A stretch of 64,000 nt of DNA from Bacteroidota bacterium (GTDB lineage Bacteria; Bacteroidota; Bacteroidia; UBA8524): assembly GCA_008933805.1 (NCBI GenBank), contig WBUH01000005.1, positions 192,822-256,821 of the forward strand, read 5' to 3'. This document shows, piece by piece, positions 1-64,000 of this stretch. Position 1 is the stretch's first letter. The number at the start of each line of letters is the position of its first letter. Both the position numbers and the translations under genes were made by a program. The notes beneath the pieces are model-generated. The model did no database searches, was not told the DNA's origin, and saw nothing but the letters and a program-made list of their open reading frames with translations.

Positions 1-177
1 TCAACCCCTTCTGTTTCATTATTTCTACTTTGTCGGCATTTAAGTACTTCACAAACATATCTTTCAGATTTCAATATCGCACTTACCTCAATTGGCGAGG
101 CCTTAAACGATGTAGAGTCAATCAACTTCCTTGCAATTACACAACAATATGAAACCTATTTAAATAGACAACTATGA
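1..177 (+). CDS. C-terminal end of an unidentified protein (partial)
   Basis: Frame 1 is open from the first base to a TGA at 175-177, giving 58 codons with no stop. The stop overlaps the next start as ATGA (174-177), the usual sign of a translationally coupled operon, which is why I call it coding despite its shortness. The peptide is hydrophobic and serine/threonine-rich at first, then polar, and ends in LNRQL. I recognise no domain. The upstream part of the gene lies outside the window. Confidence 0.55.
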   Translation, partial: STPSVSLFLLCRHLSTSQTYLSDFNIALTSIGEALNDVESINFLAITQQYETYLNRQL

Positions 178-449
178 TAAACTGGAATTTGTTAATAACC
201 ATTTTAGGATCTGGCTCAGGAGGTGCATTACTATTAAAAGTGATCGAAATTTATTTTTTACCCAAGAAAGTACAAAAAGAGTTTGATGAAAAGGTACGAG
301 ATGAATTATGGGACAGAATAAAAAACCTTGAGGGCCGTATTGATGAACAGAACAAGATGATCGTAGAGGTAATGAAAGAAAATGCCAGCTTAAAAGCTGA
401 GGTAAGCATATTACGCCTAGAAAACGCAAAGCTTAAAGATGACCCATAA
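174..449 (+). CDS. Small membrane-anchored coiled-coil protein
   Basis: A 91-residue protein with one hydrophobic segment at about residues 5-24 (glycine-rich, GSGSGG in the middle) followed by a charged heptad-like helix at about 32-88, with leucine, isoleucine and valine spaced as in a coiled coil (MKENASLKAEVSILRLEN). This layout is typical of small phage-type or membrane-tethered accessory proteins, but I recognise no named family. The ATG overlaps the stop of the preceding frame by four bases, so the two are probably one operon. It is convergent with the formyltransferase at 461, only 11 bases away. The function is unknown. Confidence 0.6.
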   Translation: MINWNLLITILGSGSGGALLLKVIEIYFLPKKVQKEFDEKVRDELWDRIKNLEGRIDEQNKMIVEVMKENASLKAEVSILRLENAKLKDDP

Positions 450-460
450 CTAATTATTAA

Positions 461-1099
461 TTACAAAGTCGTTTCCTTATATATTTTAAGAATATATTTT
501 ACACCATTTATTTCAAACCAAGCTGGATAGCGTTCATTATCGCTAACTCGAAGGAGGTTAAATTGCTCCTTGATAGACTTATCGATATTTAAACGACTAT
601 CTTCGGGTCTACGTCGTGGATAAAAGCTCTCTTCACCATATTGTGGTTTACCAACTACATCTGGATATTTTTTAATAAAGCTAACAACCAGTTTTAGTGT
701 TACTGTCCCTTGCTTCTCCCTCAATTCATCAACCAATTCAAGCCCATCCAATTCCATAGTCTCTTGGCCATATACACATCCGTCATCGACTTTTGAAGTT
801 GCTTCAAAAAGTGTTACTGGAATTATTCCTTTTCCCTCTATGACTTGCCATGTCATTGGTGACCAGCCCTTGCCTTGGGGCAAGGCACTTTCATGAACGA
901 CAAGGTTATTTTTATTAAGGTGTAAATTTTTGAATATCCTTTCACACGATAACATTACCAAGATATCACCTTCTCTAACATCTTGATGATCATGCAGTAA
1001 ATACACATCATGACCCAAAGAAATAATTTGATTCCTCAATTCCTTCGCATATGGTATTATCCATGAATGAATATTATCACATAATATTTGTATGAGCAT
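461..1099 (-). CDS. Formyltransferase-family protein (sugar-type, not Fmt)
   Basis: A 212-residue protein with the formyl-transferase N-domain signature at residues 67-110 (VVHESALPQGKGWSPMTW, then KVDDG). These enzymes move a formyl group from N10-formyl-tetrahydrofolate to an amine. The catalytic His is H69 and the Asp is D105; the usual Asn two residues before the His is Val (V67). The protein lacks the C-terminal domain of methionyl-tRNA formyltransferase and is about 100 residues shorter. From memory, close relatives with HES-LP-G-GWSP sit in surface-sugar loci such as pseudaminic acid clusters, so an amino-sugar substrate is likely. The neighbours here give no sugar pathway. It lies 30 bases downstream of the ppGpp enzyme gene on the same strand and may be read through from it. 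Confidence 0.75.
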   Translation of the reverse strand: MLIQILCDNIHSWIIPYAKELRNQIISLGHDVYLLHDHQDVREGDILVMLSCERIFKNLHLNKNNLVVHESALPQGKGWSPMTWQVIEGKGIIPVTLFEATSKVDDGCVYGQETMELDGLELVDELREKQGTVTLKLVVSFIKKYPDVVGKPQYGEESFYPRRRPEDSRLNIDKSIKEQFNLLRVSDNERYPAWFEINGVKYILKIYKETTL

Positions 1100-1129
1100 T
1101 CTCTATTATCCTATTCAATATCCGTCAAA

Positions 1130-3379
1130 TCAATTTACGTCTATCCTGTTTACATTCACAGTAGGTAGGGCTACCTTAATGCGCTGAATAAGCGTATTAA
1201 GGTGTTCTGTATCACTGATGAATAACATTATTCGTCCGTCAAAAGTACCATCTTCGTGCGATTCAACAGTTATCGATTTCATGTTAACAGCCAAATCTTT
1301 TGATACAACGTCTGTTATTTTGCTGATTACCCCCACACTGTCAATCCCGGTAATATGGACTCCAGCCAAAAAGGATTGGTCGCTTTTGATGGGTGAATGC
1401 GCCCATTGTGCCTTGATAATCCGGTAGCCATAATTACTCATCAAGCGTATTGCATTGGGGCAGCTGGTACGATGGATTTTTACTCCTTCTCCAACAGTTA
1501 TAAAACCGAAAATTTCATCCCCGGGAATAGGAGAGCAGCATTTAGCAAAATCATACGGCAAATCATCGTAGTCATCTCCTAATATTATTTCATTAGCCGC
1601 CCTTACTTTAGGTTTTTTTGGCGGCTTAACCTGTCCTGTTGCAGCTTGCTCTTGTTTGGGTTCCTTACGCTGCGGATTGTTAATCGTATCGAAAACATTT
1701 ACCAAATCAAGTTTGTCTTTATCAAACTTACCTGTTGCTATGCTATACAACAAATCCAACGATGAAGGGAAGCGGTAAAAATTAGCCAACAAATTCAAGT
1801 TTTCATTTGTAAACGCAATTTTGTTATGCCTGAATTTACGTTCAAGCATCTCTTTAGCGTCTTCTGCTACCCGTTTCTTTTCTTCACGAAGTATCTGCTT
1901 GATTTTTGATTTTGCCTTGGCAGTTACCACAAAGTTTATCCAGTCTTCGCTAGGTTTCTGTCGACTGGCGGTAAGTATTTCAACCTGGTCGCCATTACTC
2001 AACCTATGGTTAATAGGTACCAGTTTATTATTCACCTTTGCACCTATACATCTATATCCCACATCAGAGTGAATATCAAAAGCAAAATCCAATGCTGTAC
2101 TGTTTGCAGGCAGTTTGCGTAACTCCCCTTTGGGTGTAAACACAAACACTTCTTCGGCAAACAAGTTCAGTTTGAAATCATCCAAAAAGTCTATCGCATT
2201 GGCATCCGGGCTTTCTAATATCTCTCTCACCCTTGCCAACCACGATTCTAAACTGCTTTCTCCTCCCCCACCTTTTGCATCTTTATATTTCCAGTGGGCG
2301 GCGTAGCCTTTTTCGGCTATTTCATCCATGCGACGAGTGCGTATCTGAACCTCTACCCAATTACCCTCAGGACCCATTACAGTAGTGTGTAAACTTTCAT
2401 ACCCATTGCTTTTGGGGGCTGATATCCAATCACGAAGTCTATCAGGGTTAGGGAAATACGAGTCTGTAACCATTGAATACACGTTCCAACAGTCGGCCTT
2501 TTCATCCTGCACCGGAACATCCAATATGATACGAATGGCAAACAAATCATACACCTCTTCAAAAGGTACACCTTGCTTGCGCATTTTATTTAAGATTGAA
2601 AAGATAGACTTGGGCCGGCCTTTTATCTCAAACGCATAACCCTCCTCTTCTAAGCGTTGCTCAATCGGTTCAATAAACCGTTTGATGTATTTATTGCGCT
2701 GTGCTTTGGTATCCTGCAACTTTTGCACGATATCAAAGTACATTTCAGGTTCTGAATACTTTATTGATAAATCTTCAAGTTCGGTTTTTATAGCATAAAG
2801 TCCCAGCCTGTGCGCAAGCGGGGCATATAAGTACAGCGTTTCTGAAGCAATTTTAAGCTGACTTTTTCGACTCATACTTTGCAGGGTGCGCATGTTGTGA
2901 AGTCGGTCGGCAAGCTTAATTAATATTACCCGCACATCCTCACTAAGAGTAAGGAGCATTTTGCGGAAATTCTCTGCTTGCAAGCTGCTGGTTTGGTCAA
3001 AAACGCCCGAGATTTTGGTTAACCCGTCAATAATCATGGCTATCTTGTCACCAAAATTCAGCCTGATTACTTCCAGCGTTATATCTGTATCCTCAACCGT
3101 ATCGTGTAAAAGTGCACAAACTATGCTGGTTGTGCCCAAACCAATCTCCTGCGCAGCAATCTGGGCAACAGCGAGCGGATGGTATATATAAGGTTCGCCG
3201 CTTTTACGGCGCATATTTTTATGAGCTTCCAGTGCCATATCAAAGGCACTGCGTATCAATTGTTTATCACCTTTTTCAAGGTTATGCCTGCAAGAACGGA
3301 GCAAGTGGCGGTAACGCTTCAAAATCTCTTGCTTCTCTGCCTCAACGTCAATATCTATCATTGTTTGCGGTAATGCCAT
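1130..3379 (-). CDS. Bifunctional (p)ppGpp synthetase/hydrolase, RelA/SpoT family
   Basis: This enzyme makes and degrades the alarmone (p)ppGpp in the cytoplasm during starvation. From the chosen start (MALPQT, 749 aa) the order is: HD hydrolase domain near 45-200 with HDTVEDT and LADRLHNMRTL intact, synthetase domain near 240-360 (GRPKSIFSIL, YDLFAIRI), TGS domain near 400-465 (VFTPKGELRKLPA), and a C-terminal ACT domain near 670-745. The intact HD motifs indicate that hydrolysis is retained, as in Rel/SpoT-type enzymes. The frame stays open to 3514, but that would run through the tRNA gene and its promoter, so the start must be at 3379 or at the second Met at 3361. It is divergent from tRNA-Leu. 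Confidence 0.95.
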   Translation of the reverse strand: MALPQTMIDIDVEAEKQEILKRYRHLLRSCRHNLEKGDKQLIRSAFDMALEAHKNMRRKSGEPYIYHPLAVAQIAAQEIGLGTTSIVCALLHDTVEDTDITLEVIRLNFGDKIAMIIDGLTKISGVFDQTSSLQAENFRKMLLTLSEDVRVILIKLADRLHNMRTLQSMSRKSQLKIASETLYLYAPLAHRLGLYAIKTELEDLSIKYSEPEMYFDIVQKLQDTKAQRNKYIKRFIEPIEQRLEEEGYAFEIKGRPKSIFSILNKMRKQGVPFEEVYDLFAIRIILDVPVQDEKADCWNVYSMVTDSYFPNPDRLRDWISAPKSNGYESLHTTVMGPEGNWVEVQIRTRRMDEIAEKGYAAHWKYKDAKGGGGESSLESWLARVREILESPDANAIDFLDDFKLNLFAEEVFVFTPKGELRKLPANSTALDFAFDIHSDVGYRCIGAKVNNKLVPINHRLSNGDQVEILTASRQKPSEDWINFVVTAKAKSKIKQILREEKKRVAEDAKEMLERKFRHNKIAFTNENLNLLANFYRFPSSLDLLYSIATGKFDKDKLDLVNVFDTINNPQRKEPKQEQAATGQVKPPKKPKVRAANEIILGDDYDDLPYDFAKCCSPIPGDEIFGFITVGEGVKIHRTSCPNAIRLMSNYGYRIIKAQWAHSPIKSDQSFLAGVHITGIDSVGVISKITDVVSKDLAVNMKSITVESHEDGTFDGRIMLFISDTEHLNTLIQRIKVALPTVNVNRIDVN

Positions 3380-3443
3380 CAAAATTGGTGCCTGTTTATG
3401 GCTCTCTTCATCCGAAAGTAACAATAAAAAAACGAGAAAAACA

Positions 3444-3476
3444 TTTGGATTTTTTAAAAGATGTATGTTACCTTTG
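3444..3476 (+). promoter_or_regulatory. Bacteroidota-type promoter of tRNA-Leu
   Basis: TTTG at 3444-3447 and TAccTTTG at 3469-3476 are separated by 21 bases, matching the phylum's -33 (TTTG) and -7 (TAnnTTTG) consensus. The tRNA begins 10 bases after the -7 box. Confidence 0.75.
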
Positions 3477-3486
3477 CACTCCCTTT

Positions 3487-3568
3487 GCGGATGTGGCGAA
3501 ATTGGCAGACGCACCAGACTTAGGATCTGGCGCCGCGAGGCGTGTAGGTTCGACCCCTATCATCCGCA
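3487..3568 (+). tRNA. tRNA-Leu (anticodon UAG)
   Basis: The 7-bp acceptor stem GCGGATG/CATCCGC closes at 3487-3493 and 3561-3567, with discriminator A3568. The anticodon stem CCAGA/TCTGG (3514-3518 and 3526-3530) encloses the loop CTTAGGA, anticodon TAG at 3521-3523. A long variable arm of about 12 bases (class II tRNA) and a T-loop GTTCGACCC follow. CCA is not fully encoded (CACA follows). It reads CUN leucine codons. Confidence 0.96.
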
Positions 3569-3570
3569 CA

Positions 3571-3600
3571 AAGCCCTTGAAGAAATTCGAGGGCTTTTTT
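3571..3600 (+). terminator. Rho-independent terminator of tRNA-Leu
   Basis: AAGCCCT (3571-3577) pairs with AGGGCTT (3590-3596), with a further GAA/TTC inside, and six T residues end the structure at 3600. Confidence 0.85.
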
Positions 3601-3929
3601 ATTTTATCGAAATCTCCTTTGCATTGCTGTTGTATTTTTCTAAATTGGCTATAACTAACTTATTGCTGTTTATGTTATTCCCTACCAAAAAACACGTAGA
3701 TAGTTTGGGTGTAACCCCTTCCGTATCGGCTCGTGAATTAGTTAACCTTTGAACTACACAATTACCATTAACTAATCATGAGAACACACATCAACCTCTG
3801 TATCCCCGCAAAGCCAACGTAAGTTATCCTTTTGCAAACTATCAAAAAAGGGATACCCTATGCACCCTGTTTATGCAAAGGGAGCGGACACCGAAAAGCT
3901 TATGAGTAGGAACATCAAAACTTTAAACA
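3601..3929 (+). other. 329-base leader region before the 3930 operon
   Basis: No convincing gene. It holds a possible 14-codon ORF at 3778-3822 (MRTHINLCIPAKPT) preceded by a TAnnnTTTG-like box near 3742-3750. An imperfect inverted repeat lies between 3829-3841 and 3875-3888 (CTTTTGCAAAC against GTTTATGCAAAGG). Together these could form a leader or attenuator for the operon starting at 3930, but conservation would be needed to argue it. Confidence 0.3.
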
Positions 3930-4721
3930 ATGAAAAAAATACTTTCAGAGAAATCAAGCTTAATAGAGGATTACCCCGTGTCCAAAAGATCATTTGATGA
4001 TTTAAACAATAGTTTCAAACTAAGTTATACTAGACCGTATAGCTGTAATGGAGACATCTTGATAGATATAAATACTAACATTAAAAGTGATATAAAACTT
4101 AAAGTCCCTGTTGATATTATTATCACTCACGCATTACTTGATTTGCCTTTAACAGAAAGTGAAGGAATTGCTGCTTATTATATATTGAGGCAAAACGATA
4201 ATAGTGAATTGTATTTTACTTATGCAATAACTCCAGCATCGTACAATGAAGGAATTGTGACACCAACCCCGCAACCAAATGGACAAGTAGAGTACTTAGT
4301 GCCCACATACAATGGATATGAAAAAATTAATCAAGCATTGTTTGAATCATATCAAGTTCTCTATTTTCAAAGTATTGAAATACGCGAATTTACTGGTAAC
4401 AAAACTTATCGTATTAAAGATTTTGAAGCAAAATATGGAAAAAAGCACCCAACGAATACATTTTATTCCGAAAATGAGTTCTATTATTTTCATGAAAATA
4501 ATAAAGAAATTGCGGTCGACACAACCTTATTTTATTTGACTTTCAACCACGGCGCAACGTATATAAAGGATCCTTATAGTGGTTCCTTTAAGGTTCAAAC
4601 ACCTGTTTTAATTTTCGAATACGACAATGTGCTGCAAATTAATAATATGAAGCTAAGTCCTGGTGAGCCATACAAAGCTAAAGCCCTCGATGTAGGCCGT
4701 CTTTGTCCCCCTGATTGCTAA
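3930..4721 (+). CDS. Unrecognised 263-aa protein, first gene of a signalling operon
   Basis: I recognise no family. The protein has no signal peptide or membrane segment, is rich in Asn, Tyr and Ile, and looks like a beta-rich soluble protein (alternating hydrophobic stretches at about 45-70, 85-105 and 190-245). It ends in LCPPDC, so the last residue and residue 259 are cysteines, a short CPPDC tail that could bind metal or form a disulfide. The gene is noticeably more AT-rich than the kinase and regulator that follow. Its TAA overlaps the next ATG (TAATG at 4719-4723), so it is translationally coupled to the membrane protein and belongs to the same operon. It could be a ligand-binding or effector partner of the sensor; this is inference only. 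Confidence 0.8.
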   Translation: MKKILSEKSSLIEDYPVSKRSFDDLNNSFKLSYTRPYSCNGDILIDINTNIKSDIKLKVPVDIIITHALLDLPLTESEGIAAYYILRQNDNSELYFTYAITPASYNEGIVTPTPQPNGQVEYLVPTYNGYEKINQALFESYQVLYFQSIEIREFTGNKTYRIKDFEAKYGKKHPTNTFYSENEFYYFHENNKEIAVDTTLFYLTFNHGATYIKDPYSGSFKVQTPVLIFEYDNVLQINNMKLSPGEPYKAKALDVGRLCPPDC

Positions 4722-5377
4722 TGGAAAATATGTGGTATTTGGACATACGTATTCAAACATTTTTTACCCTTATGTGCGGTATAGTCGGTTTATTTAAAAT
4801 AAACCGACTTTTACCCTTTGAAAAGCTCATATTATTTATTGTTTGGCAGAATCTCTTTGTGGATTTATATGCCACTTATTTGGCCTACAATAAAATTCCT
4901 AATGGGTGGCTATATAATATTCACCTCTTAATACAGCATGCTTTGACTCTAATTATTTACGCTGCTTTGTTTAAAACAGGATATAAATTAATGTTCTATA
5001 CATTTATGTTTATGTTACTCGCCTCTTGTACACTAAATATATTTTTCTTCCAACAGAAAAATTTTAATAATTACACAATAACAGTGTCCTTATTTTTTAT
5101 TGCAATTTCATCTTATTTCATAATACGAGACTATATAACAACCAAAGACGATCCGCCCGCCATGATACTTTTTTGGTTTGCACTCGGAAATTTTTTTTAC
5201 CCAGTAATATCAATAAACGTTCTCTCCTCCATTAACATTCTAATTGATACAGATATTGATAATTCAATCGCTAGCAAATTATTTACTGTTAATTATTTTG
5301 GCTACATGCTTTGGTCTATTTTAATTACAATCGGATTTTTATGGGACTCGAAGAAAACAAAATCGCCTTTATCGTGA
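4721..5377 (+). CDS. Six/seven-helix integral membrane protein, putative sensor partner
   Basis: A 218-residue, strongly hydrophobic protein with segments at about 10-25, 34-55, 64-82, 87-107, 115-133, 145-170 and 190-208, that is six or seven helices and almost no soluble domain. I chose ATG 4721 because it overlaps the previous TAA (TAATG); an in-frame TTG at 4715 is less likely. The gene overlaps the next one, the histidine kinase, by 37 bases. Small multi-helix proteins next to LuxR-type kinases with a single membrane helix are seen in this phylum, and a plausible role is to supply the signal-sensing membrane part the kinase lacks. No named domain is recognised. Confidence 0.8.
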   Translation: MENMWYLDIRIQTFFTLMCGIVGLFKINRLLPFEKLILFIVWQNLFVDLYATYLAYNKIPNGWLYNIHLLIQHALTLIIYAALFKTGYKLMFYTFMFMLLASCTLNIFFFQQKNFNNYTITVSLFFIAISSYFIIRDYITTKDDPPAMILFWFALGNFFYPVISINVLSSINILIDTDIDNSIASKLFTVNYFGYMLWSILITIGFLWDSKKTKSPLS

Positions 5378-6153
5378 TAGCCTCTACAATTACTGCTGCT
5401 TTATTGTTACTTGCTGTAATTGATTTATTCCTGCTATATAGGCACCGCAAACTAAAACACGAAAAAGAGCTTGATGAACACAAACGTCGTATCGATGATC
5501 TCCTCCAAAAACAAGAGGTGGAGAACGTTAATGCGATGCTGAAGGGGCAGGATGCGGAACGTAAACGGATTGCGCAGGAATTGCATGATCGGTTGGGCAG
5601 TATTTTATCGACGGTGAAGTTACATTTTAGTGCGGTGGAGGAGCAAATGAATGCGTTGAAACAGCAACAACATCAATCGTACGGGGAAGCTACGTTGCTG
5701 CTGGATGAAGCGGTGGATGAAGTACGCCGAATTTCGCACGATTTGTATGAAGGTTCACTGGCAAAATTCGGGTTTAAAACGGCCTTGTTGCAACTGATTG
5801 CAGCTATTGAGAAGGCAAATACGGTTAAGATACTGTTTATTGATAACGGGGTAGATGAAGGAACATATAAAAATCATGCGCAGGAGTTGTACCGCATAAC
5901 CCAAGAATTGTTGAGCAATACACTTAAATATTCAGGGGCAACGGAAATTACTTTACAGTTGAGCCTTAAAGAACATACGTTTGGTTTTATGTATGAGGAC
6001 AACGGTAAAGGGTTTGATAAAAAATATACTGAAACCGGCGGTGGTATCGGTTATAAAAACATTGCCGCCAGAGTAGCTAAATTGAACGGAAATTGGCATT
6101 TGGATACTCACCCGGGGCATGGTATGACGCTATTAATTGAAATACCTGTATGA
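5341..6153 (+). CDS. Sensor histidine kinase, NarL/LuxR partner type (HisKA_3)
   Basis: A 270-residue kinase that autophosphorylates and passes phosphate to the adjacent regulator. One membrane helix (about 9-33) is followed by a coiled coil (36-65), a HisKA_3 dimerisation domain with phospho-acceptor H82 (AQELHDRLGS), and an HATPase_c domain (N-box ELLSNTLKYSG, G1 YEDNGKGFD, G2 GGGIGYKNI). There is no extracytoplasmic sensory domain, so the signal must come through a partner. The ATG at 5341 fits the start of the membrane helix; an upstream TTG at 5311 is in frame but less likely. It overlaps the preceding gene by 37 bases and the following regulator by four (ATGA). Confidence 0.93.
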   Translation: MGLEENKIAFIVIASTITAALLLLAVIDLFLLYRHRKLKHEKELDEHKRRIDDLLQKQEVENVNAMLKGQDAERKRIAQELHDRLGSILSTVKLHFSAVEEQMNALKQQQHQSYGEATLLLDEAVDEVRRISHDLYEGSLAKFGFKTALLQLIAAIEKANTVKILFIDNGVDEGTYKNHAQELYRITQELLSNTLKYSGATEITLQLSLKEHTFGFMYEDNGKGFDKKYTETGGGIGYKNIAARVAKLNGNWHLDTHPGHGMTLLIEIPV

Positions 6154-6794
6154 AGCTTATTGATATTTACATTGCTGACGACCATAAAATGTTTACCGAC
6201 GGGGTGGAGTTGATTTTAGCTTCAGAACCTGAGATTAATGTGCTTGGGGTGGCTCGAAACGGAAAACAGTTGTTGGGCTTGCTACATAGCCAACCGGCAA
6301 ATGTGGTGTTGCTGGACATTACAATGCCTGAAATGGACGGCATGGCAACTGCCGAGGAGATTATGAAACTGTACCCCGCCGTGAAGGTGATGATGCTTAC
6401 CATGCACAATACGATTGACCATGTAGTGCCGATGGTGAAAATGGGCGTGCACGGTTATTTACTGAAAAACACGGGTAAAACTGAGCTGGTGAATGCTATT
6501 AAACAATTGCATGAAAATGGTCAGTATTATAGCGGTGAGGTGGCTACAAAATTGGCTGCCGGAATCAGAGAGCATGAAGAAAAAACTATTAAACTGACAG
6601 CGAGGGAAAAAGAAATTTTACAATTGGTTTTTGACGGTTTATCCACCCTTGAAATTAGCGAGAAGTTGTTTTTAAGCCACAGAACGGTAGAAACTCACCG
6701 AAGCAACCTGCTTAGCAAAACCGAGACTAAAAACACGGCACAACTTATCAATTTCGGGTTAAAGAATGGTTATATCAACCACAAAGCCGAGTAA
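6150..6794 (+). CDS. NarL/FixJ-family response regulator
   Basis: A 214-residue two-domain regulator. The receiver domain carries acidic pocket D10/D11, phospho-acceptor D56 (VVLLDITMPEMDG), T84 and K106. The LuxR-type helix-turn-helix lies near 150-205 (LTAREKEILQLVFDGLSTLEI, then SHRTVETHRSNLL). It should dimerise on phosphorylation by the kinase encoded just upstream, with which it shares an ATGA overlap, and control transcription. Targets cannot be read from the window; autoregulation of the operon from the 3601-3929 region is a fair guess. Confidence 0.95.
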   Translation: MKLIDIYIADDHKMFTDGVELILASEPEINVLGVARNGKQLLGLLHSQPANVVLLDITMPEMDGMATAEEIMKLYPAVKVMMLTMHNTIDHVVPMVKMGVHGYLLKNTGKTELVNAIKQLHENGQYYSGEVATKLAAGIREHEEKTIKLTAREKEILQLVFDGLSTLEISEKLFLSHRTVETHRSNLLSKTETKNTAQLINFGLKNGYINHKAE

Positions 6795-6939
6795 GTCTTT
6801 TTCGATATTATTTTATAACGTTTTTATTTTATAAGCAACATTTAGTATATTTACCTTGTGCAGTATATATTTTGTATTGCCATTTATTAATTGCCCTGCT
6901 TTAGGGTGCTGTGCTATTACTTATTCAATTTGTGTGCTT

Positions 6940-7359
6940 ATGATTTCGAAAATTAACCTCGCGTGTTTAATAGACGATGATTCTATTTATACCTACACTA
7001 TGGAGCGCATGCTTAGCATTGGCGGTTATTGCAACAATCTTATAGTTTTTAAAGACGGTGAGGAGGCCTTGGAGTATTTTAAATCAATAACAAAAGAAGC
7101 CGATAAATTACCCGATGTAATCTTCTTGGATGTGAATATGCCCGTTATGGGCGGGTGGGAATTTTTAGAAGAATTTACAAAACTAAAACCCACCCTGGCC
7201 AAAAACGTAACCATTTATGTGGTAAGCTCATCCGTATTTGCTTCGGATATTGAAAAGGCAAAATCTATCGCAGCGGTGTCTGACTATATTATCAAACCTA
7301 TTACGGTAGAACACTTTGACCGCATTTTTGCCTTTCTAAACCCGCCTACCATTAATTAA
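6940..7359 (+). CDS. Single-domain response regulator
   Basis: A 139-residue stand-alone receiver domain: acidic cluster IDDD at 11-14, phospho-acceptor D64 (VIFLDVNMPVMGG), Ser in VVSSS and Lys in YIIKPI. No output domain, so it probably acts by protein contact or in a phosphorelay. I chose the Met at 6940 because the frame upstream (from 6856) is cysteine- and hydrophobic-rich and unlike a receiver N-terminus. It lies 145 bases after the NarL-type regulator in the same direction, so it could be served by that kinase, although it probably has its own promoter. Its end overlaps the end of the MATE gene on the other strand by eight bases. Confidence 0.9.
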   Translation: MISKINLACLIDDDSIYTYTMERMLSIGGYCNNLIVFKDGEEALEYFKSITKEADKLPDVIFLDVNMPVMGGWEFLEEFTKLKPTLAKNVTIYVVSSSVFASDIEKAKSIAAVSDYIIKPITVEHFDRIFAFLNPPTIN

Positions 7360-8719
7360 CCTTTTGCAACAATAACTGAAACTGCTTGCTCACCATCAGC
7401 ATCAGTATTGCAAACACTGCAATTGCAATGATTGCTGAACCCCAATAAATACTATTTACGCCAAAGAACGCAGGCAGTATCAACATTAGCGGGAAAAACA
7501 ATACAACTTGGTTTAACATTGCCACCATGCCGGCTTCTTTTCCCTTTTCGATGGAAGGCAAAAAACCTAACGACAGCATAATAAAGGGTTGCAATATCAC
7601 GGCTCCTATGTTTATCCTGAAAAACAATATATCGGATGCAGTATAAGCCCCGCCGGCCAGCATACTGCCAATAACATTATCGGTAAATACCATCATGTAT
7701 AACCAAATAGGCGCCAGAATAAATAACGAGTATTTTACAAATACCCCGAAAGCACTGCGCACACGTCCGTATTGTTTTGCGCCGTAGTTCATCCCCACAA
7801 CGGGTTGCAAGGCTTTCATAATCCCCAAGGTAGGGGTCATTAATATGAACGAGGTTCGGAAAGCCGCACTGTAAAAGCCCATGTCTTTTTCGGTGCCGTA
7901 TTTGGCTATCATGTTAAACACTACCAGCCCTTGCAACACATTCATTGCTAAAAAAATAAGGTTTACAAAACCCAACATCAGTATTTGCTTTTGCATGGGT
8001 TTATCAAAGTAAAAGGCCAACATCCTGCTTTTGAACGAAGCCTTACCTGAAGCAAAGTATATCATCGCTATTACGCAGTACAACAACATGGTAAGGTTAG
8101 TAGCCCAAGCAGCACCACTCACCCCCCATCCCAATACTTTTACTAAAAGCAGCTTTAGTCCCACATCTACCAAAAGACCAATGGCAGTGATGTTGGTTAC
8201 CAATTTAAGTTTCCCTTCGCCACGGATAATGTTGGTGAGCGAAAGGCTGTAGATAAAGAAAAACGAGCCTAAAAGACTTTGCCTGAAGTACTGTGTGCCG
8301 TATTGCAATATTTCGCCTTCGCCACCCATCATGCGGATAAGCGGTTCGGCAAATATGTAGGATGGGATAAAATAGACCAAGGCAAATAACAACGACAGGG
8401 TGTTTACATTACCCAAAATACGTTGCAGTTTGTTTTCTTCGTTAGCGCCCAACATAATGCTAAGTGCTGTGCCCGCTCCATTGCCCACCATGTTGCCTAT
8501 CCCTACCATTATCATGGATAACTGAAAGGCCAACGATACCCCTGCCAATGCATTGGGTCCGATAAAACGGCCTACAAAAATTCCGTCTAAAAAGTTGTTA
8601 AGTCCCATTAAAACAGCCCCTATCAGAGAGGGTATGGCAAGTTTCATAAACACAGTGCTCATCTTGCCCGTTAGTATCAGCTGCTTTTCGGTTTCGCTGA
8701 TTAAAGGTTTCTTTTCCAT
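7352..8719 (-). CDS. MATE-family efflux transporter
   Basis: A 455-residue inner-membrane protein with about 12 helices and the MATE architecture: N-terminal motif near 30-60 (PSLIGAVLMGLNNFLDGIFVG), an internal repeat half after residue about 240, and no soluble domain. MATE proteins export organic cations or toxic compounds using Na+ or H+ gradients. The gene follows the small HMA-like gene by 12 bases on the same strand, and both are divergent from a MarR regulator, the usual arrangement for an inducible drug exporter. The substrate cannot be inferred. Confidence 0.93.
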   Translation of the reverse strand: MEKKPLISETEKQLILTGKMSTVFMKLAIPSLIGAVLMGLNNFLDGIFVGRFIGPNALAGVSLAFQLSMIMVGIGNMVGNGAGTALSIMLGANEENKLQRILGNVNTLSLLFALVYFIPSYIFAEPLIRMMGGEGEILQYGTQYFRQSLLGSFFFIYSLSLTNIIRGEGKLKLVTNITAIGLLVDVGLKLLLVKVLGWGVSGAAWATNLTMLLYCVIAMIYFASGKASFKSRMLAFYFDKPMQKQILMLGFVNLIFLAMNVLQGLVVFNMIAKYGTEKDMGFYSAAFRTSFILMTPTLGIMKALQPVVGMNYGAKQYGRVRSAFGVFVKYSLFILAPIWLYMMVFTDNVIGSMLAGGAYTASDILFFRINIGAVILQPFIMLSLGFLPSIEKGKEAGMVAMLNQVVLFFPLMLILPAFFGVNSIYWGSAIIAIAVFAILMLMVSKQFQLLLQKVN

Positions 8720-8731
8720 AGTTTGATTGTG

Positions 8732-8995
8732 TTATAACTCTTCTATAAAGTACCCCAATTCGTAAACGGCATTTTCTACACTGGTTTGATTGAATGTGCC
8801 CACTATCCGCAGCACACAGTCGCAATCATCAATATCCACCCAGCAATGTTCAACACCAGCAATGCTTTTTAAAGTACACAGCACTCGAAAACGTTGATGC
8901 GCATCGCTGATGTTGGTTTTATATACCAATATCCTATGTACTGAATGTGTTGAAGCCAATCCTTCAAGGAAGGATGATTGAGCAGCTACTGCCAT
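8732..8995 (-). CDS. Small HMA-like (ferredoxin-fold) protein
   Basis: An 87-residue protein whose second half follows the heavy-metal-associated domain pattern (V-L-TLKSIAGVEHCWVDIDDCD--LRIVG, then ENAVYELGYFIEEL). The CxxC metal site of true HMA domains is missing: the loop reads TNISDAHQ. Metal transport is therefore unlikely unless the DCDC residues serve. I chose the ATG at 8995; the frame continues to a TTG at 9028, which would run into the operator region. It is the first gene of a two-gene operon with the MATE exporter. A ligand-binding or regulatory role linked to export is possible but unproven. Confidence 0.75.
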   Translation of the reverse strand: MAVAAQSSFLEGLASTHSVHRILVYKTNISDAHQRFRVLCTLKSIAGVEHCWVDIDDCDCVLRIVGTFNQTSVENAVYELGYFIEEL

Positions 8996-9008
8996 AATTT
9001 TGTTTCGT

Positions 9009-9098
9009 AACCGAATTAGTTGATGCAAATTTATATCGGTTGTGATGTAAATTACAAGGAAAACGAAATATATTTTTTATATTTGCATCGAAACCGAA
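9009..9098. promoter_or_regulatory. Divergent promoter with three AACCGA operator-like sites
   Basis: A TAnnTTTG box (TAtaTTTGC, 9078-9086) faces the MarR gene. AACCGA occurs at 9009-9014 and 9092-9097, and inverted as TCGGTT at 9036-9041; the first lies inside the palindrome TTCG-TAAC-CGAA. The third site falls where transcription should start, as expected for a repressor. The three sites probably bind the MarR product encoded at 9106. Confidence 0.55.
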
Positions 9099-9105
9099 GT
9101 ATACA

Positions 9106-9765
9106 ATGAATAAAACTGTTGAATTGGTGAACGAATGGGCACGGTTTGAAGAAAACCACCCTGATGGCAACGTTGAAGACTTTTGCCGCTACTATCTTAT
9201 TAATAAACGAGAATCGACCAGTACGGGTGAGCTTTTTGGCGGCATGATGCCCCCACCTAATAAGCCTATACTATTGATGAAACTGATAGGACGCATTACC
9301 CGTTTGTTTTTGATGTATGCTGAAACTGCCAGAGAAAAAACGATACTGAAACAGTTTGAAGATTTTAATGTGCTTAATACCATTAACCATTTGGGTGAGC
9401 CAAGAAAAACGGAGGCTATTTATCACTCACTAAATGAATTATCTACGGGTATTGATATTTTGAACCGCTTGCGAGAACTGGAATACATTGCAGAAAAGGA
9501 CGACCCGACAGATAAACGCTCTAAGCGTGTGAGCTTAACTTTTAAAGGCCGCGAGGTGCTGCACGGCTGTTATGGGGTATTTGGACGAGTGAACGAAATG
9601 ATGGTAAAGGATATGAGCATAGATGATATTAATTTATGCGTGCAGTTGCTAAAGGGAATAGAAATAAAGTTTGCCGGCTTGTGGCAACAGCACAAGGGTA
9701 AAGACTTTGAAGAGATTTATAAAGAAATAATGGGTGAAGAAAATTCTAGCCCTACTGCTGTGTAA
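9106..9765 (+). CDS. MarR-family transcriptional regulator
   Basis: A 219-residue winged-helix protein. The recognition part lies near 95-125 (GEPRKTEAIYHSLNELSTGIDIL) and the wing near 135-155 with the MarR hallmark DPTDKRSKRVSLTFKGREVL. It is longer than a typical MarR protein (about 145-170 aa), with an N-terminal extension and a C-terminal tail of about 25 residues. The gene is divergent from the HMA-like/MATE operon, and the shared intergenic region carries three similar hexamers, so it likely represses both transcripts until a ligand binds. Its 3' end overlaps the YjbR-type gene on the other strand by 14 bases. Confidence 0.88.
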   Translation: MNKTVELVNEWARFEENHPDGNVEDFCRYYLINKRESTSTGELFGGMMPPPNKPILLMKLIGRITRLFLMYAETAREKTILKQFEDFNVLNTINHLGEPRKTEAIYHSLNELSTGIDILNRLRELEYIAEKDDPTDKRSKRVSLTFKGREVLHGCYGVFGRVNEMMVKDMSIDDINLCVQLLKGIEIKFAGLWQQHKGKDFEEIYKEIMGEENSSPTAV

Positions 9766-10105
9766 GTTCGGCTTGTACCTTTTTGGGCAAACCTGCCACT
9801 ACTAAGTTATACGAATCGTCAATCCAGCCGCGAATTAGCTTATCATTGATACTGCCGTCCATTACCACGGTGTTCCAATGTTTCTTGCTCATGTGGTAAC
9901 CGGCAGTAACCCCGTCGTATTGCTCACGGAGTTCAACAGCTTTTTCGGGTTCACATTTCAGGTTGATGCTTTCAAACGCCTGAACATCGCACAGGGCAAA
10001 CATCTTTCCCATCACTTTAAACACCAATGTATTTTGGTCGAAAGGAAACTCTTCAGTTACCCCCGCTTTTGTAATGCAGTATTCGCGGTATTGTTCAATA
10101 TCCAT
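9752..10105 (-). CDS. MmcQ/YjbR-family protein
   Basis: A 117-residue protein with the full YjbR pattern: MDIEQYREYC at the start, EFPFDQNTLVFKVMGKMFAL, NLKCEPEKAVELREQYDGV, GYHMSKKHWNTVV and GWIDDSYNLVVAGLPKK. The fold (CyaY-like) has been proposed to bind DNA, but the biological role is not established. I chose the internal ATG at 10105 because the family begins with this sequence; the frame continues to 10153 but would overlap the upstream lipoprotein gene. With this start the gap to that gene is four bases, so the two are probably co-transcribed. Confidence 0.9.
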   Translation of the reverse strand: MDIEQYREYCITKAGVTEEFPFDQNTLVFKVMGKMFALCDVQAFESINLKCEPEKAVELREQYDGVTAGYHMSKKHWNTVVMDGSINDKLIRGWIDDSYNLVVAGLPKKVQAELTQQ

Positions 10106-10109
10106 ACAA

Positions 10110-10862
10110 CTACTGTTTGCTGCCAAATACCCGCTCCAATATTGAGGTAACACGGTGGGCAGGGTCTTGACGTATCAGTTTTTCTTCATTGGCTATTTTT
10201 AAGAACACCCCGTCAAGTGCGCGGGCAGTAACGTGGTCGGTAAGGCTGTTTCCGGTAATTTTAGGAAACAGCGTGCCTCCCAACGAAGCCAAATTATAGG
10301 CACTTACCAAATCGGTGTACAGTTTCTCTGCCGACGTATTATAAATCAGCGGCTTGCCCAATGATGTTTGTATTTTTGGCTTAAAAGCCGCCTGTAGCTG
10401 AGAGTATGTGTTGGTTTTTAAGTAATCCGTTGCAGCAGTTTCAGCTCCGCGCAAAATGCCAAAAGCATCTTGTATGGTCATTTTCTTCACTGCATCGCTA
10501 AAAATAGGGGCGGCAGTGCCTGCGGCATCCTCGGCAGCGCGGTTAAGGGCTGTAATGGTTTTATCTACAAGGGCTTGCCCGCCGGGTATTTTGCCCACAT
10601 AGTTCATAATGTTTTGGGCTTCGGGGGGCAACAACACTTTTATGGCCGCATCGCGCAAAAATCCGTCGGTAGCGTTGAGTCGGCATACCGCACTGTCCGT
10701 TCCCACCGTAAGGGCATTTTTCAATCCCCTTACTACTTCGTCTTGGGTTAGAGGCAAATTGCCCAAACTCCCGCCACTTTGCTCAAGAGCACTTTGCACC
10801 ACATCGCACGATGAAAGCACACTAAAGCTCAGTACTGCTACTGCAATTTTTATAACCCTCAT
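10110..10862 (-). CDS. DUF4197 lipoprotein, copy 1
   Basis: A 250-residue lipoprotein with signal peptide and lipobox VLSSC (C19). The mature part matches the DUF4197 family: LKNALTVGTDSAV, LLPPEAQN, the NRAAEDAA motif, and FLKIANEEKLIRQDPAHR near the end. The family has no known function and acts in the periplasm or outer membrane. It differs from copy 2 at many positions but has the same length and motif order, so the pair arose by an old tandem duplication. It lies 19 bases downstream of copy 2 and four bases upstream of the YjbR-type gene. Confidence 0.93.
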   Translation of the reverse strand: MRVIKIAVAVLSFSVLSSCDVVQSALEQSGGSLGNLPLTQDEVVRGLKNALTVGTDSAVCRLNATDGFLRDAAIKVLLPPEAQNIMNYVGKIPGGQALVDKTITALNRAAEDAAGTAAPIFSDAVKKMTIQDAFGILRGAETAATDYLKTNTYSQLQAAFKPKIQTSLGKPLIYNTSAEKLYTDLVSAYNLASLGGTLFPKITGNSLTDHVTARALDGVFLKIANEEKLIRQDPAHRVTSILERVFGSKQ

Positions 10863-10881
10863 AAAAAACCGTTATTAACTA

Positions 10882-11619
10882 TTACTTGGTAAATACCTTC
10901 TTCAAAATATCGCTCACACGGTGGTTTACATCGTTGCGTATTTTGCCTTCTTCAACCGCTACCTTTAAAAACAACCCGTCAAGCGCTTTGGTAGTAACGT
11001 ATTCGCCCAATGTGTTTTGGGTGATTTTTGGAAACAATATTCCGTTTAGTGAGGCTGTATTGTATGCATCCACCAAATCAGTGTATAGTGATTCAGCAGA
11101 AACACCTCCCACTAATGGCTTGCTCAACGAGGTTGAAATTTTGGGTGCAAAGGCATTTTTTAGCGGGTTGTAAGTGTTGGTTTTCAGGTAGCCTGTGGCT
11201 GCACTGTCGTTACCATTCAAAATATTTAACCCGTCACCAATGGTGATATTGGTGATAGCATCCACAAAAATGGTGGTGGCTTCGGGGGCTGCATCTTCTG
11301 CCGCGCGGTTGATAGCCAATATGGTATTGTTTACCAACGTGCTGCCACCGGGTATTTTGCTGAGGTTATCAAATATAGGAGCTGCTTCGGGGGGAAGTAA
11401 AATTTTAACCGCTTGGTCTAAGAAATAACCGTCGGTAGCTGAAAGACGTTTTACCGAGGTATCCGTACCCACCGTAAGGGCGGCTTTCAAGCCTTTTACA
11501 ATATCATCGTTAGTAAGTGCGCCGCTGTTTACGGCATTAATAATTTCATCGGCTTGGTCGCAAGACGAGAAAGGAACAGTGAAGGCCACAAAGCTAAGGG
11601 CAACGGCAAATTTTTTCAT
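10882..11619 (-). CDS. DUF4197 lipoprotein, copy 2
   Basis: A 245-residue paralogue of the downstream gene, with lipobox PFSSC (C20) and the same motifs (LKAALTVGTDTSVKRL, LLPPEAAP, LAINRAAEDAAPEA, DALNILNG-like NDSAAT, FLKVAVEEGKIRNDVNHR). It is probably the first gene of a three-gene operon with copy 1 and the YjbR-type gene. No enzymatic motif is visible; the charged helical repeats suggest a structural or binding role in the envelope. Confidence 0.93.
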   Translation of the reverse strand: MKKFAVALSFVAFTVPFSSCDQADEIINAVNSGALTNDDIVKGLKAALTVGTDTSVKRLSATDGYFLDQAVKILLPPEAAPIFDNLSKIPGGSTLVNNTILAINRAAEDAAPEATTIFVDAITNITIGDGLNILNGNDSAATGYLKTNTYNPLKNAFAPKISTSLSKPLVGGVSAESLYTDLVDAYNTASLNGILFPKITQNTLGEYVTTKALDGLFLKVAVEEGKIRNDVNHRVSDILKKVFTK

Positions 11620-11707
11620 ACGGTTTATTTTCAGTGCTAAAATACAACTTTAGTGCCTTTTTTACTTTACAGGTTAAAAGATTAGCTTTTTACCCAAATT
11701 GGATTGC

Positions 11708-12616
11708 CTATAGGTCTTGATACTTTACATAAATCTTACCTGTTTCAGAAGCCTTTCTACGCTTCTTATATAGCAAGTCTGTTAACTTAATTCGATTATC
11801 AAGAATTGCGACTATATCTAACCCATCCATAATAATTATTGATTTAAATAATGGATCTATCGCTTCGGGTGTAAGGCCATCAATTGTTACTAAAAGGCCC
11901 GCAGCATTTTTAAACTTTGTTTCTACTTTATGACAAAAAATAGCCAAATCACCTCTATCAACTTGCTTGCTCCACTTTGCTTCAAGAAGATAATCCGTTC
12001 CATCGTATGTGAATGCGCCATCTATTTGCTCTCCGCTAATTTTAAACGCCCCTTTAGGATCAAGCTCATATAATGCAAACAAATTATTGAGAAATTTTTC
12101 AAGTGCGAAACCTCTTTCTTGTTTGTTTTTCAACAATGAGAGCTCATCAAAGGACTTTTTTAATATTGCAATGTCATCTGCTAGGGATTTACTTTTAGCA
12201 ATTTCTCTTTCCGCATCCTCCCTCCTCTTTTTTGCTTCCTCTTGCTCTTTTGTAATCTGGAAGTGCCCTTTTGTTGTTTCACGCAATCTAGCAACAGCGC
12301 TTTCAGCCCTTTTGCGTTTGGAGCCATCGGCATCCCAATAATCCAAGTTTGAAAAATCATTAAAGTCAGAAACTGCAATAAATAAATTCATTAAATCATT
12401 TTCGTAGATATCACGTCTGTTCAACATTCTCTCAATTAACTCCTTAACACATTCTTTTTTTGTTAGTTCCCAATTCAACGTCCCAACAATTGCTGAATTC
12501 TCAATTACAACTTTAAGATAATCTCTCAAATCCTCCCTTTTCCAATAAATTAAGGATAAAGCCTCCTTTATTGCAACTACAGAATTCGGTGAGAATTTTT
12601 TATTAGTACTACTCAT
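11708..12616 (-). CDS. Orphan PD-(D/E)XK (Mrr-like) restriction endonuclease
   Basis: A 302-residue protein in three parts. Residues 10-118 form an alpha-helical domain (ALSLIYWKREDLRDYL, then LNWELTKKECVKELIERML) that I have seen fused to other restriction-like nucleases but cannot name. Residues 120-165 are a charged coiled coil. Residues 168-290 are the nuclease: E173 (RGFALEKFLNNLF), D199 (GEQIDGAF) and E212/K214 (LLEAKW), the complete PD-(D/E)XK set. It should cleave DNA, possibly modified or invading DNA. No methylase or specificity subunit is nearby. Base composition is AT-rich with AT-rich flanks, consistent with a gained defence gene. Confidence 0.85.
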   Translation of the reverse strand: MSSTNKKFSPNSVVAIKEALSLIYWKREDLRDYLKVVIENSAIVGTLNWELTKKECVKELIERMLNRRDIYENDLMNLFIAVSDFNDFSNLDYWDADGSKRKRAESAVARLRETTKGHFQITKEQEEAKKRREDAEREIAKSKSLADDIAILKKSFDELSLLKNKQERGFALEKFLNNLFALYELDPKGAFKISGEQIDGAFTYDGTDYLLEAKWSKQVDRGDLAIFCHKVETKFKNAAGLLVTIDGLTPEAIDPLFKSIIIMDGLDIVAILDNRIKLTDLLYKKRRKASETGKIYVKYQDL

Positions 12617-12916
12617 ATCTATGAAATACTCTGTAATTTAAATTAATAAATGTAAATAATTTAATTCCTATTAAGTTTTTGTTACAACATAGAACTACAT
12701 CGTCCATAATTCATAAATGCTTAACAGATTTCCATCTTGAACAAAAGCGCACAACTTCTCAGTATACATCCCTCCTATGTTGGGAGATTTGATAGCTAGC
12801 AACTAATACAATTATAGTTATATACTATTAAACTCCCTTGACCCCGTAATAAAAGCACCCGAAACACACTAATAAATTTAACACCAAAACCTTACCTTGC
12901 CGTTGCAAAACAACCT
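12617..12916. other. 300-base AT-rich intergenic region
   Basis: It separates the nuclease gene from the UMF1 transporter gene (divergent). I see no gene. A TAccTTGC box at 12893-12900, one mismatch from TAnnTTTG, lies 16 bases before the transporter ATG and is the likely promoter. The rest is AT-rich and carries short inverted stretches near 12812-12832 without clear structure. Confidence 0.4.
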
Positions 12917-14224
12917 ATGAAAAAGAACGACCCTAAGGTGATAAAAGGCTGGGTAATGTACGATTGGGCCAACTCGGTGTATTCACTTACCATAGCCACA
13001 GCGGTTTTTCCTATTTACTTCGTTAAAACAGTGCCCGAAACCGTAAGCGTTTTTGGGTATTCGCTCACCAATTCAGCCTTGTACTCGTATTGTGTTTCGC
13101 TGGCTTTTTTATTAGTGGCTTTGTTATCGCCGCTACTTTCAGGCATTGCTGATTATAAGGGCAATAAAAAGGAGTTCATGAAGTTTTTTGTGTACCTCGG
13201 CTCTTTGTCGTGTGCGGCGTTGTGGTTTTTTGTTGAGGGCAGCCCTCTGTTTATGGGTACTGTTCCTTTTGTGTTGGCTACGTTTGCCTTTGCGGGCAGT
13301 ATTGTTTTCTACAATGCTTATCTACACGAGATTGTAACTCCTGACCAAATGGATAAGGTGAGTGCACGGGGCTTCTCGATGGGGTATGTGGGCAGTGTAA
13401 TTTTACTGATTATCAACCTTGTGGTAATGATGATGCCGGGCTTGTTCGGCTTGCCTGAAAAGGGGCCGTTGGGCGCGCAGCTTGCCTTTTTATCAGTAGG
13501 TTTGTGGTGGGCCGGTTTTGCCCAAATACCGTTTAAACTGCTCCCGCCCTCAGAAAATAAGCACCCGTATAGCAGGCAATTATTAATGCACGGCTACAAG
13601 GAGCTGAACAAGGTTTGGAAGCAGCTTAAACACATCCGCAGTTTAAAAATGTTTCTTGCTTCGTTTTTTGTGTTCAGCATGGCATTGCAAACGGTGATGT
13701 ACGTGGCATCGGTGTACGGCGAAAAGGAAATACAACTTGAAACTACTAATCTTATCATCACCATTCTTATCATACAGTTGGTGGCTATACTTGGGGCAGT
13801 AATATTTTCAAGGATTTCATCGAAGTTCGGAAACATTGTGAGCCTATCTATAGCTTTGATTATTTGGGTGGGAATTTGCGTGGGGGCATACTTCTTACCT
13901 GCCAAAGATTATACAGGCTTTTACATTTTAGGGGCGGCTGTGGGCTTGGTAATGGGCGGTTCGCAGGCTATTTCGCGCAGTACTTACTCAAAATTGTTGC
14001 CGCATGATACAGAAGACCATGCTTCGTTTTTCAGCTTTTACGATGTAGCCGAAAAGCTATCCATTGTATTGGGTATGTTTGTTTGGGGACTGATTGATAA
14101 CCTTTTTGATATGCGCAGCGGTATTTTGGCCTTGGTTACGTTTTTTGTTATCGGGTTGGCGTTGATGCAAACGGTGAAGGATGAAAAGCTGGCTCCTGCT
14201 AAAAAGGGGCATGGTGAATCTTAA
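12917..14224 (+). CDS. UMF1-family MFS transporter (Atg22-like)
   Basis: A 435-residue inner-membrane protein with 12 predicted helices. It begins with the family hallmark WVMYDWANSVYSLTIATAVFP (residues 12-32) and has GYVGSVILLI in the middle and GGSQAISRSTYSKLLP in the second half, as in UMF1/Atg22-like proteins of the major facilitator superfamily. Substrates of the bacterial members are unknown; the fungal relative exports amino acids from the vacuole. It stands alone, and its 3' end runs directly into the palindrome island. Confidence 0.9.
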   Translation: MKKNDPKVIKGWVMYDWANSVYSLTIATAVFPIYFVKTVPETVSVFGYSLTNSALYSYCVSLAFLLVALLSPLLSGIADYKGNKKEFMKFFVYLGSLSCAALWFFVEGSPLFMGTVPFVLATFAFAGSIVFYNAYLHEIVTPDQMDKVSARGFSMGYVGSVILLIINLVVMMMPGLFGLPEKGPLGAQLAFLSVGLWWAGFAQIPFKLLPPSENKHPYSRQLLMHGYKELNKVWKQLKHIRSLKMFLASFFVFSMALQTVMYVASVYGEKEIQLETTNLIITILIIQLVAILGAVIFSRISSKFGNIVSLSIALIIWVGICVGAYFLPAKDYTGFYILGAAVGLVMGGSQAISRSTYSKLLPHDTEDHASFFSFYDVAEKLSIVLGMFVWGLIDNLFDMRSGILALVTFFVIGLALMQTVKDEKLAPAKKGHGES

Positions 14225-14228
14225 AGGC

Positions 14229-14247
14229 ATCGGGAATAAATCCCGAT
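14229..14247. repeat. Palindrome, GGGAATAAATCCC type, copy 1
   Basis: ATCGGGA-ATAAA-TCCCGAT, immediately downstream of the UMF1 gene, followed by TTATTGAGAGATAGCAGAGG. Shares core and right flank with the copies at 14291 and 14528. Confidence 0.85.
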
Positions 14248-14290
14248 GTTATTGAGAGATAGCAGAGGGTGCTATTGTTGTTGCCTTTGT

Positions 14291-14311
14291 CGTCGGGAAT
14301 AAATCCCGACG
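14291..14311. repeat. Palindrome, GGGAATAAATCCC type, copy 2
   Basis: CGTCGGGA-ATAAA-TCCCGACG, a perfect 8-bp stem, followed by CTATTGAGAGA. The same 21 bases recur at 14528-14548. Confidence 0.88.
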
Positions 14312-14331
14312 CTATTGAGAGAGGGTTACAA

Positions 14332-14351
14332 CAGGGGGGGTCAACCCCCTG
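14332..14351. repeat. Palindrome, GGGG-TCAA-CCCC type
   Basis: CAGGGGG-GGTCAA-CCCCCTG, followed by CTATTAC, the same kind of right flank as its neighbours (CTATT). It abuts the 62-bp palindrome. Confidence 0.8.
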
Positions 14352-14412
14352 CTATTACAATTACCCTCTTGTAAAGGACTTAAGTCCTTTACAAGAGGGT
14401 AATTGTAATAGC
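14351..14412. repeat. 62-bp perfect palindrome
   Basis: Two 31-base arms are exact reverse complements with no spacer; the centre is AAGGACTTAAGTCCTT (14374-14389). The outer arms begin GCTATTACAATTACCC and end GGGTAATTGTAATAGC. Checked base by base; the next outward pair (T14350/G14413) does not match. A related 46-base imperfect palindrome lies at 36846-36891. Confidence 0.95.
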
Positions 14413-14432
14413 GATAGGTTATTAACCTGTCG
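14412..14432. repeat. Palindrome, AGGTTATTAACCT type
   Basis: CGATAGGTTA-T-TAACCTGTCG, with one T/G mismatch in the stem, followed by TTACAA. It shares C14412 with the large palindrome. Confidence 0.8.
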
Positions 14433-14527
14433 TTACAAAAAATCATTGTAAAACTTACTTTTGAGACAACCCGCTACTGAGGATGATGAATTGAAGTTGT
14501 TGAGACGCTTATTAATTGCCATCATTC

Positions 14528-14548
14528 CGTCGGGAATAAATCCCGACG
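14528..14548. repeat. Palindrome, GGGAATAAATCCC type, copy 3
   Basis: Identical over 21 bases to copy 2 (14291-14311). The right flank CTATTGAGAGATGGCTGAGG resembles that of copy 1 (TTATTGAGAGATAGCAGAGG), so the repeated unit is about 40 bases. Confidence 0.88.
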
Positions 14549-14594
14549 CTATTGAGAGATGGCTGAGGGTGGAATTGTTGCTGTTGGGGAGTAT

Positions 14595-14616
14595 CGATAG
14601 GTCTCCGTATCTATCG
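14595..14616. repeat. Inverted repeat CGATAG/CTATCG
   Basis: CGATAG (14595-14600) and CTATCG (14611-14616) around a 10-base loop, 21 bases before the next start codon. CGATAGGT also begins the palindrome at 14412. It may serve as a leader hairpin of the aminotransferase gene. Confidence 0.6.
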
Positions 14617-14637
14617 GTTTTATAATTATCTTGCTGT

Positions 14638-15921
14638 ATGGCTGAAAACAGAAGAAACTTTGTGAAAAACATGGCTGTTATGGGATTGCTTGCACCTGCT
14701 TCGTCGTTTGAGTGGATGAACTATACCCACCAAACAGGTCCTACTTTTGATGAGCTTGAAAGTATCAAAGCTGCAAATGACGACGAGTTTTGGAAAACAA
14801 TACAGCAATGCTTTGCCCAATCGGACGAGTTTATCAATCTTGAAAACGGATATTTCAGCCCTACTCCCCTACCCGTTTTAAATGCTTTTGTTGAGAACAA
14901 CCGAATGGTGAATGCAAATTCATCTTTTTATATGCGCCGCAGAAAAGAGGACGACCGCGAGCGTGTGCGCCAAGAGCTGGCTGCTTTTGCGGGTGTGGAT
15001 GCTGAAGAGCTGGCTTTACTGCGAAGCACTACTGACGGGCTTAATGTTTTGATACACGGCCTGCCGCTAAAAGCAGGTGATGAGGTTGTACTTAGCAACC
15101 AAGATTATGACAGCATGGTGGAGGCACTTAAACAACGTGCCCAACGTGAAGGCATTGTACTAAAAACTGCTAACCTGCCTTTGCAACCTGCCAACGACGA
15201 GGAAGTGGTGAATGCTTATCAGAACGCTATTACTTCTAAAACCCGCTTAGTATTGGCCACGCACATGATACATTTAACAGGGCATTTATTACCCATTAAA
15301 AAAATATGTGATATGGCACATGCTAAGGGCGTGGAGGTGATGGTAGACGGGGCGCATACTTTTGCCCATATTGATTTTAAAATACCTGATTTGGGTTGTG
15401 ATTATTACGCCGCCAGCCTGCACAAATGGCTGTGTAATCCACTAGGTACCGGGATTTTGTGGGTGAAAAAGGAACATATTGAAAAGGTGTGGCCATTGTT
15501 TGGCGAAACCAGCCGGCCCAAAACCGATATACGCAAGTTTGAACGATTTGGGACCCATAACACAGCGATTCATCTAAGCTTGAGTGCCTCTATTAAATTT
15601 CATACCATCATCGGAAGTGCCCGCAAAATGGAGTATCTCCGTTCGTTAAAAAACTATTGGGTAGAACAACTTACTGGTGTGGATGGCGTAAGTTTCAATA
15701 CACCCCTTCAAAACGAGCGTACGGGAGCCATTGCCAACTTTGCACTAAAGGGCTATACGCCTACGCAGCTTGCTGCCGCTTTGTATGATAACTACAAGGT
15801 ATTTACGGTAGGCATTGAAACCCCGGCTGTGAACGGTGTTCGCGTTACTCCCCATCTGTACACAACCCGCCAACACTTGGAGGCTTTGGTAAATGCGGTA
15901 AAAGAATTAGCAAAAAAGTAG
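14638..15921 (+). CDS. Exported class V aminotransferase-fold PLP enzyme
   Basis: A 427-residue PLP-dependent enzyme of the class V / isopenicillin-N-epimerase-like group. PLP contacts are visible: D237 in EVMVDGAH and Schiff-base lysine K263 in ASLHKW, with ATHMIHLTG before them. The N-terminus MAENRRNFVKNMAVMGLLA carries a twin-arginine motif (RRNFVK, residues 5-10) and a hydrophobic stretch, which suggests Tat export of the folded, cofactor-loaded enzyme. Relatives act as cysteine desulfurases, epimerases or amino-acid lyases; the substrate cannot be told from the sequence. It is convergent with the LolA-like gene and shares a bidirectional terminator with it. Confidence 0.88.
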   Translation: MAENRRNFVKNMAVMGLLAPASSFEWMNYTHQTGPTFDELESIKAANDDEFWKTIQQCFAQSDEFINLENGYFSPTPLPVLNAFVENNRMVNANSSFYMRRRKEDDRERVRQELAAFAGVDAEELALLRSTTDGLNVLIHGLPLKAGDEVVLSNQDYDSMVEALKQRAQREGIVLKTANLPLQPANDEEVVNAYQNAITSKTRLVLATHMIHLTGHLLPIKKICDMAHAKGVEVMVDGAHTFAHIDFKIPDLGCDYYAASLHKWLCNPLGTGILWVKKEHIEKVWPLFGETSRPKTDIRKFERFGTHNTAIHLSLSASIKFHTIIGSARKMEYLRSLKNYWVEQLTGVDGVSFNTPLQNERTGAIANFALKGYTPTQLAAALYDNYKVFTVGIETPAVNGVRVTPHLYTTRQHLEALVNAVKELAKK

Positions 15922-15928
15922 GGGCATA

Positions 15929-15952
15929 AAAAAACCGGGCAAGCCCGGTTTT
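15929..15952. terminator. Bidirectional terminator
   Basis: AAAACCGGGC-AA-GCCCGGTTTT between convergent genes, with an A-run on the left and a T-run on the right so that it works in both directions. Confidence 0.9.
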
Positions 15953-15974
15953 CAATATATATAGTTACAATAAC

Positions 15975-16655
15975 TTATTTCTTTTTCTTTTTGCGTAAAT
16001 CAACAATGTCGTAGCCTGCTTTGCGTTTAGCTTCTACGTCCATTTCAAAATACTTTTTATCCAATTTCAAGTTGCTCTCTTGTGTAGTAATAGCGTACGA
16101 TATTTTAACACCGTTTTTCTTAATGATTGTGCAGCTTGCTATTGTATTGGTGGCAGTATTTATTTTTAGTTTAACCTTAGAATAGTCTTTGGTATCTTTC
16201 CCTTCTTTTGGCACAAGGTCAACTACATCAAGGCTTTTACCGCCTTCGGTCACCTTTTCAACCCATACATAATCAAAGCCTTTTTCCCATAGCGAAAATA
16301 TTTGCGAAGGCTGAATTTCGTTGGCCGATGGGTTGTAATCTTTAATGGTTACTTCTTTTACTTCTTTCTGAGCCGTCCAGATGGTTTTTCCATCACACAT
16401 AATATCTTGGTCGGTCATCTCGATTTTAAACTCTTTGTTTTTTATCCAAATAGTTCCGGCCTGTGACACCTTGGTTTTATCGGGGTTTTCAGAAGTAATT
16501 GTAAAACCGGCTTTAATATTTTTATAACCTTTATAAGTTTTACTTAATTTATTTAATATTTCTTTTGCTTTTTTAACATTGTCCTGCGCACCAACAGGAA
16601 TTGAGGCAGAAAATACCAGTGCTAAAAATAAAACTACCAGTTGTTTACTCTTCAT
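15975..16655 (-). CDS. LolA-like outer-membrane lipoprotein carrier
   Basis: A 226-residue periplasmic protein with a signal peptide ending near residue 23 (PVGAQD). The mature part follows the LolA pattern: AKEILNKLSKTYKGYKNIKAGF, then IWIKNKEFKIEM, the CDGKTIW strand-turn and a second half with SKVKLKINTATNTI. LolA-type carriers ferry lipoproteins across the periplasm to the outer membrane, and the many lipoproteins in this window would be its clients. The C-terminus is unusually lysine-rich (LRKKKKK). It lies downstream of the thiolase gene, 160 bases away, with a hairpin between them. Confidence 0.85.
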   Translation of the reverse strand: MKSKQLVVLFLALVFSASIPVGAQDNVKKAKEILNKLSKTYKGYKNIKAGFTITSENPDKTKVSQAGTIWIKNKEFKIEMTDQDIMCDGKTIWTAQKEVKEVTIKDYNPSANEIQPSQIFSLWEKGFDYVWVEKVTEGGKSLDVVDLVPKEGKDTKDYSKVKLKINTATNTIASCTIIKKNGVKISYAITTQESNLKLDKKYFEMDVEAKRKAGYDIVDLRKKKKK

Positions 16656-16739
16656 TTGATGTGGTTAAGAATGGATGCAAATATATAAAAATCGGCAACT
16701 TTCGTGCCCTTTTGTCAATCAATGTTTGCACATTAATGG

Positions 16740-16778
16740 ATACGGGGCACTCCAAATTCAGTATTGGATGCCCCGTAT
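16740..16778. repeat. Long inverted repeat between thiolase and LolA genes
   Basis: ATACGGGGCA (16740-16749) pairs with TGCCCCGTAT (16769-16778), and an inner TCCAA pairs with TTGGA. No T-run follows on either strand, so it is either a weak terminator for the thiolase gene or another intergenic palindrome. Confidence 0.7.
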
Positions 16779-16815
16779 TTAAAAAGGTTTAATGAGGTGC
16801 AAAAAAAAATCAGGC

Positions 16816-18015
16816 TTATACTTTCTCGTACACAATGGCACTTCCCTGTCCTACTCCGATACACATAGTAGCAAGACCATAACGGGCTCCATCGCGTTTT
16901 TGCATTTCGTGCAATAATGTTGCTGTGATACGCGCTCCGCTGCATCCCAACGGGTGGCCTATAGCAATCGCACCACCGTTTACGTTTACTTTTTCAGGGT
17001 CGAGGTTCAAATCGCGGATACAGGCTATTGATTGTGAAGCAAAGGCTTCGTTTAGCTCTACCAAATCAAGTTCGTTGGTAGTTATTCCTGCACGCTTCAA
17101 TGCTTTTTGCGATGCGGGTACAGGGCCTATCCCCATAATAGCAGGGTCAACCCCTGCCACTCCGTATCCGGCAATGCGTGCAATGGGTTTTAAATTGTAC
17201 TTTTTAACTGCCTCTTCAGAAGCTAATAACAATGCCGAGGCACCATCATTTACTCCTGATGAGTTACCTGCGGTAACAGTGCCGTCTTTCTTAAATGCAG
17301 GTTTCAAACCGCCCAACACTTCAACGCTTGATAGACGGGGTTGTTCGTCTTTTGCAAACACAATAGGTTCGCCTTTGCGTTGAGGTATTATATAAGGCAC
17401 AAGCTCTTGCGCAAACTTACCTGCCTCGTGTGCTTTTTGGTATTTGGCTTGGGTATTTGCTGCAAATTCATCTTGCTCCAAGCGGCTTATTCCCCAGCGT
17501 TCTGCAACGTTTTCAGCAGTTTCGCCCATTACATACGGGTAGTATAATGCCGATAGTGCAGGGTTGGTAAAACGCCACCCTATAGTAGTATCGTAAATTT
17601 CAGGCTGACGGTTAAACGCTTCGTACGATTTAGCCATTACAAAGGGGGCACGGCTCATGCTTTCTACCCCGCCTGCTATGTATAATTCACCAACACCGGC
17701 AGCAATGCTGCGGGCGGCTTGTTGTATCGCTTCAAGGCCGCTGGCACACAAACGGTTTACTGTAGCACCGGGTATGGTTACGGGCAATCCTGCCAGCAAC
17801 AATGCCATACGAGCTACGTTACGGTTGTCTTCACCTGCTTGGTTGGCTGCCCCAAATATTACGTCTTCTATTTCGGTAACATCAACTTGCGGGTTGCGCT
17901 CAATCAGTTTTTTTATCACGTAAGCAGCCATGTCATCAGGCCTTATGGTTGAAAGTGTGCCGCCGTACTTACCAATTGGAGTGCGAAGAGCATCTATCAC
18001 ATATACAGTTTTCAT
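16816..18015 (-). CDS. Thiolase (acetyl-CoA C-acyltransferase, PcaF-like)
   Basis: A 399-residue thiolase that cleaves 3-ketoacyl-CoA with CoA or condenses acetyl-CoA. The acyl-accepting cysteine is C90 (TVNRLCASG); the second-half catalytic motifs NEAFA, GGAIAIGHPLGCSG and CIGVGQG are intact. DTTIGWRFTNP near residue 145 is characteristic of 3-oxoadipyl-CoA thiolases, but no other beta-ketoadipate or phenylacetate gene is present, so a fatty-acid or general role is equally possible. I took the Met at 18015 because thiolases begin with a short VYVIDALRTPIGK strand; the upstream 19 residues in frame are not thiolase-like. Confidence 0.93.
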   Translation of the reverse strand: MKTVYVIDALRTPIGKYGGTLSTIRPDDMAAYVIKKLIERNPQVDVTEIEDVIFGAANQAGEDNRNVARMALLLAGLPVTIPGATVNRLCASGLEAIQQAARSIAAGVGELYIAGGVESMSRAPFVMAKSYEAFNRQPEIYDTTIGWRFTNPALSALYYPYVMGETAENVAERWGISRLEQDEFAANTQAKYQKAHEAGKFAQELVPYIIPQRKGEPIVFAKDEQPRLSSVEVLGGLKPAFKKDGTVTAGNSSGVNDGASALLLASEEAVKKYNLKPIARIAGYGVAGVDPAIMGIGPVPASQKALKRAGITTNELDLVELNEAFASQSIACIRDLNLDPEKVNVNGGAIAIGHPLGCSGARITATLLHEMQKRDGARYGLATMCIGVGQGSAIVYEKV

Positions 18016-18478
18016 GCTAAAGGAGTTTGTAAAATCGCGGGCAAAGATAACCATTGCCCGTGGGTATTTCACACTTGTTCTTTACCGTTACCTTTTGTGT
18101 TTGGGATATGCCATTATGCTATTGTAAGTGGTTGTTTTACTTTCGCTTATAATACAAGGTGTTTATTTCATAAATTTGAACACATTCCACTATAAATCAA
18201 TCATATAATTCAAAATAAATTACGTTCATCCATTGCCTTATTTACTCATATTATCAAACAATTAACTCCATATTTACAGCAAATTTTCAAACAGTTTACT
18301 TTTGTCCTTTTTAGTGGTCGATTTTGTAGTGTTTTCAAAGATTGAGACCACTTATACCGTGTTTTTGCAATTGACCGCCACTCACATAAAATAGCCGCCA
18401 CTTATAAAAAAGTAATTTTATAGACGTTGGCGGCTAAATACCTTCGTATTGTTAATTAGGAATAAACTTTTGAGATCG
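18016..18478. promoter_or_regulatory. Intergenic region with CCACT direct repeats and inverted repeats
   Basis: A 463-base region between divergent genes. Near the LruC gene it holds the inverted pair AGTGGTC (18313-18319) / GACCACT (18346-18352), and GCCGCCA (18394-18400) / TGGCGGC (18429-18435). CCACT recurs at 18348, 18378 and 18398, twice followed by TATA. A TAccTTCG box at 18439-18446 is a candidate -7 element. The spacing (30 and 20 bases) would place the repeats on nearly the same DNA face. The remainder is AT-rich without a gene. Confidence 0.45.
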
Positions 18479-20671
18479 ATGAAACTTAAGCAACTTTTTT
18501 TGACGGCATTAACCATCCCTGTGCTGCTTGCTTCGTGCAAGAGGGACCAGCCGTCTAAAAATGACGGTAGCGGACCAGATAACTCTATCCATGTTACTGA
18601 TATAGATAAATTGATAGTGCCTTCAAACTTCAACTTTGAAACCACTAAGGATCTGTACATACGTGTGAAGATTGCTAACCCGAGTTTCCCCGAGGAGCGT
18701 TTTGGTATTAATATCTACATAGATGAGCCCAGCACAGGCAAACTTTCTATACAGGGTATGACCGATGATAAACATGAGTTTACTGCTAAAATGCGTGTAG
18801 ATGCTACTCAAGAGTTCATTTACATTGAAAAAGTTGACCTGAGCGGTAACAAAACCTACGAAAAAGTACCTGCCAATAAGTTTGTAACCAAGTTGTTTGA
18901 TAACGGAGCCGAGCCTAATGCATATGTGTTTACCAAAGGTTCGGGATTGACTTGTAATAGCGGTTGCGCTACTACTTACAACAATTACAGCGGTAACCTT
19001 GTAATTAACAGCGGTGTTGCCTGTATAACCGGTACATTTAGCGGTAAATTGACCATGAACGGCGGTATTGTGAAGTTTTGTGCATCAGGCACGCTTGACA
19101 GCTTGACTTTAAATAACAGCTCGCGTATGTACATATTAGAGCGTACTGTTGTTACCATTGATAAGATACTTTCTAACAGCTCTTCTACGCAACTATATAA
19201 CTGGAGCGACAGCTTGATGGTTAACAATTGCTATGATGCCAACAACATTACTGAAAACCACGGTCATATGCGTATTTTCTGCTCGCTTACCGTTACTTCG
19301 ACGGGTTCATTCGGTAACTTCGGAAAGCTATACGTATCTAACAACCTAAATGTAGAGAACACATTTACCAACTACGACCACGTTACAGTAAATAACAATG
19401 TGACTGTTAACTCAGGCAAAAACCTATACAACTACTGTAATCTTTCAACCACTAATAACCTGATTGTAAACGGTACACTTACCAGCAATAGTTATACTAA
19501 GGTAATAGGCACTACCACACTTGCATCGGGTGCTAAAGCTACCTTACAAAACGGTGCTTTGTTAAGTACTGCCAACCTTACCAGCACCGGTGAGATTAAC
19601 GGTACCGGAACTAACACCAGTTATGTAAAAGTTACCAGTGTTAGTACTTTAAACAGTGGCAGTACTGTAAAAGGTAAGATTAACTATTGTGATAATAATG
19701 GTGTTGAAACCAACGGTGCCACTTATACCTCTCCTGCTCAACTTTCGTGCAGCGGCTACTTAGCTACCAACTCATGTAACAATGAGGGCTTTGGTGTACT
19801 TGTGGTTGCCGATGCTGATAGCGATGGTGTGCCTGACGTATTGGATGGCTACCCAAATGACCCTACCCGCGCATTCAACCGTTTTTACCCTTGTGCTACT
19901 ACGTGTTCAAACATTGTGTTTGAAGATTTGTGGCCATCAAAAGGTGACTACGATTATAATGACTTGGTGGTTGCGTTTAACGTGCACAAGGTTTACAATG
20001 CCGGCAATACGGTGGTAGATTATAAGACAAAAATTAAACCTCGTGCCATTGGTGCAGGTTTTGATAATGCTTTTGGCTTTAGCCTTGATAATATATATCC
20101 CAACGAGGTTTTGAGCGTATCAGGTCAATCGTTTGTGAGGAGTTATATCAACCGTAACCCTAACGGAACTGAAGCAAACCAAGCGAAGGCTGTTATTATT
20201 TGCTTTGATTCACCTGAACCTTACCTATACCGTAAGGGCGGCTCTATGTTTAATACCATTAAGGCTAATCCTTTCTGTGCATCGGATACTAACTTCACGT
20301 CGGTAACTTTTGCCACTGCTATTGATGACAGCAGGGCAGTGTTTGAAGAATTTAACCCCTTTATTATTGTAAATAGAACACGTGGTCTTGAAGTACACAT
20401 GGCTAACCACAAGCCTACTTCGCTTGCTGACCAAACTAAATTTGGCACCAGAGACGACCGTTCGGTACCTTCAAACGGTGTGTATTATAAAAATGCGCAA
20501 GGGTTGCCTTGGGCAATGCAAATACCTGAAAACTTTGCTTACCCAATAGAGAAGTCGAGCATTTTGCAAGCCTATAATTACTTTGATGATTGGGCAATGT
20601 CGGGCGGTACATCATACCCCAACTGGTACAGAAACTTTGGTTCGTACCGAAACAATGATTTTATCTATTAA
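18479..20671 (+). CDS. LruC-domain lipoprotein with beta-helix-like repeats
   Basis: A 730-residue surface-type lipoprotein. A signal peptide ends at lipobox LLASC. A short beta-rich N-terminal part (30-140) is followed by about 300 residues of Asn/Thr/Ser-rich repeats (for example SGNLVINSGVACITG and GKLTMNGGIVKF), resembling a right-handed beta-helix. Residues about 440-460 carry DADSDGVPDVLDGYPNDP, a calcium-binding-like motif, and the C-terminal third is the LruC domain (FEDLWPSKGDYDYNDLVVAF). LruC proteins in this phylum are cell-surface proteins of unknown function. The start was set at 18479, where the signal peptide begins; a TTG 30 bases upstream is in frame. Confidence 0.88.
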   Translation: MKLKQLFLTALTIPVLLASCKRDQPSKNDGSGPDNSIHVTDIDKLIVPSNFNFETTKDLYIRVKIANPSFPEERFGINIYIDEPSTGKLSIQGMTDDKHEFTAKMRVDATQEFIYIEKVDLSGNKTYEKVPANKFVTKLFDNGAEPNAYVFTKGSGLTCNSGCATTYNNYSGNLVINSGVACITGTFSGKLTMNGGIVKFCASGTLDSLTLNNSSRMYILERTVVTIDKILSNSSSTQLYNWSDSLMVNNCYDANNITENHGHMRIFCSLTVTSTGSFGNFGKLYVSNNLNVENTFTNYDHVTVNNNVTVNSGKNLYNYCNLSTTNNLIVNGTLTSNSYTKVIGTTTLASGAKATLQNGALLSTANLTSTGEINGTGTNTSYVKVTSVSTLNSGSTVKGKINYCDNNGVETNGATYTSPAQLSCSGYLATNSCNNEGFGVLVVADADSDGVPDVLDGYPNDPTRAFNRFYPCATTCSNIVFEDLWPSKGDYDYNDLVVAFNVHKVYNAGNTVVDYKTKIKPRAIGAGFDNAFGFSLDNIYPNEVLSVSGQSFVRSYINRNPNGTEANQAKAVIICFDSPEPYLYRKGGSMFNTIKANPFCASDTNFTSVTFATAIDDSRAVFEEFNPFIIVNRTRGLEVHMANHKPTSLADQTKFGTRDDRSVPSNGVYYKNAQGLPWAMQIPENFAYPIEKSSILQAYNYFDDWAMSGGTSYPNWYRNFGSYRNNDFIY

Positions 20672-20690
20672 AACTTCGGATGTATATTTA

Positions 20691-20725
20691 AACAAACCCC
20701 GCAATTATGTGGGGTTTGTTGTTTT
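20691..20725 (+). terminator. Terminator of the LruC gene
   Basis: AACAAACCCC (20691-20700) and GGGGTTTGTT (20711-20720) form a 10-bp stem followed by a T-rich tail. Confidence 0.85.
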
Positions 20726-20745
20726 ATAGCACGGTGCTATAAAAC
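20721..20745. repeat. 25-base palindrome
   Basis: GTTTTATAGCAC-G-GTGCTATAAAAC, a perfect 12-bp stem with a single-base centre, directly after the LruC terminator. It resembles the island palindromes at 14229-14432 in form but not in sequence. Confidence 0.85.
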
Positions 20746-20806
20746 AAAATTGATGAGCCTTAAAAAACAGCACTGCTTCCCTCTATTCCTTATCAGTGCT
20801 TACTTG

Positions 20807-21442
20807 TTAGTTGTTTTTTGCATATAGTATAATAAACCCAAGTAATACAAGGCCGCCACTGGCAATCATTAATTTTGCATACTTATCTGTTAGTTTGTCG
20901 TATTTGCTAAAACCTTCTCTAGTAATAGGATGTTTCTTGCCTGCAAAGAATAATATCACGCCCATTACGATACCTACTACTCCTCCTGCTAATACCCCCA
21001 TAAACCCAATAAAAAGGGCGAAGTCACTGCCTCTTTCTTTAATATATAACGATTTTATAATCTCTTCTTTCTTCATTTCTATACTCGCATCGGTCCAGCC
21101 ACGTTTATTAAGTTCTTTATAAAAACTATTCGTAGTGCCTTCTAATGAATTAAAAAGAATTGCATACATAAGTTCATCGTCAGTGAATATGTCAAATAAG
21201 TTTTCACTTATTTCAACAGCTCCTTCTTCACTATTCAAATATTCTTCTATGATGTTCTGAGCCCCCTGCATCTTAAAGCTGTCCACACATACTTTAATAA
21301 TCTTGCTTCCCGTATCTAAATTTAAGTGCGCCTTCCATTCTGCATTCTCCTCTTTTATGTGAGGCGTAATACCATTTCTATGAAGCAAATCTATAAATAC
21401 ACTAGCTTCTTTTGTCCCAAATGCTGTCCATACTCCTTGCAT
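20807..21442 (-). CDS. Hypothetical protein with C-terminal membrane helices
   Basis: A 211-residue protein. The first 75 residues (TAFGTKEASVFIDLLHRNGI, then KVCVDSFKMQGAQNIIEEYL) resemble the small putative signal-transducing domain DUF2007, which has a ferredoxin-like fold. A helical middle part (85-130) leads to two membrane helices at about 140-165 and 190-207. No catalytic motif is seen. It stands alone between two terminators, on the same strand as the outer-membrane protein pair. The DUF2007 resemblance is by eye only. Confidence 0.7.
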   Translation of the reverse strand: MQGVWTAFGTKEASVFIDLLHRNGITPHIKEENAEWKAHLNLDTGSKIIKVCVDSFKMQGAQNIIEEYLNSEEGAVEISENLFDIFTDDELMYAILFNSLEGTTNSFYKELNKRGWTDASIEMKKEEIIKSLYIKERGSDFALFIGFMGVLAGGVVGIVMGVILFFAGKKHPITREGFSKYDKLTDKYAKLMIASGGLVLLGFIILYAKNN

Positions 21443-21456
21443 AACTCAAAATAACA

Positions 21457-21479
21457 AAAAAAGCGGCGAGAGCCGCTTT
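21457..21479 (-). terminator. Terminator of the outer-membrane protein pair
   Basis: AAGCGGC-GAGA-GCCGCTT (21461-21478). The A-run to its left becomes a T-run on the minus strand, so it terminates transcription from the genes at 21503-22757. Confidence 0.85.
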
Positions 21480-21502
21480 CAAAAAGATTTTATAAAGTTT
21501 CT

Positions 21503-22102
21503 TTAAAACAAAATCCCAATACTCATGCCTGCACGTGGATTAATACTGCGTTTGTAGGGGTTTACAAGGGGTATATGAGCCTCTTCGGCATTGGTGGCAT
21601 CAATGCTGATAGTGGGGCCCCCACCTAAGTATAAATCAAAGAAAAAACCGCCACTGTTGTATTGTCTTACGCCTAAGAGCACCCCAAATCCAACTGCTGA
21701 GGCATGGAGCTTATCAAACCTGCTTGAATTTAGCGGAGATTCCTTTTCTAAGCTGATTTGTTTATAGTTGGCATATCCGCCCAAATAGTAACGTGAGCTT
21801 GATTTAACGGGCTTAAGTCCTAAATACTGGCACTCTACTCTAAACCCTTCCATGTTCTTAAATTGATCACTGTAAGAGGAGGCACTTTCTGAAATATAAT
21901 ACCCTCCAATCACCCTGAAGTTAAACCCATCAGGAAAAATGGCTCCGTATCCAAGCTCGAAACCACTTACAAAAAACGGCAATGGATTAAGAATGAATTC
22001 GTTTCGGTATTCGTTAAGCGCTGAGTCTCTTTTGCTACTTTGCTGGGCGTGCACACTAAACGTAATAATGCTTAGTATTACAACTATTAACCATTTTTTC
22101 AT
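21503..22102 (-). CDS. Outer-membrane-type beta-barrel protein, copy 1
   Basis: A 199-residue protein with a signal peptide (residues 1-19, VHAQQ) and then alternating short beta-strands ending in a hydrophobic residue (SIGILF at the C-terminus), as in small outer-membrane barrels. It shares NEFILNPLPFFVSGFELGYG, RVIGGYY and NPYKRSINPRAGMS with the adjacent upstream gene, so they are paralogues; the pattern resembles DUF3575-type proteins. It is co-transcribed with that gene, 10 bases apart. Confidence 0.78.
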   Translation of the reverse strand: MKKWLIVVILSIITFSVHAQQSSKRDSALNEYRNEFILNPLPFFVSGFELGYGAIFPDGFNFRVIGGYYISESASSYSDQFKNMEGFRVECQYLGLKPVKSSSRYYLGGYANYKQISLEKESPLNSSRFDKLHASAVGFGVLLGVRQYNSGGFFFDLYLGGGPTISIDATNAEEAHIPLVNPYKRSINPRAGMSIGILF

Positions 22103-22112
22103 ACTCCTAAGA

Positions 22113-22757
22113 TTATAATGCGTAGCCGAATGTAAGCCCTGCTCGTGGATTGATACTGCGTTTATAAGGATTTACTACATCAAGATGTACATCGTCTATC
22201 TTTTCGCTTGAAACGGGAATATTAATTCCGCCTCCTATATAGGCATCAAAGAAAATGTTATCCATTACGTATTGACGCATCCCCAATACAATACCTGCAC
22301 TAATAGCTGTTGCCCTTGCTTTATAGTTGAGCGTTGTAACCGTTGATGACCCGTTAATGGTTCTACTAACGTCCATGCTTATGGTTTTTAAAACGCCGTA
22401 AGGTCCGCCATAAAAACGCATACCGCTTGTGGTGGGCTTCATCAACAGGTATTGCACCTCAAGCCTTGCACCCTCCATATTTTTGCGCACATAAGTAGGG
22501 GATGATGATAGAGGTTCTTCGTCGTTGTATGCGCCAGGATTTTCAGAAAAGTAGTACCCCCCAATAAAGCGCAAGCTGCGGCTTTTGGTGTTAATAATAC
22601 CATAGCCAATTTCAAAGCCGCCTACAAAAAACGGTAGGGGGTTTAATAAAAATTCACGGTTGTATGTATTGCGAAGGCTATCCGCTGTACGACCTTTTTG
22701 TGCAAAAGCCGTTTGAATTATGCAAAGCAGTAATAAGGGCAAAAAAATCTTTTTCAT
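22113..22757 (-). CDS. Outer-membrane-type beta-barrel protein, copy 2
   Basis: A 214-residue paralogue of the downstream gene with signal peptide (TAFAQKG) and the shared blocks NREFLLNPLPFFVGGFEIGYG and NPYKRSINPRAGLTFGYAL. It is about 15 residues longer, mostly in an inserted loop (PSSSPTYVRKNMEGAR region). Function is unknown; small barrels of this type may act as membrane-integrity or adhesion proteins. It is the first gene of the pair. Confidence 0.78.
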   Translation of the reverse strand: MKKIFLPLLLLCIIQTAFAQKGRTADSLRNTYNREFLLNPLPFFVGGFEIGYGIINTKSRSLRFIGGYYFSENPGAYNDEEPLSSSPTYVRKNMEGARLEVQYLLMKPTTSGMRFYGGPYGVLKTISMDVSRTINGSSTVTTLNYKARATAISAGIVLGMRQYVMDNIFFDAYIGGGINIPVSSEKIDDVHLDVVNPYKRSINPRAGLTFGYAL

Positions 22758-22822
22758 AGTTTATTCGTATTTACAAGATATACAATTTTTTGCCCTTACA
22801 CCCTCACAAAGTGCTTAAACTT

Positions 22823-23923
22823 TTATTGTTTTAAAAAGGGAGTTTTAACTACCTGTGCTTTGATAGCCTTATCACGGATATTAATAAAGATTTCCGTTCC
22901 GGCTTTAGCAAAGGAAGTTTGTACGTAACCCATACCAATACCTTTGTTTAGGCTTGGTGATTGCGTACCTGATGTAACTTCACCTATCACATTACCGTCA
23001 GCATCTTGGATTGCATAGTGCTGGCGAGGTATTCCCCTGTCAATCATTTCAAAACCTACCAGTTTTTTGCTTACACCATTCTCTTTCAAACCTTTGTGGT
23101 AGTCTGATTTTATAAAGTCTTTGGTGAATTTGGTAATCCATCCCAAACCAGCTTCAATGGGCGAAGTTTCATCGTTTATATCGTTTCCGTACAAGCAGAA
23201 GCCCATCTCAAGGCGTAGGGTATCACGTGCACCTAAACCGCAAGGAAGTATCCCAAACTCTGCTCCGGCTTCAAATACAGCATCCCATAGTTTGCTTGCA
23301 TCTTCATTCATCACATACAATTCAAATCCACCGGCACCGGTGTATCCTGTATTTGAAATAATCACTTGCTCTATACCGGCCATTGTGCCTATTGTAAAGC
23401 TATAATACTCAAGCGATGAAAGATTAACATCGGTCAGTTTTTGTAACGCTTTGATTGCATTAGGGCCTTGTACTGCCAATAAGCTGTACTGGTCGCTTAG
23501 GTTTTGCATCTCAACACCGTAAGTGTTGTGGCTGCTAATCCAATTCCAATCTTTTTCGATATTGCTGGCATTTACTACCAAGTAGTATTCATCGGCGGCA
23601 TAGCGGTACACCAATAAATCATCAACAATACCACCTTTATCGTTCGGCAAGCAACTGTATTGCACTTTACCGTCAACAAGCACCGAAGCATCGTTGCTGG
23701 TAACTTTTTGTATCAACTCAAGCGCCTTTTCACCTTTAAGATAAAACTCGCCCATGTGCGAAACATCAAACACACCCACTGAATTGCGCACTTGCAAGTG
23801 CTCTTGGATAAGGTTGCTGTATTGTACAGGCATATTGTAGCCTGCAAATGGCACCATTTTACCTCCGAGTGATATGTGTAAATCGTTTAGGGCTACTGTT
23901 TTCAAAGCTGCTTGTTCGGTCAT
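22823..23923 (-). CDS. gcvT: Aminomethyltransferase, glycine cleavage system T protein
   Basis: A 366-residue folate enzyme that transfers the aminomethyl carbon of glycine from lipoyl-H protein to tetrahydrofolate, releasing ammonia. Family blocks are present: [15 protein letters not shown] at the N-terminus, [10 protein letters not shown], the folate-site region [28 protein letters not shown] and [20 protein letters not shown]. Length matches the family. I took the Met at 23923 ([10 protein letters not shown]); the upstream frame lies in the promoter and terminator region. The other gcv genes (P and H) are not in the window, so here gcvT stands alone. Confidence 0.96.
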
Positions 23924-23980
23924 TGTATTAGTTAAATTTGGTATGCGAAAATACGCGTTTTTAGGGTGAGATAATAATAC

Positions 23981-24006
23981 AAAAGCCACCGTTTTGCGGT
24001 GGCCTT
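23981..24006 (-). terminator. Terminator of the PorE-like gene
   Basis: GCCACCG-TTTTG-CGGTGGC (23985-24003) with AAAA to the left, which is the T-run on the minus strand. Confidence 0.8.
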
Positions 24007-24033
24007 TGCGATTAATTGGTTTATACGTCAGGA

Positions 24034-26250
24034 TTATTTCTTATCCTTTTGTTTGTTCTTTTTGTTTTCTTCTTGCTGGCGTTTCTTTTCGTCAGCTTTC
24101 TTTTTGCGCTCGTCAGCTTTTTTCTTACGCTCTTCTTCTTTCTCTTTTTTCTTACGCTCGCGCTCTTCTTGCTTTTTCTGACGTTCTTTTTCTTTATCGT
24201 CTTTTGTTTTAGGAGCCTCAGGTTTAGCATTTTGTTGCCTGCGTTGCTCTTCTTCAATCTTGCGTTGTTCTTCCCTACGTTTTTTCTCAGCTGCGGTATA
24301 GTAGTTAGTACCGGTGATACGAACAGTTGTACGGCGGTTTAGCTGATGCTCGGCTTCTGTACAGATACGCTCGTAGTCAGAAAGTTCGCACTTACATTTT
24401 TTAAGATAAAGTGAATCTTCACCGTATCCTTTTGCAACCAGCCTTGCTGAGTCGATACCTTTAGAGATGATATACGCTACTGCTGAATCAGCACGGCGTT
24501 GAGCCAAATCACGGTTATAATCAGCACTTGCACGACAGTCGGTGTGAGAACCTAATTCAATCGTTACTGTTGGGAAACGTTTCATCAAGGCTACCACAGA
24601 GTCGTCAAGGATTTTAGCCGCATCGGGACGGATGTTTGCCATATCCAAATCGTAAAGGATACCACGTACGTTAAACATACAATCCAAACACAAGCGACAC
24701 ATTTCAAAGTCTTGTACCAACTCTTTTGAGCAGATAAGACCTTTGGTGCTTTGGTAAGCAGTTTTGCTACCTATATAAAAGGCTTCGTTTTTATCGGCTG
24801 AAAGCTCGTAGCTAACCTCTTGGGTAAGTACTTGTGAGTAGAAACCGTTTTTATCAGTACGCAGGGTTATTTTATTAGCATCTTTATCGTTTGAGATAAA
24901 TACAGCAGCCTCTTCAATAGGTTGCTTGGTATCGCAATCCAATACGCGGCCTGTAATTTTAAAGGTTTGTGGGATTGGGAAGAATTCCCAGATATCATCA
25001 TCACCACGTCCGCCTGTACGGTTTGATGATAAATAGCCTGACTGAGGCTCGTCGGTTTTATAAACCAGTGAGAAATCATCACCACCCGAGTTTAAAGGAT
25101 ATTTAAGGTTTTCAGGAGTGCTCCATTCGTTACCTGTACCTGTTGTTTTGTACATATCCAAACCGCCCATACCTACGTGGCCGTTTGATGAGAAATACAA
25201 AGTACCGTCAGGGGCAATTGAAGGGAACATTTCATCACCTTCTGTGTTGATAGCTGGACCAAGGTTGATAGGATTGCTCCAATCTTTACCACGACCTACT
25301 TCACGCACCATCCAAATATCTTTGCCACCGTAGCCGCCATCAATATCTGATGAGAAGTACATTACTTTCCCGTCAGCAGATACAGTTGGGTGCCCGAAAG
25401 TATGGCCGGTATCGCAGAATGAAAGCATGATGGGTTCATCCCATTCGTCTTTACCTTTTTTAGCGCTTGAAAATATTTGACAAGTAGTTAATTTACCGTC
25501 TTTACCACCGCACTGGGTAAAGTACATTACTGAACCCTTTGAGTTTAGTGCACTTGAACCTTCGTTAAATTTACCGTTGGCTGGTCCTTTCAAAGGTTCA
25601 GGGCTTTCAATGGTAAACTCACCGCGTTTTTTCTTTATCGGGGCTACCCACAAATCAAAGAAACCGCCACCGCTCCATTTGTATGTTCTGTCAGAAACAC
25701 CTTCATCACGGTTTGAGGTGAAGATGATAGATTCCTTTTTCACAGGAACTGCGCAGTTGTCAGAATAACGGCTGTTTAGTTTTTTAACGTTTTCTACCTT
25801 AAACAAGATACACTCTTGTGATTGCATCCATTTAAGGGCTAACTCTGCTCCTTCAAGCAGTTTTTTTGCATATTCGTCTTTGGGGCTTTCAGCAAGGTAT
25901 TTGTTAACACGGATAATGGCTTCGGTATAGTTTTCCTGGCGCTTCAACATATCAGCCTGCATCAACAATGCTTCGGGACCGTATTTTTCTTTTTCAGCGC
26001 GTTCGTACCAACGTAAAGCGTTTTTGTAATCATTTACCAATCGATAGGCTTCTGCAACTCTAAAAGCAACGGGACCACGGTCTTCTTTGGGCAAATCGCT
26101 CAAAATCTCTTTGTATATCTCCCTCGCTTCCGAGTATGACCTCACATCCCATGCTTTGTCGGCTTCTACACGTGTCTTTTTGCTACACGCTGTAAGGACC
26201 GAAGTAAGAACTAAAAGGAACGTAAAAAGTTTAATAGGTTTATTTCTCAT
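24034..26250 (-). CDS. PorE-like lipoprotein: TPR, PD40 propeller, CRD, OmpA C-domain
   Basis: A 738-residue outer-membrane lipoprotein (lipobox LTAC, C22). Order of parts: TPR helices (30-150), PD40/WD40-like propeller blades (165-420, with YFSSD and LYFSSN blade motifs), a carboxypeptidase-regulatory fold ([19 protein letters not shown], about 425-500), an OmpA_C peptidoglycan-binding domain ([19 protein letters not shown], about 525-660), and a tail of about 85 residues made almost only of K, E, R and Q. The first four parts are in the order reported for PorE, a T9SS component that anchors the machine to peptidoglycan. Many OmpA/PD40 proteins exist in this phylum, so orthology is not proven. 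The charged tail is unusual. Confidence 0.85.
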
Positions 26251-26480
26251 ACCAAGCCTGTATTTTAGCTTAATTGAATTATGTGTTAAAAGTCAAAAAT
26301 CAGCAAATAGATATGCTTTTGCAAGTTTTTTTAAATTTTTAGACATCTATTCTGTAAAAAGGACTTTCTGTTTTTGTTTTGATACTATAATCGGGTAGTA
26401 AGGTAAAAGATACAGTTCAGGTCAAAAATATTCTTAAGAATTAGCAAATTTTAACGTAATCGTCTATTAGACAGCAAACT
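26251..26480. other. Intergenic region upstream of the PorE-like gene
   Basis: 230 bases with no gene seen. It must hold the promoter of the PorE-like gene (minus strand); the nearest box-like match is TATTTGC on the minus strand near 26292-26298, one base short of TAnnTTTG. Confidence 0.3.
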
Positions 26481-26518
26481 AAAAATGCCCGAGAGAGAGT
26501 TTCTCTTCGGGCATTTTT
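26481..26518 (-). terminator. Terminator of the type III glutamine synthetase gene
   Basis: AAAAATGCCCGA (26481-26492) pairs with TCGGGCATTTTT (26507-26518), plus inner GAGA/TCTC pairs. Confidence 0.92.
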
Positions 26519-26549
26519 GATAAATGAGTATATAAACTCCTTGTTTGTC

Positions 26550-28718
26550 TTATTTCACAAACAAAAGTTCGCGATACTTTGGCAAAGGCCATTGTGCGTC
26601 TTCAACAATGCGTTCCAATTTATCCGAGTGTTTGCGTATCACATCAAAGTATTGTTTCACTTTTTGTGAATATGCATCCGCTTTTTCTTCGGTGTTTGGA
26701 AGGTTGTTTGCCACTTTACGTTCTTCAACCATTTTGTAAACCGCAGTTTTAATAGTGCTTACATGGCTCGCTGATTCTTTAAGTGCGTCCAAGGCTACTT
26801 TGTAGTCTTCTTCAGGCAACCCAAGGTTTTTCATGTTGGTGGCAAAATCAGCTATTTTGTTTTGGAAGCTGATAGCTGCTGGAATGATGTAGGTATTTGC
26901 CATATCACCCAACACACGAGACTCTATCTGAACTTTCTTCACAAAATCTTCTAACAATATTTCGTAACGGGCTTCCAACTCGCGTTCGTTAAGGATATTG
27001 TTTTCTCCAAACACTTTCTTCGATTTTTCAGAAGTATAAACGTGCAACGCTGTGGGTACATCTTTAATATTGCTAAGACCGCGGCGTGCAGCTTCTTCTG
27101 CCCACTCATCGCTGTATCCGTTACCTTCAAAAATTACTTTTTTAGATTCTTTTACATAACGACGCAATATTTCAACAATAGCTTCTTCTTGGTTTTGTCC
27201 TGCTTGTACCTTGCTGTCCACTTCGGCTTTAAACTGTTTTAACCTATCGGCTACGATAGTATTTAACACAATCATCGGCGAAGAACAGTTGGCTTGTGAA
27301 CCCACAGCCCTAAACTCGAACTTGTTACCGGTAAAGGCAAAAGGTGAGGTACGGTTACGGTCGGTATTGTCCATCAAAATCTCAGGGATTTTGTTTACAT
27401 GGATTGAGCCTCCGGTATTGTCTTCGCTATTGCTTAGGCTGTTTTCAAAGCTCTCCAGCACATTGCTAAGTTGTGTACCTATAAATATAGAGATGATTGA
27501 CGGAGGAGCTTCGTTAGCACCTAACCTGTATTGGTTTGAAGCTGAAGCAATACTTGCACGCATTAAGTCAGCGTGGTCGTCAACCGCTTTAATGGTATTA
27601 ATAAAGAAGGTAAGGAATTGCAGGTTGTTTAGGGGAGTTTTTCCGGGTGAAAGCAAGTTTACACCTGTGCTTGTAATCAAACTCCAGTTGTTGTGTTTAC
27701 CTGAACCGTTAATGCCTGCAAAAGGTTTCTCGTGCAACAACACTTTGAAGTGGTGACGACGAGCCACTTTCTCCATCACATCCATCAACAATTGGTTGTG
27801 GTCAACGGCAAGGTTAGCTTCTTCAAATTGTGGGGCGCACTCAAACTGGCCGGGTGCTACCTCGTTGTGGCGTGTTTTCAATGGAATACCCAATTTAAGG
27901 GCCTCGGTTTCCATATCAGCCATATAGGCCATTACCCTGTCGGGTATTGAGCCAAAGTAATGATCTTCTAACTGCTGACCTTTGGCCGATGAATATCCCA
28001 TAAGGGTGCGGCCGGTAAGCATCAAATCGGGACGGGCATAGTACAATGCTTCGTCAATCAAAAAATATTCCTGCTCAATACCTAATGAGGTAGTTACTTT
28101 ATCTACGTTCTTATCAAACAGCTTACATACTGCGGTGGCAGCAGTATCCATAAAGTGCAGGCTTTTTAGCAAAGGAGCTTTAAAGTCGAGCGCCTCGCCG
28201 GTGTATGATACAAATATGGTAGGTATGCACAAGGTGCGGCCTATCACAAAAGCGGGTGATGAGGGATCCCATGCAGTATAACCGCGTGCCTCAAAAGTGT
28301 TGCGCAAGCCTCCGCTGGGGAAACTTGATGCATCAGGTTCTTGTTGTACAAGGGCATTGCCGGAGAAACGCTCCATTGATGAGGTTACATCAATTGGCTC
28401 AAAAAAAGCATCGTGTTTTTCAGCAGTAGCTCCTGTTAGTGGTTGAAACCAGTGACTGTAGTGCGTAGCACCTTTAGACATCGACCATTGTTTCATACCG
28501 GTGGCAATCACATCGGCCATGTTACGGTCAATTTTCAATCCTTCATTTTTAGCATCATTAATGGCTTTAATGGCTTCTTTTCCAAGAAATTGGCGCATCG
28601 CTGATTCGCCAAACACATTCATACCATAATAATCCGAAATTTTAGGAGAGGGGAATTCAACTTTTACCGGGGTACGGCTTTGGGCAGTTTCGAGAGCTTT
28701 AAATCTCATCAAAGTCAT
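26550..28718 (-). CDS. glnN: Type III glutamine synthetase (GSIII)
   Basis: A 722-residue enzyme that makes glutamine from glutamate, ammonia and ATP. It is much longer than GSI (about 470 aa), as expected for GSIII. Family blocks: RMADVIATGMKQW-like NMADVIATGMKQWSMSKGATHYSHWFQP, the metal-site region GIEQEYFLID, RHNEVAPGQFE, the GSGKHNNWSL loop and EFRAVGSQANCSSP. The C-terminal part (570-722) is the helical GSIII tail. GSIII is common in Bacteroidota and is usually controlled by nitrogen status. The start at 28718 gives MTLMRFKAL; MRFKAL three codons later is also possible. Confidence 0.97.
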   Translation of the reverse strand: MTLMRFKALETAQSRTPVKVEFPSPKISDYYGMNVFGESAMRQFLGKEAIKAINDAKNEGLKIDRNMADVIATGMKQWSMSKGATHYSHWFQPLTGATAEKHDAFFEPIDVTSSMERFSGNALVQQEPDASSFPSGGLRNTFEARGYTAWDPSSPAFVIGRTLCIPTIFVSYTGEALDFKAPLLKSLHFMDTAATAVCKLFDKNVDKVTTSLGIEQEYFLIDEALYYARPDLMLTGRTLMGYSSAKGQQLEDHYFGSIPDRVMAYMADMETEALKLGIPLKTRHNEVAPGQFECAPQFEEANLAVDHNQLLMDVMEKVARRHHFKVLLHEKPFAGINGSGKHNNWSLITSTGVNLLSPGKTPLNNLQFLTFFINTIKAVDDHADLMRASIASASNQYRLGANEAPPSIISIFIGTQLSNVLESFENSLSNSEDNTGGSIHVNKIPEILMDNTDRNRTSPFAFTGNKFEFRAVGSQANCSSPMIVLNTIVADRLKQFKAEVDSKVQAGQNQEEAIVEILRRYVKESKKVIFEGNGYSDEWAEEAARRGLSNIKDVPTALHVYTSEKSKKVFGENNILNERELEARYEILLEDFVKKVQIESRVLGDMANTYIIPAAISFQNKIADFATNMKNLGLPEEDYKVALDALKESASHVSTIKTAVYKMVEERKVANNLPNTEEKADAYSQKVKQYFDVIRKHSDKLERIVEDAQWPLPKYRELLFVK

Positions 28719-28977
28719 TTTTGTGGGTGGGTTATCTTTTGGTTGCGCAAATTTAGCGTTTTGTTAACACCCGTCAATTTTATCGTGCAAAAGATTTATA
28801 CAGTTGTGTAACAATGTGTTGATAGTTAAACAGTATCTCTAAAGTCCTTGGTAAACTTATTATTTGCTCAATTTCGGCTCAATAGTTTCAATTAATTAAT
28901 GTTTAAACCTCACAAAAACGGAAGGAAAGTCTTTTCTCAAAAAACAACTTGCTTGGGGTTTGATAGATAATCATTGC
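28719..28977. other. Intergenic region between glnN and aspS (divergent)
   Basis: 259 bases, AT-rich, no gene. It carries the promoters of both genes; only the aspS box (next feature) is clear. Confidence 0.4.
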
Positions 28978-28985
28978 TATTTTTG
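28978..28985 (+). promoter_or_regulatory. -7 box of aspS
   Basis: TATTTTTG at 28978-28985 matches TAnnTTTG, 18 bases before the chosen ATG. No convincing -33 TTTG at the expected distance. Confidence 0.6.
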
Positions 28986-29003
28986 CACTTTTTAGAAAAT
29001 ACC

Positions 29004-30758
29004 ATGTTTAGAACAACAACTTGCGGAGAACTTACGATTAACAATATTGGCAATGAGGTTACACTGGCCGGATGGGTGGCCAAATCGCGCGATTTGGGCG
29101 GTATGACGTTTGTTGATTTGCGAGATCGCTATGGGATTACTCAGTTGGTGTTTAACATGGAAACCAACGCTCCCCTTTGTGAAGAAGCCCGTAAACTTGG
29201 TCGCGAGTTTGTGATACAGGCACGTGGTAAAGTAGCCGAACGCAGCAACAAGAATTTAAAAATGCCTACGGGCGAAATTGAAATATTGGTGGATAGCTTT
29301 ACTATATTAAATGAAGCGAAAACACCCCCGTTTACTATTGAAGAAAATACCGACGGCGGCGACGAGCTGCGTATGAAGTACCGCTATCTGGACTTGCGCC
29401 GTGATGTGGTACGTCGCAATATGGAGTTACGCCACCAATTGGCGCGTGAAACCCGTAATTATCTTGACGGACAAAATTTTATTGAGGTAGAAACGCCTGT
29501 GCTAATCAAATCGACCCCTGAAGGTGCAAGGGATTTTGTGGTGCCTTCGCGTATGCACCCCGGTGAGTTTTATGCGTTGCCCCAAAGCCCCCAAACATTT
29601 AAGCAGTTGTTGATGGTATCAGGTTTTGACCGTTACTACCAAATTGTGAAATGTTTTAGGGACGAAGATTTGCGTGCTGACCGTCAGCCTGAGTTTACAC
29701 AAATAGACTGCGAGATGAGTTTTGTGGAGCAGGAGGATATTTTGAACACGTTTGAGGGTATGACCCGCCACTTGTTTAAAACCGTAAAAGGTGTTGAGAT
29801 TGATGAGTTTCCACGCATGACTTATGCAGATGCTATGCGCTATTACGGTAGCGATAAGCCTGATACCCGTTTTGATATGAAGTTTGTGGAGTTGGTAGCC
29901 GATGAAGGCGGCATTATGCAAAAACCTACCGGTTTTGTAGTGTTTGACAATGCTGAGTTGGTAGCAGGGATAAACGCCAAAGGTTGTGCCACCTACACCC
30001 GTAAGCAACTGGATGCGCTTACCGATTTTGTAAAAGACCCTAAACGCGGCATGAGCGGTATGATTTGGGGCAAAATGGAAAACGGCGAGCTGAAAACTAC
30101 CGTAGATAAATTTTTTACTGCTGAGCAAAAGCAAGAATGGGTGAAAGCCTTTGGTGCCGAAGAAGGTGATTTGATTTTGATACTTGCCGGTGCTATCGAA
30201 AAAACCCAAAAAGCATTGGGCGATTTGAGGCTTGAAGTGGCTAACCAGTTGGGCTTGCGCGATAAAAACAAGTTCTCACCACTATGGGTATTGGATTTCC
30301 CGTTGTTGGAATGGAATGAGGAGGAAGGTCGCTACTTTGCTATGCACCATCCCTTTACTTCACCCAAACCCGAGGACATTGGCCTGATTGATACCAAACC
30401 CGGTGCTGTGCGTGCCAATGCTTACGACATGGTGATAAACGGTGTTGAGATTGGCGGCGGTTCTATACGTATCCATGATAAGGCATTGCAAAGCCGTATG
30501 TTTGATTTGCTGGGCTTTACTAAAGAAGAAGCACAAGAGCAATTTGGCTTTTTGATGAACGCTTTTGAATACGGAGCCCCTCCGCACGGTGGTTTGGCCT
30601 TTGGTTTCGATCGTTTGTGCTCACTGTTTGGCGGTGCCGACAGTATCCGTGATTTTATGGCCTTCCCTAAAAACAACGCCGGCCGCGATACCATGATTGA
30701 AGCCCCCAGTGCAATTAATCCCAAGCAATTGGTTGAGTTGGGACTGAAGATTGGGTAA
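29004..30758 (+). CDS. aspS: Aspartyl-tRNA synthetase
   Basis: A 584-residue class II synthetase that charges tRNA-Asp with aspartate. The N-terminal OB-fold anticodon-binding domain (1-105, [24 protein letters not shown]) is followed by motif 2 ([23 protein letters not shown]), the bacterial insert (GAD domain, about 280-400) and motif 3 ([13 protein letters not shown]). This is the full bacterial length. I chose the Met at 29004 ([10 protein letters not shown]); the ten upstream codons in frame lie across the -7 box. Confidence 0.98.
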
Positions 30759-30783
30759 GCTATTATTTTAGGCTTGAATTTTG

Positions 30784-30791
30784 TATATTTG
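30784..30791 (+). promoter_or_regulatory. -7 box of the toxin-antitoxin operon
   Basis: TATATTTG matches TAnnTTTG exactly and ends only eight bases before the antitoxin ATG at 30800, so the transcript would have a leader of a few bases at most. Confidence 0.65.
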
Positions 30792-30799
30792 AGTTACTT

Positions 30800-31033
30800 A
30801 TGACAAGTATTTTTCACATCAAGGCTGAGGAGTTAAATCCAGATTTTCTAGAAGCATTAAAAAAGATGTTTAAAGGAAAGAATATTACCCTTACTGTTGA
30901 TGTGGATATAGATGAAACCGACTACTTGCTGCAAAATGGAGCAAACAGAGATATGTTGATGGCTTCAATAAAACAGGTAGAAGATGGTGAAACAAAGTCT
31001 TTCAGCTTTTCTCAAATCGATGAGATTGGATGA
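30800..31033 (+). CDS. Antitoxin of a YoeB-type toxin-antitoxin pair
   Basis: A 77-residue acidic protein. The N-terminal part (FLEALKKMFKGKNITLTVDVDIDETDYLL) has a short strand-helix arrangement as in small DNA-binding antitoxins of this phylum, followed by a helical C-terminal part (NRDMLMASIKQVEDGE) suited to bind the toxin. It is not a typical YefM/Phd protein. The stop overlaps the toxin start as ATGA (31030-31033), the standard layout, so I assign it by position and size. Confidence 0.8.
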   Translation: MTSIFHIKAEELNPDFLEALKKMFKGKNITLTVDVDIDETDYLLQNGANRDMLMASIKQVEDGETKSFSFSQIDEIG

Positions 31034-31287
31034 GAAAAGTTACGTTTTCGCTTAAGGCATTTGAACAATACCAAGAATGGCAACTTCTTGATAAAAAAAT
31101 TACTCAAAAGATTAATGCTTTAATTCTTGAAACCATACGTAATCCTTTTGAAGGCTCAGGCAAACCTGAAGCACTAAAACATGAATTACAAGGTTACTGG
31201 TCAAGAAGAATAAACCTTGAACACCGTTTGGTTTATAAAGTAACTGATGATGCTATAATCATCATTGCTTGTAAATATCATTACTAA
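31030..31287 (+). CDS. YoeB/Txe-family mRNA interferase toxin
   Basis: An 85-residue toxin with the complete YoeB signature: FSLKAFEQYQEW at the start, NPFEGSGKPEALKHELQGYWSRRIN in the middle, and the C-terminal HRLVYKV-CKYHY with the catalytic E/R/H/Y residues (E54, R60/R61, R69-HRLVYKV, H84, Y85 by position). Such toxins cleave mRNA in the ribosomal A site. The pair is autoregulated in known cases. Its 3' end is convergent with the DUF4837 gene, 36 bases away. Confidence 0.92.
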   Translation: MRKVTFSLKAFEQYQEWQLLDKKITQKINALILETIRNPFEGSGKPEALKHELQGYWSRRINLEHRLVYKVTDDAIIIIACKYHY

Positions 31288-31323
31288 GTTTTTGCTTAGA
31301 TCTAATCTCGTAAAAGAATAAGA

Positions 31324-32409
31324 TTACTGCCACGACAGTGATTTCACAATCACTTCCATTTGGCGCAGGTATTGGGTTTTATCGTAGCGGGGAGAATACA
31401 CAAAACCTTCAACGGTGATTAGCTGACTGGCGGCTTCGTCAATCATTGTGATGCTGTAAAAAGGCCCGCCCATAAACTCGCCTTCGGTTTTCCAAAGTGC
31501 GCGTAATTCAACTGAATACTTACCGTTAAACTCAAACGCTTTGGTAGCAAACGGAAAGGCTTTTTCGGTAGTCATGTAGCTGCCGTCAACACTTCCGGGG
31601 ATGTATTTCTCAACCACTGAATCGCGGCTAAGCACCATTTCTTCTGCCCCTAATTGTTCTTTACGGGTATAGGGCTGGGTGTATATTAATAAGCCTTGGC
31701 TAATATGCGGGGTTTCGCGACGTATCCATGCAAATTTACCGTTGCCTTTTTCCTCGTAACGGGCAACACGGAAATTGGTAGGCACATCCATTGTGAAACC
31801 GAAATTTTGTTTGATAAACTTCCCTATTGAGTCTTGACGTTCGTTTTTGTTGGCCACGGCAAAGGTTTCTGCCTCGGTGCGCAACATAAGATCAAGGATG
31901 GCTTTGCGTCCGTCTAACAGATAACGGTGCAGAACATCGTGATTTTTGGCGTACAAAAACACTACTTGCTGCGGATACGCCCAAATGTTCTTTTTGGTGT
32001 ATATACGGATAGCTGCTGTATCGTTGGCTTTTTTAAGCGAATCGGAAAGTGTGTTATAGGGGGCCGGTAATATTCTGCGGGTATCAAAGCCATCATCTTG
32101 CACCTTGATAATAAGCAGGGTACTGTATGATTTGTAGACGCTTTGAAACATTTCGGGGCGTACATCAAAAATGCGGAAATAGCCCTCGTCGTTAAATAAA
32201 TGCGGTTGACGAATATCAAAGACTGAATCGAAGGCTTCGCGGACGGTGCCTTCAAACAACAACCCATCCCCTACTATTGCTATCTCGCCCATGTGCCCTA
32301 TTGCATTGGGCAACTTTGGACGGTTTTTATCAATTTTCTTTCCTTCTCCGCACGAGTTTAAACCAACAAGGAGAAGCAGCGATACAATTAGCGTTACAGG
32401 GTTTTTCAT
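31324..32409 (-). CDS. DUF4837 family lipoprotein
   Basis: A 361-residue lipoprotein (lipobox LNSC, C20) that matches DUF4837, a Bacteroidota-specific family of unknown function: NAIGHMGEIAIVGD near the start, TDRRILPAPYN-like DTRRILPAPYNTLSD, FTMDVPTNFRVARYEEKGNGKFAWIRRET, and a C-terminal ITVEGFVYSPRYDKTQYLRQMEVIVKSL. It directly follows the transglycosylase gene (eight bases), so it is probably a periplasmic partner in cell-wall turnover. Confidence 0.88.
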   Translation of the reverse strand: MKNPVTLIVSLLLLVGLNSCGEGKKIDKNRPKLPNAIGHMGEIAIVGDGLLFEGTVREAFDSVFDIRQPHLFNDEGYFRIFDVRPEMFQSVYKSYSTLLIIKVQDDGFDTRRILPAPYNTLSDSLKKANDTAAIRIYTKKNIWAYPQQVVFLYAKNHDVLHRYLLDGRKAILDLMLRTEAETFAVANKNERQDSIGKFIKQNFGFTMDVPTNFRVARYEEKGNGKFAWIRRETPHISQGLLIYTQPYTRKEQLGAEEMVLSRDSVVEKYIPGSVDGSYMTTEKAFPFATKAFEFNGKYSVELRALWKTEGEFMGGPFYSITMIDEAASQLITVEGFVYSPRYDKTQYLRQMEVIVKSLSWQ

Positions 32410-32417
32410 AAAGTAAA

Positions 32418-34001
32418 TCAGCTACCGGGGGTTATTTTTAGCTTGGTGCCCGGTTTAATAACGGCATTTTTGGGTAGCTGGTTGTAAACTCTTAGTTTTT
32501 CAACGGTAAGCCCGTATTGCTTGCTGATACTGTATAAAGTGTCTCCGCGCTCTACCTTGTGGTAGCGCATTGTGTTGACGGTGGTGGTTGGCTTTTGTTT
32601 TGGAGTTTGGGTTTTAGCAGCCTGTGCAGCACTATCGGCGGCAGCTGTTTTTGCACTATCAACCACAACAACTATCGGTGCTGGTTTATCCTTGGCAGCC
32701 ATTTTCACTTCTTCCTCTTCGGTTTCCACTTCCTCGTCTTCTTTCGATGGTTTGCTATTAGGTTTCACTTTCACCTTTTGATACACTACCAACTTCTTAC
32801 CCGGTTTCACCGAGTTACCTTTGATAATGTTCCATGCCTTTAAGTCGCTGGTTTTGACGCCGTACTTTTTAGCAATCTTCACCAAGGTTTCGCCTTTGCG
32901 TACTTTGTGCACTACGCGTTTGCTAAGGTATTCAGCTTCTTCCTCTTTGCTGTAATCACTAAAAGGAGTAGCATATACACTGTCTTTCAATTCAGCAAAA
33001 CGCATTGCATACTTATAGGGCAATGTGATGGTGTGCTTGCTTGATGTGCTGGCAGGAATAATTTTTTTGCGGTATTCAGGGTTTAAATACTCAAGGTCTT
33101 CCATGGGTATGCCTAACACTTTGCTCATTTGGCCAAAGTGTACCCACTGGTCAACTTCAACGTTTTCAACCAACTCATGAATATCAAACTCAGCGGGTTT
33201 TAGTCCCAATTGCTCGGCATTGTTCATCACATAAGCCACCGCAATAAATGCAGGTACGTATCCGCGTGTTTCTTTCGGAAGGTATTTCATTACTTCCCAA
33301 AAGCTGCGTTTTCCACCGCTTTTGCGGATAGCCTTATTAACGTTTCCGGGACCGCAGTTGTATGAGGCAATTACTAACAACCAGTCGCCGTAAAGCTCGT
33401 AGCTGTTTTTAAAGTATTGACAAGCAGCAAGAGTAGCTTTTTCAGGGTCGCGGCGTTCATCCACCATCCCGTTGATTTTTAGCCCATAGGCCAAGCCTGT
33501 GCTGTGTATAAACTGCCACAAACCGCAAGCACCTGCCCATGATTGGGCTTGTGGGTTCAGGGCAGATTCTACCACGGCAAGGTATTTAAATTCTTGGGGT
33601 AGTCCTTCGCGGTCTAATATTTCTTCAAACTTGGGGAAGTAGTATTCAGAAAGGGCTAAGATGCGTTCGGTAAGTTGTTTCTTCCTTACTGCATATAGGT
33701 TCACAAACCCTTCAACGTGCTTGTTGTAATCTAATGGAATACCAGACTCCATCATGTCCAACGTTTTTTGAACATCAGCAGGGTTAAGGCTCAACGAGGC
33801 AGTATTCTCCTCATCCACAGATGGGTCGAAACACTTACCGGCATTCGCCTTGGTGCAGTTTTGGTTCAAAAGCACGGTTAAACTGTCAAGCGCAGCCAAC
33901 ATATCACGCGGATACTCATCCTCGGGTTGTGTTTGTGCTGCTGCAAAAGCGGGCAGTATAAGTGCTATCGCCAGCCAGTATATGAACGTCTTCTTAATCA
34001 T
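32418..34001 (-). CDS. MltD-like lytic transglycosylase with two LysM repeats
   Basis: A 527-residue periplasmic enzyme that cleaves peptidoglycan glycan strands. A signal peptide (1-22) is followed by an SLT/GH23 domain near 90-260: catalytic Glu in AVVESALNPQ, then GACGLWQFIHSTGLAYGL and VIASYNCGPGNVNKAI. Two LysM repeats (KVRKGETLVKIAKKYGV and KVERGDTLYSISKQYGL) bind peptidoglycan, separated by an acidic linker rich in E, K and A. I chose the Met at 34001, which begins the signal peptide; the frame extends 20 codons further upstream. It is upstream of the DUF4837 gene in one operon. Confidence 0.92.
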   Translation of the reverse strand: MIKKTFIYWLAIALILPAFAAAQTQPEDEYPRDMLAALDSLTVLLNQNCTKANAGKCFDPSVDEENTASLSLNPADVQKTLDMMESGIPLDYNKHVEGFVNLYAVRKKQLTERILALSEYYFPKFEEILDREGLPQEFKYLAVVESALNPQAQSWAGACGLWQFIHSTGLAYGLKINGMVDERRDPEKATLAACQYFKNSYELYGDWLLVIASYNCGPGNVNKAIRKSGGKRSFWEVMKYLPKETRGYVPAFIAVAYVMNNAEQLGLKPAEFDIHELVENVEVDQWVHFGQMSKVLGIPMEDLEYLNPEYRKKIIPASTSSKHTITLPYKYAMRFAELKDSVYATPFSDYSKEEEAEYLSKRVVHKVRKGETLVKIAKKYGVKTSDLKAWNIIKGNSVKPGKKLVVYQKVKVKPNSKPSKEDEEVETEEEEVKMAAKDKPAPIVVVVDSAKTAAADSAAQAAKTQTPKQKPTTTVNTMRYHKVERGDTLYSISKQYGLTVEKLRVYNQLPKNAVIKPGTKLKITPGS

Positions 34002-34102
34002 TGGCAATAATATTTTAAGCCACCAACGGGCAAAAGTGCTGTTTTTTGTTAGCAAAAACAATACCCTTTAATCCACATTCGGCAGGTTTTTGATTTTTTC
34101 TT

Positions 34103-36634
34103 TCATCGGGGTATGTCAGTTTCCCACTCTTCTACCTCTTCATCGTTCTTTCTATTCTTATCCTGCGTTTTTCCGTCACTGTCCTTCGTGTCTTTCTTCT
34201 GTATATCAAACTCATCCCGTAATAACTGTAACAACGTATTTTTTTCAGTCTTAATATTTTCCTTCACATTTTTAAAGGCACTTTTACGGTCATACGTTAC
34301 CGTAGGGTTGTCAGCAGGGCCTTTCATCAAAATAAAAATGTTTATCCCCTCTTTGTCTTCTTCATAATTACCCGTCGAAGCTTTTTTCCTGTTAAATTTC
34401 TTAGACAACACATCCTTCAACTTCAACCTAAATTTGTATTCCATGTAGTTTTCAAATGTGTGATAACCTTCGGCCAACAAATTCAAGGCACTGTTTTTAA
34501 TCTCCATTTGAGGAATTATTATCCTGTTATCCTTTATCTCGATATTGTTCTCCAACTTTTCAAACGCTATGTCTTTCAAATCGTTTACGTCAACAAACCC
34601 TGAGAGTTTAAGCATCGGGGCGTAATTATATAATCTTCCGCCCGTAATGCTCAAGTGTGAAGTAACAAATAGCTTCGACACGTCGATATTCAGGTATTTA
34701 TCCAACAGAGCGACTAATTGTAAACGGGTGGTTAGCGTTCCTTTTAAATTTTCGGAGGTTATGTGGTTTTGCCCGAAGTTGTTGCACTGGTAAAACAGTT
34801 GTTCAATGTCAACTTTCTGAGCCTCTAACTGGGCACTGATAACAAACTGTTTGCCTGTCTTTTCAAAAACGTTGCCGCTAAGGGCAAACGACCCACCCAT
34901 AGCATCAAAATCAAGGTTTTGAAGCGTAATCACTTTATTGCCCGCCGCCACTGTGCCTGATACGTTGCGGGCAAGAAACTTATTGAAGGTGAGTTTGGCA
35001 ATGTGGCTTTTTAGCTTGAAGGTAATATTATCCGGAATGGTGAATCCAAGGGTGTCTTCGGTTTTCTTATCACCGCCAACGGCTGCCAGTGAAGGAATAT
35101 CAATGTGCGGACTGATAAGATGACCTTCTACCTCTAAGGTCTTACCTGTGCTGAACATATAATCCAGCAGGTGGTGTGCTTTGCCTTTAATACCCAATGA
35201 GTTGCCGTTTATTTGGGCATACAGGGTATCTATATCTAAGAGGTTGTTATCGGCAAATAAATGTCCGTTTACATTGTCGTACTTATAGGGGCTGCCTTTT
35301 AGCGCCAGCTTTACATTTTTGGCAGTTAGTGTCCCTTGAAATAAGGCCGGAAGTGTTTCTGTTTTCTTGTTAAAGTCGGATACTTTGCCCTCCATCTCAA
35401 GATTTAAAGTAGCCAACCCTTCTAATGTTTCAATGTTTTCCGGTTTAAATAACTGCGCCCACTGCTTAAGGTTGAAGGTGCCTTCAATCTTAGCTTTTAC
35501 AATAGGGTTGGATAGGTTTAGTAAACTTACCGCGCCCTGCACACGCTCACCGTTAACCGAGGCTTTTATCTGAGGGATTTCTAACGACGATAATGTAAAA
35601 TCTCCTAGTTGCTCGTATTTCAATTTGCCCGACAACTGAATATCGGTCATTTGTACGTCCAATCCTGCTTTGGCAAGCCTGCCGTTAGCAATTTTAAACG
35701 TGGCATCCACCGCCGGGGTTTTGCCCTGTCCTAATTCACCCAAAACACTCACCCTGCATTCCAGCTTACCATCGGTTTGGTAATCGCTGATGTTGGGCAG
35801 GTATTTTTTGGGGATTAATTCCAGTAATTGCAGCAGCCCTAAGTTATCGCCCAGTAGTTGCAGGTTGATGTGGTTGCTTTTTTGGCGGGTGGTTATCTTA
35901 CCGTTTACGATGAAGTTAAAATCTTCAACCGTAAGTTTGGTTTGTGTGAAACTATATGAAGTATCGGGTCGGTTAACTTTAAACGAGGTTTGAAAGGTAA
36001 CGGGTTTGGCAATGCGCAATGTTTGCCCGTCGAATTTTAGTTGCTGGGGCACTATACTGCCCTTGGTGTTTACCAAAAACTCTTTTTCATCAAAGCTGCC
36101 TTGCAACTGCACATTGTTTACTAATACACCAATGGTATCGCCTTTTTGCACATCAATGTGTTGCAACTGTATGTTGGCAAGGGTAATCTTTTCAAACACC
36201 AGTTTGAATTTATCCCCGCCTTTGCCACCATCGGGCTTAAAAATTGAGAAGTTATTTTTTTCGCCGTCTTGTGCTGCTTTTAGTTTGCCGTTTTGCAACA
36301 CAATTTCCTCAAACCTGTATTGTCCGCGTATAAGGTTTAAAGGATTTAAGGTTACCGAGAGGCTTTGCAATGTCATTAACTGTGAGCCTGTAATTTTTGA
36401 AGACTCAGCAGCACGAATGTTTTGAAAGCTAACAGTGATGTAAGGGAAGTTTTTGAAAGCAGAAAGACCGATATCGCTAATGGCAACTTTAACGGCAAGT
36501 TGGCTGCTGATGCTTTGGGTAACTTTATCTTTTATAGGCCTGCTGAAAATGTAAATGCTTGCAATGCCCAGTAACACAAGACCTGCAAAGCCAAGCACCA
36601 AATACCCTATTATTTTAAACGCCTTTTTCACCAC
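34103..36634 (-). CDS. AsmA-family protein
   Basis: An 843-residue protein anchored by one N-terminal helix (8-31), with a long periplasmic part made of beta-rich repeats in AsmA order: RPIKDKVTQSISSQLAVKVAISDIGLSAFKNFPYITV near the start and an AsmA_2-like region with GRLYNYAPMLKLSGFVDVNDLKDIAF near 680. AsmA/TamB-type proteins form lipid-carrying bridges between inner and outer membrane. The last 60 residues are highly charged (KDTKDSDGKTQDKNRKNDEEVEEWE). It is about 100 bases upstream of the transglycosylase gene. Confidence 0.88.
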   Translation of the reverse strand: MVKKAFKIIGYLVLGFAGLVLLGIASIYIFSRPIKDKVTQSISSQLAVKVAISDIGLSAFKNFPYITVSFQNIRAAESSKITGSQLMTLQSLSVTLNPLNLIRGQYRFEEIVLQNGKLKAAQDGEKNNFSIFKPDGGKGGDKFKLVFEKITLANIQLQHIDVQKGDTIGVLVNNVQLQGSFDEKEFLVNTKGSIVPQQLKFDGQTLRIAKPVTFQTSFKVNRPDTSYSFTQTKLTVEDFNFIVNGKITTRQKSNHINLQLLGDNLGLLQLLELIPKKYLPNISDYQTDGKLECRVSVLGELGQGKTPAVDATFKIANGRLAKAGLDVQMTDIQLSGKLKYEQLGDFTLSSLEIPQIKASVNGERVQGAVSLLNLSNPIVKAKIEGTFNLKQWAQLFKPENIETLEGLATLNLEMEGKVSDFNKKTETLPALFQGTLTAKNVKLALKGSPYKYDNVNGHLFADNNLLDIDTLYAQINGNSLGIKGKAHHLLDYMFSTGKTLEVEGHLISPHIDIPSLAAVGGDKKTEDTLGFTIPDNITFKLKSHIAKLTFNKFLARNVSGTVAAGNKVITLQNLDFDAMGGSFALSGNVFEKTGKQFVISAQLEAQKVDIEQLFYQCNNFGQNHITSENLKGTLTTRLQLVALLDKYLNIDVSKLFVTSHLSITGGRLYNYAPMLKLSGFVDVNDLKDIAFEKLENNIEIKDNRIIIPQMEIKNSALNLLAEGYHTFENYMEYKFRLKLKDVLSKKFNRKKASTGNYEEDKEGINIFILMKGPADNPTVTYDRKSAFKNVKENIKTEKNTLLQLLRDEFDIQKKDTKDSDGKTQDKNRKNDEEVEEWETDIPR

Positions 36635-36818
36635 ACACTATATACTGCATAACGAAGGCAGACAGCCCGTAATTGCAGCAACCCTCAAAGTTAATGCGGT
36701 GTTTTATGGGTTTGGGTAAAACATTTTAACACTTAGGCCAAAGTGCAAACTTTTGTGTACACAATAAAACTGCCGCCGAGAAGTATAGTAAGAGTATAGT
36801 TTATGTTCTATTTTATTA
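36635..36818. other. Non-coding stretch before the second palindrome island
   Basis: Together with the island it makes a 307-base gap. No gene seen; it contains the divergent upstream sequence of the AsmA gene and no obvious structure apart from the island that follows. Confidence 0.35.
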
Positions 36819-36838
36819 CGGCAGGTTTAAGCCTGCCG
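36819..36838. repeat. Palindrome, CGGCAGG/CCTGCCG type
   Basis: CGGCAGG-TTTAAG-CCTGCCG, a 7-bp stem; first hairpin of the second island. Confidence 0.8.
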
Positions 36839-36845
36839 CTTTTGT

Positions 36846-36891
36846 AATTACCTCCCTGCGGAGGACTTAAGTCCTTTGCAAGGAGGTAATT
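36846..36891. repeat. 46-base imperfect palindrome related to 14351-14412
   Basis: Arms AATTACCTCC / GGAGGTAATT and centre AGGACTTAAGTCCTTT. The centre and the ATTACC outer part match the 62-bp palindrome at 14351. The halves differ at three positions, one C/A mismatch and two G/T pairs. Confidence 0.88.
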
Positions 36892-36902
36892 TTAATAGTA
36901 TT

Positions 36903-36913
36903 GGGTTTAACCC
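36903..36913. repeat. Palindrome GGGTTTAACCC
   Basis: An 11-base perfect palindrome following ATAGTATT, similar in style to the TCAA and TTAA palindromes of the first island. Confidence 0.55.
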
Positions 36914-36941
36914 CATCCACATTGATTAATCGGAATCTTTT

Positions 36942-37439
36942 TTAGCACTTAATAAGTACTTGGTTTTTCTCCACCTTGTCGCCGGGGTTTACCACCACTT
37001 CTTTCACAGTACCGTCGGCAGGGGCTTTTAAAATGTTTTCCATTTTCATGGCTTCAAGCACCAACAACGCATCGCCTTTCTTAAAGCTATCGCCTGCGTG
37101 TACCAAGGTTTTTATCACAAGTCCGGGCATCGGGGCTTTAATTTCGTTCAGCTTGCTTCCCGCAGCCGCGCCCATTCCCATTTGGTCAAGCAAAATATCA
37201 AAGCGGTCTTTTACCGCTACCGTATGCTTAGTCCCGTTCACTTTTACGGTGTAGGTTTTGGTGTCTGCATCAAAGCCCACCATCTCTACATTGTACGATT
37301 TGTTTTCAAGCAAAAGGTGCAAACGTTTTTCGTCAACACGGTACACATCAGGGTGCACAGCTTCGCCGTTTATTTCGATTAGTTTATCTTTATCTGTAAT
37401 TGTATAATCGTGTTTATCGTTTACTTTTGCCTTTATCAT
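36942..37439 (-). CDS. Biotin/lipoyl-attachment carrier protein
   Basis: A 165-residue biotin carboxyl carrier type protein. The biotin-accepting lysine is in EAMKME near residue 132, flanked by MPGLVIKTLVHAGDSFKKGD and a GDKVEKNQVLI end, the half-sites of the biotinyl fold. The N-terminal 90 residues are a beta-rich linker domain as in carriers of propionyl-CoA or oxaloacetate-type carboxylases. Carboxylase subunits are not in the window. I took the Met at 37439; the frame continues six codons upstream. The next gene is divergent, 54 bases away. Confidence 0.88.
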   Translation of the reverse strand: MIKAKVNDKHDYTITDKDKLIEINGEAVHPDVYRVDEKRLHLLLENKSYNVEMVGFDADTKTYTVKVNGTKHTVAVKDRFDILLDQMGMGAAAGSKLNEIKAPMPGLVIKTLVHAGDSFKKGDALLVLEAMKMENILKAPADGTVKEVVVNPGDKVEKNQVLIKC

Positions 37440-37493
37440 TGGATAAAAATTTCTCAAAAATCAGCAAAACCTCATAATTAAAAAAATCCCTTT

Positions 37494-40250
37494 ATGCGCA
37501 AATTACTTGTGGTGCTTTTGGTAGGGCTTGTAGCAGTAGCGGCCTGTAAATCTAAAAAGAAACTTACGGCGGAAGAAATCGCTGCCAATGAAGCCCGGAT
37601 GGCGGACTCAATAGCGATGGCGGAAGCAATAGCCGAAGCCGAATGGGCTACCGACACTACCGCTTGGGACGGTGGAGATGAATATACAGGCGATTACGAC
37701 TGGAACCCTGAACCACAAACCCTTGCTCCTTATCAGGCATCAAAAACCCGCACGATTGATATTACCCACACTAAACTGGATGTGAAGTTTGATTATGAAA
37801 AACAACACATGTACGGTAAGGCGTATATCACTCTAAAACCTTATTTCTACCCAACATCAACGGTTGAGTTGGATGCTAAAGGATTTGACGTTTTAGGAGT
37901 ATTTGTGGTGGATGCTAAGAACAATACTACCCCATTACAATATGAGTATGAGAACCTTGCCAAACTTAAAATAAAGTTGGGTAGGGAATATAAAGCCAAT
38001 GAGGAATTGACCTTGTTTGTGAACTATGTTGCCAAACCTAATGAATTGCCTTCAGACGGTCTTGATACTGAGAAGGCTGAAGCAGCTATTACCGAAGATA
38101 AAGGCTTGTACTTTATAAACCCTTTGTTGGAAGACAAAAACAAACCCCGCCAAATATGGACACAGGGCGAAACCGAAGCTTCATCGTGCTGGTTTCCTAC
38201 GTTTGATTCTCCCAACGAGCGTTTTACCCAAGAGATTATTATGACGGTGGATACGCAATACGTTACCCTAAGTAACGGTAAGCTTATCGCATCAAAAGTG
38301 AATAAAGACGGTACGCGTACCGACCACTGGAAACAAAACCTTCCCCATGCTCCCTACCTTGCTATGATGGCCGTAGGTAAGTTCTCTATTGTGAAAGACA
38401 AATGGCGCAATATTGAGGTGAACTACTATGTGGAGAAGGAATATGAAAAATATGCCCGCCTGATTTTTGGTAATACTCCAAAAATGATTGAGTTTTTCTC
38501 TAAAAAACTAGGCGTTGATTACCCTTGGGAAAAGTATCACCAGATAGTTGTGCGTGATTTTGTATCGGGTGCAATGGAAAATACCGGAGCTGTGATACAC
38601 TTTGATATGTTGCAACACGACGACCGTATGCACATTGACCAACCGATGGAAGATGTGATTTCGCACGAGTTGTTCCACCACTGGTTTGGTGATTTGGTAA
38701 CTACCGAAAGCTGGGCCAACTTGCCGCTAAACGAGAGCTTTGCCACTTATGGTGAGTACTTGTGGAGAGAATACGCTTATGGTCGTGAGGAAGCTGATGA
38801 ACACCTTGACGAAGATTTGAGCCGCTACCTAAGCGAGGCTGAAGAGAAGAAAACAGAATTAGTTCGCTTTAACCACGATAAACCCGATGATATGTTTGAT
38901 GCACACAGCTACCAAAAAGGTGGCCGTGTATTGCATATGTTGCGCAAATACGTTGGCGACGATGCTTTCTTTAAAGCATTGAACATTTATCTAACCCAAA
39001 ATAAATACAAATCGGTTGAGATGCACCAATTGCGTCTTGCGGTTGAAGAAGTAACCGGAGAAGACCTTAACTGGTTCTTTAACCAATGGTTTTACAGTGC
39101 AGGCCACCCTGTGTTGGACATCAACCACAGTTATGATGAAGAAAACGGTGTTTATGTGATTGAGGTAACCCAACAACAAAGCGGTGAGAACATTCCATCG
39201 GTATATAAACTGCCTTTGAAAGTTGATATTTATACTGAGACCGGAAAAACTACCGAAGAGATAGTTATTGATGAGAGTTTTGAGCGTTTTGAATTTAACC
39301 CCGCAGGAAAAGTACGTTGGGTAAACTTTGATGCTGAAAAGATGTTGCTTGCCAAGAAAACCGAATACAAAAACAACGAGCAATGGTTGGCACAATTGAC
39401 AGAAGGCCCCTTGTATATGGACCGTATGGAAGCAATCACCAAAGCTGAAGAGCTTGTGAGCAGCGGTGATGAAATGGGAGAAAGCATGGTGTTAACTGCT
39501 ATGGGCGACCGTTTTTGGTCAGTACGTCTTAAGGCATTGAAGATTATTAAAGATGCTGAGATGGCTGCTAACAACGAGAAATTAGCCCGTCGTATCAGTA
39601 TAATTGCTGAAAGTGATAAAAAATCTACCGTGCGTGCTAAGGCGATTGATATCATCAGCGAAATGGACGACGCCACCTACGCTCCTATCTTTACTAAGTT
39701 GTTGAACGATTCGTCGTACTTTGTTGCCGGTGAAGCAATATCAGCTCTTGCCCGCATTGATAGTGCCACTGCTGTAAAATTTGCCGAAGCTGAATATGTA
39801 AAAATGAAGAACGAGCAAATGCGCTCACTTTACCTATACATATTGGGTAAATACGGTGCCGGTGATTACATGGGCTGGTTTACCAAAGAGTTTGAAACTG
39901 CTAAAGGTGACGGAGTATTTTTATTGGCAACCGGCTTAGGTGCACACATGGTGAATGGTGACGAAGACCGTACGCTAAAAGGCCAAGAGTTATTGCAAAG
40001 CCAAGACATGAGCGGTAACTGGATTATGATGTTTGTGATGTACAGCATCAACAAACAGATAAACGATAAGTATGTACCCATTTACAAATTATTGAACCAA
40101 AAAGCAGTGGCTAACGGCCTTACTGCCTCTGAAAGCAACCGTTTGGAGAAAATACAACAAATACTTTCGCAAAGCGGCGGACTTGAAGAAGAGGAAGAAG
40201 AACACCATGAAGGTGACGGACACAACCATCATCACGGACACGAACATTAA
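37494..40250 (+). CDS. M1-family aminopeptidase lipoprotein with His-rich tail
   Basis: A 918-residue zinc aminopeptidase of family M1, exported as a lipoprotein (VAVAAC). The substrate-binding GAMEN motif (SGAMENTGAV) is followed by zinc site H391-E392-x-x-H395 (SHELFHHWFG) and third ligand E414 (NESFATYGEYL). After the catalytic part lie HEAT-like helical repeats to about 890. The last 20 residues are Glu- and His-rich (HHEGDGHNHHHGHEH ends). The His-rich end could bind zinc or other metals; such a tail is not part of the M1 family itself. It is followed by a terminator and cinA. Confidence 0.93.
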   Translation: MRKLLVVLLVGLVAVAACKSKKKLTAEEIAANEARMADSIAMAEAIAEAEWATDTTAWDGGDEYTGDYDWNPEPQTLAPYQASKTRTIDITHTKLDVKFDYEKQHMYGKAYITLKPYFYPTSTVELDAKGFDVLGVFVVDAKNNTTPLQYEYENLAKLKIKLGREYKANEELTLFVNYVAKPNELPSDGLDTEKAEAAITEDKGLYFINPLLEDKNKPRQIWTQGETEASSCWFPTFDSPNERFTQEIIMTVDTQYVTLSNGKLIASKVNKDGTRTDHWKQNLPHAPYLAMMAVGKFSIVKDKWRNIEVNYYVEKEYEKYARLIFGNTPKMIEFFSKKLGVDYPWEKYHQIVVRDFVSGAMENTGAVIHFDMLQHDDRMHIDQPMEDVISHELFHHWFGDLVTTESWANLPLNESFATYGEYLWREYAYGREEADEHLDEDLSRYLSEAEEKKTELVRFNHDKPDDMFDAHSYQKGGRVLHMLRKYVGDDAFFKALNIYLTQNKYKSVEMHQLRLAVEEVTGEDLNWFFNQWFYSAGHPVLDINHSYDEENGVYVIEVTQQQSGENIPSVYKLPLKVDIYTETGKTTEEIVIDESFERFEFNPAGKVRWVNFDAEKMLLAKKTEYKNNEQWLAQLTEGPLYMDRMEAITKAEELVSSGDEMGESMVLTAMGDRFWSVRLKALKIIKDAEMAANNEKLARRISIIAESDKKSTVRAKAIDIISEMDDATYAPIFTKLLNDSSYFVAGEAISALARIDSATAVKFAEAEYVKMKNEQMRSLYLYILGKYGAGDYMGWFTKEFETAKGDGVFLLATGLGAHMVNGDEDRTLKGQELLQSQDMSGNWIMMFVMYSINKQINDKYVPIYKLLNQKAVANGLTASESNRLEKIQQILSQSGGLEEEEEEHHEGDGHNHHHGHEH

Positions 40251-40271
40251 TAGTTTGACGAAATAAATTTG

Positions 40272-40298
40272 AAAAGCAGCCCAAGGGCTGCTTTTTTT
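40272..40298 (+). terminator. Terminator of the M1 aminopeptidase gene
   Basis: AAAAGCAGCCC-AA-GGGCTGCTTTT with a T-run to 40298. Confidence 0.92.
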
Positions 40299-40399
40299 GT
40301 TAAATAAATAAGGCTGAGAAAAACTTTTTACGGCCTTTGTTTTTTTATTTTTAGAACGGATTAAAACCGTAGGTTTGAAATCGAAAACGCTATAAAACT

Positions 40400-41647
40400 G
40401 TGAACAACTACTGCGAAATAATAACCATTGGAGACGAGCTGCTTATAGGGCAGGTGGTAGATACTAACTCGGCATGGATTGGCCGTGAATTAAATAAAAT
40501 AGGTGTTGAGGTTGTTCAAAAAACAGCAATTAGTGATAATGTTGAGCATATTATTGGTGCCCTTAATAATGCCAAAACCCGCGCCCGCATTATTTTGATT
40601 ACGGGCGGACTTGGCCCCACCAAAGACGACCTTACCAAGCAAACCCTTGCCACCTATTTTAACAGCGGCTGGCGCAAAGAGATAGCTGTAGAAGAGCATA
40701 TCCGGAAAATTTTTGAAGCCCGCAACTTGCCTATACTGGACGTGAACCTTGAGCAAGCATTGGTGCCCGATAATTGTGTAACCATTTTTAACCACCAAGG
40801 TACTGCACCGGGTATGTGGTTTGAAGAAGACGGACATATCTTTATCTCTATGCCGGGGGTACCGTATGAAATGGTATCTATGATGGAGAATTTTGTGCTA
40901 CCCCGTCTTGAGCAATTAGACAACACCCAGCACATCGTTCATAAAACCATTGTGACGGCAGGCATTGGTGAATCGTTTTTAGCAAAGAAGATTGAGTCTG
41001 TAGAGGACAATCTGCCCAAACATATTAAACTGGCTTATCTGCCTCATTATACATCGGTAAGACTAAGGTTTACCGCAAGAGGAGAAGATGAAACCGCCAT
41101 GCTGGCCGAACTTGAAGAAATAACTACCCGTGTAAAAGAGCTTGTAGGTGAGTATGTGATTGCCGACGAAGACATAAAACTTGAGCAACTGATTGGCAGG
41201 TTGCTTAAAGAACGTAACCAAACACTGGCAACTGCTGAAAGTTGTACAGGTGGCTATATCTCCCATTTGATTACCAGCATACCCGGTAGTTCTGCATACT
41301 TTATGGGTGCTTTGGTTTCTTATGATAATAAAGTGAAGATGGGGCAACTTGGTGTGAAGGCTGATACTCTTGCCACTGTAGGTGCGGTAAGCAGTGAAAC
41401 GGTAGAGCAAATGGCACGCGGTGTAATTGAGCTATTGGGAACCGATTACGCCATTGCAACCAGTGGTATTGCCGGCCCTGATGGCGGAACCCCTGAAAAA
41501 CCGGTTGGCACTGTTTGGATTGCTGTAGCCAATAAACACAAGGTATTGCCTTTAAAATTCAACTTTCACGGAACAAGGCAAGCAGTTATTGAGCGCTCAG
41601 CAATTACTGCCCTTAATATGTTACGTAAGCTGATTTTGGAACATTAG
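40400..41647 (+). CDS. cinA: CinA-family protein (NMN amidohydrolase / MoCF domain)
   Basis: A 415-residue two-domain protein. The N-terminal MoCF-type domain (TIGDELLIGQVVDTNSAWI, TGGLGPTKDD) has pyrophosphatase activity in relatives. The C-terminal domain (about 255-415, AESCTGGYISHLITSIPGSSAYF and GIAGPDGGTPEKPVGTVWIA) is the PncC/CinA deamidase that salvages NMN in the NAD cycle. The GTG start at 40400 gives MNNYCEIITIGDE, the usual N-terminus. The gene is preceded by the M1 terminator and an AT-rich 100-base gap. Confidence 0.93.
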   Translation: MNNYCEIITIGDELLIGQVVDTNSAWIGRELNKIGVEVVQKTAISDNVEHIIGALNNAKTRARIILITGGLGPTKDDLTKQTLATYFNSGWRKEIAVEEHIRKIFEARNLPILDVNLEQALVPDNCVTIFNHQGTAPGMWFEEDGHIFISMPGVPYEMVSMMENFVLPRLEQLDNTQHIVHKTIVTAGIGESFLAKKIESVEDNLPKHIKLAYLPHYTSVRLRFTARGEDETAMLAELEEITTRVKELVGEYVIADEDIKLEQLIGRLLKERNQTLATAESCTGGYISHLITSIPGSSAYFMGALVSYDNKVKMGQLGVKADTLATVGAVSSETVEQMARGVIELLGTDYAIATSGIAGPDGGTPEKPVGTVWIAVANKHKVLPLKFNFHGTRQAVIERSAITALNMLRKLILEH

Positions 41648-41690
41648 TCGATTTAGGGAAGCTTATATTCCTATTAATCATATATTTGCA

Positions 41691-41698
41691 TTTAGCAA
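41691..41698 (+). promoter_or_regulatory. -7 box of the T9SS cargo gene
   Basis: TATATTTG at 41691-41698 (followed by C) matches TAnnTTTG. The start codon is 100 bases downstream, giving a leader of about 95 bases. Confidence 0.55.
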
Positions 41699-41798
41699 TA
41701 AAACCTGAACGTATGTAGAGCATCAGTACAAATAAACAACAGCAAATAGGCAGCCCAATAAGGTTGAATTTATTTTTTAACCTTAATTCTCAATTTTT

Positions 41799-42659
41799 AT
41801 GAAACCCTTATTTCTCACTCTGGCACTAATGCTTGCCGGTGCTGTTCTAAACGCACAAACTGTTGTTACCATTGTTGCCGATTCAGTAAAAGGCAAAGAC
41901 TCTGAAGTTGCCTCGATTAATTATGCTGTAAACAACAATTACGCTAACGAAAAAGTACACTATGTGTATGCATGGACACAAAGTGGTACTCCAACCATCA
42001 TTAGAACGTTTCTTTGGATTGATTTAGCGCAAATCCCTGCCAATGCAACCATCTCATCCGCCTCTTTGAATCTTTATTATGATGCTGCTTTTGTAGCCGT
42101 ACCTGTGGCCGGACAGAATGATTTTTGGGTTGAACGTGTTACACAATCGTGGGCAGAAAACACTATCACATGGAATAACCAGCCATCTTCAACTACTGTA
42201 AACAGAGGTTCTTCTACTGTTTTTACCAGCTCGGATATGGTTTATACAGTGGATGTGAAAGAGGTGATAAAAGATATTATTGCATCGGGTAACAATTACG
42301 GTTTGGTATTGAAATTAAAGGAGGAACAACCTTATAGAAATGTGGCTTTTGGAAGCACTGAGAACCCCGACCCGAACAAACGCCCCACACTTGAGGTTGC
42401 TTACACTGTGCCCACCACAACAATAGAACCTATAGCCGAAACATCGTTTACGGTGTACCCCAACCCTACAAACAATACGATTACGGTTACCGGAGGTGAG
42501 GGTAATGCAGCTATCAGCATTTTGGATGCAACAGGTCGTGAGGTATTTTTCGAGGCCAATTATGGTTTTAATACCCCCCTAAATATAGACGGACTGGCAT
42601 CCGGTGTTTATTATTTGCGTGTAAATAACAGCAAAACGATTAAACTGGTAAAGGAATAA
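41799..42659 (+). CDS. Secreted DNRLRE-type protein with T9SS type A sorting domain
   Basis: A 286-residue secreted protein. Signal peptide 1-19 (VLNAQT). Residues 25-205 match the DNRLRE (carbohydrate-binding-module-like) fold: SLNLYYDAAF, WAENTITWNNQPSS, VDVKEVIKDIIASGNNYGLVLK, STENPDPNKRPTLEVAY. Residues 220-286 are a type IX secretion sorting domain: SFTVYPNPTNNTITV, then a C-terminal KTIKLVKE. It should be exported by the Sec pathway and then carried through the outer membrane by T9SS. The DNRLRE domain suggests binding of extracellular polymers. Confidence 0.88.
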   Translation: MKPLFLTLALMLAGAVLNAQTVVTIVADSVKGKDSEVASINYAVNNNYANEKVHYVYAWTQSGTPTIIRTFLWIDLAQIPANATISSASLNLYYDAAFVAVPVAGQNDFWVERVTQSWAENTITWNNQPSSTTVNRGSSTVFTSSDMVYTVDVKEVIKDIIASGNNYGLVLKLKEEQPYRNVAFGSTENPDPNKRPTLEVAYTVPTTTIEPIAETSFTVYPNPTNNTITVTGGEGNAAISILDATGREVFFEANYGFNTPLNIDGLASGVYYLRVNNSKTIKLVKE

Positions 42660-42665
42660 CCCATA

Positions 42666-42709
42666 AAACGAAGAAGGCCCCGCAGCAAGCTGCGGGGCCT
42701 TCTTCGTTT
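42666..42709. terminator. Long perfect hairpin terminator
   Basis: A 21-bp perfect stem with an AA loop, GC-rich in the middle (GGCCCCGCAGC/GCTGCGGGGCC), TTT/AAA at the ends. It lies between convergent genes, so it can serve both. Confidence 0.92.
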
Positions 42710-42723
42710 ACATATCAAGCGTA

Positions 42724-44787
42724 TTATGGCTTAAGGAAACCATAGTTCTTACCGTATTCAAGCATTTGCTTTGAAAAATCGGTAGGGTACTCAATTTTCA
42801 CATCTTTTATTTTGTCGCCATCCATTACAGGCACCAATTTGGGCTGAATAAATCCTTTGTAGGGAGCCACATCCAATTTGTTAAATCTTTCCAACACCTC
42901 GGCCAAAAGAGCTTGGTCAACTTTTACCCCGTATGTTTCTACCAATGCTTGGCCTGCTTTAAAGTCACCTTCTGATACAATGCGTTGAATTTCGCGCAAT
43001 AATTCACCAAACAAAACACGCAGTTTATCATAGTCGTTTACTTTTACGTAGGTTTTACCATCTTTCTTAAACATCTCAATCACATTATCGGCCTTCCCTT
43101 TTTCGTAAGCCCATTGAGCTACTAACTGACGGTTACGCATGTGGGCTTCTTCTAAATTTTCTCCAAGTTTTAAACGAGTTAGTTGGGTAATCAAGCCGTT
43201 CATTATGTAGCTGTCGTATTCGCACTTCCCTACCTCAAGGCTGGGCATCACACCAATATCTACCAACTTCTTATCCATAATGTAATACAGGGCAACAAGG
43301 TCGGCACGGGCTTCTTCCAACGTGCTTGAGTATTGTTTAAGCGTTTCATCGGGCGTGCCTACACCTTTGTTTATCTGACCAGATGCGTGCCCTATTACCT
43401 CGTGCATATCGGTATGAAGTTCCCCTGCTAATACACCGTGTTCAACAATACGTTTTTTAACTTCTTCACTCGATACAAACTCACCCAACATAGGACTTTT
43501 TGCACCCGCTATGTTGTAGGCATTAACAATATTACCCAACGATACTGATTTTGAACCGTGTGTTTCGCGTACCCAACGGTTGTTTGGTAAGTTAATACCT
43601 ATGGGAGTGCTGGGGGCGGCATCACCGCTTTCAACTACCACTGTAATCACTTTGGCACTAATGCCTTTTACTTGTTTCTTTTTATGTTCGGGCATCAGGG
43701 GTGAGTTATCTTCAAACCACTGTGCTTGCTTTGAAATGGTTTCGATACGTTTGCTGGCTTCCATGTCTTTAATAGATACCACGCTTTCAAACGAGCCTTT
43801 TTTGCCAATCGCATCTAAGTACACTTCGATAAAGCCGTTTACTACATCAATAGTGCTGTTTACGTCTTTTATCCAAGCAATGTTATAAGTGTCCCAATCT
43901 TTTACATCACCGGTATTGTAGTATTTCACCAGCTTTTCAAGGGCATCTTTTTGTTCAGGGGTTTCTGCTACAGCAATAGCCTTGTTCAGCCAATACACAA
44001 TCTTTTCGATGGCTTGTGTGTACATCCCGCCTACTTTCCAAACCCTTTCTTGCACATTGCCTTTTTCGTCTTTATACACTTGTGTGTTCAAGCCCCACTC
44101 AGGTTGGCTGTCGCCTTTACCTTTTAGTTTAGCATAGTAAGCTTCTACTTCATTTTGAGTTACCCCTGCATAAAAGTTGTTTGCTGATTCTGCTACGTTA
44201 TCAATGCCCTGAGCTTGGTTCACTATTTTTGCATCGACATCGGGGTTAAATATTACTTCGCCCAAAATATCCATCAAGGTGATGGTATCGCCCATTATAG
44301 GGTATGGAAACCGTTTTGAATCGCTGTTGGCTAAAAGACTTTTAAAATATTCAGGACCGCATTCGGGTATAAATTTTATGTTGCTGTAGTGATGGTGGAT
44401 GCCGTTGCTAAACCAAACACGTTTGGCATAGGTGTCAAATTTCTTCCAATCCTCAGTTGTTCTGTCGCCTTTGTAGCTTTCGTAAATGGCATCAATAGTT
44501 TGGCGGATGGCAAGGTTGTGTTTGTATTTTTGATCGTATATAATATCGCGGCCGCAAAGTGCAGCTTCGTATAAATAATATGCCAGCTCTTTTTGCTTTG
44601 GGGTAAGCTCATTAAACCCGGGCACTTCATAACGAAGTAACTGAAGGTCGGCAAAACGTTCATTCACCACCTCAAATTCAGTTTTAATCTGCTCACTTCC
44701 ATTACCCTTTTGGGCATTGCTGTCGCGGCAACCCGTATTCATCAGCGATACTGATATTGTCATTACTACTATGTGTTTTAGTTTCAT
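42724..44787 (-). CDS. Family M49 dipeptidyl peptidase (DPP III-like)
   Basis: A 687-residue peptidase with lipoprotein-type signal (MNTGC, about residue 20). The zinc site HEVIGH (H462-H467) is the M49 hexapeptide form, and EEARAD (E491/E492) carries the third ligand. DPP III-like enzymes remove dipeptides from the N-terminus of peptides. Export as a lipoprotein suggests periplasmic or surface peptide breakdown, in line with the M1 aminopeptidase nearby. It is convergent with the T9SS cargo gene and alone on its strand. Confidence 0.9.
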   Translation of the reverse strand: MKLKHIVVMTISVSLMNTGCRDSNAQKGNGSEQIKTEFEVVNERFADLQLLRYEVPGFNELTPKQKELAYYLYEAALCGRDIIYDQKYKHNLAIRQTIDAIYESYKGDRTTEDWKKFDTYAKRVWFSNGIHHHYSNIKFIPECGPEYFKSLLANSDSKRFPYPIMGDTITLMDILGEVIFNPDVDAKIVNQAQGIDNVAESANNFYAGVTQNEVEAYYAKLKGKGDSQPEWGLNTQVYKDEKGNVQERVWKVGGMYTQAIEKIVYWLNKAIAVAETPEQKDALEKLVKYYNTGDVKDWDTYNIAWIKDVNSTIDVVNGFIEVYLDAIGKKGSFESVVSIKDMEASKRIETISKQAQWFEDNSPLMPEHKKKQVKGISAKVITVVVESGDAAPSTPIGINLPNNRWVRETHGSKSVSLGNIVNAYNIAGAKSPMLGEFVSSEEVKKRIVEHGVLAGELHTDMHEVIGHASGQINKGVGTPDETLKQYSSTLEEARADLVALYYIMDKKLVDIGVMPSLEVGKCEYDSYIMNGLITQLTRLKLGENLEEAHMRNRQLVAQWAYEKGKADNVIEMFKKDGKTYVKVNDYDKLRVLFGELLREIQRIVSEGDFKAGQALVETYGVKVDQALLAEVLERFNKLDVAPYKGFIQPKLVPVMDGDKIKDVKIEYPTDFSKQMLEYGKNYGFLKP

Positions 44788-45088
44788 TATTCAGCGTTGG
44801 TTTATCACCCCAAAGTTCTAAAAAAGATTTATTTAGGCCATAGATGAACGCTTTTAATTTTTGTGGTTGGTAAATTTTTGTTTGTTGCTATATTAAACCC
44901 TGTACTAAAGGGGTATGGAGTTAACAAATTAGCGAGGTATCATGTTTTTTGTATATTGCGTAAGCATAGATTGCATTTGTTTTTAATTTAAAAGATACAT
45001 ATTGATTAAAATTTAATCTTTTTTAAAAACAATATGCATTTTTGTGCAAACTTTAAGCTGTAATATTGAGGCGATTTACTAACCTGGC
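44788..45088. other. 301-base AT-rich intergenic region
   Basis: Divergent promoters for the M49 and DUF4293 genes. Very AT-rich (a poly-A/T run near 45009-45026). I see no gene and no exact TAnnTTTG match. Confidence 0.35.
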
Positions 45089-45583
45089 ATGATACAACGC
45101 ATTCAAACTGTTTATCTTTTTATTATTGCTGTGATAGCGGCACTTCTTCTATTGTTTAATCCTTCTTATCTTGAGATTCAGGGATACGATAAATGGACAG
45201 GAAACGATAAAGGCAATATCAGTTTACATTTTAAATCGGCTGAGAAAGTTTTAAACGAGGCGGTGATTGAAAGTGTGAACCTTTCACTTATGGGTTATAC
45301 TTTATTAGTTGTATCAGGATTGGCTTTTATCGGTATTTTCTTATTCAAAAACAGGCAGTTGCAAATGCTGCTAACCAGTTTCAACTTTATCTTTATACTG
45401 GTATTGTATGTATTAATGGTGTTTTACGGTGTTAAATACCACGGGCTGCTAAGCCAAGAAGTTGATACAGAAATTGCTGTTGGATTGTTTTTCCCGCTGT
45501 TTTTGCCCGTATTTAATTACATGGCACTTTCGCGCATGAATTATGACGAGCAGTTGTTGCGCGGTGCAAACCGATTGCGCTAA
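45089..45583 (+). CDS. DUF4293 membrane protein
   Basis: A 164-residue integral membrane protein with four helices (about 5-24, 70-90, 97-117, 129-149) and the family N-terminus MIQRIQTVYLF. DUF4293 is a Bacteroidota-specific family of unknown function, often next to rho in the genome. It is convergent with gmhA, seven bases apart. Confidence 0.88.
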   Translation: MIQRIQTVYLFIIAVIAALLLLFNPSYLEIQGYDKWTGNDKGNISLHFKSAEKVLNEAVIESVNLSLMGYTLLVVSGLAFIGIFLFKNRQLQMLLTSFNFIFILVLYVLMVFYGVKYHGLLSQEVDTEIAVGLFFPLFLPVFNYMALSRMNYDEQLLRGANRLR

Positions 45584-45589
45584 TTTTTC

Positions 45590-46165
45590 TTAGCCCTTTA
45601 ATCCTTCTTCGATATAATCCATCAATGAATGGATTACTTTAATGTGTATTTCTTGTGCACGATCAGCATATTTGCTGTGCGGCGCACGAACTTCCACATC
45701 AACAGCAGCGGCCATTTTACCACCGTCTTTTCCGGTTAATCCCACTACTTTCATGCCTTTTTTATGGGCGGCTTCAATGGCATTTAATACGTTTTTGCTG
45801 TTTCCGCTGGTGCTGATAGCCAGCAGTACATCTCCTTCGTTACCGATGGCTTGTACAAAGCGTGAAAACACAAACTCGTAGCCGTAATCATTGCTAACAC
45901 ATGAAATGTGCGAAGGGTCAGATATTGAGATTGCCGCAATAGGTTCACGGTTTTCCTTAAAACGTCCGGTAAGCTCTTCGGCAAAGTGCATGGCATCGCA
46001 CATGCTGCCGCCATTGCCGCACGAAATTATCTTTTTGCCGCTTTTTAACGCTGCAAGCATTGTATCGCCGGCGCGCGCAATGCTTTTTATATTGTCATCA
46101 TCACTCAAAAAATTTTGAAGCACCTGATAGGCCTCCAAAAAGTTTTTCCTAATCACATCGCTCAT
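45590..46165 (-). CDS. gmhA: Phosphoheptose isomerase
   Basis: A 191-residue SIS-domain enzyme that converts sedoheptulose-7-phosphate to D-glycero-D-manno-heptose-7-phosphate for the lipopolysaccharide core. Family motifs: [23 protein letters not shown] (about 48-70), [26 protein letters not shown] and the C-terminal [17 protein letters not shown]. Its ATG overlaps the stop of the DsbD gene by one base (TAATG), so both are translationally coupled; the pathway's other enzymes are not here. Confidence 0.95.
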
Positions 46166-48375
46166 TATTCAACTGGGGGTTTAATACCTTCACGCTTGTA
46201 AAACAAGGCTTTGGCCTCGTCTAAAAACTTAATAAACTCTTTTACATTATAATTACTGCCTCTGGGCTCGGCAAGCAATTCTTCGTTATTATCCAACAAA
46301 CAATAATTGGGTTGAGCATTGCTGCCAAAGTAGCAAATTTGTATGTCGCTGTTAATTTTTCCGATAGATTTTTTCACCTTACCATCAAACTTAGATGTTC
46401 TCCATTCACTTTCAGGCAATTCTGTTCTGTCATCCACATACAAGGCAACCACAATAAAATCCTTTTCCAGCCTTCTTAAAACCTCAGGATGTGCCCAAAC
46501 CTGTTCCTCCATCTTACGGCAGTTAACACAACCGTGTCCTGTAAAGTCGATAAACAACGGTTTGTTTAAGTCTTTGGCACAATTGATTGCTTGTTTATAA
46601 TCAAAATACCCTTTCAATCCGTGTGGAAGATGTAAAAATTCAGTGTGTTTGGGTTTTTCGCAAAGATTGCCAACTCCTTCGCCTTTAATCATTGCAGGCA
46701 GGTTAAAACTATGTGTAGTGGTTGGCGGTAAATAGCCTGCTAAACCGGGTAATGACGCTCCCCACATACCGGGTATAAGATATACTACGAACCCAAAAGT
46801 AAGGATGGCCAAAAACAAACGGGGTACTCCCAAATAAGGCATATCGCTGTCGTGGGCAAATTTTAATTTACCTAACAAATACACACCCATTAAGAAGAAG
46901 ATTACAATCCAAAGGGCTATATATATTTCACGGTCAAGTAAATGCCAGTGATAGGCTTGGTCAGCCACACTAAGGAATTTTAAACCCAGCGCCAGCTCCA
47001 CAAATCCTAAAACAACTTTTACACTATTAAGCCAGCCGCCAGATTTTGGCAAACCTTGCAGCCAATTAGGAAATATGGCAAATAAAGTAAAGGGAAGTGC
47101 AAATGCAGCAGAGAAACCTAACATACCTACGATAGGACGAAGGTAGCTGCCTTGTGATGCTTCAACTAAAATGCTGCCTACGATGGGGCCTGTGCAAGAG
47201 AATGATACTAAAACAAGGGTAAAGGCCATAAAAAATACACCTATTAACCCTCCCCTATCGCTTTGTTTATCAACTTTATTAATAAACCCGCTAGGTAATG
47301 TAATCTCGAACAAGCCAAAAAACGATATAGCGAAGATGACAAACACTAAGAAGAAAATAGTATTAACCGTAGCATCTGTGCTAAACCAGTTTGCTCCAAC
47401 GGCTCCAAATATGCGCGAGAAAATTGTTCCTATTAGGGTATAAATAAGAATAATAAATACCCCGTAAAGGATAGCGTTACGCCTACCTACTGCCTTGCTT
47501 GAGCTGCTTTTCAGGAAAAATGTAACTGTCATGGGTATCATGGGGAACACACATGGCGTTAGCAGCGCTACTAACCCTGAAACGAACGCTACAAGAAAAA
47601 ATACCCACAGATTATCGTCTTCTTCTTTTGCTTCTACAATACCACTTTCTCCAACAAATTTTTTGGTTTCACAATTACCGCCTTCTAGTATAGATGTACT
47701 GTGGTAACCGCTTGTGTCTTTGGCTGCTTTTGAAGTATCATTACTTTGATGACTTGGCGCTGAAGATACAGGGTCAATAATTCCTTTTGCCCTTAATGCA
47801 TCGGTAATTTCTTTTATTCCATCACAGCAATTACCACCACCCTCTTCAGTTATTGACGACTCATCCACAGGTTGAGAAGGTTCAACTACAACGTTCGCTC
47901 CACCGCTCACTTTCAGCAGTTTGCCAAAATCGCCTTCTTCGTCGTTAAATAAAACACACTTCCCGTCTATATCGCTGCATATCTGGTATTCTACTACAGT
48001 CCCTTTAATGGCCGGGTTAGCCGCTAATATTTTAACCTTTTGTCTAAACTCAGCTTTCTTCTTAAATATTTTTACTTCGCCAAAAAACTCATCCTGCTTG
48101 GTAATGGGGTTAATTGCTTTTACACCGCCCACCAACTTATAAGTAGCGTTCTTATCAAATTTAAAGACCGCCTTTATAGGGCCATCGCCTTTAAATTCGT
48201 TAGAATACATATACCAATCTTTGGGTATATCGGCCTTAAATATCAACTCTACTTCATCGCCTACCTTCACATCGCCTTTAGAAACACTAAAACTCCATGT
48301 AGCGGGCAACACCAATTGTGCCCCGGCTAAAACGGGCAACAAGGCGGCCAGCCATACTATCAGTAATTTTCTCAC
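46165..48375 (-). CDS. DsbD-family thiol:disulfide interchange protein
   Basis: A 736-residue protein that passes reducing power from cytoplasmic thioredoxin across the inner membrane. Signal peptide, N-terminal DsbD-alpha-like domain (CSDIDGKC near 130), then eight or nine membrane helices with the two conserved cysteines ([12 protein letters not shown] and [10 protein letters not shown]), then a C-terminal thioredoxin-like domain with [11 protein letters not shown] (CxxC). Between N-domain and membrane part lies a linker of about 70 residues with extra cysteines ([11 protein letters not shown] and GGNCETKKF), not usual in DsbD. It overlaps gmhA downstream. Confidence 0.92.
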
Positions 48376-48563
48376 AATAAGAATATCTGTTTTACGTCCG
48401 ACAAATTTAATTTAAAACTGTAAAGCTAAAAGGTTAGCTGCGTATTAGGCGACAAAATCTACTCCAAAGTTTCAATTATCCCATGTTTTTACCTTTTTGT
48501 ACAATACCCTGTTAAGTGTTGAAAAGTGTACAACTAACCCCCTGTATTGATGTTTGGTGCAAA

Positions 48564-48571
48564 TACTTTTG
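48564..48571 (+). promoter_or_regulatory. -7 box of the GH73-LysM gene
   Basis: TACTTTTG matches TAnnTTTG, 27 bases before the ATG. Confidence 0.5.
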
Positions 48572-48598
48572 AAACTGATTACGTTATAGTGGTATATT

Positions 48599-50305
48599 AT
48601 GCTTAAAAAGACAGCTTTTTCGATACTCCTGTGCCTTTGGTTGGCAGCGGGCTTTGCCCAAGATAAGAAGATGACGGTTCAGGAATATATTGATACCTAT
48701 AAAGAGCTTGCCGTAGGCGAAATGGAACGTGCACGCATACCTGCCAGTATTACTTTGGCACAAGGTATTTTGGAAAGTGCCAACGGAAACAGTAGGTTGG
48801 CTACGGAAGGAAACAACCATTTTGGTATTAAGTGTAAGAAAAACTGGACAGGTAATACCATTTACGCTGACGACGATGAACTGCACGAATGTTTCCGTGC
48901 TTACGCAACGGCTAAAGAGTCGTATGTAGACCATTCGACGTTTTTGATTGAGAATGCACGTTATGCTTTTTTGTTTGACTTAGAAATAACAGACTACAAG
49001 GGTTGGGCAAAAGGACTGAAGCAAGCCGGATATGCTACCAACCCACAATATGCTGAGATATTAATAGGGCTGATTGAACGCCACGAGCTTCACAAGCTGG
49101 ATAAAAACGAGCCTTTGCCTAAAAAGGGTGATGAAATTAAACCTAAACCTGACCCCATTGTACAAGCTGCCGGAGAATTATTCAGGTTTAACGGCATCCC
49201 TGCTACTAAGGTAATGGAAGGTCAAACGGCTATTTCTATTGCCCAAGTGTATGGGCTACTTCCCCGCCAGTTTTACCGTTACAACGATATGAAAGAAGGC
49301 AGCGATGTGGTGCCGGGCAGTATTGTGTACTTAAAGCCCAAGCACCGTAAAGGCAGCGAGGCTTACCACACGGTGAAAACAGGGGAAACCATGTACAGTA
49401 TTTCGCAATTGTATGGGGTGAAATTGAAACACTTATACAACTTTAACCGAATGAAGGAGGACACTGAACCTGCTATCGGGCAGATAGTGTATTTGCGCCG
49501 CAAACGCCGCACTCCCCCTGAGTTGCGTATAGAAGGTGCGGAGACTATTATCCGTATTCCCTTTGCTGACACCTTGAAAACAGAGCCTTATATTGAGCGC
49601 CCCGAGGTAGTTATCAAACCCAATGACCCTGCCCCTAAAAAGGAAAAAACCAAAAAAGAAGAACCCGTTGAGCAAGCTCCTGTGGCAAAAGAAGAAAAGA
49701 AACCTGTGTTTGTAGAGAAGAAAACCGATGAGAAGTATGATGTGCAGATTGAGGAGAAGAACAAAGAGTACCGTATTGATAAAAAACAGTTAGATAATGT
49801 AGAGTACCATGTGGTGCAAAAGGGTGAAACCTTGTTTGCCATTGCCCGCAAATACGGTAAGAGTGTGGAACAATTGAAGCAACTGAACCATCTTTCGGAT
49901 TTTGGATTGAAAGAGGGACAGAAGATAATTGTGAACCAGAACTTTAAAGAGAAAGAACCCGATACAAAAACTACCGACTTTTATCACGAGGTGCAAAAGG
50001 GCGAAACCCTGTTTAGCATTGCCAAAAAATATAACATGACGGTGGATGAGTTGAAGAAACTGAATAACCTTGGCGATAGTCCAATAAGTGTAGGAACACG
50101 CTTGGTGGTTTCAAAAGCAGAGGTAAAAAGTGAGAATACAAAAAGCGAAACCGTTACCACTAACTTTACCTACCACACCGTAGCACAAGGCGAAACGCTG
50201 TATGCAATAGCCCGCAAGTACGGTGTAAAAGTGGATGATATTAAGAAGCTGAACAACTTGGGCGACGGGGCAATAAAACCCGGTGATAAACTACGGGTGA
50301 AGTAG
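48599..50305 (+). CDS. Glucosaminidase (GH73) with five LysM repeats
   Basis: A 568-residue cell-wall hydrolase. Signal peptide 1-20 (GFAQDK). The FlgJ-type glucosaminidase domain spans about 25-170 (IPASITLAQGILESANGNSRLA with the catalytic Glu, then NNHFGIKC). Then five LysM modules: a divergent one near 200-245 (EGQTAISIAQVYGL), one near 255-300 (VKTGETMYSISQLYGV), and three after a charged linker of about 90 residues (KGETLFAIARKYG, KGETLFSIAKKYN, QGETLYAIARKYG). It cleaves between N-acetylglucosamine and N-acetylmuramic acid during division or growth. Its stop abuts the next gene on the opposite strand. Confidence 0.93.
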   Translation: MLKKTAFSILLCLWLAAGFAQDKKMTVQEYIDTYKELAVGEMERARIPASITLAQGILESANGNSRLATEGNNHFGIKCKKNWTGNTIYADDDELHECFRAYATAKESYVDHSTFLIENARYAFLFDLEITDYKGWAKGLKQAGYATNPQYAEILIGLIERHELHKLDKNEPLPKKGDEIKPKPDPIVQAAGELFRFNGIPATKVMEGQTAISIAQVYGLLPRQFYRYNDMKEGSDVVPGSIVYLKPKHRKGSEAYHTVKTGETMYSISQLYGVKLKHLYNFNRMKEDTEPAIGQIVYLRRKRRTPPELRIEGAETIIRIPFADTLKTEPYIERPEVVIKPNDPAPKKEKTKKEEPVEQAPVAKEEKKPVFVEKKTDEKYDVQIEEKNKEYRIDKKQLDNVEYHVVQKGETLFAIARKYGKSVEQLKQLNHLSDFGLKEGQKIIVNQNFKEKEPDTKTTDFYHEVQKGETLFSIAKKYNMTVDELKKLNNLGDSPISVGTRLVVSKAEVKSENTKSETVTTNFTYHTVAQGETLYAIARKYGVKVDDIKKLNNLGDGAIKPGDKLRVK

Positions 50306-51040
50306 TTAATCGGCCCCTACGATAAAGCTTAGCATCAACGAAAGGGTAAAATTACTACCCGTAGATGATACATCGTCTTCATTATCAAACTGCGCAGTGG
50401 CAGGGTTGATGGTTTCGTTCAACTCTTTGTAAGAGGTACTTAAAGGAATAAACTGGTAGCTGGGGCGCAGGCCAACAGAAATGTAATCGGCAAGAAACAC
50501 GTCTCCTTGCAGAAACAGAGATATGCCGACGTTAAGTTCGCTCATCACCTCTTTGTATTCAGCGGCATCAAGGCGGGTGTACACTTTATGGTGAATAAGG
50601 TCTAAAGAGCCTCCGAAATTCAGCAGCATACCATCACTAGCACCCCCGTAATAAAAGCCTCCCTCTAAATTAAAACTATTCGCAGTAAAGCGTAAATCGC
50701 GTTGATACGTTTTACCGTTTATATCCTTTCCTTGTGCAAAGGTACTCGCCCTGCGTCCTACTCGATTCATTGAAAAGGTCATACCACCGTTATTACTAAA
50801 CGGTACACCTATGCCTAAACGCCATCCTAAACTCCCCATCAAGGTTATATTTCGCATATTCCGGCTTAGGGTTGCTGCACCGTTTTGTCCCTGACGGGTT
50901 TCGTTGTAACGGTCAATCACATGATTAAGCCCCTTGAATTGGCCAATGCTTGCCGATGGGTTAAGAGAAAATACAAACAGTTGTGCCTTGCTTTGGATGC
51001 AAAAGATTAAAAACGAAGAAATTAGGATTGCTTTTTTCAT
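50306..51040 (-). CDS. Putative outer-membrane beta-barrel protein
   Basis: A 244-residue protein with a signal peptide (1-19, QSKAQL) and alternating beta-strands rich in glycine, ending in LMLSFIVGAD. It has no recognised domain but strand spacing and aromatic residues at strand ends point to an outer-membrane barrel of 8-10 strands. It stands alone, back to back with the GH73-LysM gene, whose stop is the adjacent base. Confidence 0.72.
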   Translation of the reverse strand: MKKAILISSFLIFCIQSKAQLFVFSLNPSASIGQFKGLNHVIDRYNETRQGQNGAATLSRNMRNITLMGSLGWRLGIGVPFSNNGGMTFSMNRVGRRASTFAQGKDINGKTYQRDLRFTANSFNLEGGFYYGGASDGMLLNFGGSLDLIHHKVYTRLDAAEYKEVMSELNVGISLFLQGDVFLADYISVGLRPSYQFIPLSTSYKELNETINPATAQFDNEDDVSSTGSNFTLSLMLSFIVGAD

Positions 51041-51147
51041 ATTCGCTTACTTATAGGATATGGGTAGGTAAAGGGACGTTATCTATAATATAAAGATAAC
51101 CCGCTAAAGCTTAATACCAAAAATTGGTGTTGGGTAAACGATAAAAA

Positions 51148-53469
51148 TTATACCTCGGTTTCCTTCAGTACAGCAAAGCGTATCAACTTTTCTTTCAGTT
51201 CGTCAATATTTATAGGCTTCAACAGATAGTCGTTCATGCCTGTATCGTATATGCGTTGACGGGTTTCTGGGAACACATCGGCAGTTAATGCCAAAACGGG
51301 TACATTATGGTTCAATACGTCCGATTTAGGGTCGCGTATCATTTCAATGGCATCAAACCCACTTACTTCGGGCATTTGCAAATCCATGAACACAATATCG
51401 GGAGTTTCGGTTTTTAGGTAATCAACCGCTTCGCGACCGTTGTTTAGTAATACTACGTTTATTTTCCAACGCGATAATATCTGGCGGATTACTAACTGGT
51501 TGGCTTTGTTGTCTTCAGCTACTGCTACCTTCAAGCCTTCAAGGGCTGTATCGGGTATCTTTTTAATATCACCTGAAAACGCGTTGCTTTGCACCCCGTT
51601 AATTAAGGGTATAGTAAACTTAAAGCTAGTGCCTTTGCCGGGTTCGCTTTCAACAGTGATAGTACCGCCTTGAACTTCTATCAGTTGCTTGGTAATTGCT
51701 AATCCTAATCCCGTGCCGCCAAACTTGCGGGTAGTATCGGTATAGGCTTGTGTAAAGCTCTCGAAAATAGTACCCAGTTTATCCTTGTGTATTCCTATGC
51801 CGGTATCTGATACCGAAAACTCAACCATGGCTTTGCCCTCGCTATTGTTTCCCAAAAACTTAGCACCAACGGTAACTGAACCTTCGGTGGTAAATTTTAT
51901 CGCATTACCCATCAGGTTATTCAAAATTTGAATAAGGCGGTATGGGTCGCCCAATAGTTGGGCAGGCATAGCATCATCAATGCGGGTAAGCATTGCAATG
52001 TTTTTGGTTTTGCCTTGCAAAGCAAATGTTTTGCTCACTTGCTCAATAATTTGCTTAACGTCTAAGTTTATCTCTTCAAACGTTATTTTACCCGATTCGA
52101 TTTTTGATAAATCAAGAATATCGTTAATAATCACCAACAGGTTATCGGCCGAAAACTTAAGTGTATTTAAGTTCTCACGCTGCACCTCAGTAAGCTCTGT
52201 TTCTTGCAGCAACGAGGTAAGCCCTATGATTGCATTCATAGGCGTACGTATCTCGTGGCTCATGTTTGATAAAAACTGAGACTTTGCTTTTGCCAACTCT
52301 TCGGCCACTTTTTTAGCCTCCAATAAGTTGGTTTCGTTGGTTTTTTCTTTAGTAATATCTTGTGAGAATATCGACACTCCCAAAATACCCTTATCTTCTG
52401 TTTTGATAGGATTAAAAGTGGTTTCGAAAAACAGCTTGTTGATGCGGTGCACAACAGTGGCGCGTTTTCCACCAAATGAAAGTTCAAAATTCTCTTTCAT
52501 CATCTGACGGTTATCATCGTCAAACGGAATTTTGAAAACATCCATTCCCTCTCTAAGCTCAACGTTATAAAAGGTTTTGAATATCTTTTTGGCAGCCTTG
52601 TTTAATCCCGTGATTTTGTAGTTAGCATCTATTGAAAATATAACGCTGTTTGTACTTTCAAAAAGGGCCTCCATGCGGGTGTTTTGCCACACAATTTGAC
52701 GCTCGTAGCTAACTTTTGAGGTGATGTCGTAAAAGTTGATGATGATGTACTCTTTTCCATCTTCATCGTAAAACGTATTACCGGTTACTGAAAGGTATTT
52801 GGTTTGCCCGCCCGCCTCAAAGCTAAACTCATAGGCTTGTTCGCCTTGGTGCAGCAAATCGGTCATGTGCAGGCGGTTGTTAAAAATCTCGTCGATGGGG
52901 TGATCTAAAATTTCATTCATTTCACTACCCATGATGTCTGTAAACGCCTTATTGGCACGCTGTACCATGCCTTCGCTATCTATCAGCAGCATTCCCATAC
53001 CGCTGGCATTAAAGATATTGGCCATCATCTGCCTGCTTTTTCGCAGCGATGTTTCGGCCAATGCTTTTTCGTTCTCAGATTTTAAGAGCAGGTTGGCAGT
53101 ATGCACCAACATTGATATACGCTCTGCTGTAATTTCTTCTTTGGTAATGTAATCCAACGCCCCGCTTTTCATCATCTCAACAGCAATCTTCTCATTGCCT
53201 TGTGAGGTAACAATAACTACAGGGGTTTGTATCCCTTTAGAGCGAAGGCTTTTTAACACCTCAAGTCCATCGCTGCCGGGTAGTAAGTAATCTAAAAAAA
53301 TACAGGTATAGTTGCCGCTTTGTGCCAAAGAGAGTGCCTCATCGGCACGGTAGTTCACCTCAACCTCGTAATCAAGATTTCCTTTTGACACAGCACGTCT
53401 AAACGCCAAAATATCAATCTCGTCGTCCTCAATTAAAAGAATCTTAACTTTATCCTGTATCCCAAACAT
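51148..53469 (-). CDS. Hybrid sensor histidine kinase/response regulator
   Basis: A 773-residue cytoplasmic protein. Order: receiver domain (8-125, phospho-acceptor D60 in CIFLDYLLPG), two PAS domains (about 145-260 and 270-385), HisKA with SNMSHEIRTPMNAI (about 410-475), HATPase_c (GNAIKFT, DTGIGI, GGTGLGLAI, about 520-635), and a second receiver (650-770, DIVFMDLQMPEV). An N-terminal receiver means the kinase itself may be a phosphorelay target. It has no membrane helix, so it senses an internal signal through its PAS domains. The receiver gene upstream (27 bases) is part of the same operon. Confidence 0.95.
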   Translation of the reverse strand: MFGIQDKVKILLIEDDEIDILAFRRAVSKGNLDYEVEVNYRADEALSLAQSGNYTCIFLDYLLPGSDGLEVLKSLRSKGIQTPVVIVTSQGNEKIAVEMMKSGALDYITKEEITAERISMLVHTANLLLKSENEKALAETSLRKSRQMMANIFNASGMGMLLIDSEGMVQRANKAFTDIMGSEMNEILDHPIDEIFNNRLHMTDLLHQGEQAYEFSFEAGGQTKYLSVTGNTFYDEDGKEYIIINFYDITSKVSYERQIVWQNTRMEALFESTNSVIFSIDANYKITGLNKAAKKIFKTFYNVELREGMDVFKIPFDDDNRQMMKENFELSFGGKRATVVHRINKLFFETTFNPIKTEDKGILGVSIFSQDITKEKTNETNLLEAKKVAEELAKAKSQFLSNMSHEIRTPMNAIIGLTSLLQETELTEVQRENLNTLKFSADNLLVIINDILDLSKIESGKITFEEINLDVKQIIEQVSKTFALQGKTKNIAMLTRIDDAMPAQLLGDPYRLIQILNNLMGNAIKFTTEGSVTVGAKFLGNNSEGKAMVEFSVSDTGIGIHKDKLGTIFESFTQAYTDTTRKFGGTGLGLAITKQLIEVQGGTITVESEPGKGTSFKFTIPLINGVQSNAFSGDIKKIPDTALEGLKVAVAEDNKANQLVIRQILSRWKINVVLLNNGREAVDYLKTETPDIVFMDLQMPEVSGFDAIEMIRDPKSDVLNHNVPVLALTADVFPETRQRIYDTGMNDYLLKPINIDELKEKLIRFAVLKETEV

Positions 53470-53496
53470 AGTTTTCTGTCGTATAGTCGTTTCCTT

Positions 53497-53940
53497 TTAC
53501 ACCGGAAATTCGCACAATTGCCAGTAGTTGCTTAATGCCGCTACTGCACCCATAAATTTATCCATGGATAATGGTTTCAAAATGTAGCCTGCCACGTTAA
53601 GGTTATAGGCCTCAATAATGTCATTGTCTTTATTTGAGGTTGTCATTACAAAAACACTCAATTGATGCAGCTTATCGTCTTTTCTCAACTCTTTCAAAAA
53701 CTCAATGCCGTTCATTTTAGGCATATTCAAGTCAAGTAAAATGATTTTAGGCATAGGTTTATCATCCGTGCCGCAGCTACGCAAAATCTCAAGCGCCTCT
53801 ATCCCATTTCCTGCCAAATACAACGGGTTATTGATATTGTTTTTTTTAAACGCCCGTTTAATATTCATCACATCCACTTCATCGTCTTCTACCAGCATTA
53901 TGCTGATTATTTTACCACTCACCATAATCATTTCGTTCAT
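53497..53940 (-). CDS. Single-domain response regulator (Rcp1-like)
   Basis: A 147-residue receiver domain with acidic pocket VEDDEVDVMNIKRAF (about 17-31), phospho-acceptor D70 (KIILLDLNMPKMNG), Thr in VMTTSN and Lys in YILKPL. The VEDD-ID/VDVMNIKRAFKK pattern is that of Rcp1-type receivers that partner hybrid kinases. It is first in the operon with the hybrid kinase and is its likely phosphate partner. MVSGKIIS at residue 6 is an alternative start. Confidence 0.93.
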   Translation of the reverse strand: MNEMIMVSGKIISIMLVEDDEVDVMNIKRAFKKNNINNPLYLAGNGIEALEILRSCGTDDKPMPKIILLDLNMPKMNGIEFLKELRKDDKLHQLSVFVMTTSNKDNDIIEAYNLNVAGYILKPLSMDKFMGAVAALSNYWQLCEFPV

Positions 53941-54103
53941 GCTTCAAAATAGGTATTTTTTCCTATTTCTTCATCTTATTTTTTTAAGGGTCAATAATAT
54001 ACAAATCTCCATATAAAAATTTACTTTAAGTAGTCGTTAGTTTTAAAAAATTGAGCATTTAAGCCCGTTTAGTACGAATAAGAACAATAAGGAGGTATAT
54101 ACG

Positions 54104-54111
54104 TATCTTTG
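54104..54111 (+). promoter_or_regulatory. -7 box of rlmN, almost touching the start codon
   Basis: TATCTTTG matches TAnnTTTG and ends six bases before the ATG (54118). An AAGGAGG at 54089-54095 lies upstream of the box and cannot serve as ribosome-binding site if transcription starts here. Confidence 0.6.
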
Positions 54112-54117
54112 TGCCAA

Positions 54118-55161
54118 ATGGATTTATCTCAAAAAACAGACGTGCGTTCGCTAACACTTCCTCAATTACAGGAACACATGGTAGCAGCGGGCGAGAAAGC
54201 ATTTAGGGCCAAACAAGTTTATGAATGGCTGTGGAAAAAAAGTGCGCACAGTTTTGAGCAGATGACCAATTTGTCGAAAGAATTAAGAGTGTGGCTTACT
54301 GAAAGATACACGATAAACAACGTGAGCATTGCCACCCAACAAAAAAGCAACGACGGCACTATAAAAAATGCCTTTAAGCTATACGACGATAACATTATTG
54401 AGGGGGTTTTGATACCCACTACCGACCGTATGACGGCTTGCGTGAGCAGCCAAGTAGGGTGCAGCCTTACGTGCAAGTTTTGCGCTACGGGGTATATGGA
54501 CCGTAAACGCAACCTGAATGCGGATGAGATTTACGACCAAGTGGTGCTGATTGACAGACAGGCGCGCGAGAACTACGAAATACCACTTAGCAATATTGTG
54601 TACATGGGCATGGGCGAACCATTGCTTAACTATGCCAATGTGATGAAATCTATTGAGCGTATTACCTCGCCGGATGGTTTGGGTATGTCGCCACAACGGA
54701 TAACGGTTTCTACAGCCGGGGTTGCTAAAATGATTAAAAAAATGGCCGACGACGGGGCAAGGTTTAATCTTGCTTTATCGCTGCATGCTGCTAATGATGA
54801 AAAGCGCAACCAAATAATGCCCATTAACGAAAGTAACAATCTGGAAGTACTGGGTGAGGCATTGGCTTATTGGTACGAGAAAACAGGCAGCAGGGTTACT
54901 TTTGAATACATTGTTTTTAATCATTTTAACGACGAAATTGAGGACGCTCGCGAGTTATGGCAGTTTAGCAAAAAGCTGCCCTGCAAAATAAATCTGATTG
55001 AATACAACCCCATTAGCAATGCTGATTTCTTAAATGCCGACGGGGATAAGATTGAGAAATTTAAGACCTTTTTAGAAAACAAGGGACTGATTGTAAACAT
55101 CCGCCGCAGCCGCGGTAAAGATATTGATGCTGCATGCGGACAGCTGGCAAACAAGCACTAA
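54118..55161 (+). CDS. rlmN: Dual-specificity 23S rRNA/tRNA adenine-C2 methyltransferase
   Basis: A 347-residue radical-SAM enzyme that methylates A2503 of 23S rRNA and A37 of some tRNAs. The radical-SAM cluster motif is GCSLTCKFCATG (CxxxCxxC); other family blocks are VYMGMGEPLLNY, the catalytic methyl-carrier cysteine region near the end (DIDAACGQL) and the N-terminal RNA-binding domain (QVYEWLWKKSAHSFEQM). I chose the ATG at 54118; a TTG at 54109 three codons earlier is possible. Confidence 0.97.
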   Translation: MDLSQKTDVRSLTLPQLQEHMVAAGEKAFRAKQVYEWLWKKSAHSFEQMTNLSKELRVWLTERYTINNVSIATQQKSNDGTIKNAFKLYDDNIIEGVLIPTTDRMTACVSSQVGCSLTCKFCATGYMDRKRNLNADEIYDQVVLIDRQARENYEIPLSNIVYMGMGEPLLNYANVMKSIERITSPDGLGMSPQRITVSTAGVAKMIKKMADDGARFNLALSLHAANDEKRNQIMPINESNNLEVLGEALAYWYEKTGSRVTFEYIVFNHFNDEIEDARELWQFSKKLPCKINLIEYNPISNADFLNADGDKIEKFKTFLENKGLIVNIRRSRGKDIDAACGQLANKH

Positions 55162-55225
55162 GCCCTTTATTATCCGGCCGTTTGAAGGTTATGTAATTCT
55201 TATCGGCCTTTTCGCTTAAACTTCA

Positions 55226-55233
55226 TACCTTTG
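55226..55233 (+). promoter_or_regulatory. -7 box of the nucleotidyltransferase gene
   Basis: TACCTTTG matches TAnnTTTG and ends eight bases before the ATG at 55242, so the transcript leader would be very short. Confidence 0.6.
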
Positions 55234-55241
55234 TCTCACTT

Positions 55242-56237
55242 ATGAAAGCTATCATACCCGTAGCAGGTATCGGTACGCGACTGCGTCCACACACACATAC
55301 GCAACCAAAATCACTTATTCCGGTTGCAGGAAAACCCATTATCGCCCACATTGTTGACAACCTCAGCGAAGCGGGAATTACTGAGTTTATTTTTATCATC
55401 GGTTACCTGGGTGATAAAATTGAAAGTTATATTACCTCTAATTACCCCAACAATACCAACCATTTTGTTATACAAACCAGCGGCAAAGGCATAGGCCACG
55501 CTATATGGCTGGCTAAAGACCTTGTGAATGATGAAGATGAGGTGTTTATTGTATTGGGTGATACTATTTTTTATACCGATTTACAGAAGGTATTTAAAAG
55601 CCCTTATTCATCGTTAGGAGTGAAGAAGGTAAACGACCCCCGTGCTTTTGGTGTGGCCCAACTTAACGGTGAAGGCTTTATTACCAGCGTGGTTGAAAAA
55701 CCATCGATACCCAAAAGCAACCTTGCCCTTATCGGCGCTTATTACATTAAGCACGGCGGGGTATTAAAAGAGGCGTTAGAATATATTATTGCCAATAATA
55801 TTAAAACAAATAACGAGTTTTATCTTACCAATGCGCTAAACCACATGGCTGAGAGCGGTTATAAATTAACTGTTTTCGACGTGGATAATTGGTTTGATTG
55901 CGGCAAGAAAGATATTTTGCTTGAAACCAATGCTACCCTGCTAAAGCGGTTTAAGCTAACGGCTCCATCTACCAAACAGTACGAGAACACTATTATTATC
56001 CCTCCGGTACATATCGGCGAAGGATGCACCATAAAAAATTCAATTATCGGCCCTGATGTTTCTATCGGGGATAATGCCATTATTGAATACTCAATCGTAC
56101 GTAACTCAATTATCGGCCCTTACGCTCATATTGAGTGTGCCATACTTGAAGACTCACTGATTGGTAACGATGCCATGCTGAAAGGCCTTGTGCAAAGCCT
56201 GAATTTGGGAGACAGTACTGAGATTAATTTTCAATAA
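55242..56237 (+). CDS. Sugar-nucleotide nucleotidyltransferase
   Basis: A 331-residue enzyme of the RmlA/GlmU type that joins a sugar phosphate to an NTP. The N-terminal nucleotidyltransferase domain shows AGIGTRLRPHTHTQPKSLIPV (residues 8-28) and LGDTIFYTD; FGVAQLNGEGFITSVVEKP is the substrate part. The C-terminal third (about 250-331) holds hexapeptide repeats (VHIGEGCTI, SIIGPDVSIGDNAIIEYSI), a left-handed beta-helix often used for trimer formation. The exact sugar cannot be read from sequence; a role in surface polysaccharide is likely. It follows rlmN by 80 bases with its own promoter. Confidence 0.88.
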   Translation: MKAIIPVAGIGTRLRPHTHTQPKSLIPVAGKPIIAHIVDNLSEAGITEFIFIIGYLGDKIESYITSNYPNNTNHFVIQTSGKGIGHAIWLAKDLVNDEDEVFIVLGDTIFYTDLQKVFKSPYSSLGVKKVNDPRAFGVAQLNGEGFITSVVEKPSIPKSNLALIGAYYIKHGGVLKEALEYIIANNIKTNNEFYLTNALNHMAESGYKLTVFDVDNWFDCGKKDILLETNATLLKRFKLTAPSTKQYENTIIIPPVHIGEGCTIKNSIIGPDVSIGDNAIIEYSIVRNSIIGPYAHIECAILEDSLIGNDAMLKGLVQSLNLGDSTEINFQ

Positions 56238-56250
56238 TCTATAACACATA

Positions 56251-56290
56251 AAAAAACACCCGCTGCAAATGGTTTGCAGCGAGTGTTTTT
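56251..56290. terminator. Bidirectional terminator
   Basis: AACACCCGCTGCAAA (56256-56270) pairs with TTTGCAGCGAGTGTT (56273-56287) with one mismatch; A-run left and T-run right, between convergent genes. Confidence 0.9.
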
Positions 56291-56309
56291 GTTTATTCAA
56301 GGTATGTTA

Positions 56310-58577
56310 TTATGCTCTGTCTTGCGCATCAACCACGGCAATGGTAACCATGTTCACTATCTCGCGGATGCTGCTGCCCAACTGCAACACGTGCACGGGC
56401 TTTTTCATGCCAAGCAACACAGGGCCTATGGCCTCAAAGTTGCCGGTTTCTTGCAATAATTTATAAGCAATATTACCCGACTCAAGGTTAGGGAATATCA
56501 GGGTGTTCACGCCTTGGTCAACCAATTTGCTAAAGGGGAAGTTGTCCTTCATCAAATCATTGTTAAGGGCTACGTTGGCTTGTATATCACCATCCACAAT
56601 CAAATCAGGGTGTTTTTCGTGCAAAATTCTCACGGCCTCAGCTGTTTTCCTTGGTGTTTCGCCTTTTGCCGACCCAAAGTTTGAGTATGATAGTAACGCT
56701 ATTTTAGGCTGTATGTTGAAGCGTTTAATTTCTTCGGCTGCCAGTAACGTAATCTGTACCAACTCTTCAGCTGTTGGGTTAAGGTTTACTGTAGTATCTG
56801 CCAAAAACAACGGCCCTTTTTTGGTGCTGATAATGTACATACCCGCTACGGTGTTTACATCGCGGTGCATACCCAATACACGCAATGCCGGTACAATGGT
56901 ATTGGTGTAATTTTTTGTAAGCCCTGAGATGTAAGCATCGGCTTCCCCTGTTTCTACCATCATGCAACCAAAGTAGTTACGGTCGCGCATTACTTTGCGT
57001 GCCTCGTAAGCATTCAATCCTTTGCGCTGACGTTTTTCAAACAGTATATCGCCGTATTGTTCCAGCTTTTCTTTCTCTAAAAACGGTTCAATAATTGGGC
57101 AATCGTCAAGGTCAAGGTTGTTTTCTGCAATCAATGCCTTTATCCGCTCGTGATTACCTAATAATATCGGATGCGCAATCCCTTCTTCTTTTAGTATGTG
57201 GGCTGCTCGCAATATCTTTTGATTGTCGGCTTCGCCAAATACCACTTTTTTAGGGTCTTTGCGGGCCTTCACCGTCAAGTAATTAATCAGTTTGTTTTCA
57301 AGACCCATGCGGTTTTTCAGCGATGCTTCGTAAGCATCCCAATCCGTAATAGGGTTACGGGCTACACCGCTATCCATGGCTGCTTTTGCCACAGCGGGAG
57401 CTACGGTATATATCAAACGGTCATCTATAGGCTTGGGGATAATATAGTTTTGCCCAAAGCTCATGTTCTTCTCGTTGTAGGCACGCATAACCTTATCGGG
57501 CACAGGTTCTTTGGTAAGTTGGGCCAAAGCGCGTACAGCGGCCAGCTTCATCTCTTCGTTTATCTGTGTGGCGCGCACATCCAATGCTCCCCTGAATATG
57601 AAGGGGAACCCTAAAACGTTGTTTACTTGGTTGGGATAATCACTACGGCCGGTAGCCATAATAATATCGCTGCGGGTAGCTACCGCCAACGCATAGTCAA
57701 TTTCAGGGTCGGGGTTGGCCATTGCAAACACAATAGGGTTTGCAGCCATGCCCATCAGCATCTCAGGCGTCAACACATTGCCTTTACTCAACCCTATAAA
57801 TACATCTGCTCCCTTTAACGCCTCTTCAAGCGTATTTATATCTCTATCGGTAGCAAAAAAGCTCTTATTCTCATCCAGCGAAGCATCGTCTTTGCGCAAC
57901 ACTCCCTTGCTATCCAACATCACAATATTCTCTTTTTTCACTCCCAACGAGATAAAAATGCGGGTACACGATATGGCCGAGGCACCGGCTCCGTTTACCA
58001 CCATTTTAAGGGTATCCAACGGCTTGCCTACCAGTTCAGACGCATTTAGTAATGCTGCCCCACTAATAATGGCCGTTCCGTGCTGGTCGTCGTGCATCAC
58101 GGGGATGTTCAACGACTCTTTTAGCCTACGCTCAATCTCAAAACACTCGGGTGCTTTAATATCCTCAAGGTTTATCCCGCCAAAAGTGGGCTCAAGTGCT
58201 TTTACAGTAGCTACAAACTCGTCTACACCGGTACAGTTCAGTTCAATATCAAATACATCAATATCCGCAAATATCTTGAACAGAATACCCTTACCTTCCA
58301 TTACGGGTTTTGAAGCCTCAGGACCCAAATTTCCAAGCCCAAGTACCGCAGTACCGTTTGATATTACTGCCACCAAATTGCCTTTGGCAGTATAGCGGTA
58401 CACGTTTGCGGGGTCTTCTTGTATTTTTAAACAAGGCTCGGCAACACCGGGCGAGTATGCAAGGCTAAGGTCGCGTTGCGTAAGAGTGGGTTTAGTAGGT
58501 ACAACTTCTATTTTACCGGGACGGCCTTCCTCGTGATATCGCAAGGCCTCCTGTTTCATATTTTGATTTTCGCTCAT
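56310..58577 (-). CDS. maeB: NADP-dependent malic enzyme (MaeB type)
   Basis: A 755-residue enzyme that decarboxylates malate to pyruvate with NADP. Residues 1-420 are the malic enzyme part (SLAYSPGVAEPC, ADIDVFDIELN, KAPECFEIER, MHDDQHGTAI, GAGASAISC), residues 430-755 the phosphotransacetylase-like part that serves regulation in MaeB (KVVFGEADNQKILRAAHIL). The length matches the family. It is divergent from the TPR kinase gene and convergent with the nucleotidyltransferase. Confidence 0.95.
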   Translation of the reverse strand: MSENQNMKQEALRYHEEGRPGKIEVVPTKPTLTQRDLSLAYSPGVAEPCLKIQEDPANVYRYTAKGNLVAVISNGTAVLGLGNLGPEASKPVMEGKGILFKIFADIDVFDIELNCTGVDEFVATVKALEPTFGGINLEDIKAPECFEIERRLKESLNIPVMHDDQHGTAIISGAALLNASELVGKPLDTLKMVVNGAGASAISCTRIFISLGVKKENIVMLDSKGVLRKDDASLDENKSFFATDRDINTLEEALKGADVFIGLSKGNVLTPEMLMGMAANPIVFAMANPDPEIDYALAVATRSDIIMATGRSDYPNQVNNVLGFPFIFRGALDVRATQINEEMKLAAVRALAQLTKEPVPDKVMRAYNEKNMSFGQNYIIPKPIDDRLIYTVAPAVAKAAMDSGVARNPITDWDAYEASLKNRMGLENKLINYLTVKARKDPKKVVFGEADNQKILRAAHILKEEGIAHPILLGNHERIKALIAENNLDLDDCPIIEPFLEKEKLEQYGDILFEKRQRKGLNAYEARKVMRDRNYFGCMMVETGEADAYISGLTKNYTNTIVPALRVLGMHRDVNTVAGMYIISTKKGPLFLADTTVNLNPTAEELVQITLLAAEEIKRFNIQPKIALLSYSNFGSAKGETPRKTAEAVRILHEKHPDLIVDGDIQANVALNNDLMKDNFPFSKLVDQGVNTLIFPNLESGNIAYKLLQETGNFEAIGPVLLGMKKPVHVLQLGSSIREIVNMVTIAVVDAQDRA

Positions 58578-58685
58578 GGTTTATACTTTCACAACAAGTA
58601 ACGGGGCAAAAATAGAAATGTTTTGTAGTGGTGGGCAGTTAAATGTGCAGTAATTTGATGTTTAGTTTTTTGCGTTTTTTTTGTT

Positions 58686-58693
58686 TATTTTTG
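58686..58693 (+). promoter_or_regulatory. -7 box of the TPR histidine kinase gene
   Basis: TATTTTTG matches TAnnTTTG, 25 bases before the GTG start. Confidence 0.5.
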
Positions 58694-58718
58694 CGAAATT
58701 TTAAAAAACTCTGTACTA

Positions 58719-60812
58719 GTGCTTTCACAACAAAAGCAGCACATCTTGTTATTTTTTGTATTTGCCGTTGGCTTTATCATGCCCGCGTGCAAACAAAGTA
58801 ACAGTTTGCATGAGCGGGAGCTTAAAATAAGTGAACTTGATTCGCTTGTTGAGATAACTCACGCCATGATTGATACAGGTTATAAGTCGAACTATGAGCC
58901 ATTGAAGCAACGCCTTACTGAGCTTGAGAAGAAGTGCATTGAAACAGGAAATAAAGAGGGGCAGGCCAGGGTTTATCTTATGCTGGGTTCTATGGAGCGC
59001 TGGCGACAAAATTATCTGGAAGGATTAAACTGGTGCCACAAGGCTTACGAGGTAATAAAATCTTCGGGTACATCATCAGAGCTGGATGTGATGCTCGAAA
59101 TCGGTGATATTTACCGTGATTTAAACAAAAAGCGTTTAGCCAATGAATTTTATTTATTGGCGTATGATTTTGCCAAACAGCACAGCGATTTTTTAACACA
59201 GGCTTTTGTTACCAACCGTTTGGGTACCATTTTTTATGCCCAACACGATTATACGCTTGCCCTCGAAAACTTTAAGCACACGCTAACAGCCATAAGGTCG
59301 GCCAATTTTGACGGAGAGCATAAAACAAAATGGGTGCAAGTGTATAACAACATTGCGTTGTGCTATGTGCAAAAGGGTTTTTACGACTCGGCTTTGTTTT
59401 ACTACGATAGTGCCTTAACTAAAACCCAAAGCCTTGACTCTAAGATAAAAGAGAATGCTTACGGGGTAGTTAGCGGCAACATTGGCCGGTTGTTTCAATT
59501 GAAGGGTGAATACGAGGCTGCAACGGAACGCTTACACACCAATATAGCCATTAACAGCAGGCCTAATTTTGATAATGGTGATGCGGTTACCTCGTATACT
59601 TACCTGTTGGAAATATATAACGAGCTTGACAGCATTGATGCCTTTGAGACCAATATTGAAAAAGCGATAGACTTTACATTTAAAGTTAAGCAATCGCGGA
59701 TGAAAGAATGGCGGGCTCGCTTGTATGGTTTAATGTCGGCTTTTCAGGCTAAGAGGGGCAACTACAAAAGTGCACATCATTTTCAAAGCCAGCAAATGGC
59801 CTTGGTAGATTCTATTACCAAGATAAACGAAGCTGAAAACCTGCAAGACATGATTCTCTTTAGGGAACTGAACGAGAAAACCAAAATGGTTGAGCTTCTG
59901 GAAGCGGATAACGCCTCTAACCAACTGAGACTGCAAACGTTTATTGCCATATCGGTGTTGGTGGTGGTTATTCTGGTGATTGTGGTGTTCTTTATGAACG
60001 TTTACCGCAAAAACCTAAAAGAGCAGAAGAAACTGAACGAACAAGTGGCACTGCAAAATGAGCAGATTACATTGAATACTATCGACCTTGAGCAGGCGAT
60101 AGAGGAAATGAAGTTGCTTAATACTGAAAAGAACCGCATGCTGGGCATGGTGGCTCATGATTTAAGGGGGCCGATTTATAATATTACAGGAGTGCTGCAA
60201 TTACTTGAAGGCTCGGAGAGTTTTGCTCAAATGAACGATGCTGATGTGCAGTTGGTTGAATTGATTAAACGCTCTTGCGAGAATGCACTGGATGTGATAA
60301 ATGATTTGCTGGATGCTGCGCACCTTGATAATGGCGGGCTTGAGATTGAGAAGAGCGACCAGCAACTTGCAGAAATAATACGCAGCACGGTGCGTTTGTA
60401 TGAAAACCGCGCCCAACAAAAACAAATTACGATTGAATTTAGCGACCCTAAAGAGGTGATAACTGCGTTTGTAAGCAAAGAAAAAATGACCCGAGCGGTG
60501 GGCAATTTGCTTTCAAATGCTATAAAATTCAGCCATGCCAATAGTATTATCCGTATTGTACTTTCAGAAGTAAACGGGCATGCGCTTATCTCTATTGCCG
60601 ATGAAGGCATGGGTATACCTGAAAAACTGCGGAATGCTATCTACGATAAATTTACCATGGCCAAGCGGCACGGCACAGAGGGAGAAAAACCCGTGGGTCT
60701 AGGTATGTCTATCGTTAAACAGATTGTAGATGCACACAACGGCCGCATTTGGTTTGACACCGAAGTGAACCGCGGTACTACCTTCTATATCGAAATCCCT
60801 TTGAAAGGTTAA
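58719..60812 (+). CDS. TPR-containing sensor histidine kinase lipoprotein
   Basis: A 697-residue kinase with a periplasmic sensor part. Lipoprotein-type signal (MPACKQ), then about 340 residues of tetratricopeptide repeats (for example AYDFAKQHSDFLTQAFVTNRLGTI-like units) as sensor, one membrane helix (about 406-428, VLVVVILVIVVFFMNV), a coiled coil, HisKA with H480 (GMVAHDLRGPIYNI) and HATPase_c (NLLSNAIKFS, DEGMGIP, GLGMSIVKQI). The periplasmic TPRs likely detect a protein or peptide in the envelope. No regulator is adjacent. Its 3' end overlaps the patatin gene on the other strand by four bases. Confidence 0.9.
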   Translation: MLSQQKQHILLFFVFAVGFIMPACKQSNSLHERELKISELDSLVEITHAMIDTGYKSNYEPLKQRLTELEKKCIETGNKEGQARVYLMLGSMERWRQNYLEGLNWCHKAYEVIKSSGTSSELDVMLEIGDIYRDLNKKRLANEFYLLAYDFAKQHSDFLTQAFVTNRLGTIFYAQHDYTLALENFKHTLTAIRSANFDGEHKTKWVQVYNNIALCYVQKGFYDSALFYYDSALTKTQSLDSKIKENAYGVVSGNIGRLFQLKGEYEAATERLHTNIAINSRPNFDNGDAVTSYTYLLEIYNELDSIDAFETNIEKAIDFTFKVKQSRMKEWRARLYGLMSAFQAKRGNYKSAHHFQSQQMALVDSITKINEAENLQDMILFRELNEKTKMVELLEADNASNQLRLQTFIAISVLVVVILVIVVFFMNVYRKNLKEQKKLNEQVALQNEQITLNTIDLEQAIEEMKLLNTEKNRMLGMVAHDLRGPIYNITGVLQLLEGSESFAQMNDADVQLVELIKRSCENALDVINDLLDAAHLDNGGLEIEKSDQQLAEIIRSTVRLYENRAQQKQITIEFSDPKEVITAFVSKEKMTRAVGNLLSNAIKFSHANSIIRIVLSEVNGHALISIADEGMGIPEKLRNAIYDKFTMAKRHGTEGEKPVGLGMSIVKQIVDAHNGRIWFDTEVNRGTTFYIEIPLKG

Positions 60813-63025
60813 TCGGGTTGTCCGTTAATCTTCTTAATCAGTTTTCTTAAGTTTTGGTTAGAATCTATACGTTGATCCATCCGACGCAATGTTGTATCTG
60901 ATATCACCCAGTTCATAGAAAACGAAGTTGTATCAGCGGGATGTTTCATGTCGTAAAGATTAATCTTCGTCCAACAGTTAGAGCAATTAGTATTTGCATA
61001 GGTTTGAACAAACGAGCGAAGACGATCGTTGTTTACGTTGGTTTGTTGCCCATACGACCCTGATAGCGTTATTAAAGGGGTAAACAAATCGTTTACCAAC
61101 GGGTGCATCCTGCTGGGCTCTGTTGCACCGCCTTCAGAGTTAGAAATATGTATGATGTGGAACTCAATTTTATTTCTAATTGGCCTGTAGAAGGTGTCTT
61201 TTGCCATCAACCCGTTTAGGTACGAAATGGTTTCCAGCACAATACCCGCCCCTGAGTTATCAAAATATCCGCCATCAACAAAATACTCGTTCTTAATATC
61301 TGCCGCAGGGCTAATGTATGGGAAACGGGCACTCAATACTGCTGCCGAGCTATAGTGAATACTGCCAAAGTGCGGAGTATCGTCCATCATGCCCAATACA
61401 TCAATACGGGTAGTGTATCGGTTGTTTACGGCCACATTACCTATTACACCGGGCGAACCATCTTTAACACGGGTGGTGTTGATAAAGAACAACGGTAGCT
61501 TGCCTAAACTATCATTAAAACTGGAAATGTAATCAGCGTACGGTTTGGCAAACAAGTTCCCCATAAAGTGGTCGTGATTAGGTTCTTCCATTGATATTTC
61601 AAGAGCTGCGCTGCGGTCTTCTATACCACTTAGCACCAAAATATGTCTGAAATAGTCAGGCCCCAGAAGGTGTGAAATGGTTGATGATAAGAAATCACTT
61701 TGCAAAAAGGCACTGCCCTCTTCTTGGTAATTCATTCCTCTAAATGACGGGTTGCGCAAAGAACTGTCCATTAATGCATAGAAAACTGCGTTCCCTACAC
61801 TACCGCCCGAAGCTCCTGAAAGGCAGAACAAGTGACGGCCGAATTTTCCGTTAGTTTCTGTTTGCAAACGTCCTAACGCCGAAGCCACCCAATACCCTGA
61901 ACGTGAAGCTCCACCGTCTGACAATACAAAGTACACAGGGAATTTTTTACCTGAGTCTAATGCTTCAATGGCTCCAAGGTTATTAGTAAACCATTGTTTT
62001 GAATAGTCTGCTATGTTTTTCCTGTGGTCATATACTTTACCCGCTGTTTCTTCTCTGCGCAGCTTGTAAGGGCTGCTAAACATTCCGATAACTATAGCCA
62101 ATCCCCATAAAATAAAATGCAGGTTAATACGCCTCCATATTGTAATCATTGACACTATTTGCAAGAAGCCCAATAGCACACCAAAACTAAGCATTACAAT
62201 GTTGAACGGCCCGACTGCTCTGGCCCAACCGCCTGAGAATATGGCAGCAAGGTAAAAGACCAATGGAATAATGGCTATTATATTAAACCCTTTGAAAAAG
62301 GGCACCTCATTTTTAGGGAGGGTAATAATTTTTATTTTCTTAAGCAGCGTAATAGTCACATACTCATTGCTATTGTTGGCATCAAGGTTTTTTCGACGCA
62401 GGTGATTCCATGCTAAAAATGCAGTTTGTGCTACCCAAAGAGCTACCAACTGCACCCACAAATTGCGGTTAATAGTGCCCTTGGCTGACAGAAGGTACAC
62501 TACTACCAATATTATAGCAAACGCAATAAGGGCAATCCATGTACTGCCTGCCTTGTAGCTTCGGTTGGTGTTATTAAACAGCTTATAAATACCAAAATAT
62601 ATGGCCACTTGCGCCACCAAAAGGGCTGTAATCCACCATCCATCGTTTTCAGTACCAAAATACGGGTGGTTTATAATGGCTGCCTCTACCGCAAAAAAGG
62701 TAGCATAGCCCAACACGCGGGGAAACACATTGTACCAAAACTCGCTGGCTTGTCGTTCGCTTGCTTCCTGCAACTCCAAGGGTTGTCTTTCTGTTTTAAT
62801 ATAAACTATCAGCCTTGATGTGTACCATGCCATAAAGGCCAAAAAGGCCACCGCCAGGGCTAATAACGTTGCCGAATCACGGTGCTGAACGGCTATTAAC
62901 AATACGTCTTGCCCTTGTGATAAGGAGCCGAAAACAATAGCAGTTAATAGGATGAATAAAATAGCAGGGAAAAGCAGCCATACCATTGATAGTATTTTGC
63001 TGAAATGCTGTAAAACGCGGTTCAT
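60809..63025 (-). CDS. Membrane-anchored patatin-like phospholipase
   Basis: A 738-residue protein. The N-terminal half (1-345) has about nine membrane helices with no named domain. The C-terminal half is a patatin-like acyl hydrolase: oxyanion motif D370-GGASR, nucleophile S406 in LSGASGGSVG, and catalytic D584 in VDGGYFDNSG. Such enzymes hydrolyse phospholipids or other acyl esters. Fusion to a multi-helix membrane domain is unusual; the fused part may place the lipase at the inner membrane. It is followed downstream by the TPR kinase gene in opposite direction. Confidence 0.88.
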   Translation of the reverse strand: MNRVLQHFSKILSMVWLLFPAILFILLTAIVFGSLSQGQDVLLIAVQHRDSATLLALAVAFLAFMAWYTSRLIVYIKTERQPLELQEASERQASEFWYNVFPRVLGYATFFAVEAAIINHPYFGTENDGWWITALLVAQVAIYFGIYKLFNNTNRSYKAGSTWIALIAFAIILVVVYLLSAKGTINRNLWVQLVALWVAQTAFLAWNHLRRKNLDANNSNEYVTITLLKKIKIITLPKNEVPFFKGFNIIAIIPLVFYLAAIFSGGWARAVGPFNIVMLSFGVLLGFLQIVSMITIWRRINLHFILWGLAIVIGMFSSPYKLRREETAGKVYDHRKNIADYSKQWFTNNLGAIEALDSGKKFPVYFVLSDGGASRSGYWVASALGRLQTETNGKFGRHLFCLSGASGGSVGNAVFYALMDSSLRNPSFRGMNYQEEGSAFLQSDFLSSTISHLLGPDYFRHILVLSGIEDRSAALEISMEEPNHDHFMGNLFAKPYADYISSFNDSLGKLPLFFINTTRVKDGSPGVIGNVAVNNRYTTRIDVLGMMDDTPHFGSIHYSSAAVLSARFPYISPAADIKNEYFVDGGYFDNSGAGIVLETISYLNGLMAKDTFYRPIRNKIEFHIIHISNSEGGATEPSRMHPLVNDLFTPLITLSGSYGQQTNVNNDRLRSFVQTYANTNCSNCWTKINLYDMKHPADTTSFSMNWVISDTTLRRMDQRIDSNQNLRKLIKKINGQPD

Positions 63026-63120
63026 GATAGGTTTAGTTTTGATTATAGTGTGGCTAACTTATGTATTTTTTTTCATTTTTGAACACGCATTTCTTGGGTA
63101 CGGTACGTTTTAAAATAAGA

Positions 63121-63150
63121 AACCCCCTTGCCCGAAAGGGCAAGAGGGTT
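63121..63150 (-). terminator. Terminator of ftsH
   Basis: AACCC-CTTGCCC-GAAA-GGGCAAG-GGGTT, with the A-rich left flank giving a T-rich minus-strand tail. Confidence 0.85.
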
Positions 63151-63177
63151 TATAAATATAAATAAGTACAGTGTTAA

Positions 63178-64000
63178 TTACACTTCAATTTCGGGTTCAT
63201 TTCCGTTTTTGGGCTCTTCAGTAATTGTTGCAACAGGCTCGATTACTGCCTCAACCGCAGGCTTTTTGTCCATATATTCTTCGTAGCTGGTTTTGCTGTC
63301 AAAAGGACGTTTGCCAATCAAACGCTCCAAATCAGTTTGGAAAATGATTTCTTTTTCAAGCAATTCTTTGGCAATGGTCTCAAGCTCGTTACGGCGTTCA
63401 TTCAACAACGTTTTGGTACGTTCATAAGCATCGCTAATCAGTTTACGAACCTCTTCGTCAATCATCTTAGCAGTTTCATCGCTGTAGGGCTTACCAAAGC
63501 CGTATTCGCCTTGTGGGTCATTAAACGATACGTTACCTACTTTAGGGTTCATACCGTACATGGTTACCATCGCATAAGCCATTTTGGTAATACGCTCCAA
63601 GTCGTTTTGTGCACCTGTGCTTATGCTGTTAAAAATAATATCTTCAGCTGCACGTCCGCCCAAGGTCATACACATCATGTCTATCAACTGCTCTTGGCGG
63701 TACAGGTATTGTTCTTTGGGCAGGTATTGGGCATACCCCAATGCTGCAACACCACGCGGAACTATTGATACCTTCACCAACGGGTCAGCATACTCAAGGT
63801 ACCAACCTGCAATAGCATGGCCTGCCTCATGGTAAGCAACAATTTTCTTTTCTTCGGGCGATATAATTTTGTTCTTCTTCTCTAAACCACCAATCACACG
63901 GTCAATCGCATCCTGAAAATCCTGCATATCAATCACCGACTTATCACGACGTGCAGCAATCAAAGCAGCTTCGTTACATACGTTGGCAATCTCAGCACCG
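63178..64000 (-). CDS. ftsH: ATP-dependent zinc metalloprotease FtsH (partial)
   Basis: The C-terminal 273 residues or so of FtsH; the gene runs off the right edge and its frame is open to base 64000 ([13 protein letters not shown], the end of the AAA domain). The zinc protease site HEAGH ([14 protein letters not shown]) and the third zinc ligand region ([22 protein letters not shown]) are present. FtsH degrades misassembled membrane proteins. The C-terminal tail of about 40 residues after RLIGKRPF is acidic ([20 protein letters not shown]). Confidence 0.95.

Follow-up and report, generated by a model that had tools for sequence, protein, structure and literature searches.

A palindrome island in a Bacteroidota genome as a probable cluster of REP-like repeats served by resident subclass 1.2 Y1 transposases

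What is the dense island of palindromes at positions 14228-14616 of the 64,000-nucleotide stretch of Bacteroidota DNA analysed here (the window), and how can a palindrome of 62 bp within it remain perfect? The island begins 4 nt past the stop codon of a transporter gene (Pfam ATG22/MFS), whose closest homologues are mostly from Flavobacteriales (42-45%), and it is followed by an aminotransferase class V gene (Pfam). The first-pass annotation of this DNA had described seven inverted repeats here, including the 62-bp perfect palindrome and a repeated 21-bp unit, and all of these (7/7) are present at their places (Table 1). Their presence does not make them independent: a single 104-bp element has CAGGGGG..CCCCCTG as its left hairpin, the 62-bp palindrome as its central one and AGGTTATTAACCT as its right one, and the island consists of two kinds of element, this three-hairpin element and the 21-bp units, rather than seven separate palindromes. 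The arms of the 62-bp palindrome, each 31 nt long, are 100% complementary with 0 nt between them. Folded as single-stranded DNA, the three-hairpin element reaches -42.4 kcal/mol, compared with -9.9 kcal/mol for shuffled sequences (z = -15.3), and the whole island is likewise far more stable than its shuffles (z = -12.1). The three 21-bp units are of the GGGAATAAATCCC type; copies 2 and 3 are identical over 31 bases, CTATTGAGAG foot included, and the tail of copy 1 recurs after copy 3 at 87% (family D2). Copy 3 and the hairpin CGATAGGTctccgtATCTATCG match an inverted pair, CATCGGGAATAAATCCCGATG-CTATTGATAG...CTATCCATAG-CGGCAGGTctatgcACCTGCCG, that is found elsewhere in the genome.

Table 1. Positions of the repeat features in the window.
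Feature	Position	Strand	Basis or remark
21-bp unit copy 1, CATCGGGAATAAATCCCGATG + foot TTATTGAGAG	14228..14258	+	4 nt past transporter stop codon
Short inverted repeat ATAGCA-gaggg-TGCTAT in tail of copy 1	14259..14275	.	fold
21-bp unit copy 2, CGTCGGGAATAAATCCCGACG + foot CTATTGAGAG	14291..14321	+	
Three-hairpin element, whole	14330..14433	+	covariance-model match 96.2 bits, E 3.4e-16; alignment A1
Outer hairpin A, CAGGGGGGGTCAACCCCCTG	14332..14351	.	fold + alignment
62-bp perfect palindrome = feet GCTATTAC / GTAATAGC + central stem	14351..14412	.	
Central stem AATTACC-variable-GGACTTAAGTCC-variable'-GGTAATT	14359..14404	.	
Conserved tip GGACTTAAGTCC	14376..14387	.	49 exact genomic copies
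Outer hairpin B, CGATAGGTTATTAACCTGTCG	14412..14432	.	fold + alignment
21-bp unit copy 3 + foot CTATTGAGAG	14528..14558	+	
Inverted partner hairpin of copy 3, CGATAGGTctccgtATCTATCG	14595..14616	-	comparison with L010, L016, L168-L180
Second three-hairpin element, apparently decaying, 3 central-stem mismatches	36817..36919	-	covariance model

A search of the genome for the 21-bp unit and the palindrome core, as the first-pass annotation had advised, found that both recur dozens of times. The tip GGACTTAAGTCC occurs exactly 49 times in the 4.29-Mb genome, where about 0.2 occurrences are expected, so that chance is excluded at the scale of the genome. A covariance model of the three-hairpin element detects 70 sites at E<=0.01 and 56 at E<1e-8, which gives a copy number of approximately 56-70 on the basis of pattern and model searches of the genome. 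Nearly all 49 contexts share one plan: hairpin A (GG[AG]TTGAAA[TC]CC), CTGTTA, AATTAC, about 11 variable bp and GGACTTAAGTCC, followed by the complement of the variable segment, GTAATT, ACAAAAG and hairpin B (AGGTTTTAACCT); as these copies were gathered through the exact tip, conservation of the tip itself is partly by construction. Information content falls to background beyond about -60 and +54 of the centre and the flanks of the copies are unrelated, and the element therefore has sharp edges and no common surroundings. By simple ORF calling, 46 of the 49 copies lie outside ORFs, in 24 tandem, 13 convergent and 9 divergent gene gaps. Near-identical copies are clustered within about 1.1 kb on contig C2, and again about 10.5 kb away. 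Outer hairpins A and B face outward in alignment A1 and thus form an inverted pair; of their feet, 36 and 37 of 46 have AG as the last two bases when read outward; most are AACAG or AAAAG, and GTAG or GTGG occurs in 1 of 92.

One search pattern counts about 28 copies of the 21-bp family and a less strict pattern 44, and the units of this family pair with CGGCAGGT-type hairpins in inverted orientation. A further three-hairpin family with the core CGAAGGGTTTTAAACCCTTCG has 14 sites in the genome and follows the same plan. Recurrent hairpins ATTCCCAActtgaTTGGGAAT, TCCCTCCTagctaAGGAGGGA and CGGCAGGTctttgtACCTGCCG, seen beside 21-bp units at five loci on contigs C6 and C11 (L010, L012, L016, L018 and L029), are probably further members of these families and are concentrated on those two contigs. 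On contig C5, over about 31 kb (L163, L186-L188), a variant centre, CGAATGGTTTTAAACCATTCG, is joined to ATAAA-loop hairpins with CTATTGATAG feet, which suggests that the 21-bp family also has three-hairpin forms.

The REP-like reading of the first-pass annotation called for a Y1 transposase encoded elsewhere, whose gene would carry the same palindromes in its flanks. The genome encodes three Y1_Tnp proteins (Pfam Y1_Tnp; loci L001, L002 and L003), and palindromes of a matching kind stand on both sides of each gene. The L003 gene has a whole three-hairpin element on either side, the two copies in the same (direct) orientation, and the L001 gene is bracketed by copies of the CGAAGGGTTTTAAACCCTTCG-core family. 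The L002 gene lies between repeats of the ATAAA-loop/CTATTGATAG type, namely CAACAGGTATAAAACCTGTTG-CTATTAATAG paired with GTCGGGTTTTATACCCGAC; these share loop and foot with the 21-bp unit of the window and resemble it, with stems that are alike but not equal (CATCGGGA in the 21-bp unit, CAACAGGT beside L002). The dispersed copies and the three palindrome-flanked genes support the proposed system, in which the repeats would be mobile. All three Y1 proteins (3/3) contain the motifs DHVH, WQ and Y---Q--HH, and on this motif set and their low copy number they are assigned to TnpA_Y1 subclass 1.2, which a 2018 survey defines by DH[IV]H, WQ and Y---Q--HH and describes as generally without IS200 end structures and with no REP listed (PMC6006769). 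No cleavage assay for this subclass was found in the literature examined. Against the NCBIfam model REP_Tyr_transpos the proteins score 30.7-37.8 bits, far short of the cut-off of 80.

The same proteins match the NCBIfam IS200/IS605 transposase above cut-off, and their homologues of solved structure are IS200/IS605-type transposases (2xm3, 2a6m), as would be expected if the repeats were MITEs, that is, internally deleted IS200/IS605 remnants with only the left and right ends. The slight difference between the two outer feet (ACAG and AAAG) would also suit the left and right ends of such an element. However, the L003 gene is flanked by whole three-hairpin elements in the same orientation instead of one end per side, and there is no multicopy IS, because the Y1 genes are single-copy and the L001 and L002 proteins are only 46-60% identical to that of L003. 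We consider an origin as MITEs unlikely. The identification of the locus with an IS200/IS605 insertion sequence itself was rejected on the same arrangement: a homologous transposase and hairpins with a tetranucleotide foot are held in common, but no IS unit is seen whose left and right ends are distinct, and whole elements stand on both sides of single-copy genes.

Comparison with REP/BIME (REPIN) sequences and their TnpA_REP (RAYT) enzymes reveals a closer correspondence. Both comprise many short, nearly always extragenic palindromes in inverted pairs, with a foot beside the hairpin, and the bracketing of the Y1 gene by repeat copies in L001, L002 and L003 recalls a REPtron. The present repeats differ in lacking a GTAG/GTGG foot and in having three hairpins, the central one a long perfect palindrome, while the motif of class 2 TnpA_REP is Y---NP and that of the proteins here is Y---Q--HH. 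For want of the GTAG foot and the class 2 motif, identity with canonical REPs was rejected, although the system works like a REP/REPtron system. The RAYT subclass 2.6 of Bacteroidetes is similar in having atypical secondary structures with copies elsewhere in the genome, but its enzyme motifs are NH[LIV]H and YIH[QN]NP (PMC6006769). The Y1 proteins agree with TnpA_Y1 subclass 1.2 in motifs, short length, low copy number and a Bacteroidetes-type host; the difference is that the survey lists no REP for that subclass (PMC6006769), whereas here 3/3 genes are flanked by multicopy palindromes. A subclass reported without REP sequences is now linked to multicopy palindromes. Our search of the literature on variable-stem palindromic repeats and CTTAAG-type REPs found no matching report.

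In order to place these repeats among their relatives, we compared other genomes of the class. The three-hairpin covariance model had no match in four genomes of the same family, and among the 60 genomes searched it gave one weak match besides the window's own genome. This match (L215:2034-2131, in genome G009 of another family of the class) is a three-hairpin element with the centre TTCATTACCGCGACCTTAAGGTCGCGGTAATGAA, in the pattern ATTACC...CTTAAG...GGTAAT. Homologues of the L003 protein are encoded in 108 of 198 genomes of the class. Palindromes with a stem >=9 and a loop <=4 were found near the Y1 genes of relatives at 18/24 loci, compared with 0/24 control stretches, and in a second set at 12/19 loci, compared with 2/19; pooled, this gives 30/43 bracketed loci and 2/43 controls, the controls being taken distally within the same loci and similar, though not identical, in length. 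Weak matches to the three-hairpin model adjoin the Y1 genes of L131, L136, L137 and L146. The palindromes that bracket the subclass 1.2-like Y1 genes of relatives (L131-L159 and L216-L227) include TAGCCCACGGTTTAAACCGTGGGCTA and CCACGACCTGAAGGTCGTGG. Six relatives contain the exact core CGGTTTAAACCG in 1-2 copies each; dispersed palindromes of this kind were considered there and rejected, every copy adjoining the Y1 gene. Bracketing is thus common and dispersal is not universal, and amplification to dozens of copies is seen in this genome only.

These distributions also bear on whether the repeats are fixed, non-mobile host sites for protein binding, chromosome organisation or recombination. 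Near-exclusive extragenic placement and the conserved ATTAC and GGACTTAAGTCC modules would be compatible with such a role, but four genomes of the same family lack the repeats, copies flank a Y1 gene on both sides and near-identical copies are clustered on contig C2; we regard fixed sites as very unlikely. The first-pass annotation had held that conservation of the palindromes in position across distant relatives, with no copies elsewhere in the genome, would refute mobility. The copies are dispersed and absent from relatives, in which neither neighbour gene is syntenic: the transporter and aminotransferase genes are not adjacent there.

Taken together, these results suggest that the island is probably a group of non-autonomous REP/BIME-like repeats belonging to two families, which the resident subclass 1.2 Y1 enzymes would mobilise in trans. 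At the inner side of each hairpin stands a short A-rich foot that ends in AG, and the hairpins form outward-facing inverted pairs; in the three-hairpin family the two members of a pair are linked by the perfect palindrome at the centre (ATTAC, some 11 variable bp and a GGACTT tip). In the mechanism that we propose, the Y1 (HUH) transposases would recognise the hairpins with their AACAG, AAAAG or AATAG feet in single-stranded DNA, for example in the lagging-strand template, and would act in trans to copy the elements or to move them, as is thought for TnpA_REP and REPs. The L003 protein may serve the three-hairpin family and an L002-type protein the 21-bp family. The three-hairpin architecture and its unusual feet make recognition testable.

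The central stem combines variable sequence with matching arms. In alignment A1, 93.4% of cells pair, with 412 double-changed cells as against 120 in shuffles, and no shuffle attains its covariation score. At ten variable positions distinct copies differ by 70%, where random sequences would differ by 75%, while the two arms within one copy mismatch at only 1.6% and 28 of the 31 distinct stems are perfect there. The spacing from ATTAC to GGACTT is 10 or 11 bp in most stems. No other exact-core copy has the central stem of the 62-bp palindrome, and the first-pass suggestion of recent copying is therefore wrong for this copy.

Strong hairpins with covariation, in an island that starts 4 nt after a stop codon and includes one weak terminator-like site (14593-14618), could also indicate that the repeats are maintained for the way their RNA folds, as structured RNA or as elements at transcript ends (terminators, regulatory RNAs or RNAs that stabilise mRNA), an alternative already raised in the first-pass annotation. 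G·T and A·C mismatches are, however, about equally rare, with 8 and 7 in the variable stem and 20 and 18 in the whole central stem; since of these two G-U alone can pair in RNA, the pairing is unlikely to reflect selection for RNA folding. No Rfam family reaches threshold, the matches being plant microRNA models far below cut-off, and this null result together with the mismatch counts disfavours structured RNA. Copies occur in convergent, tandem and divergent gaps alike, no T-run follows the 62-bp palindrome and the family is absent from relatives. A terminator role was rejected, the single weak site being near chance level, and an RNA function in general seems very unlikely.

How the arms stay matched is a separate question, and here our preferred account is tentative. 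It is quite possible that in this REP-like system of subclass 1.2 Y1 transposases the central stem is a spacer of free sequence and fixed length, the arms of which are kept identical by arm-to-arm copying. The enzyme would need only the ends (ATTAC and GGACTT) with base-paired DNA of roughly one helical turn between them. As the DNA is replicated, possibly as single strands in a process linked to the transposase, fold-back template switching would transfer a change in one arm to its partner, so that the arms remain perfect while drifting. Template switching is a documented route to the creation and repair of perfect stems (PMC8794818). Alternatively, the repeats may be spread by Y1 enzymes while strong selection on pairing restores the arms by stepwise compensation; for enzymes of this class the REP palindrome is important in recognition (PMC8266576), and single transition mismatches are present in some copies. 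Near-random stems with a mismatch rate of 1.6% are difficult to reconcile with this route. Pairs of perfect stems with <=3 differences contain 34 paired differences, 18 transversions and 16 transitions, in counts that are small, non-independent and drawn from static copies; about half are thus transversions, which are impossible through one G-T intermediate. The mismatches within copies are all transitions (two shifted-register copies left out). The looped outer hairpins pair less completely (88-91%, compared with 96.6% for the central stem), as expected if arms without a loop correct each other best. These observations speak more for the two arms changing together than for stepwise compensation, which we consider possible but slightly less probable.

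On the displayed strand, outer hairpin B has 26 G·T mismatches, 14 of them from one column, and 8 A·C, and hairpin A has 7 and 19. As the bias reverses between the two sides, both hairpins favour G·T when read outward, which hints weakly at use as a single strand with the foot at the 5' side. This one genome contains dozens of stems that have diverged independently and are still perfect, which allows a direct test of stepwise selection versus one-step template switching as the source of compensatory changes in hairpins, and such variable but perfect stems are a good place for studying the evolution of DNA hairpins. If the free-spacer account holds, they would form a natural genome-wide record of palindrome self-correction.

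The first-pass annotation had considered long perfect palindromes to be rare on account of their removal by SbcCD. They are not rare in this genome, in which no SbcD was found (98% complete; control genomes were positive in 13/14). Across the class, SbcD passes its family cut-off in only 36 of the 198 genomes, with an uneven distribution. Avoidance of SbcCD was thus rejected as what makes these palindromes remarkable: the absence of SbcD permits palindromes, but because that absence is ordinary in the class it does not account for their large number in this genome. Elsewhere in the window, at 42666-42709, lies a 44-nt hairpin with a 21-bp perfect stem (AAACGAAGAAGGCCCCGCAGC), which looks like a bidirectional terminator.
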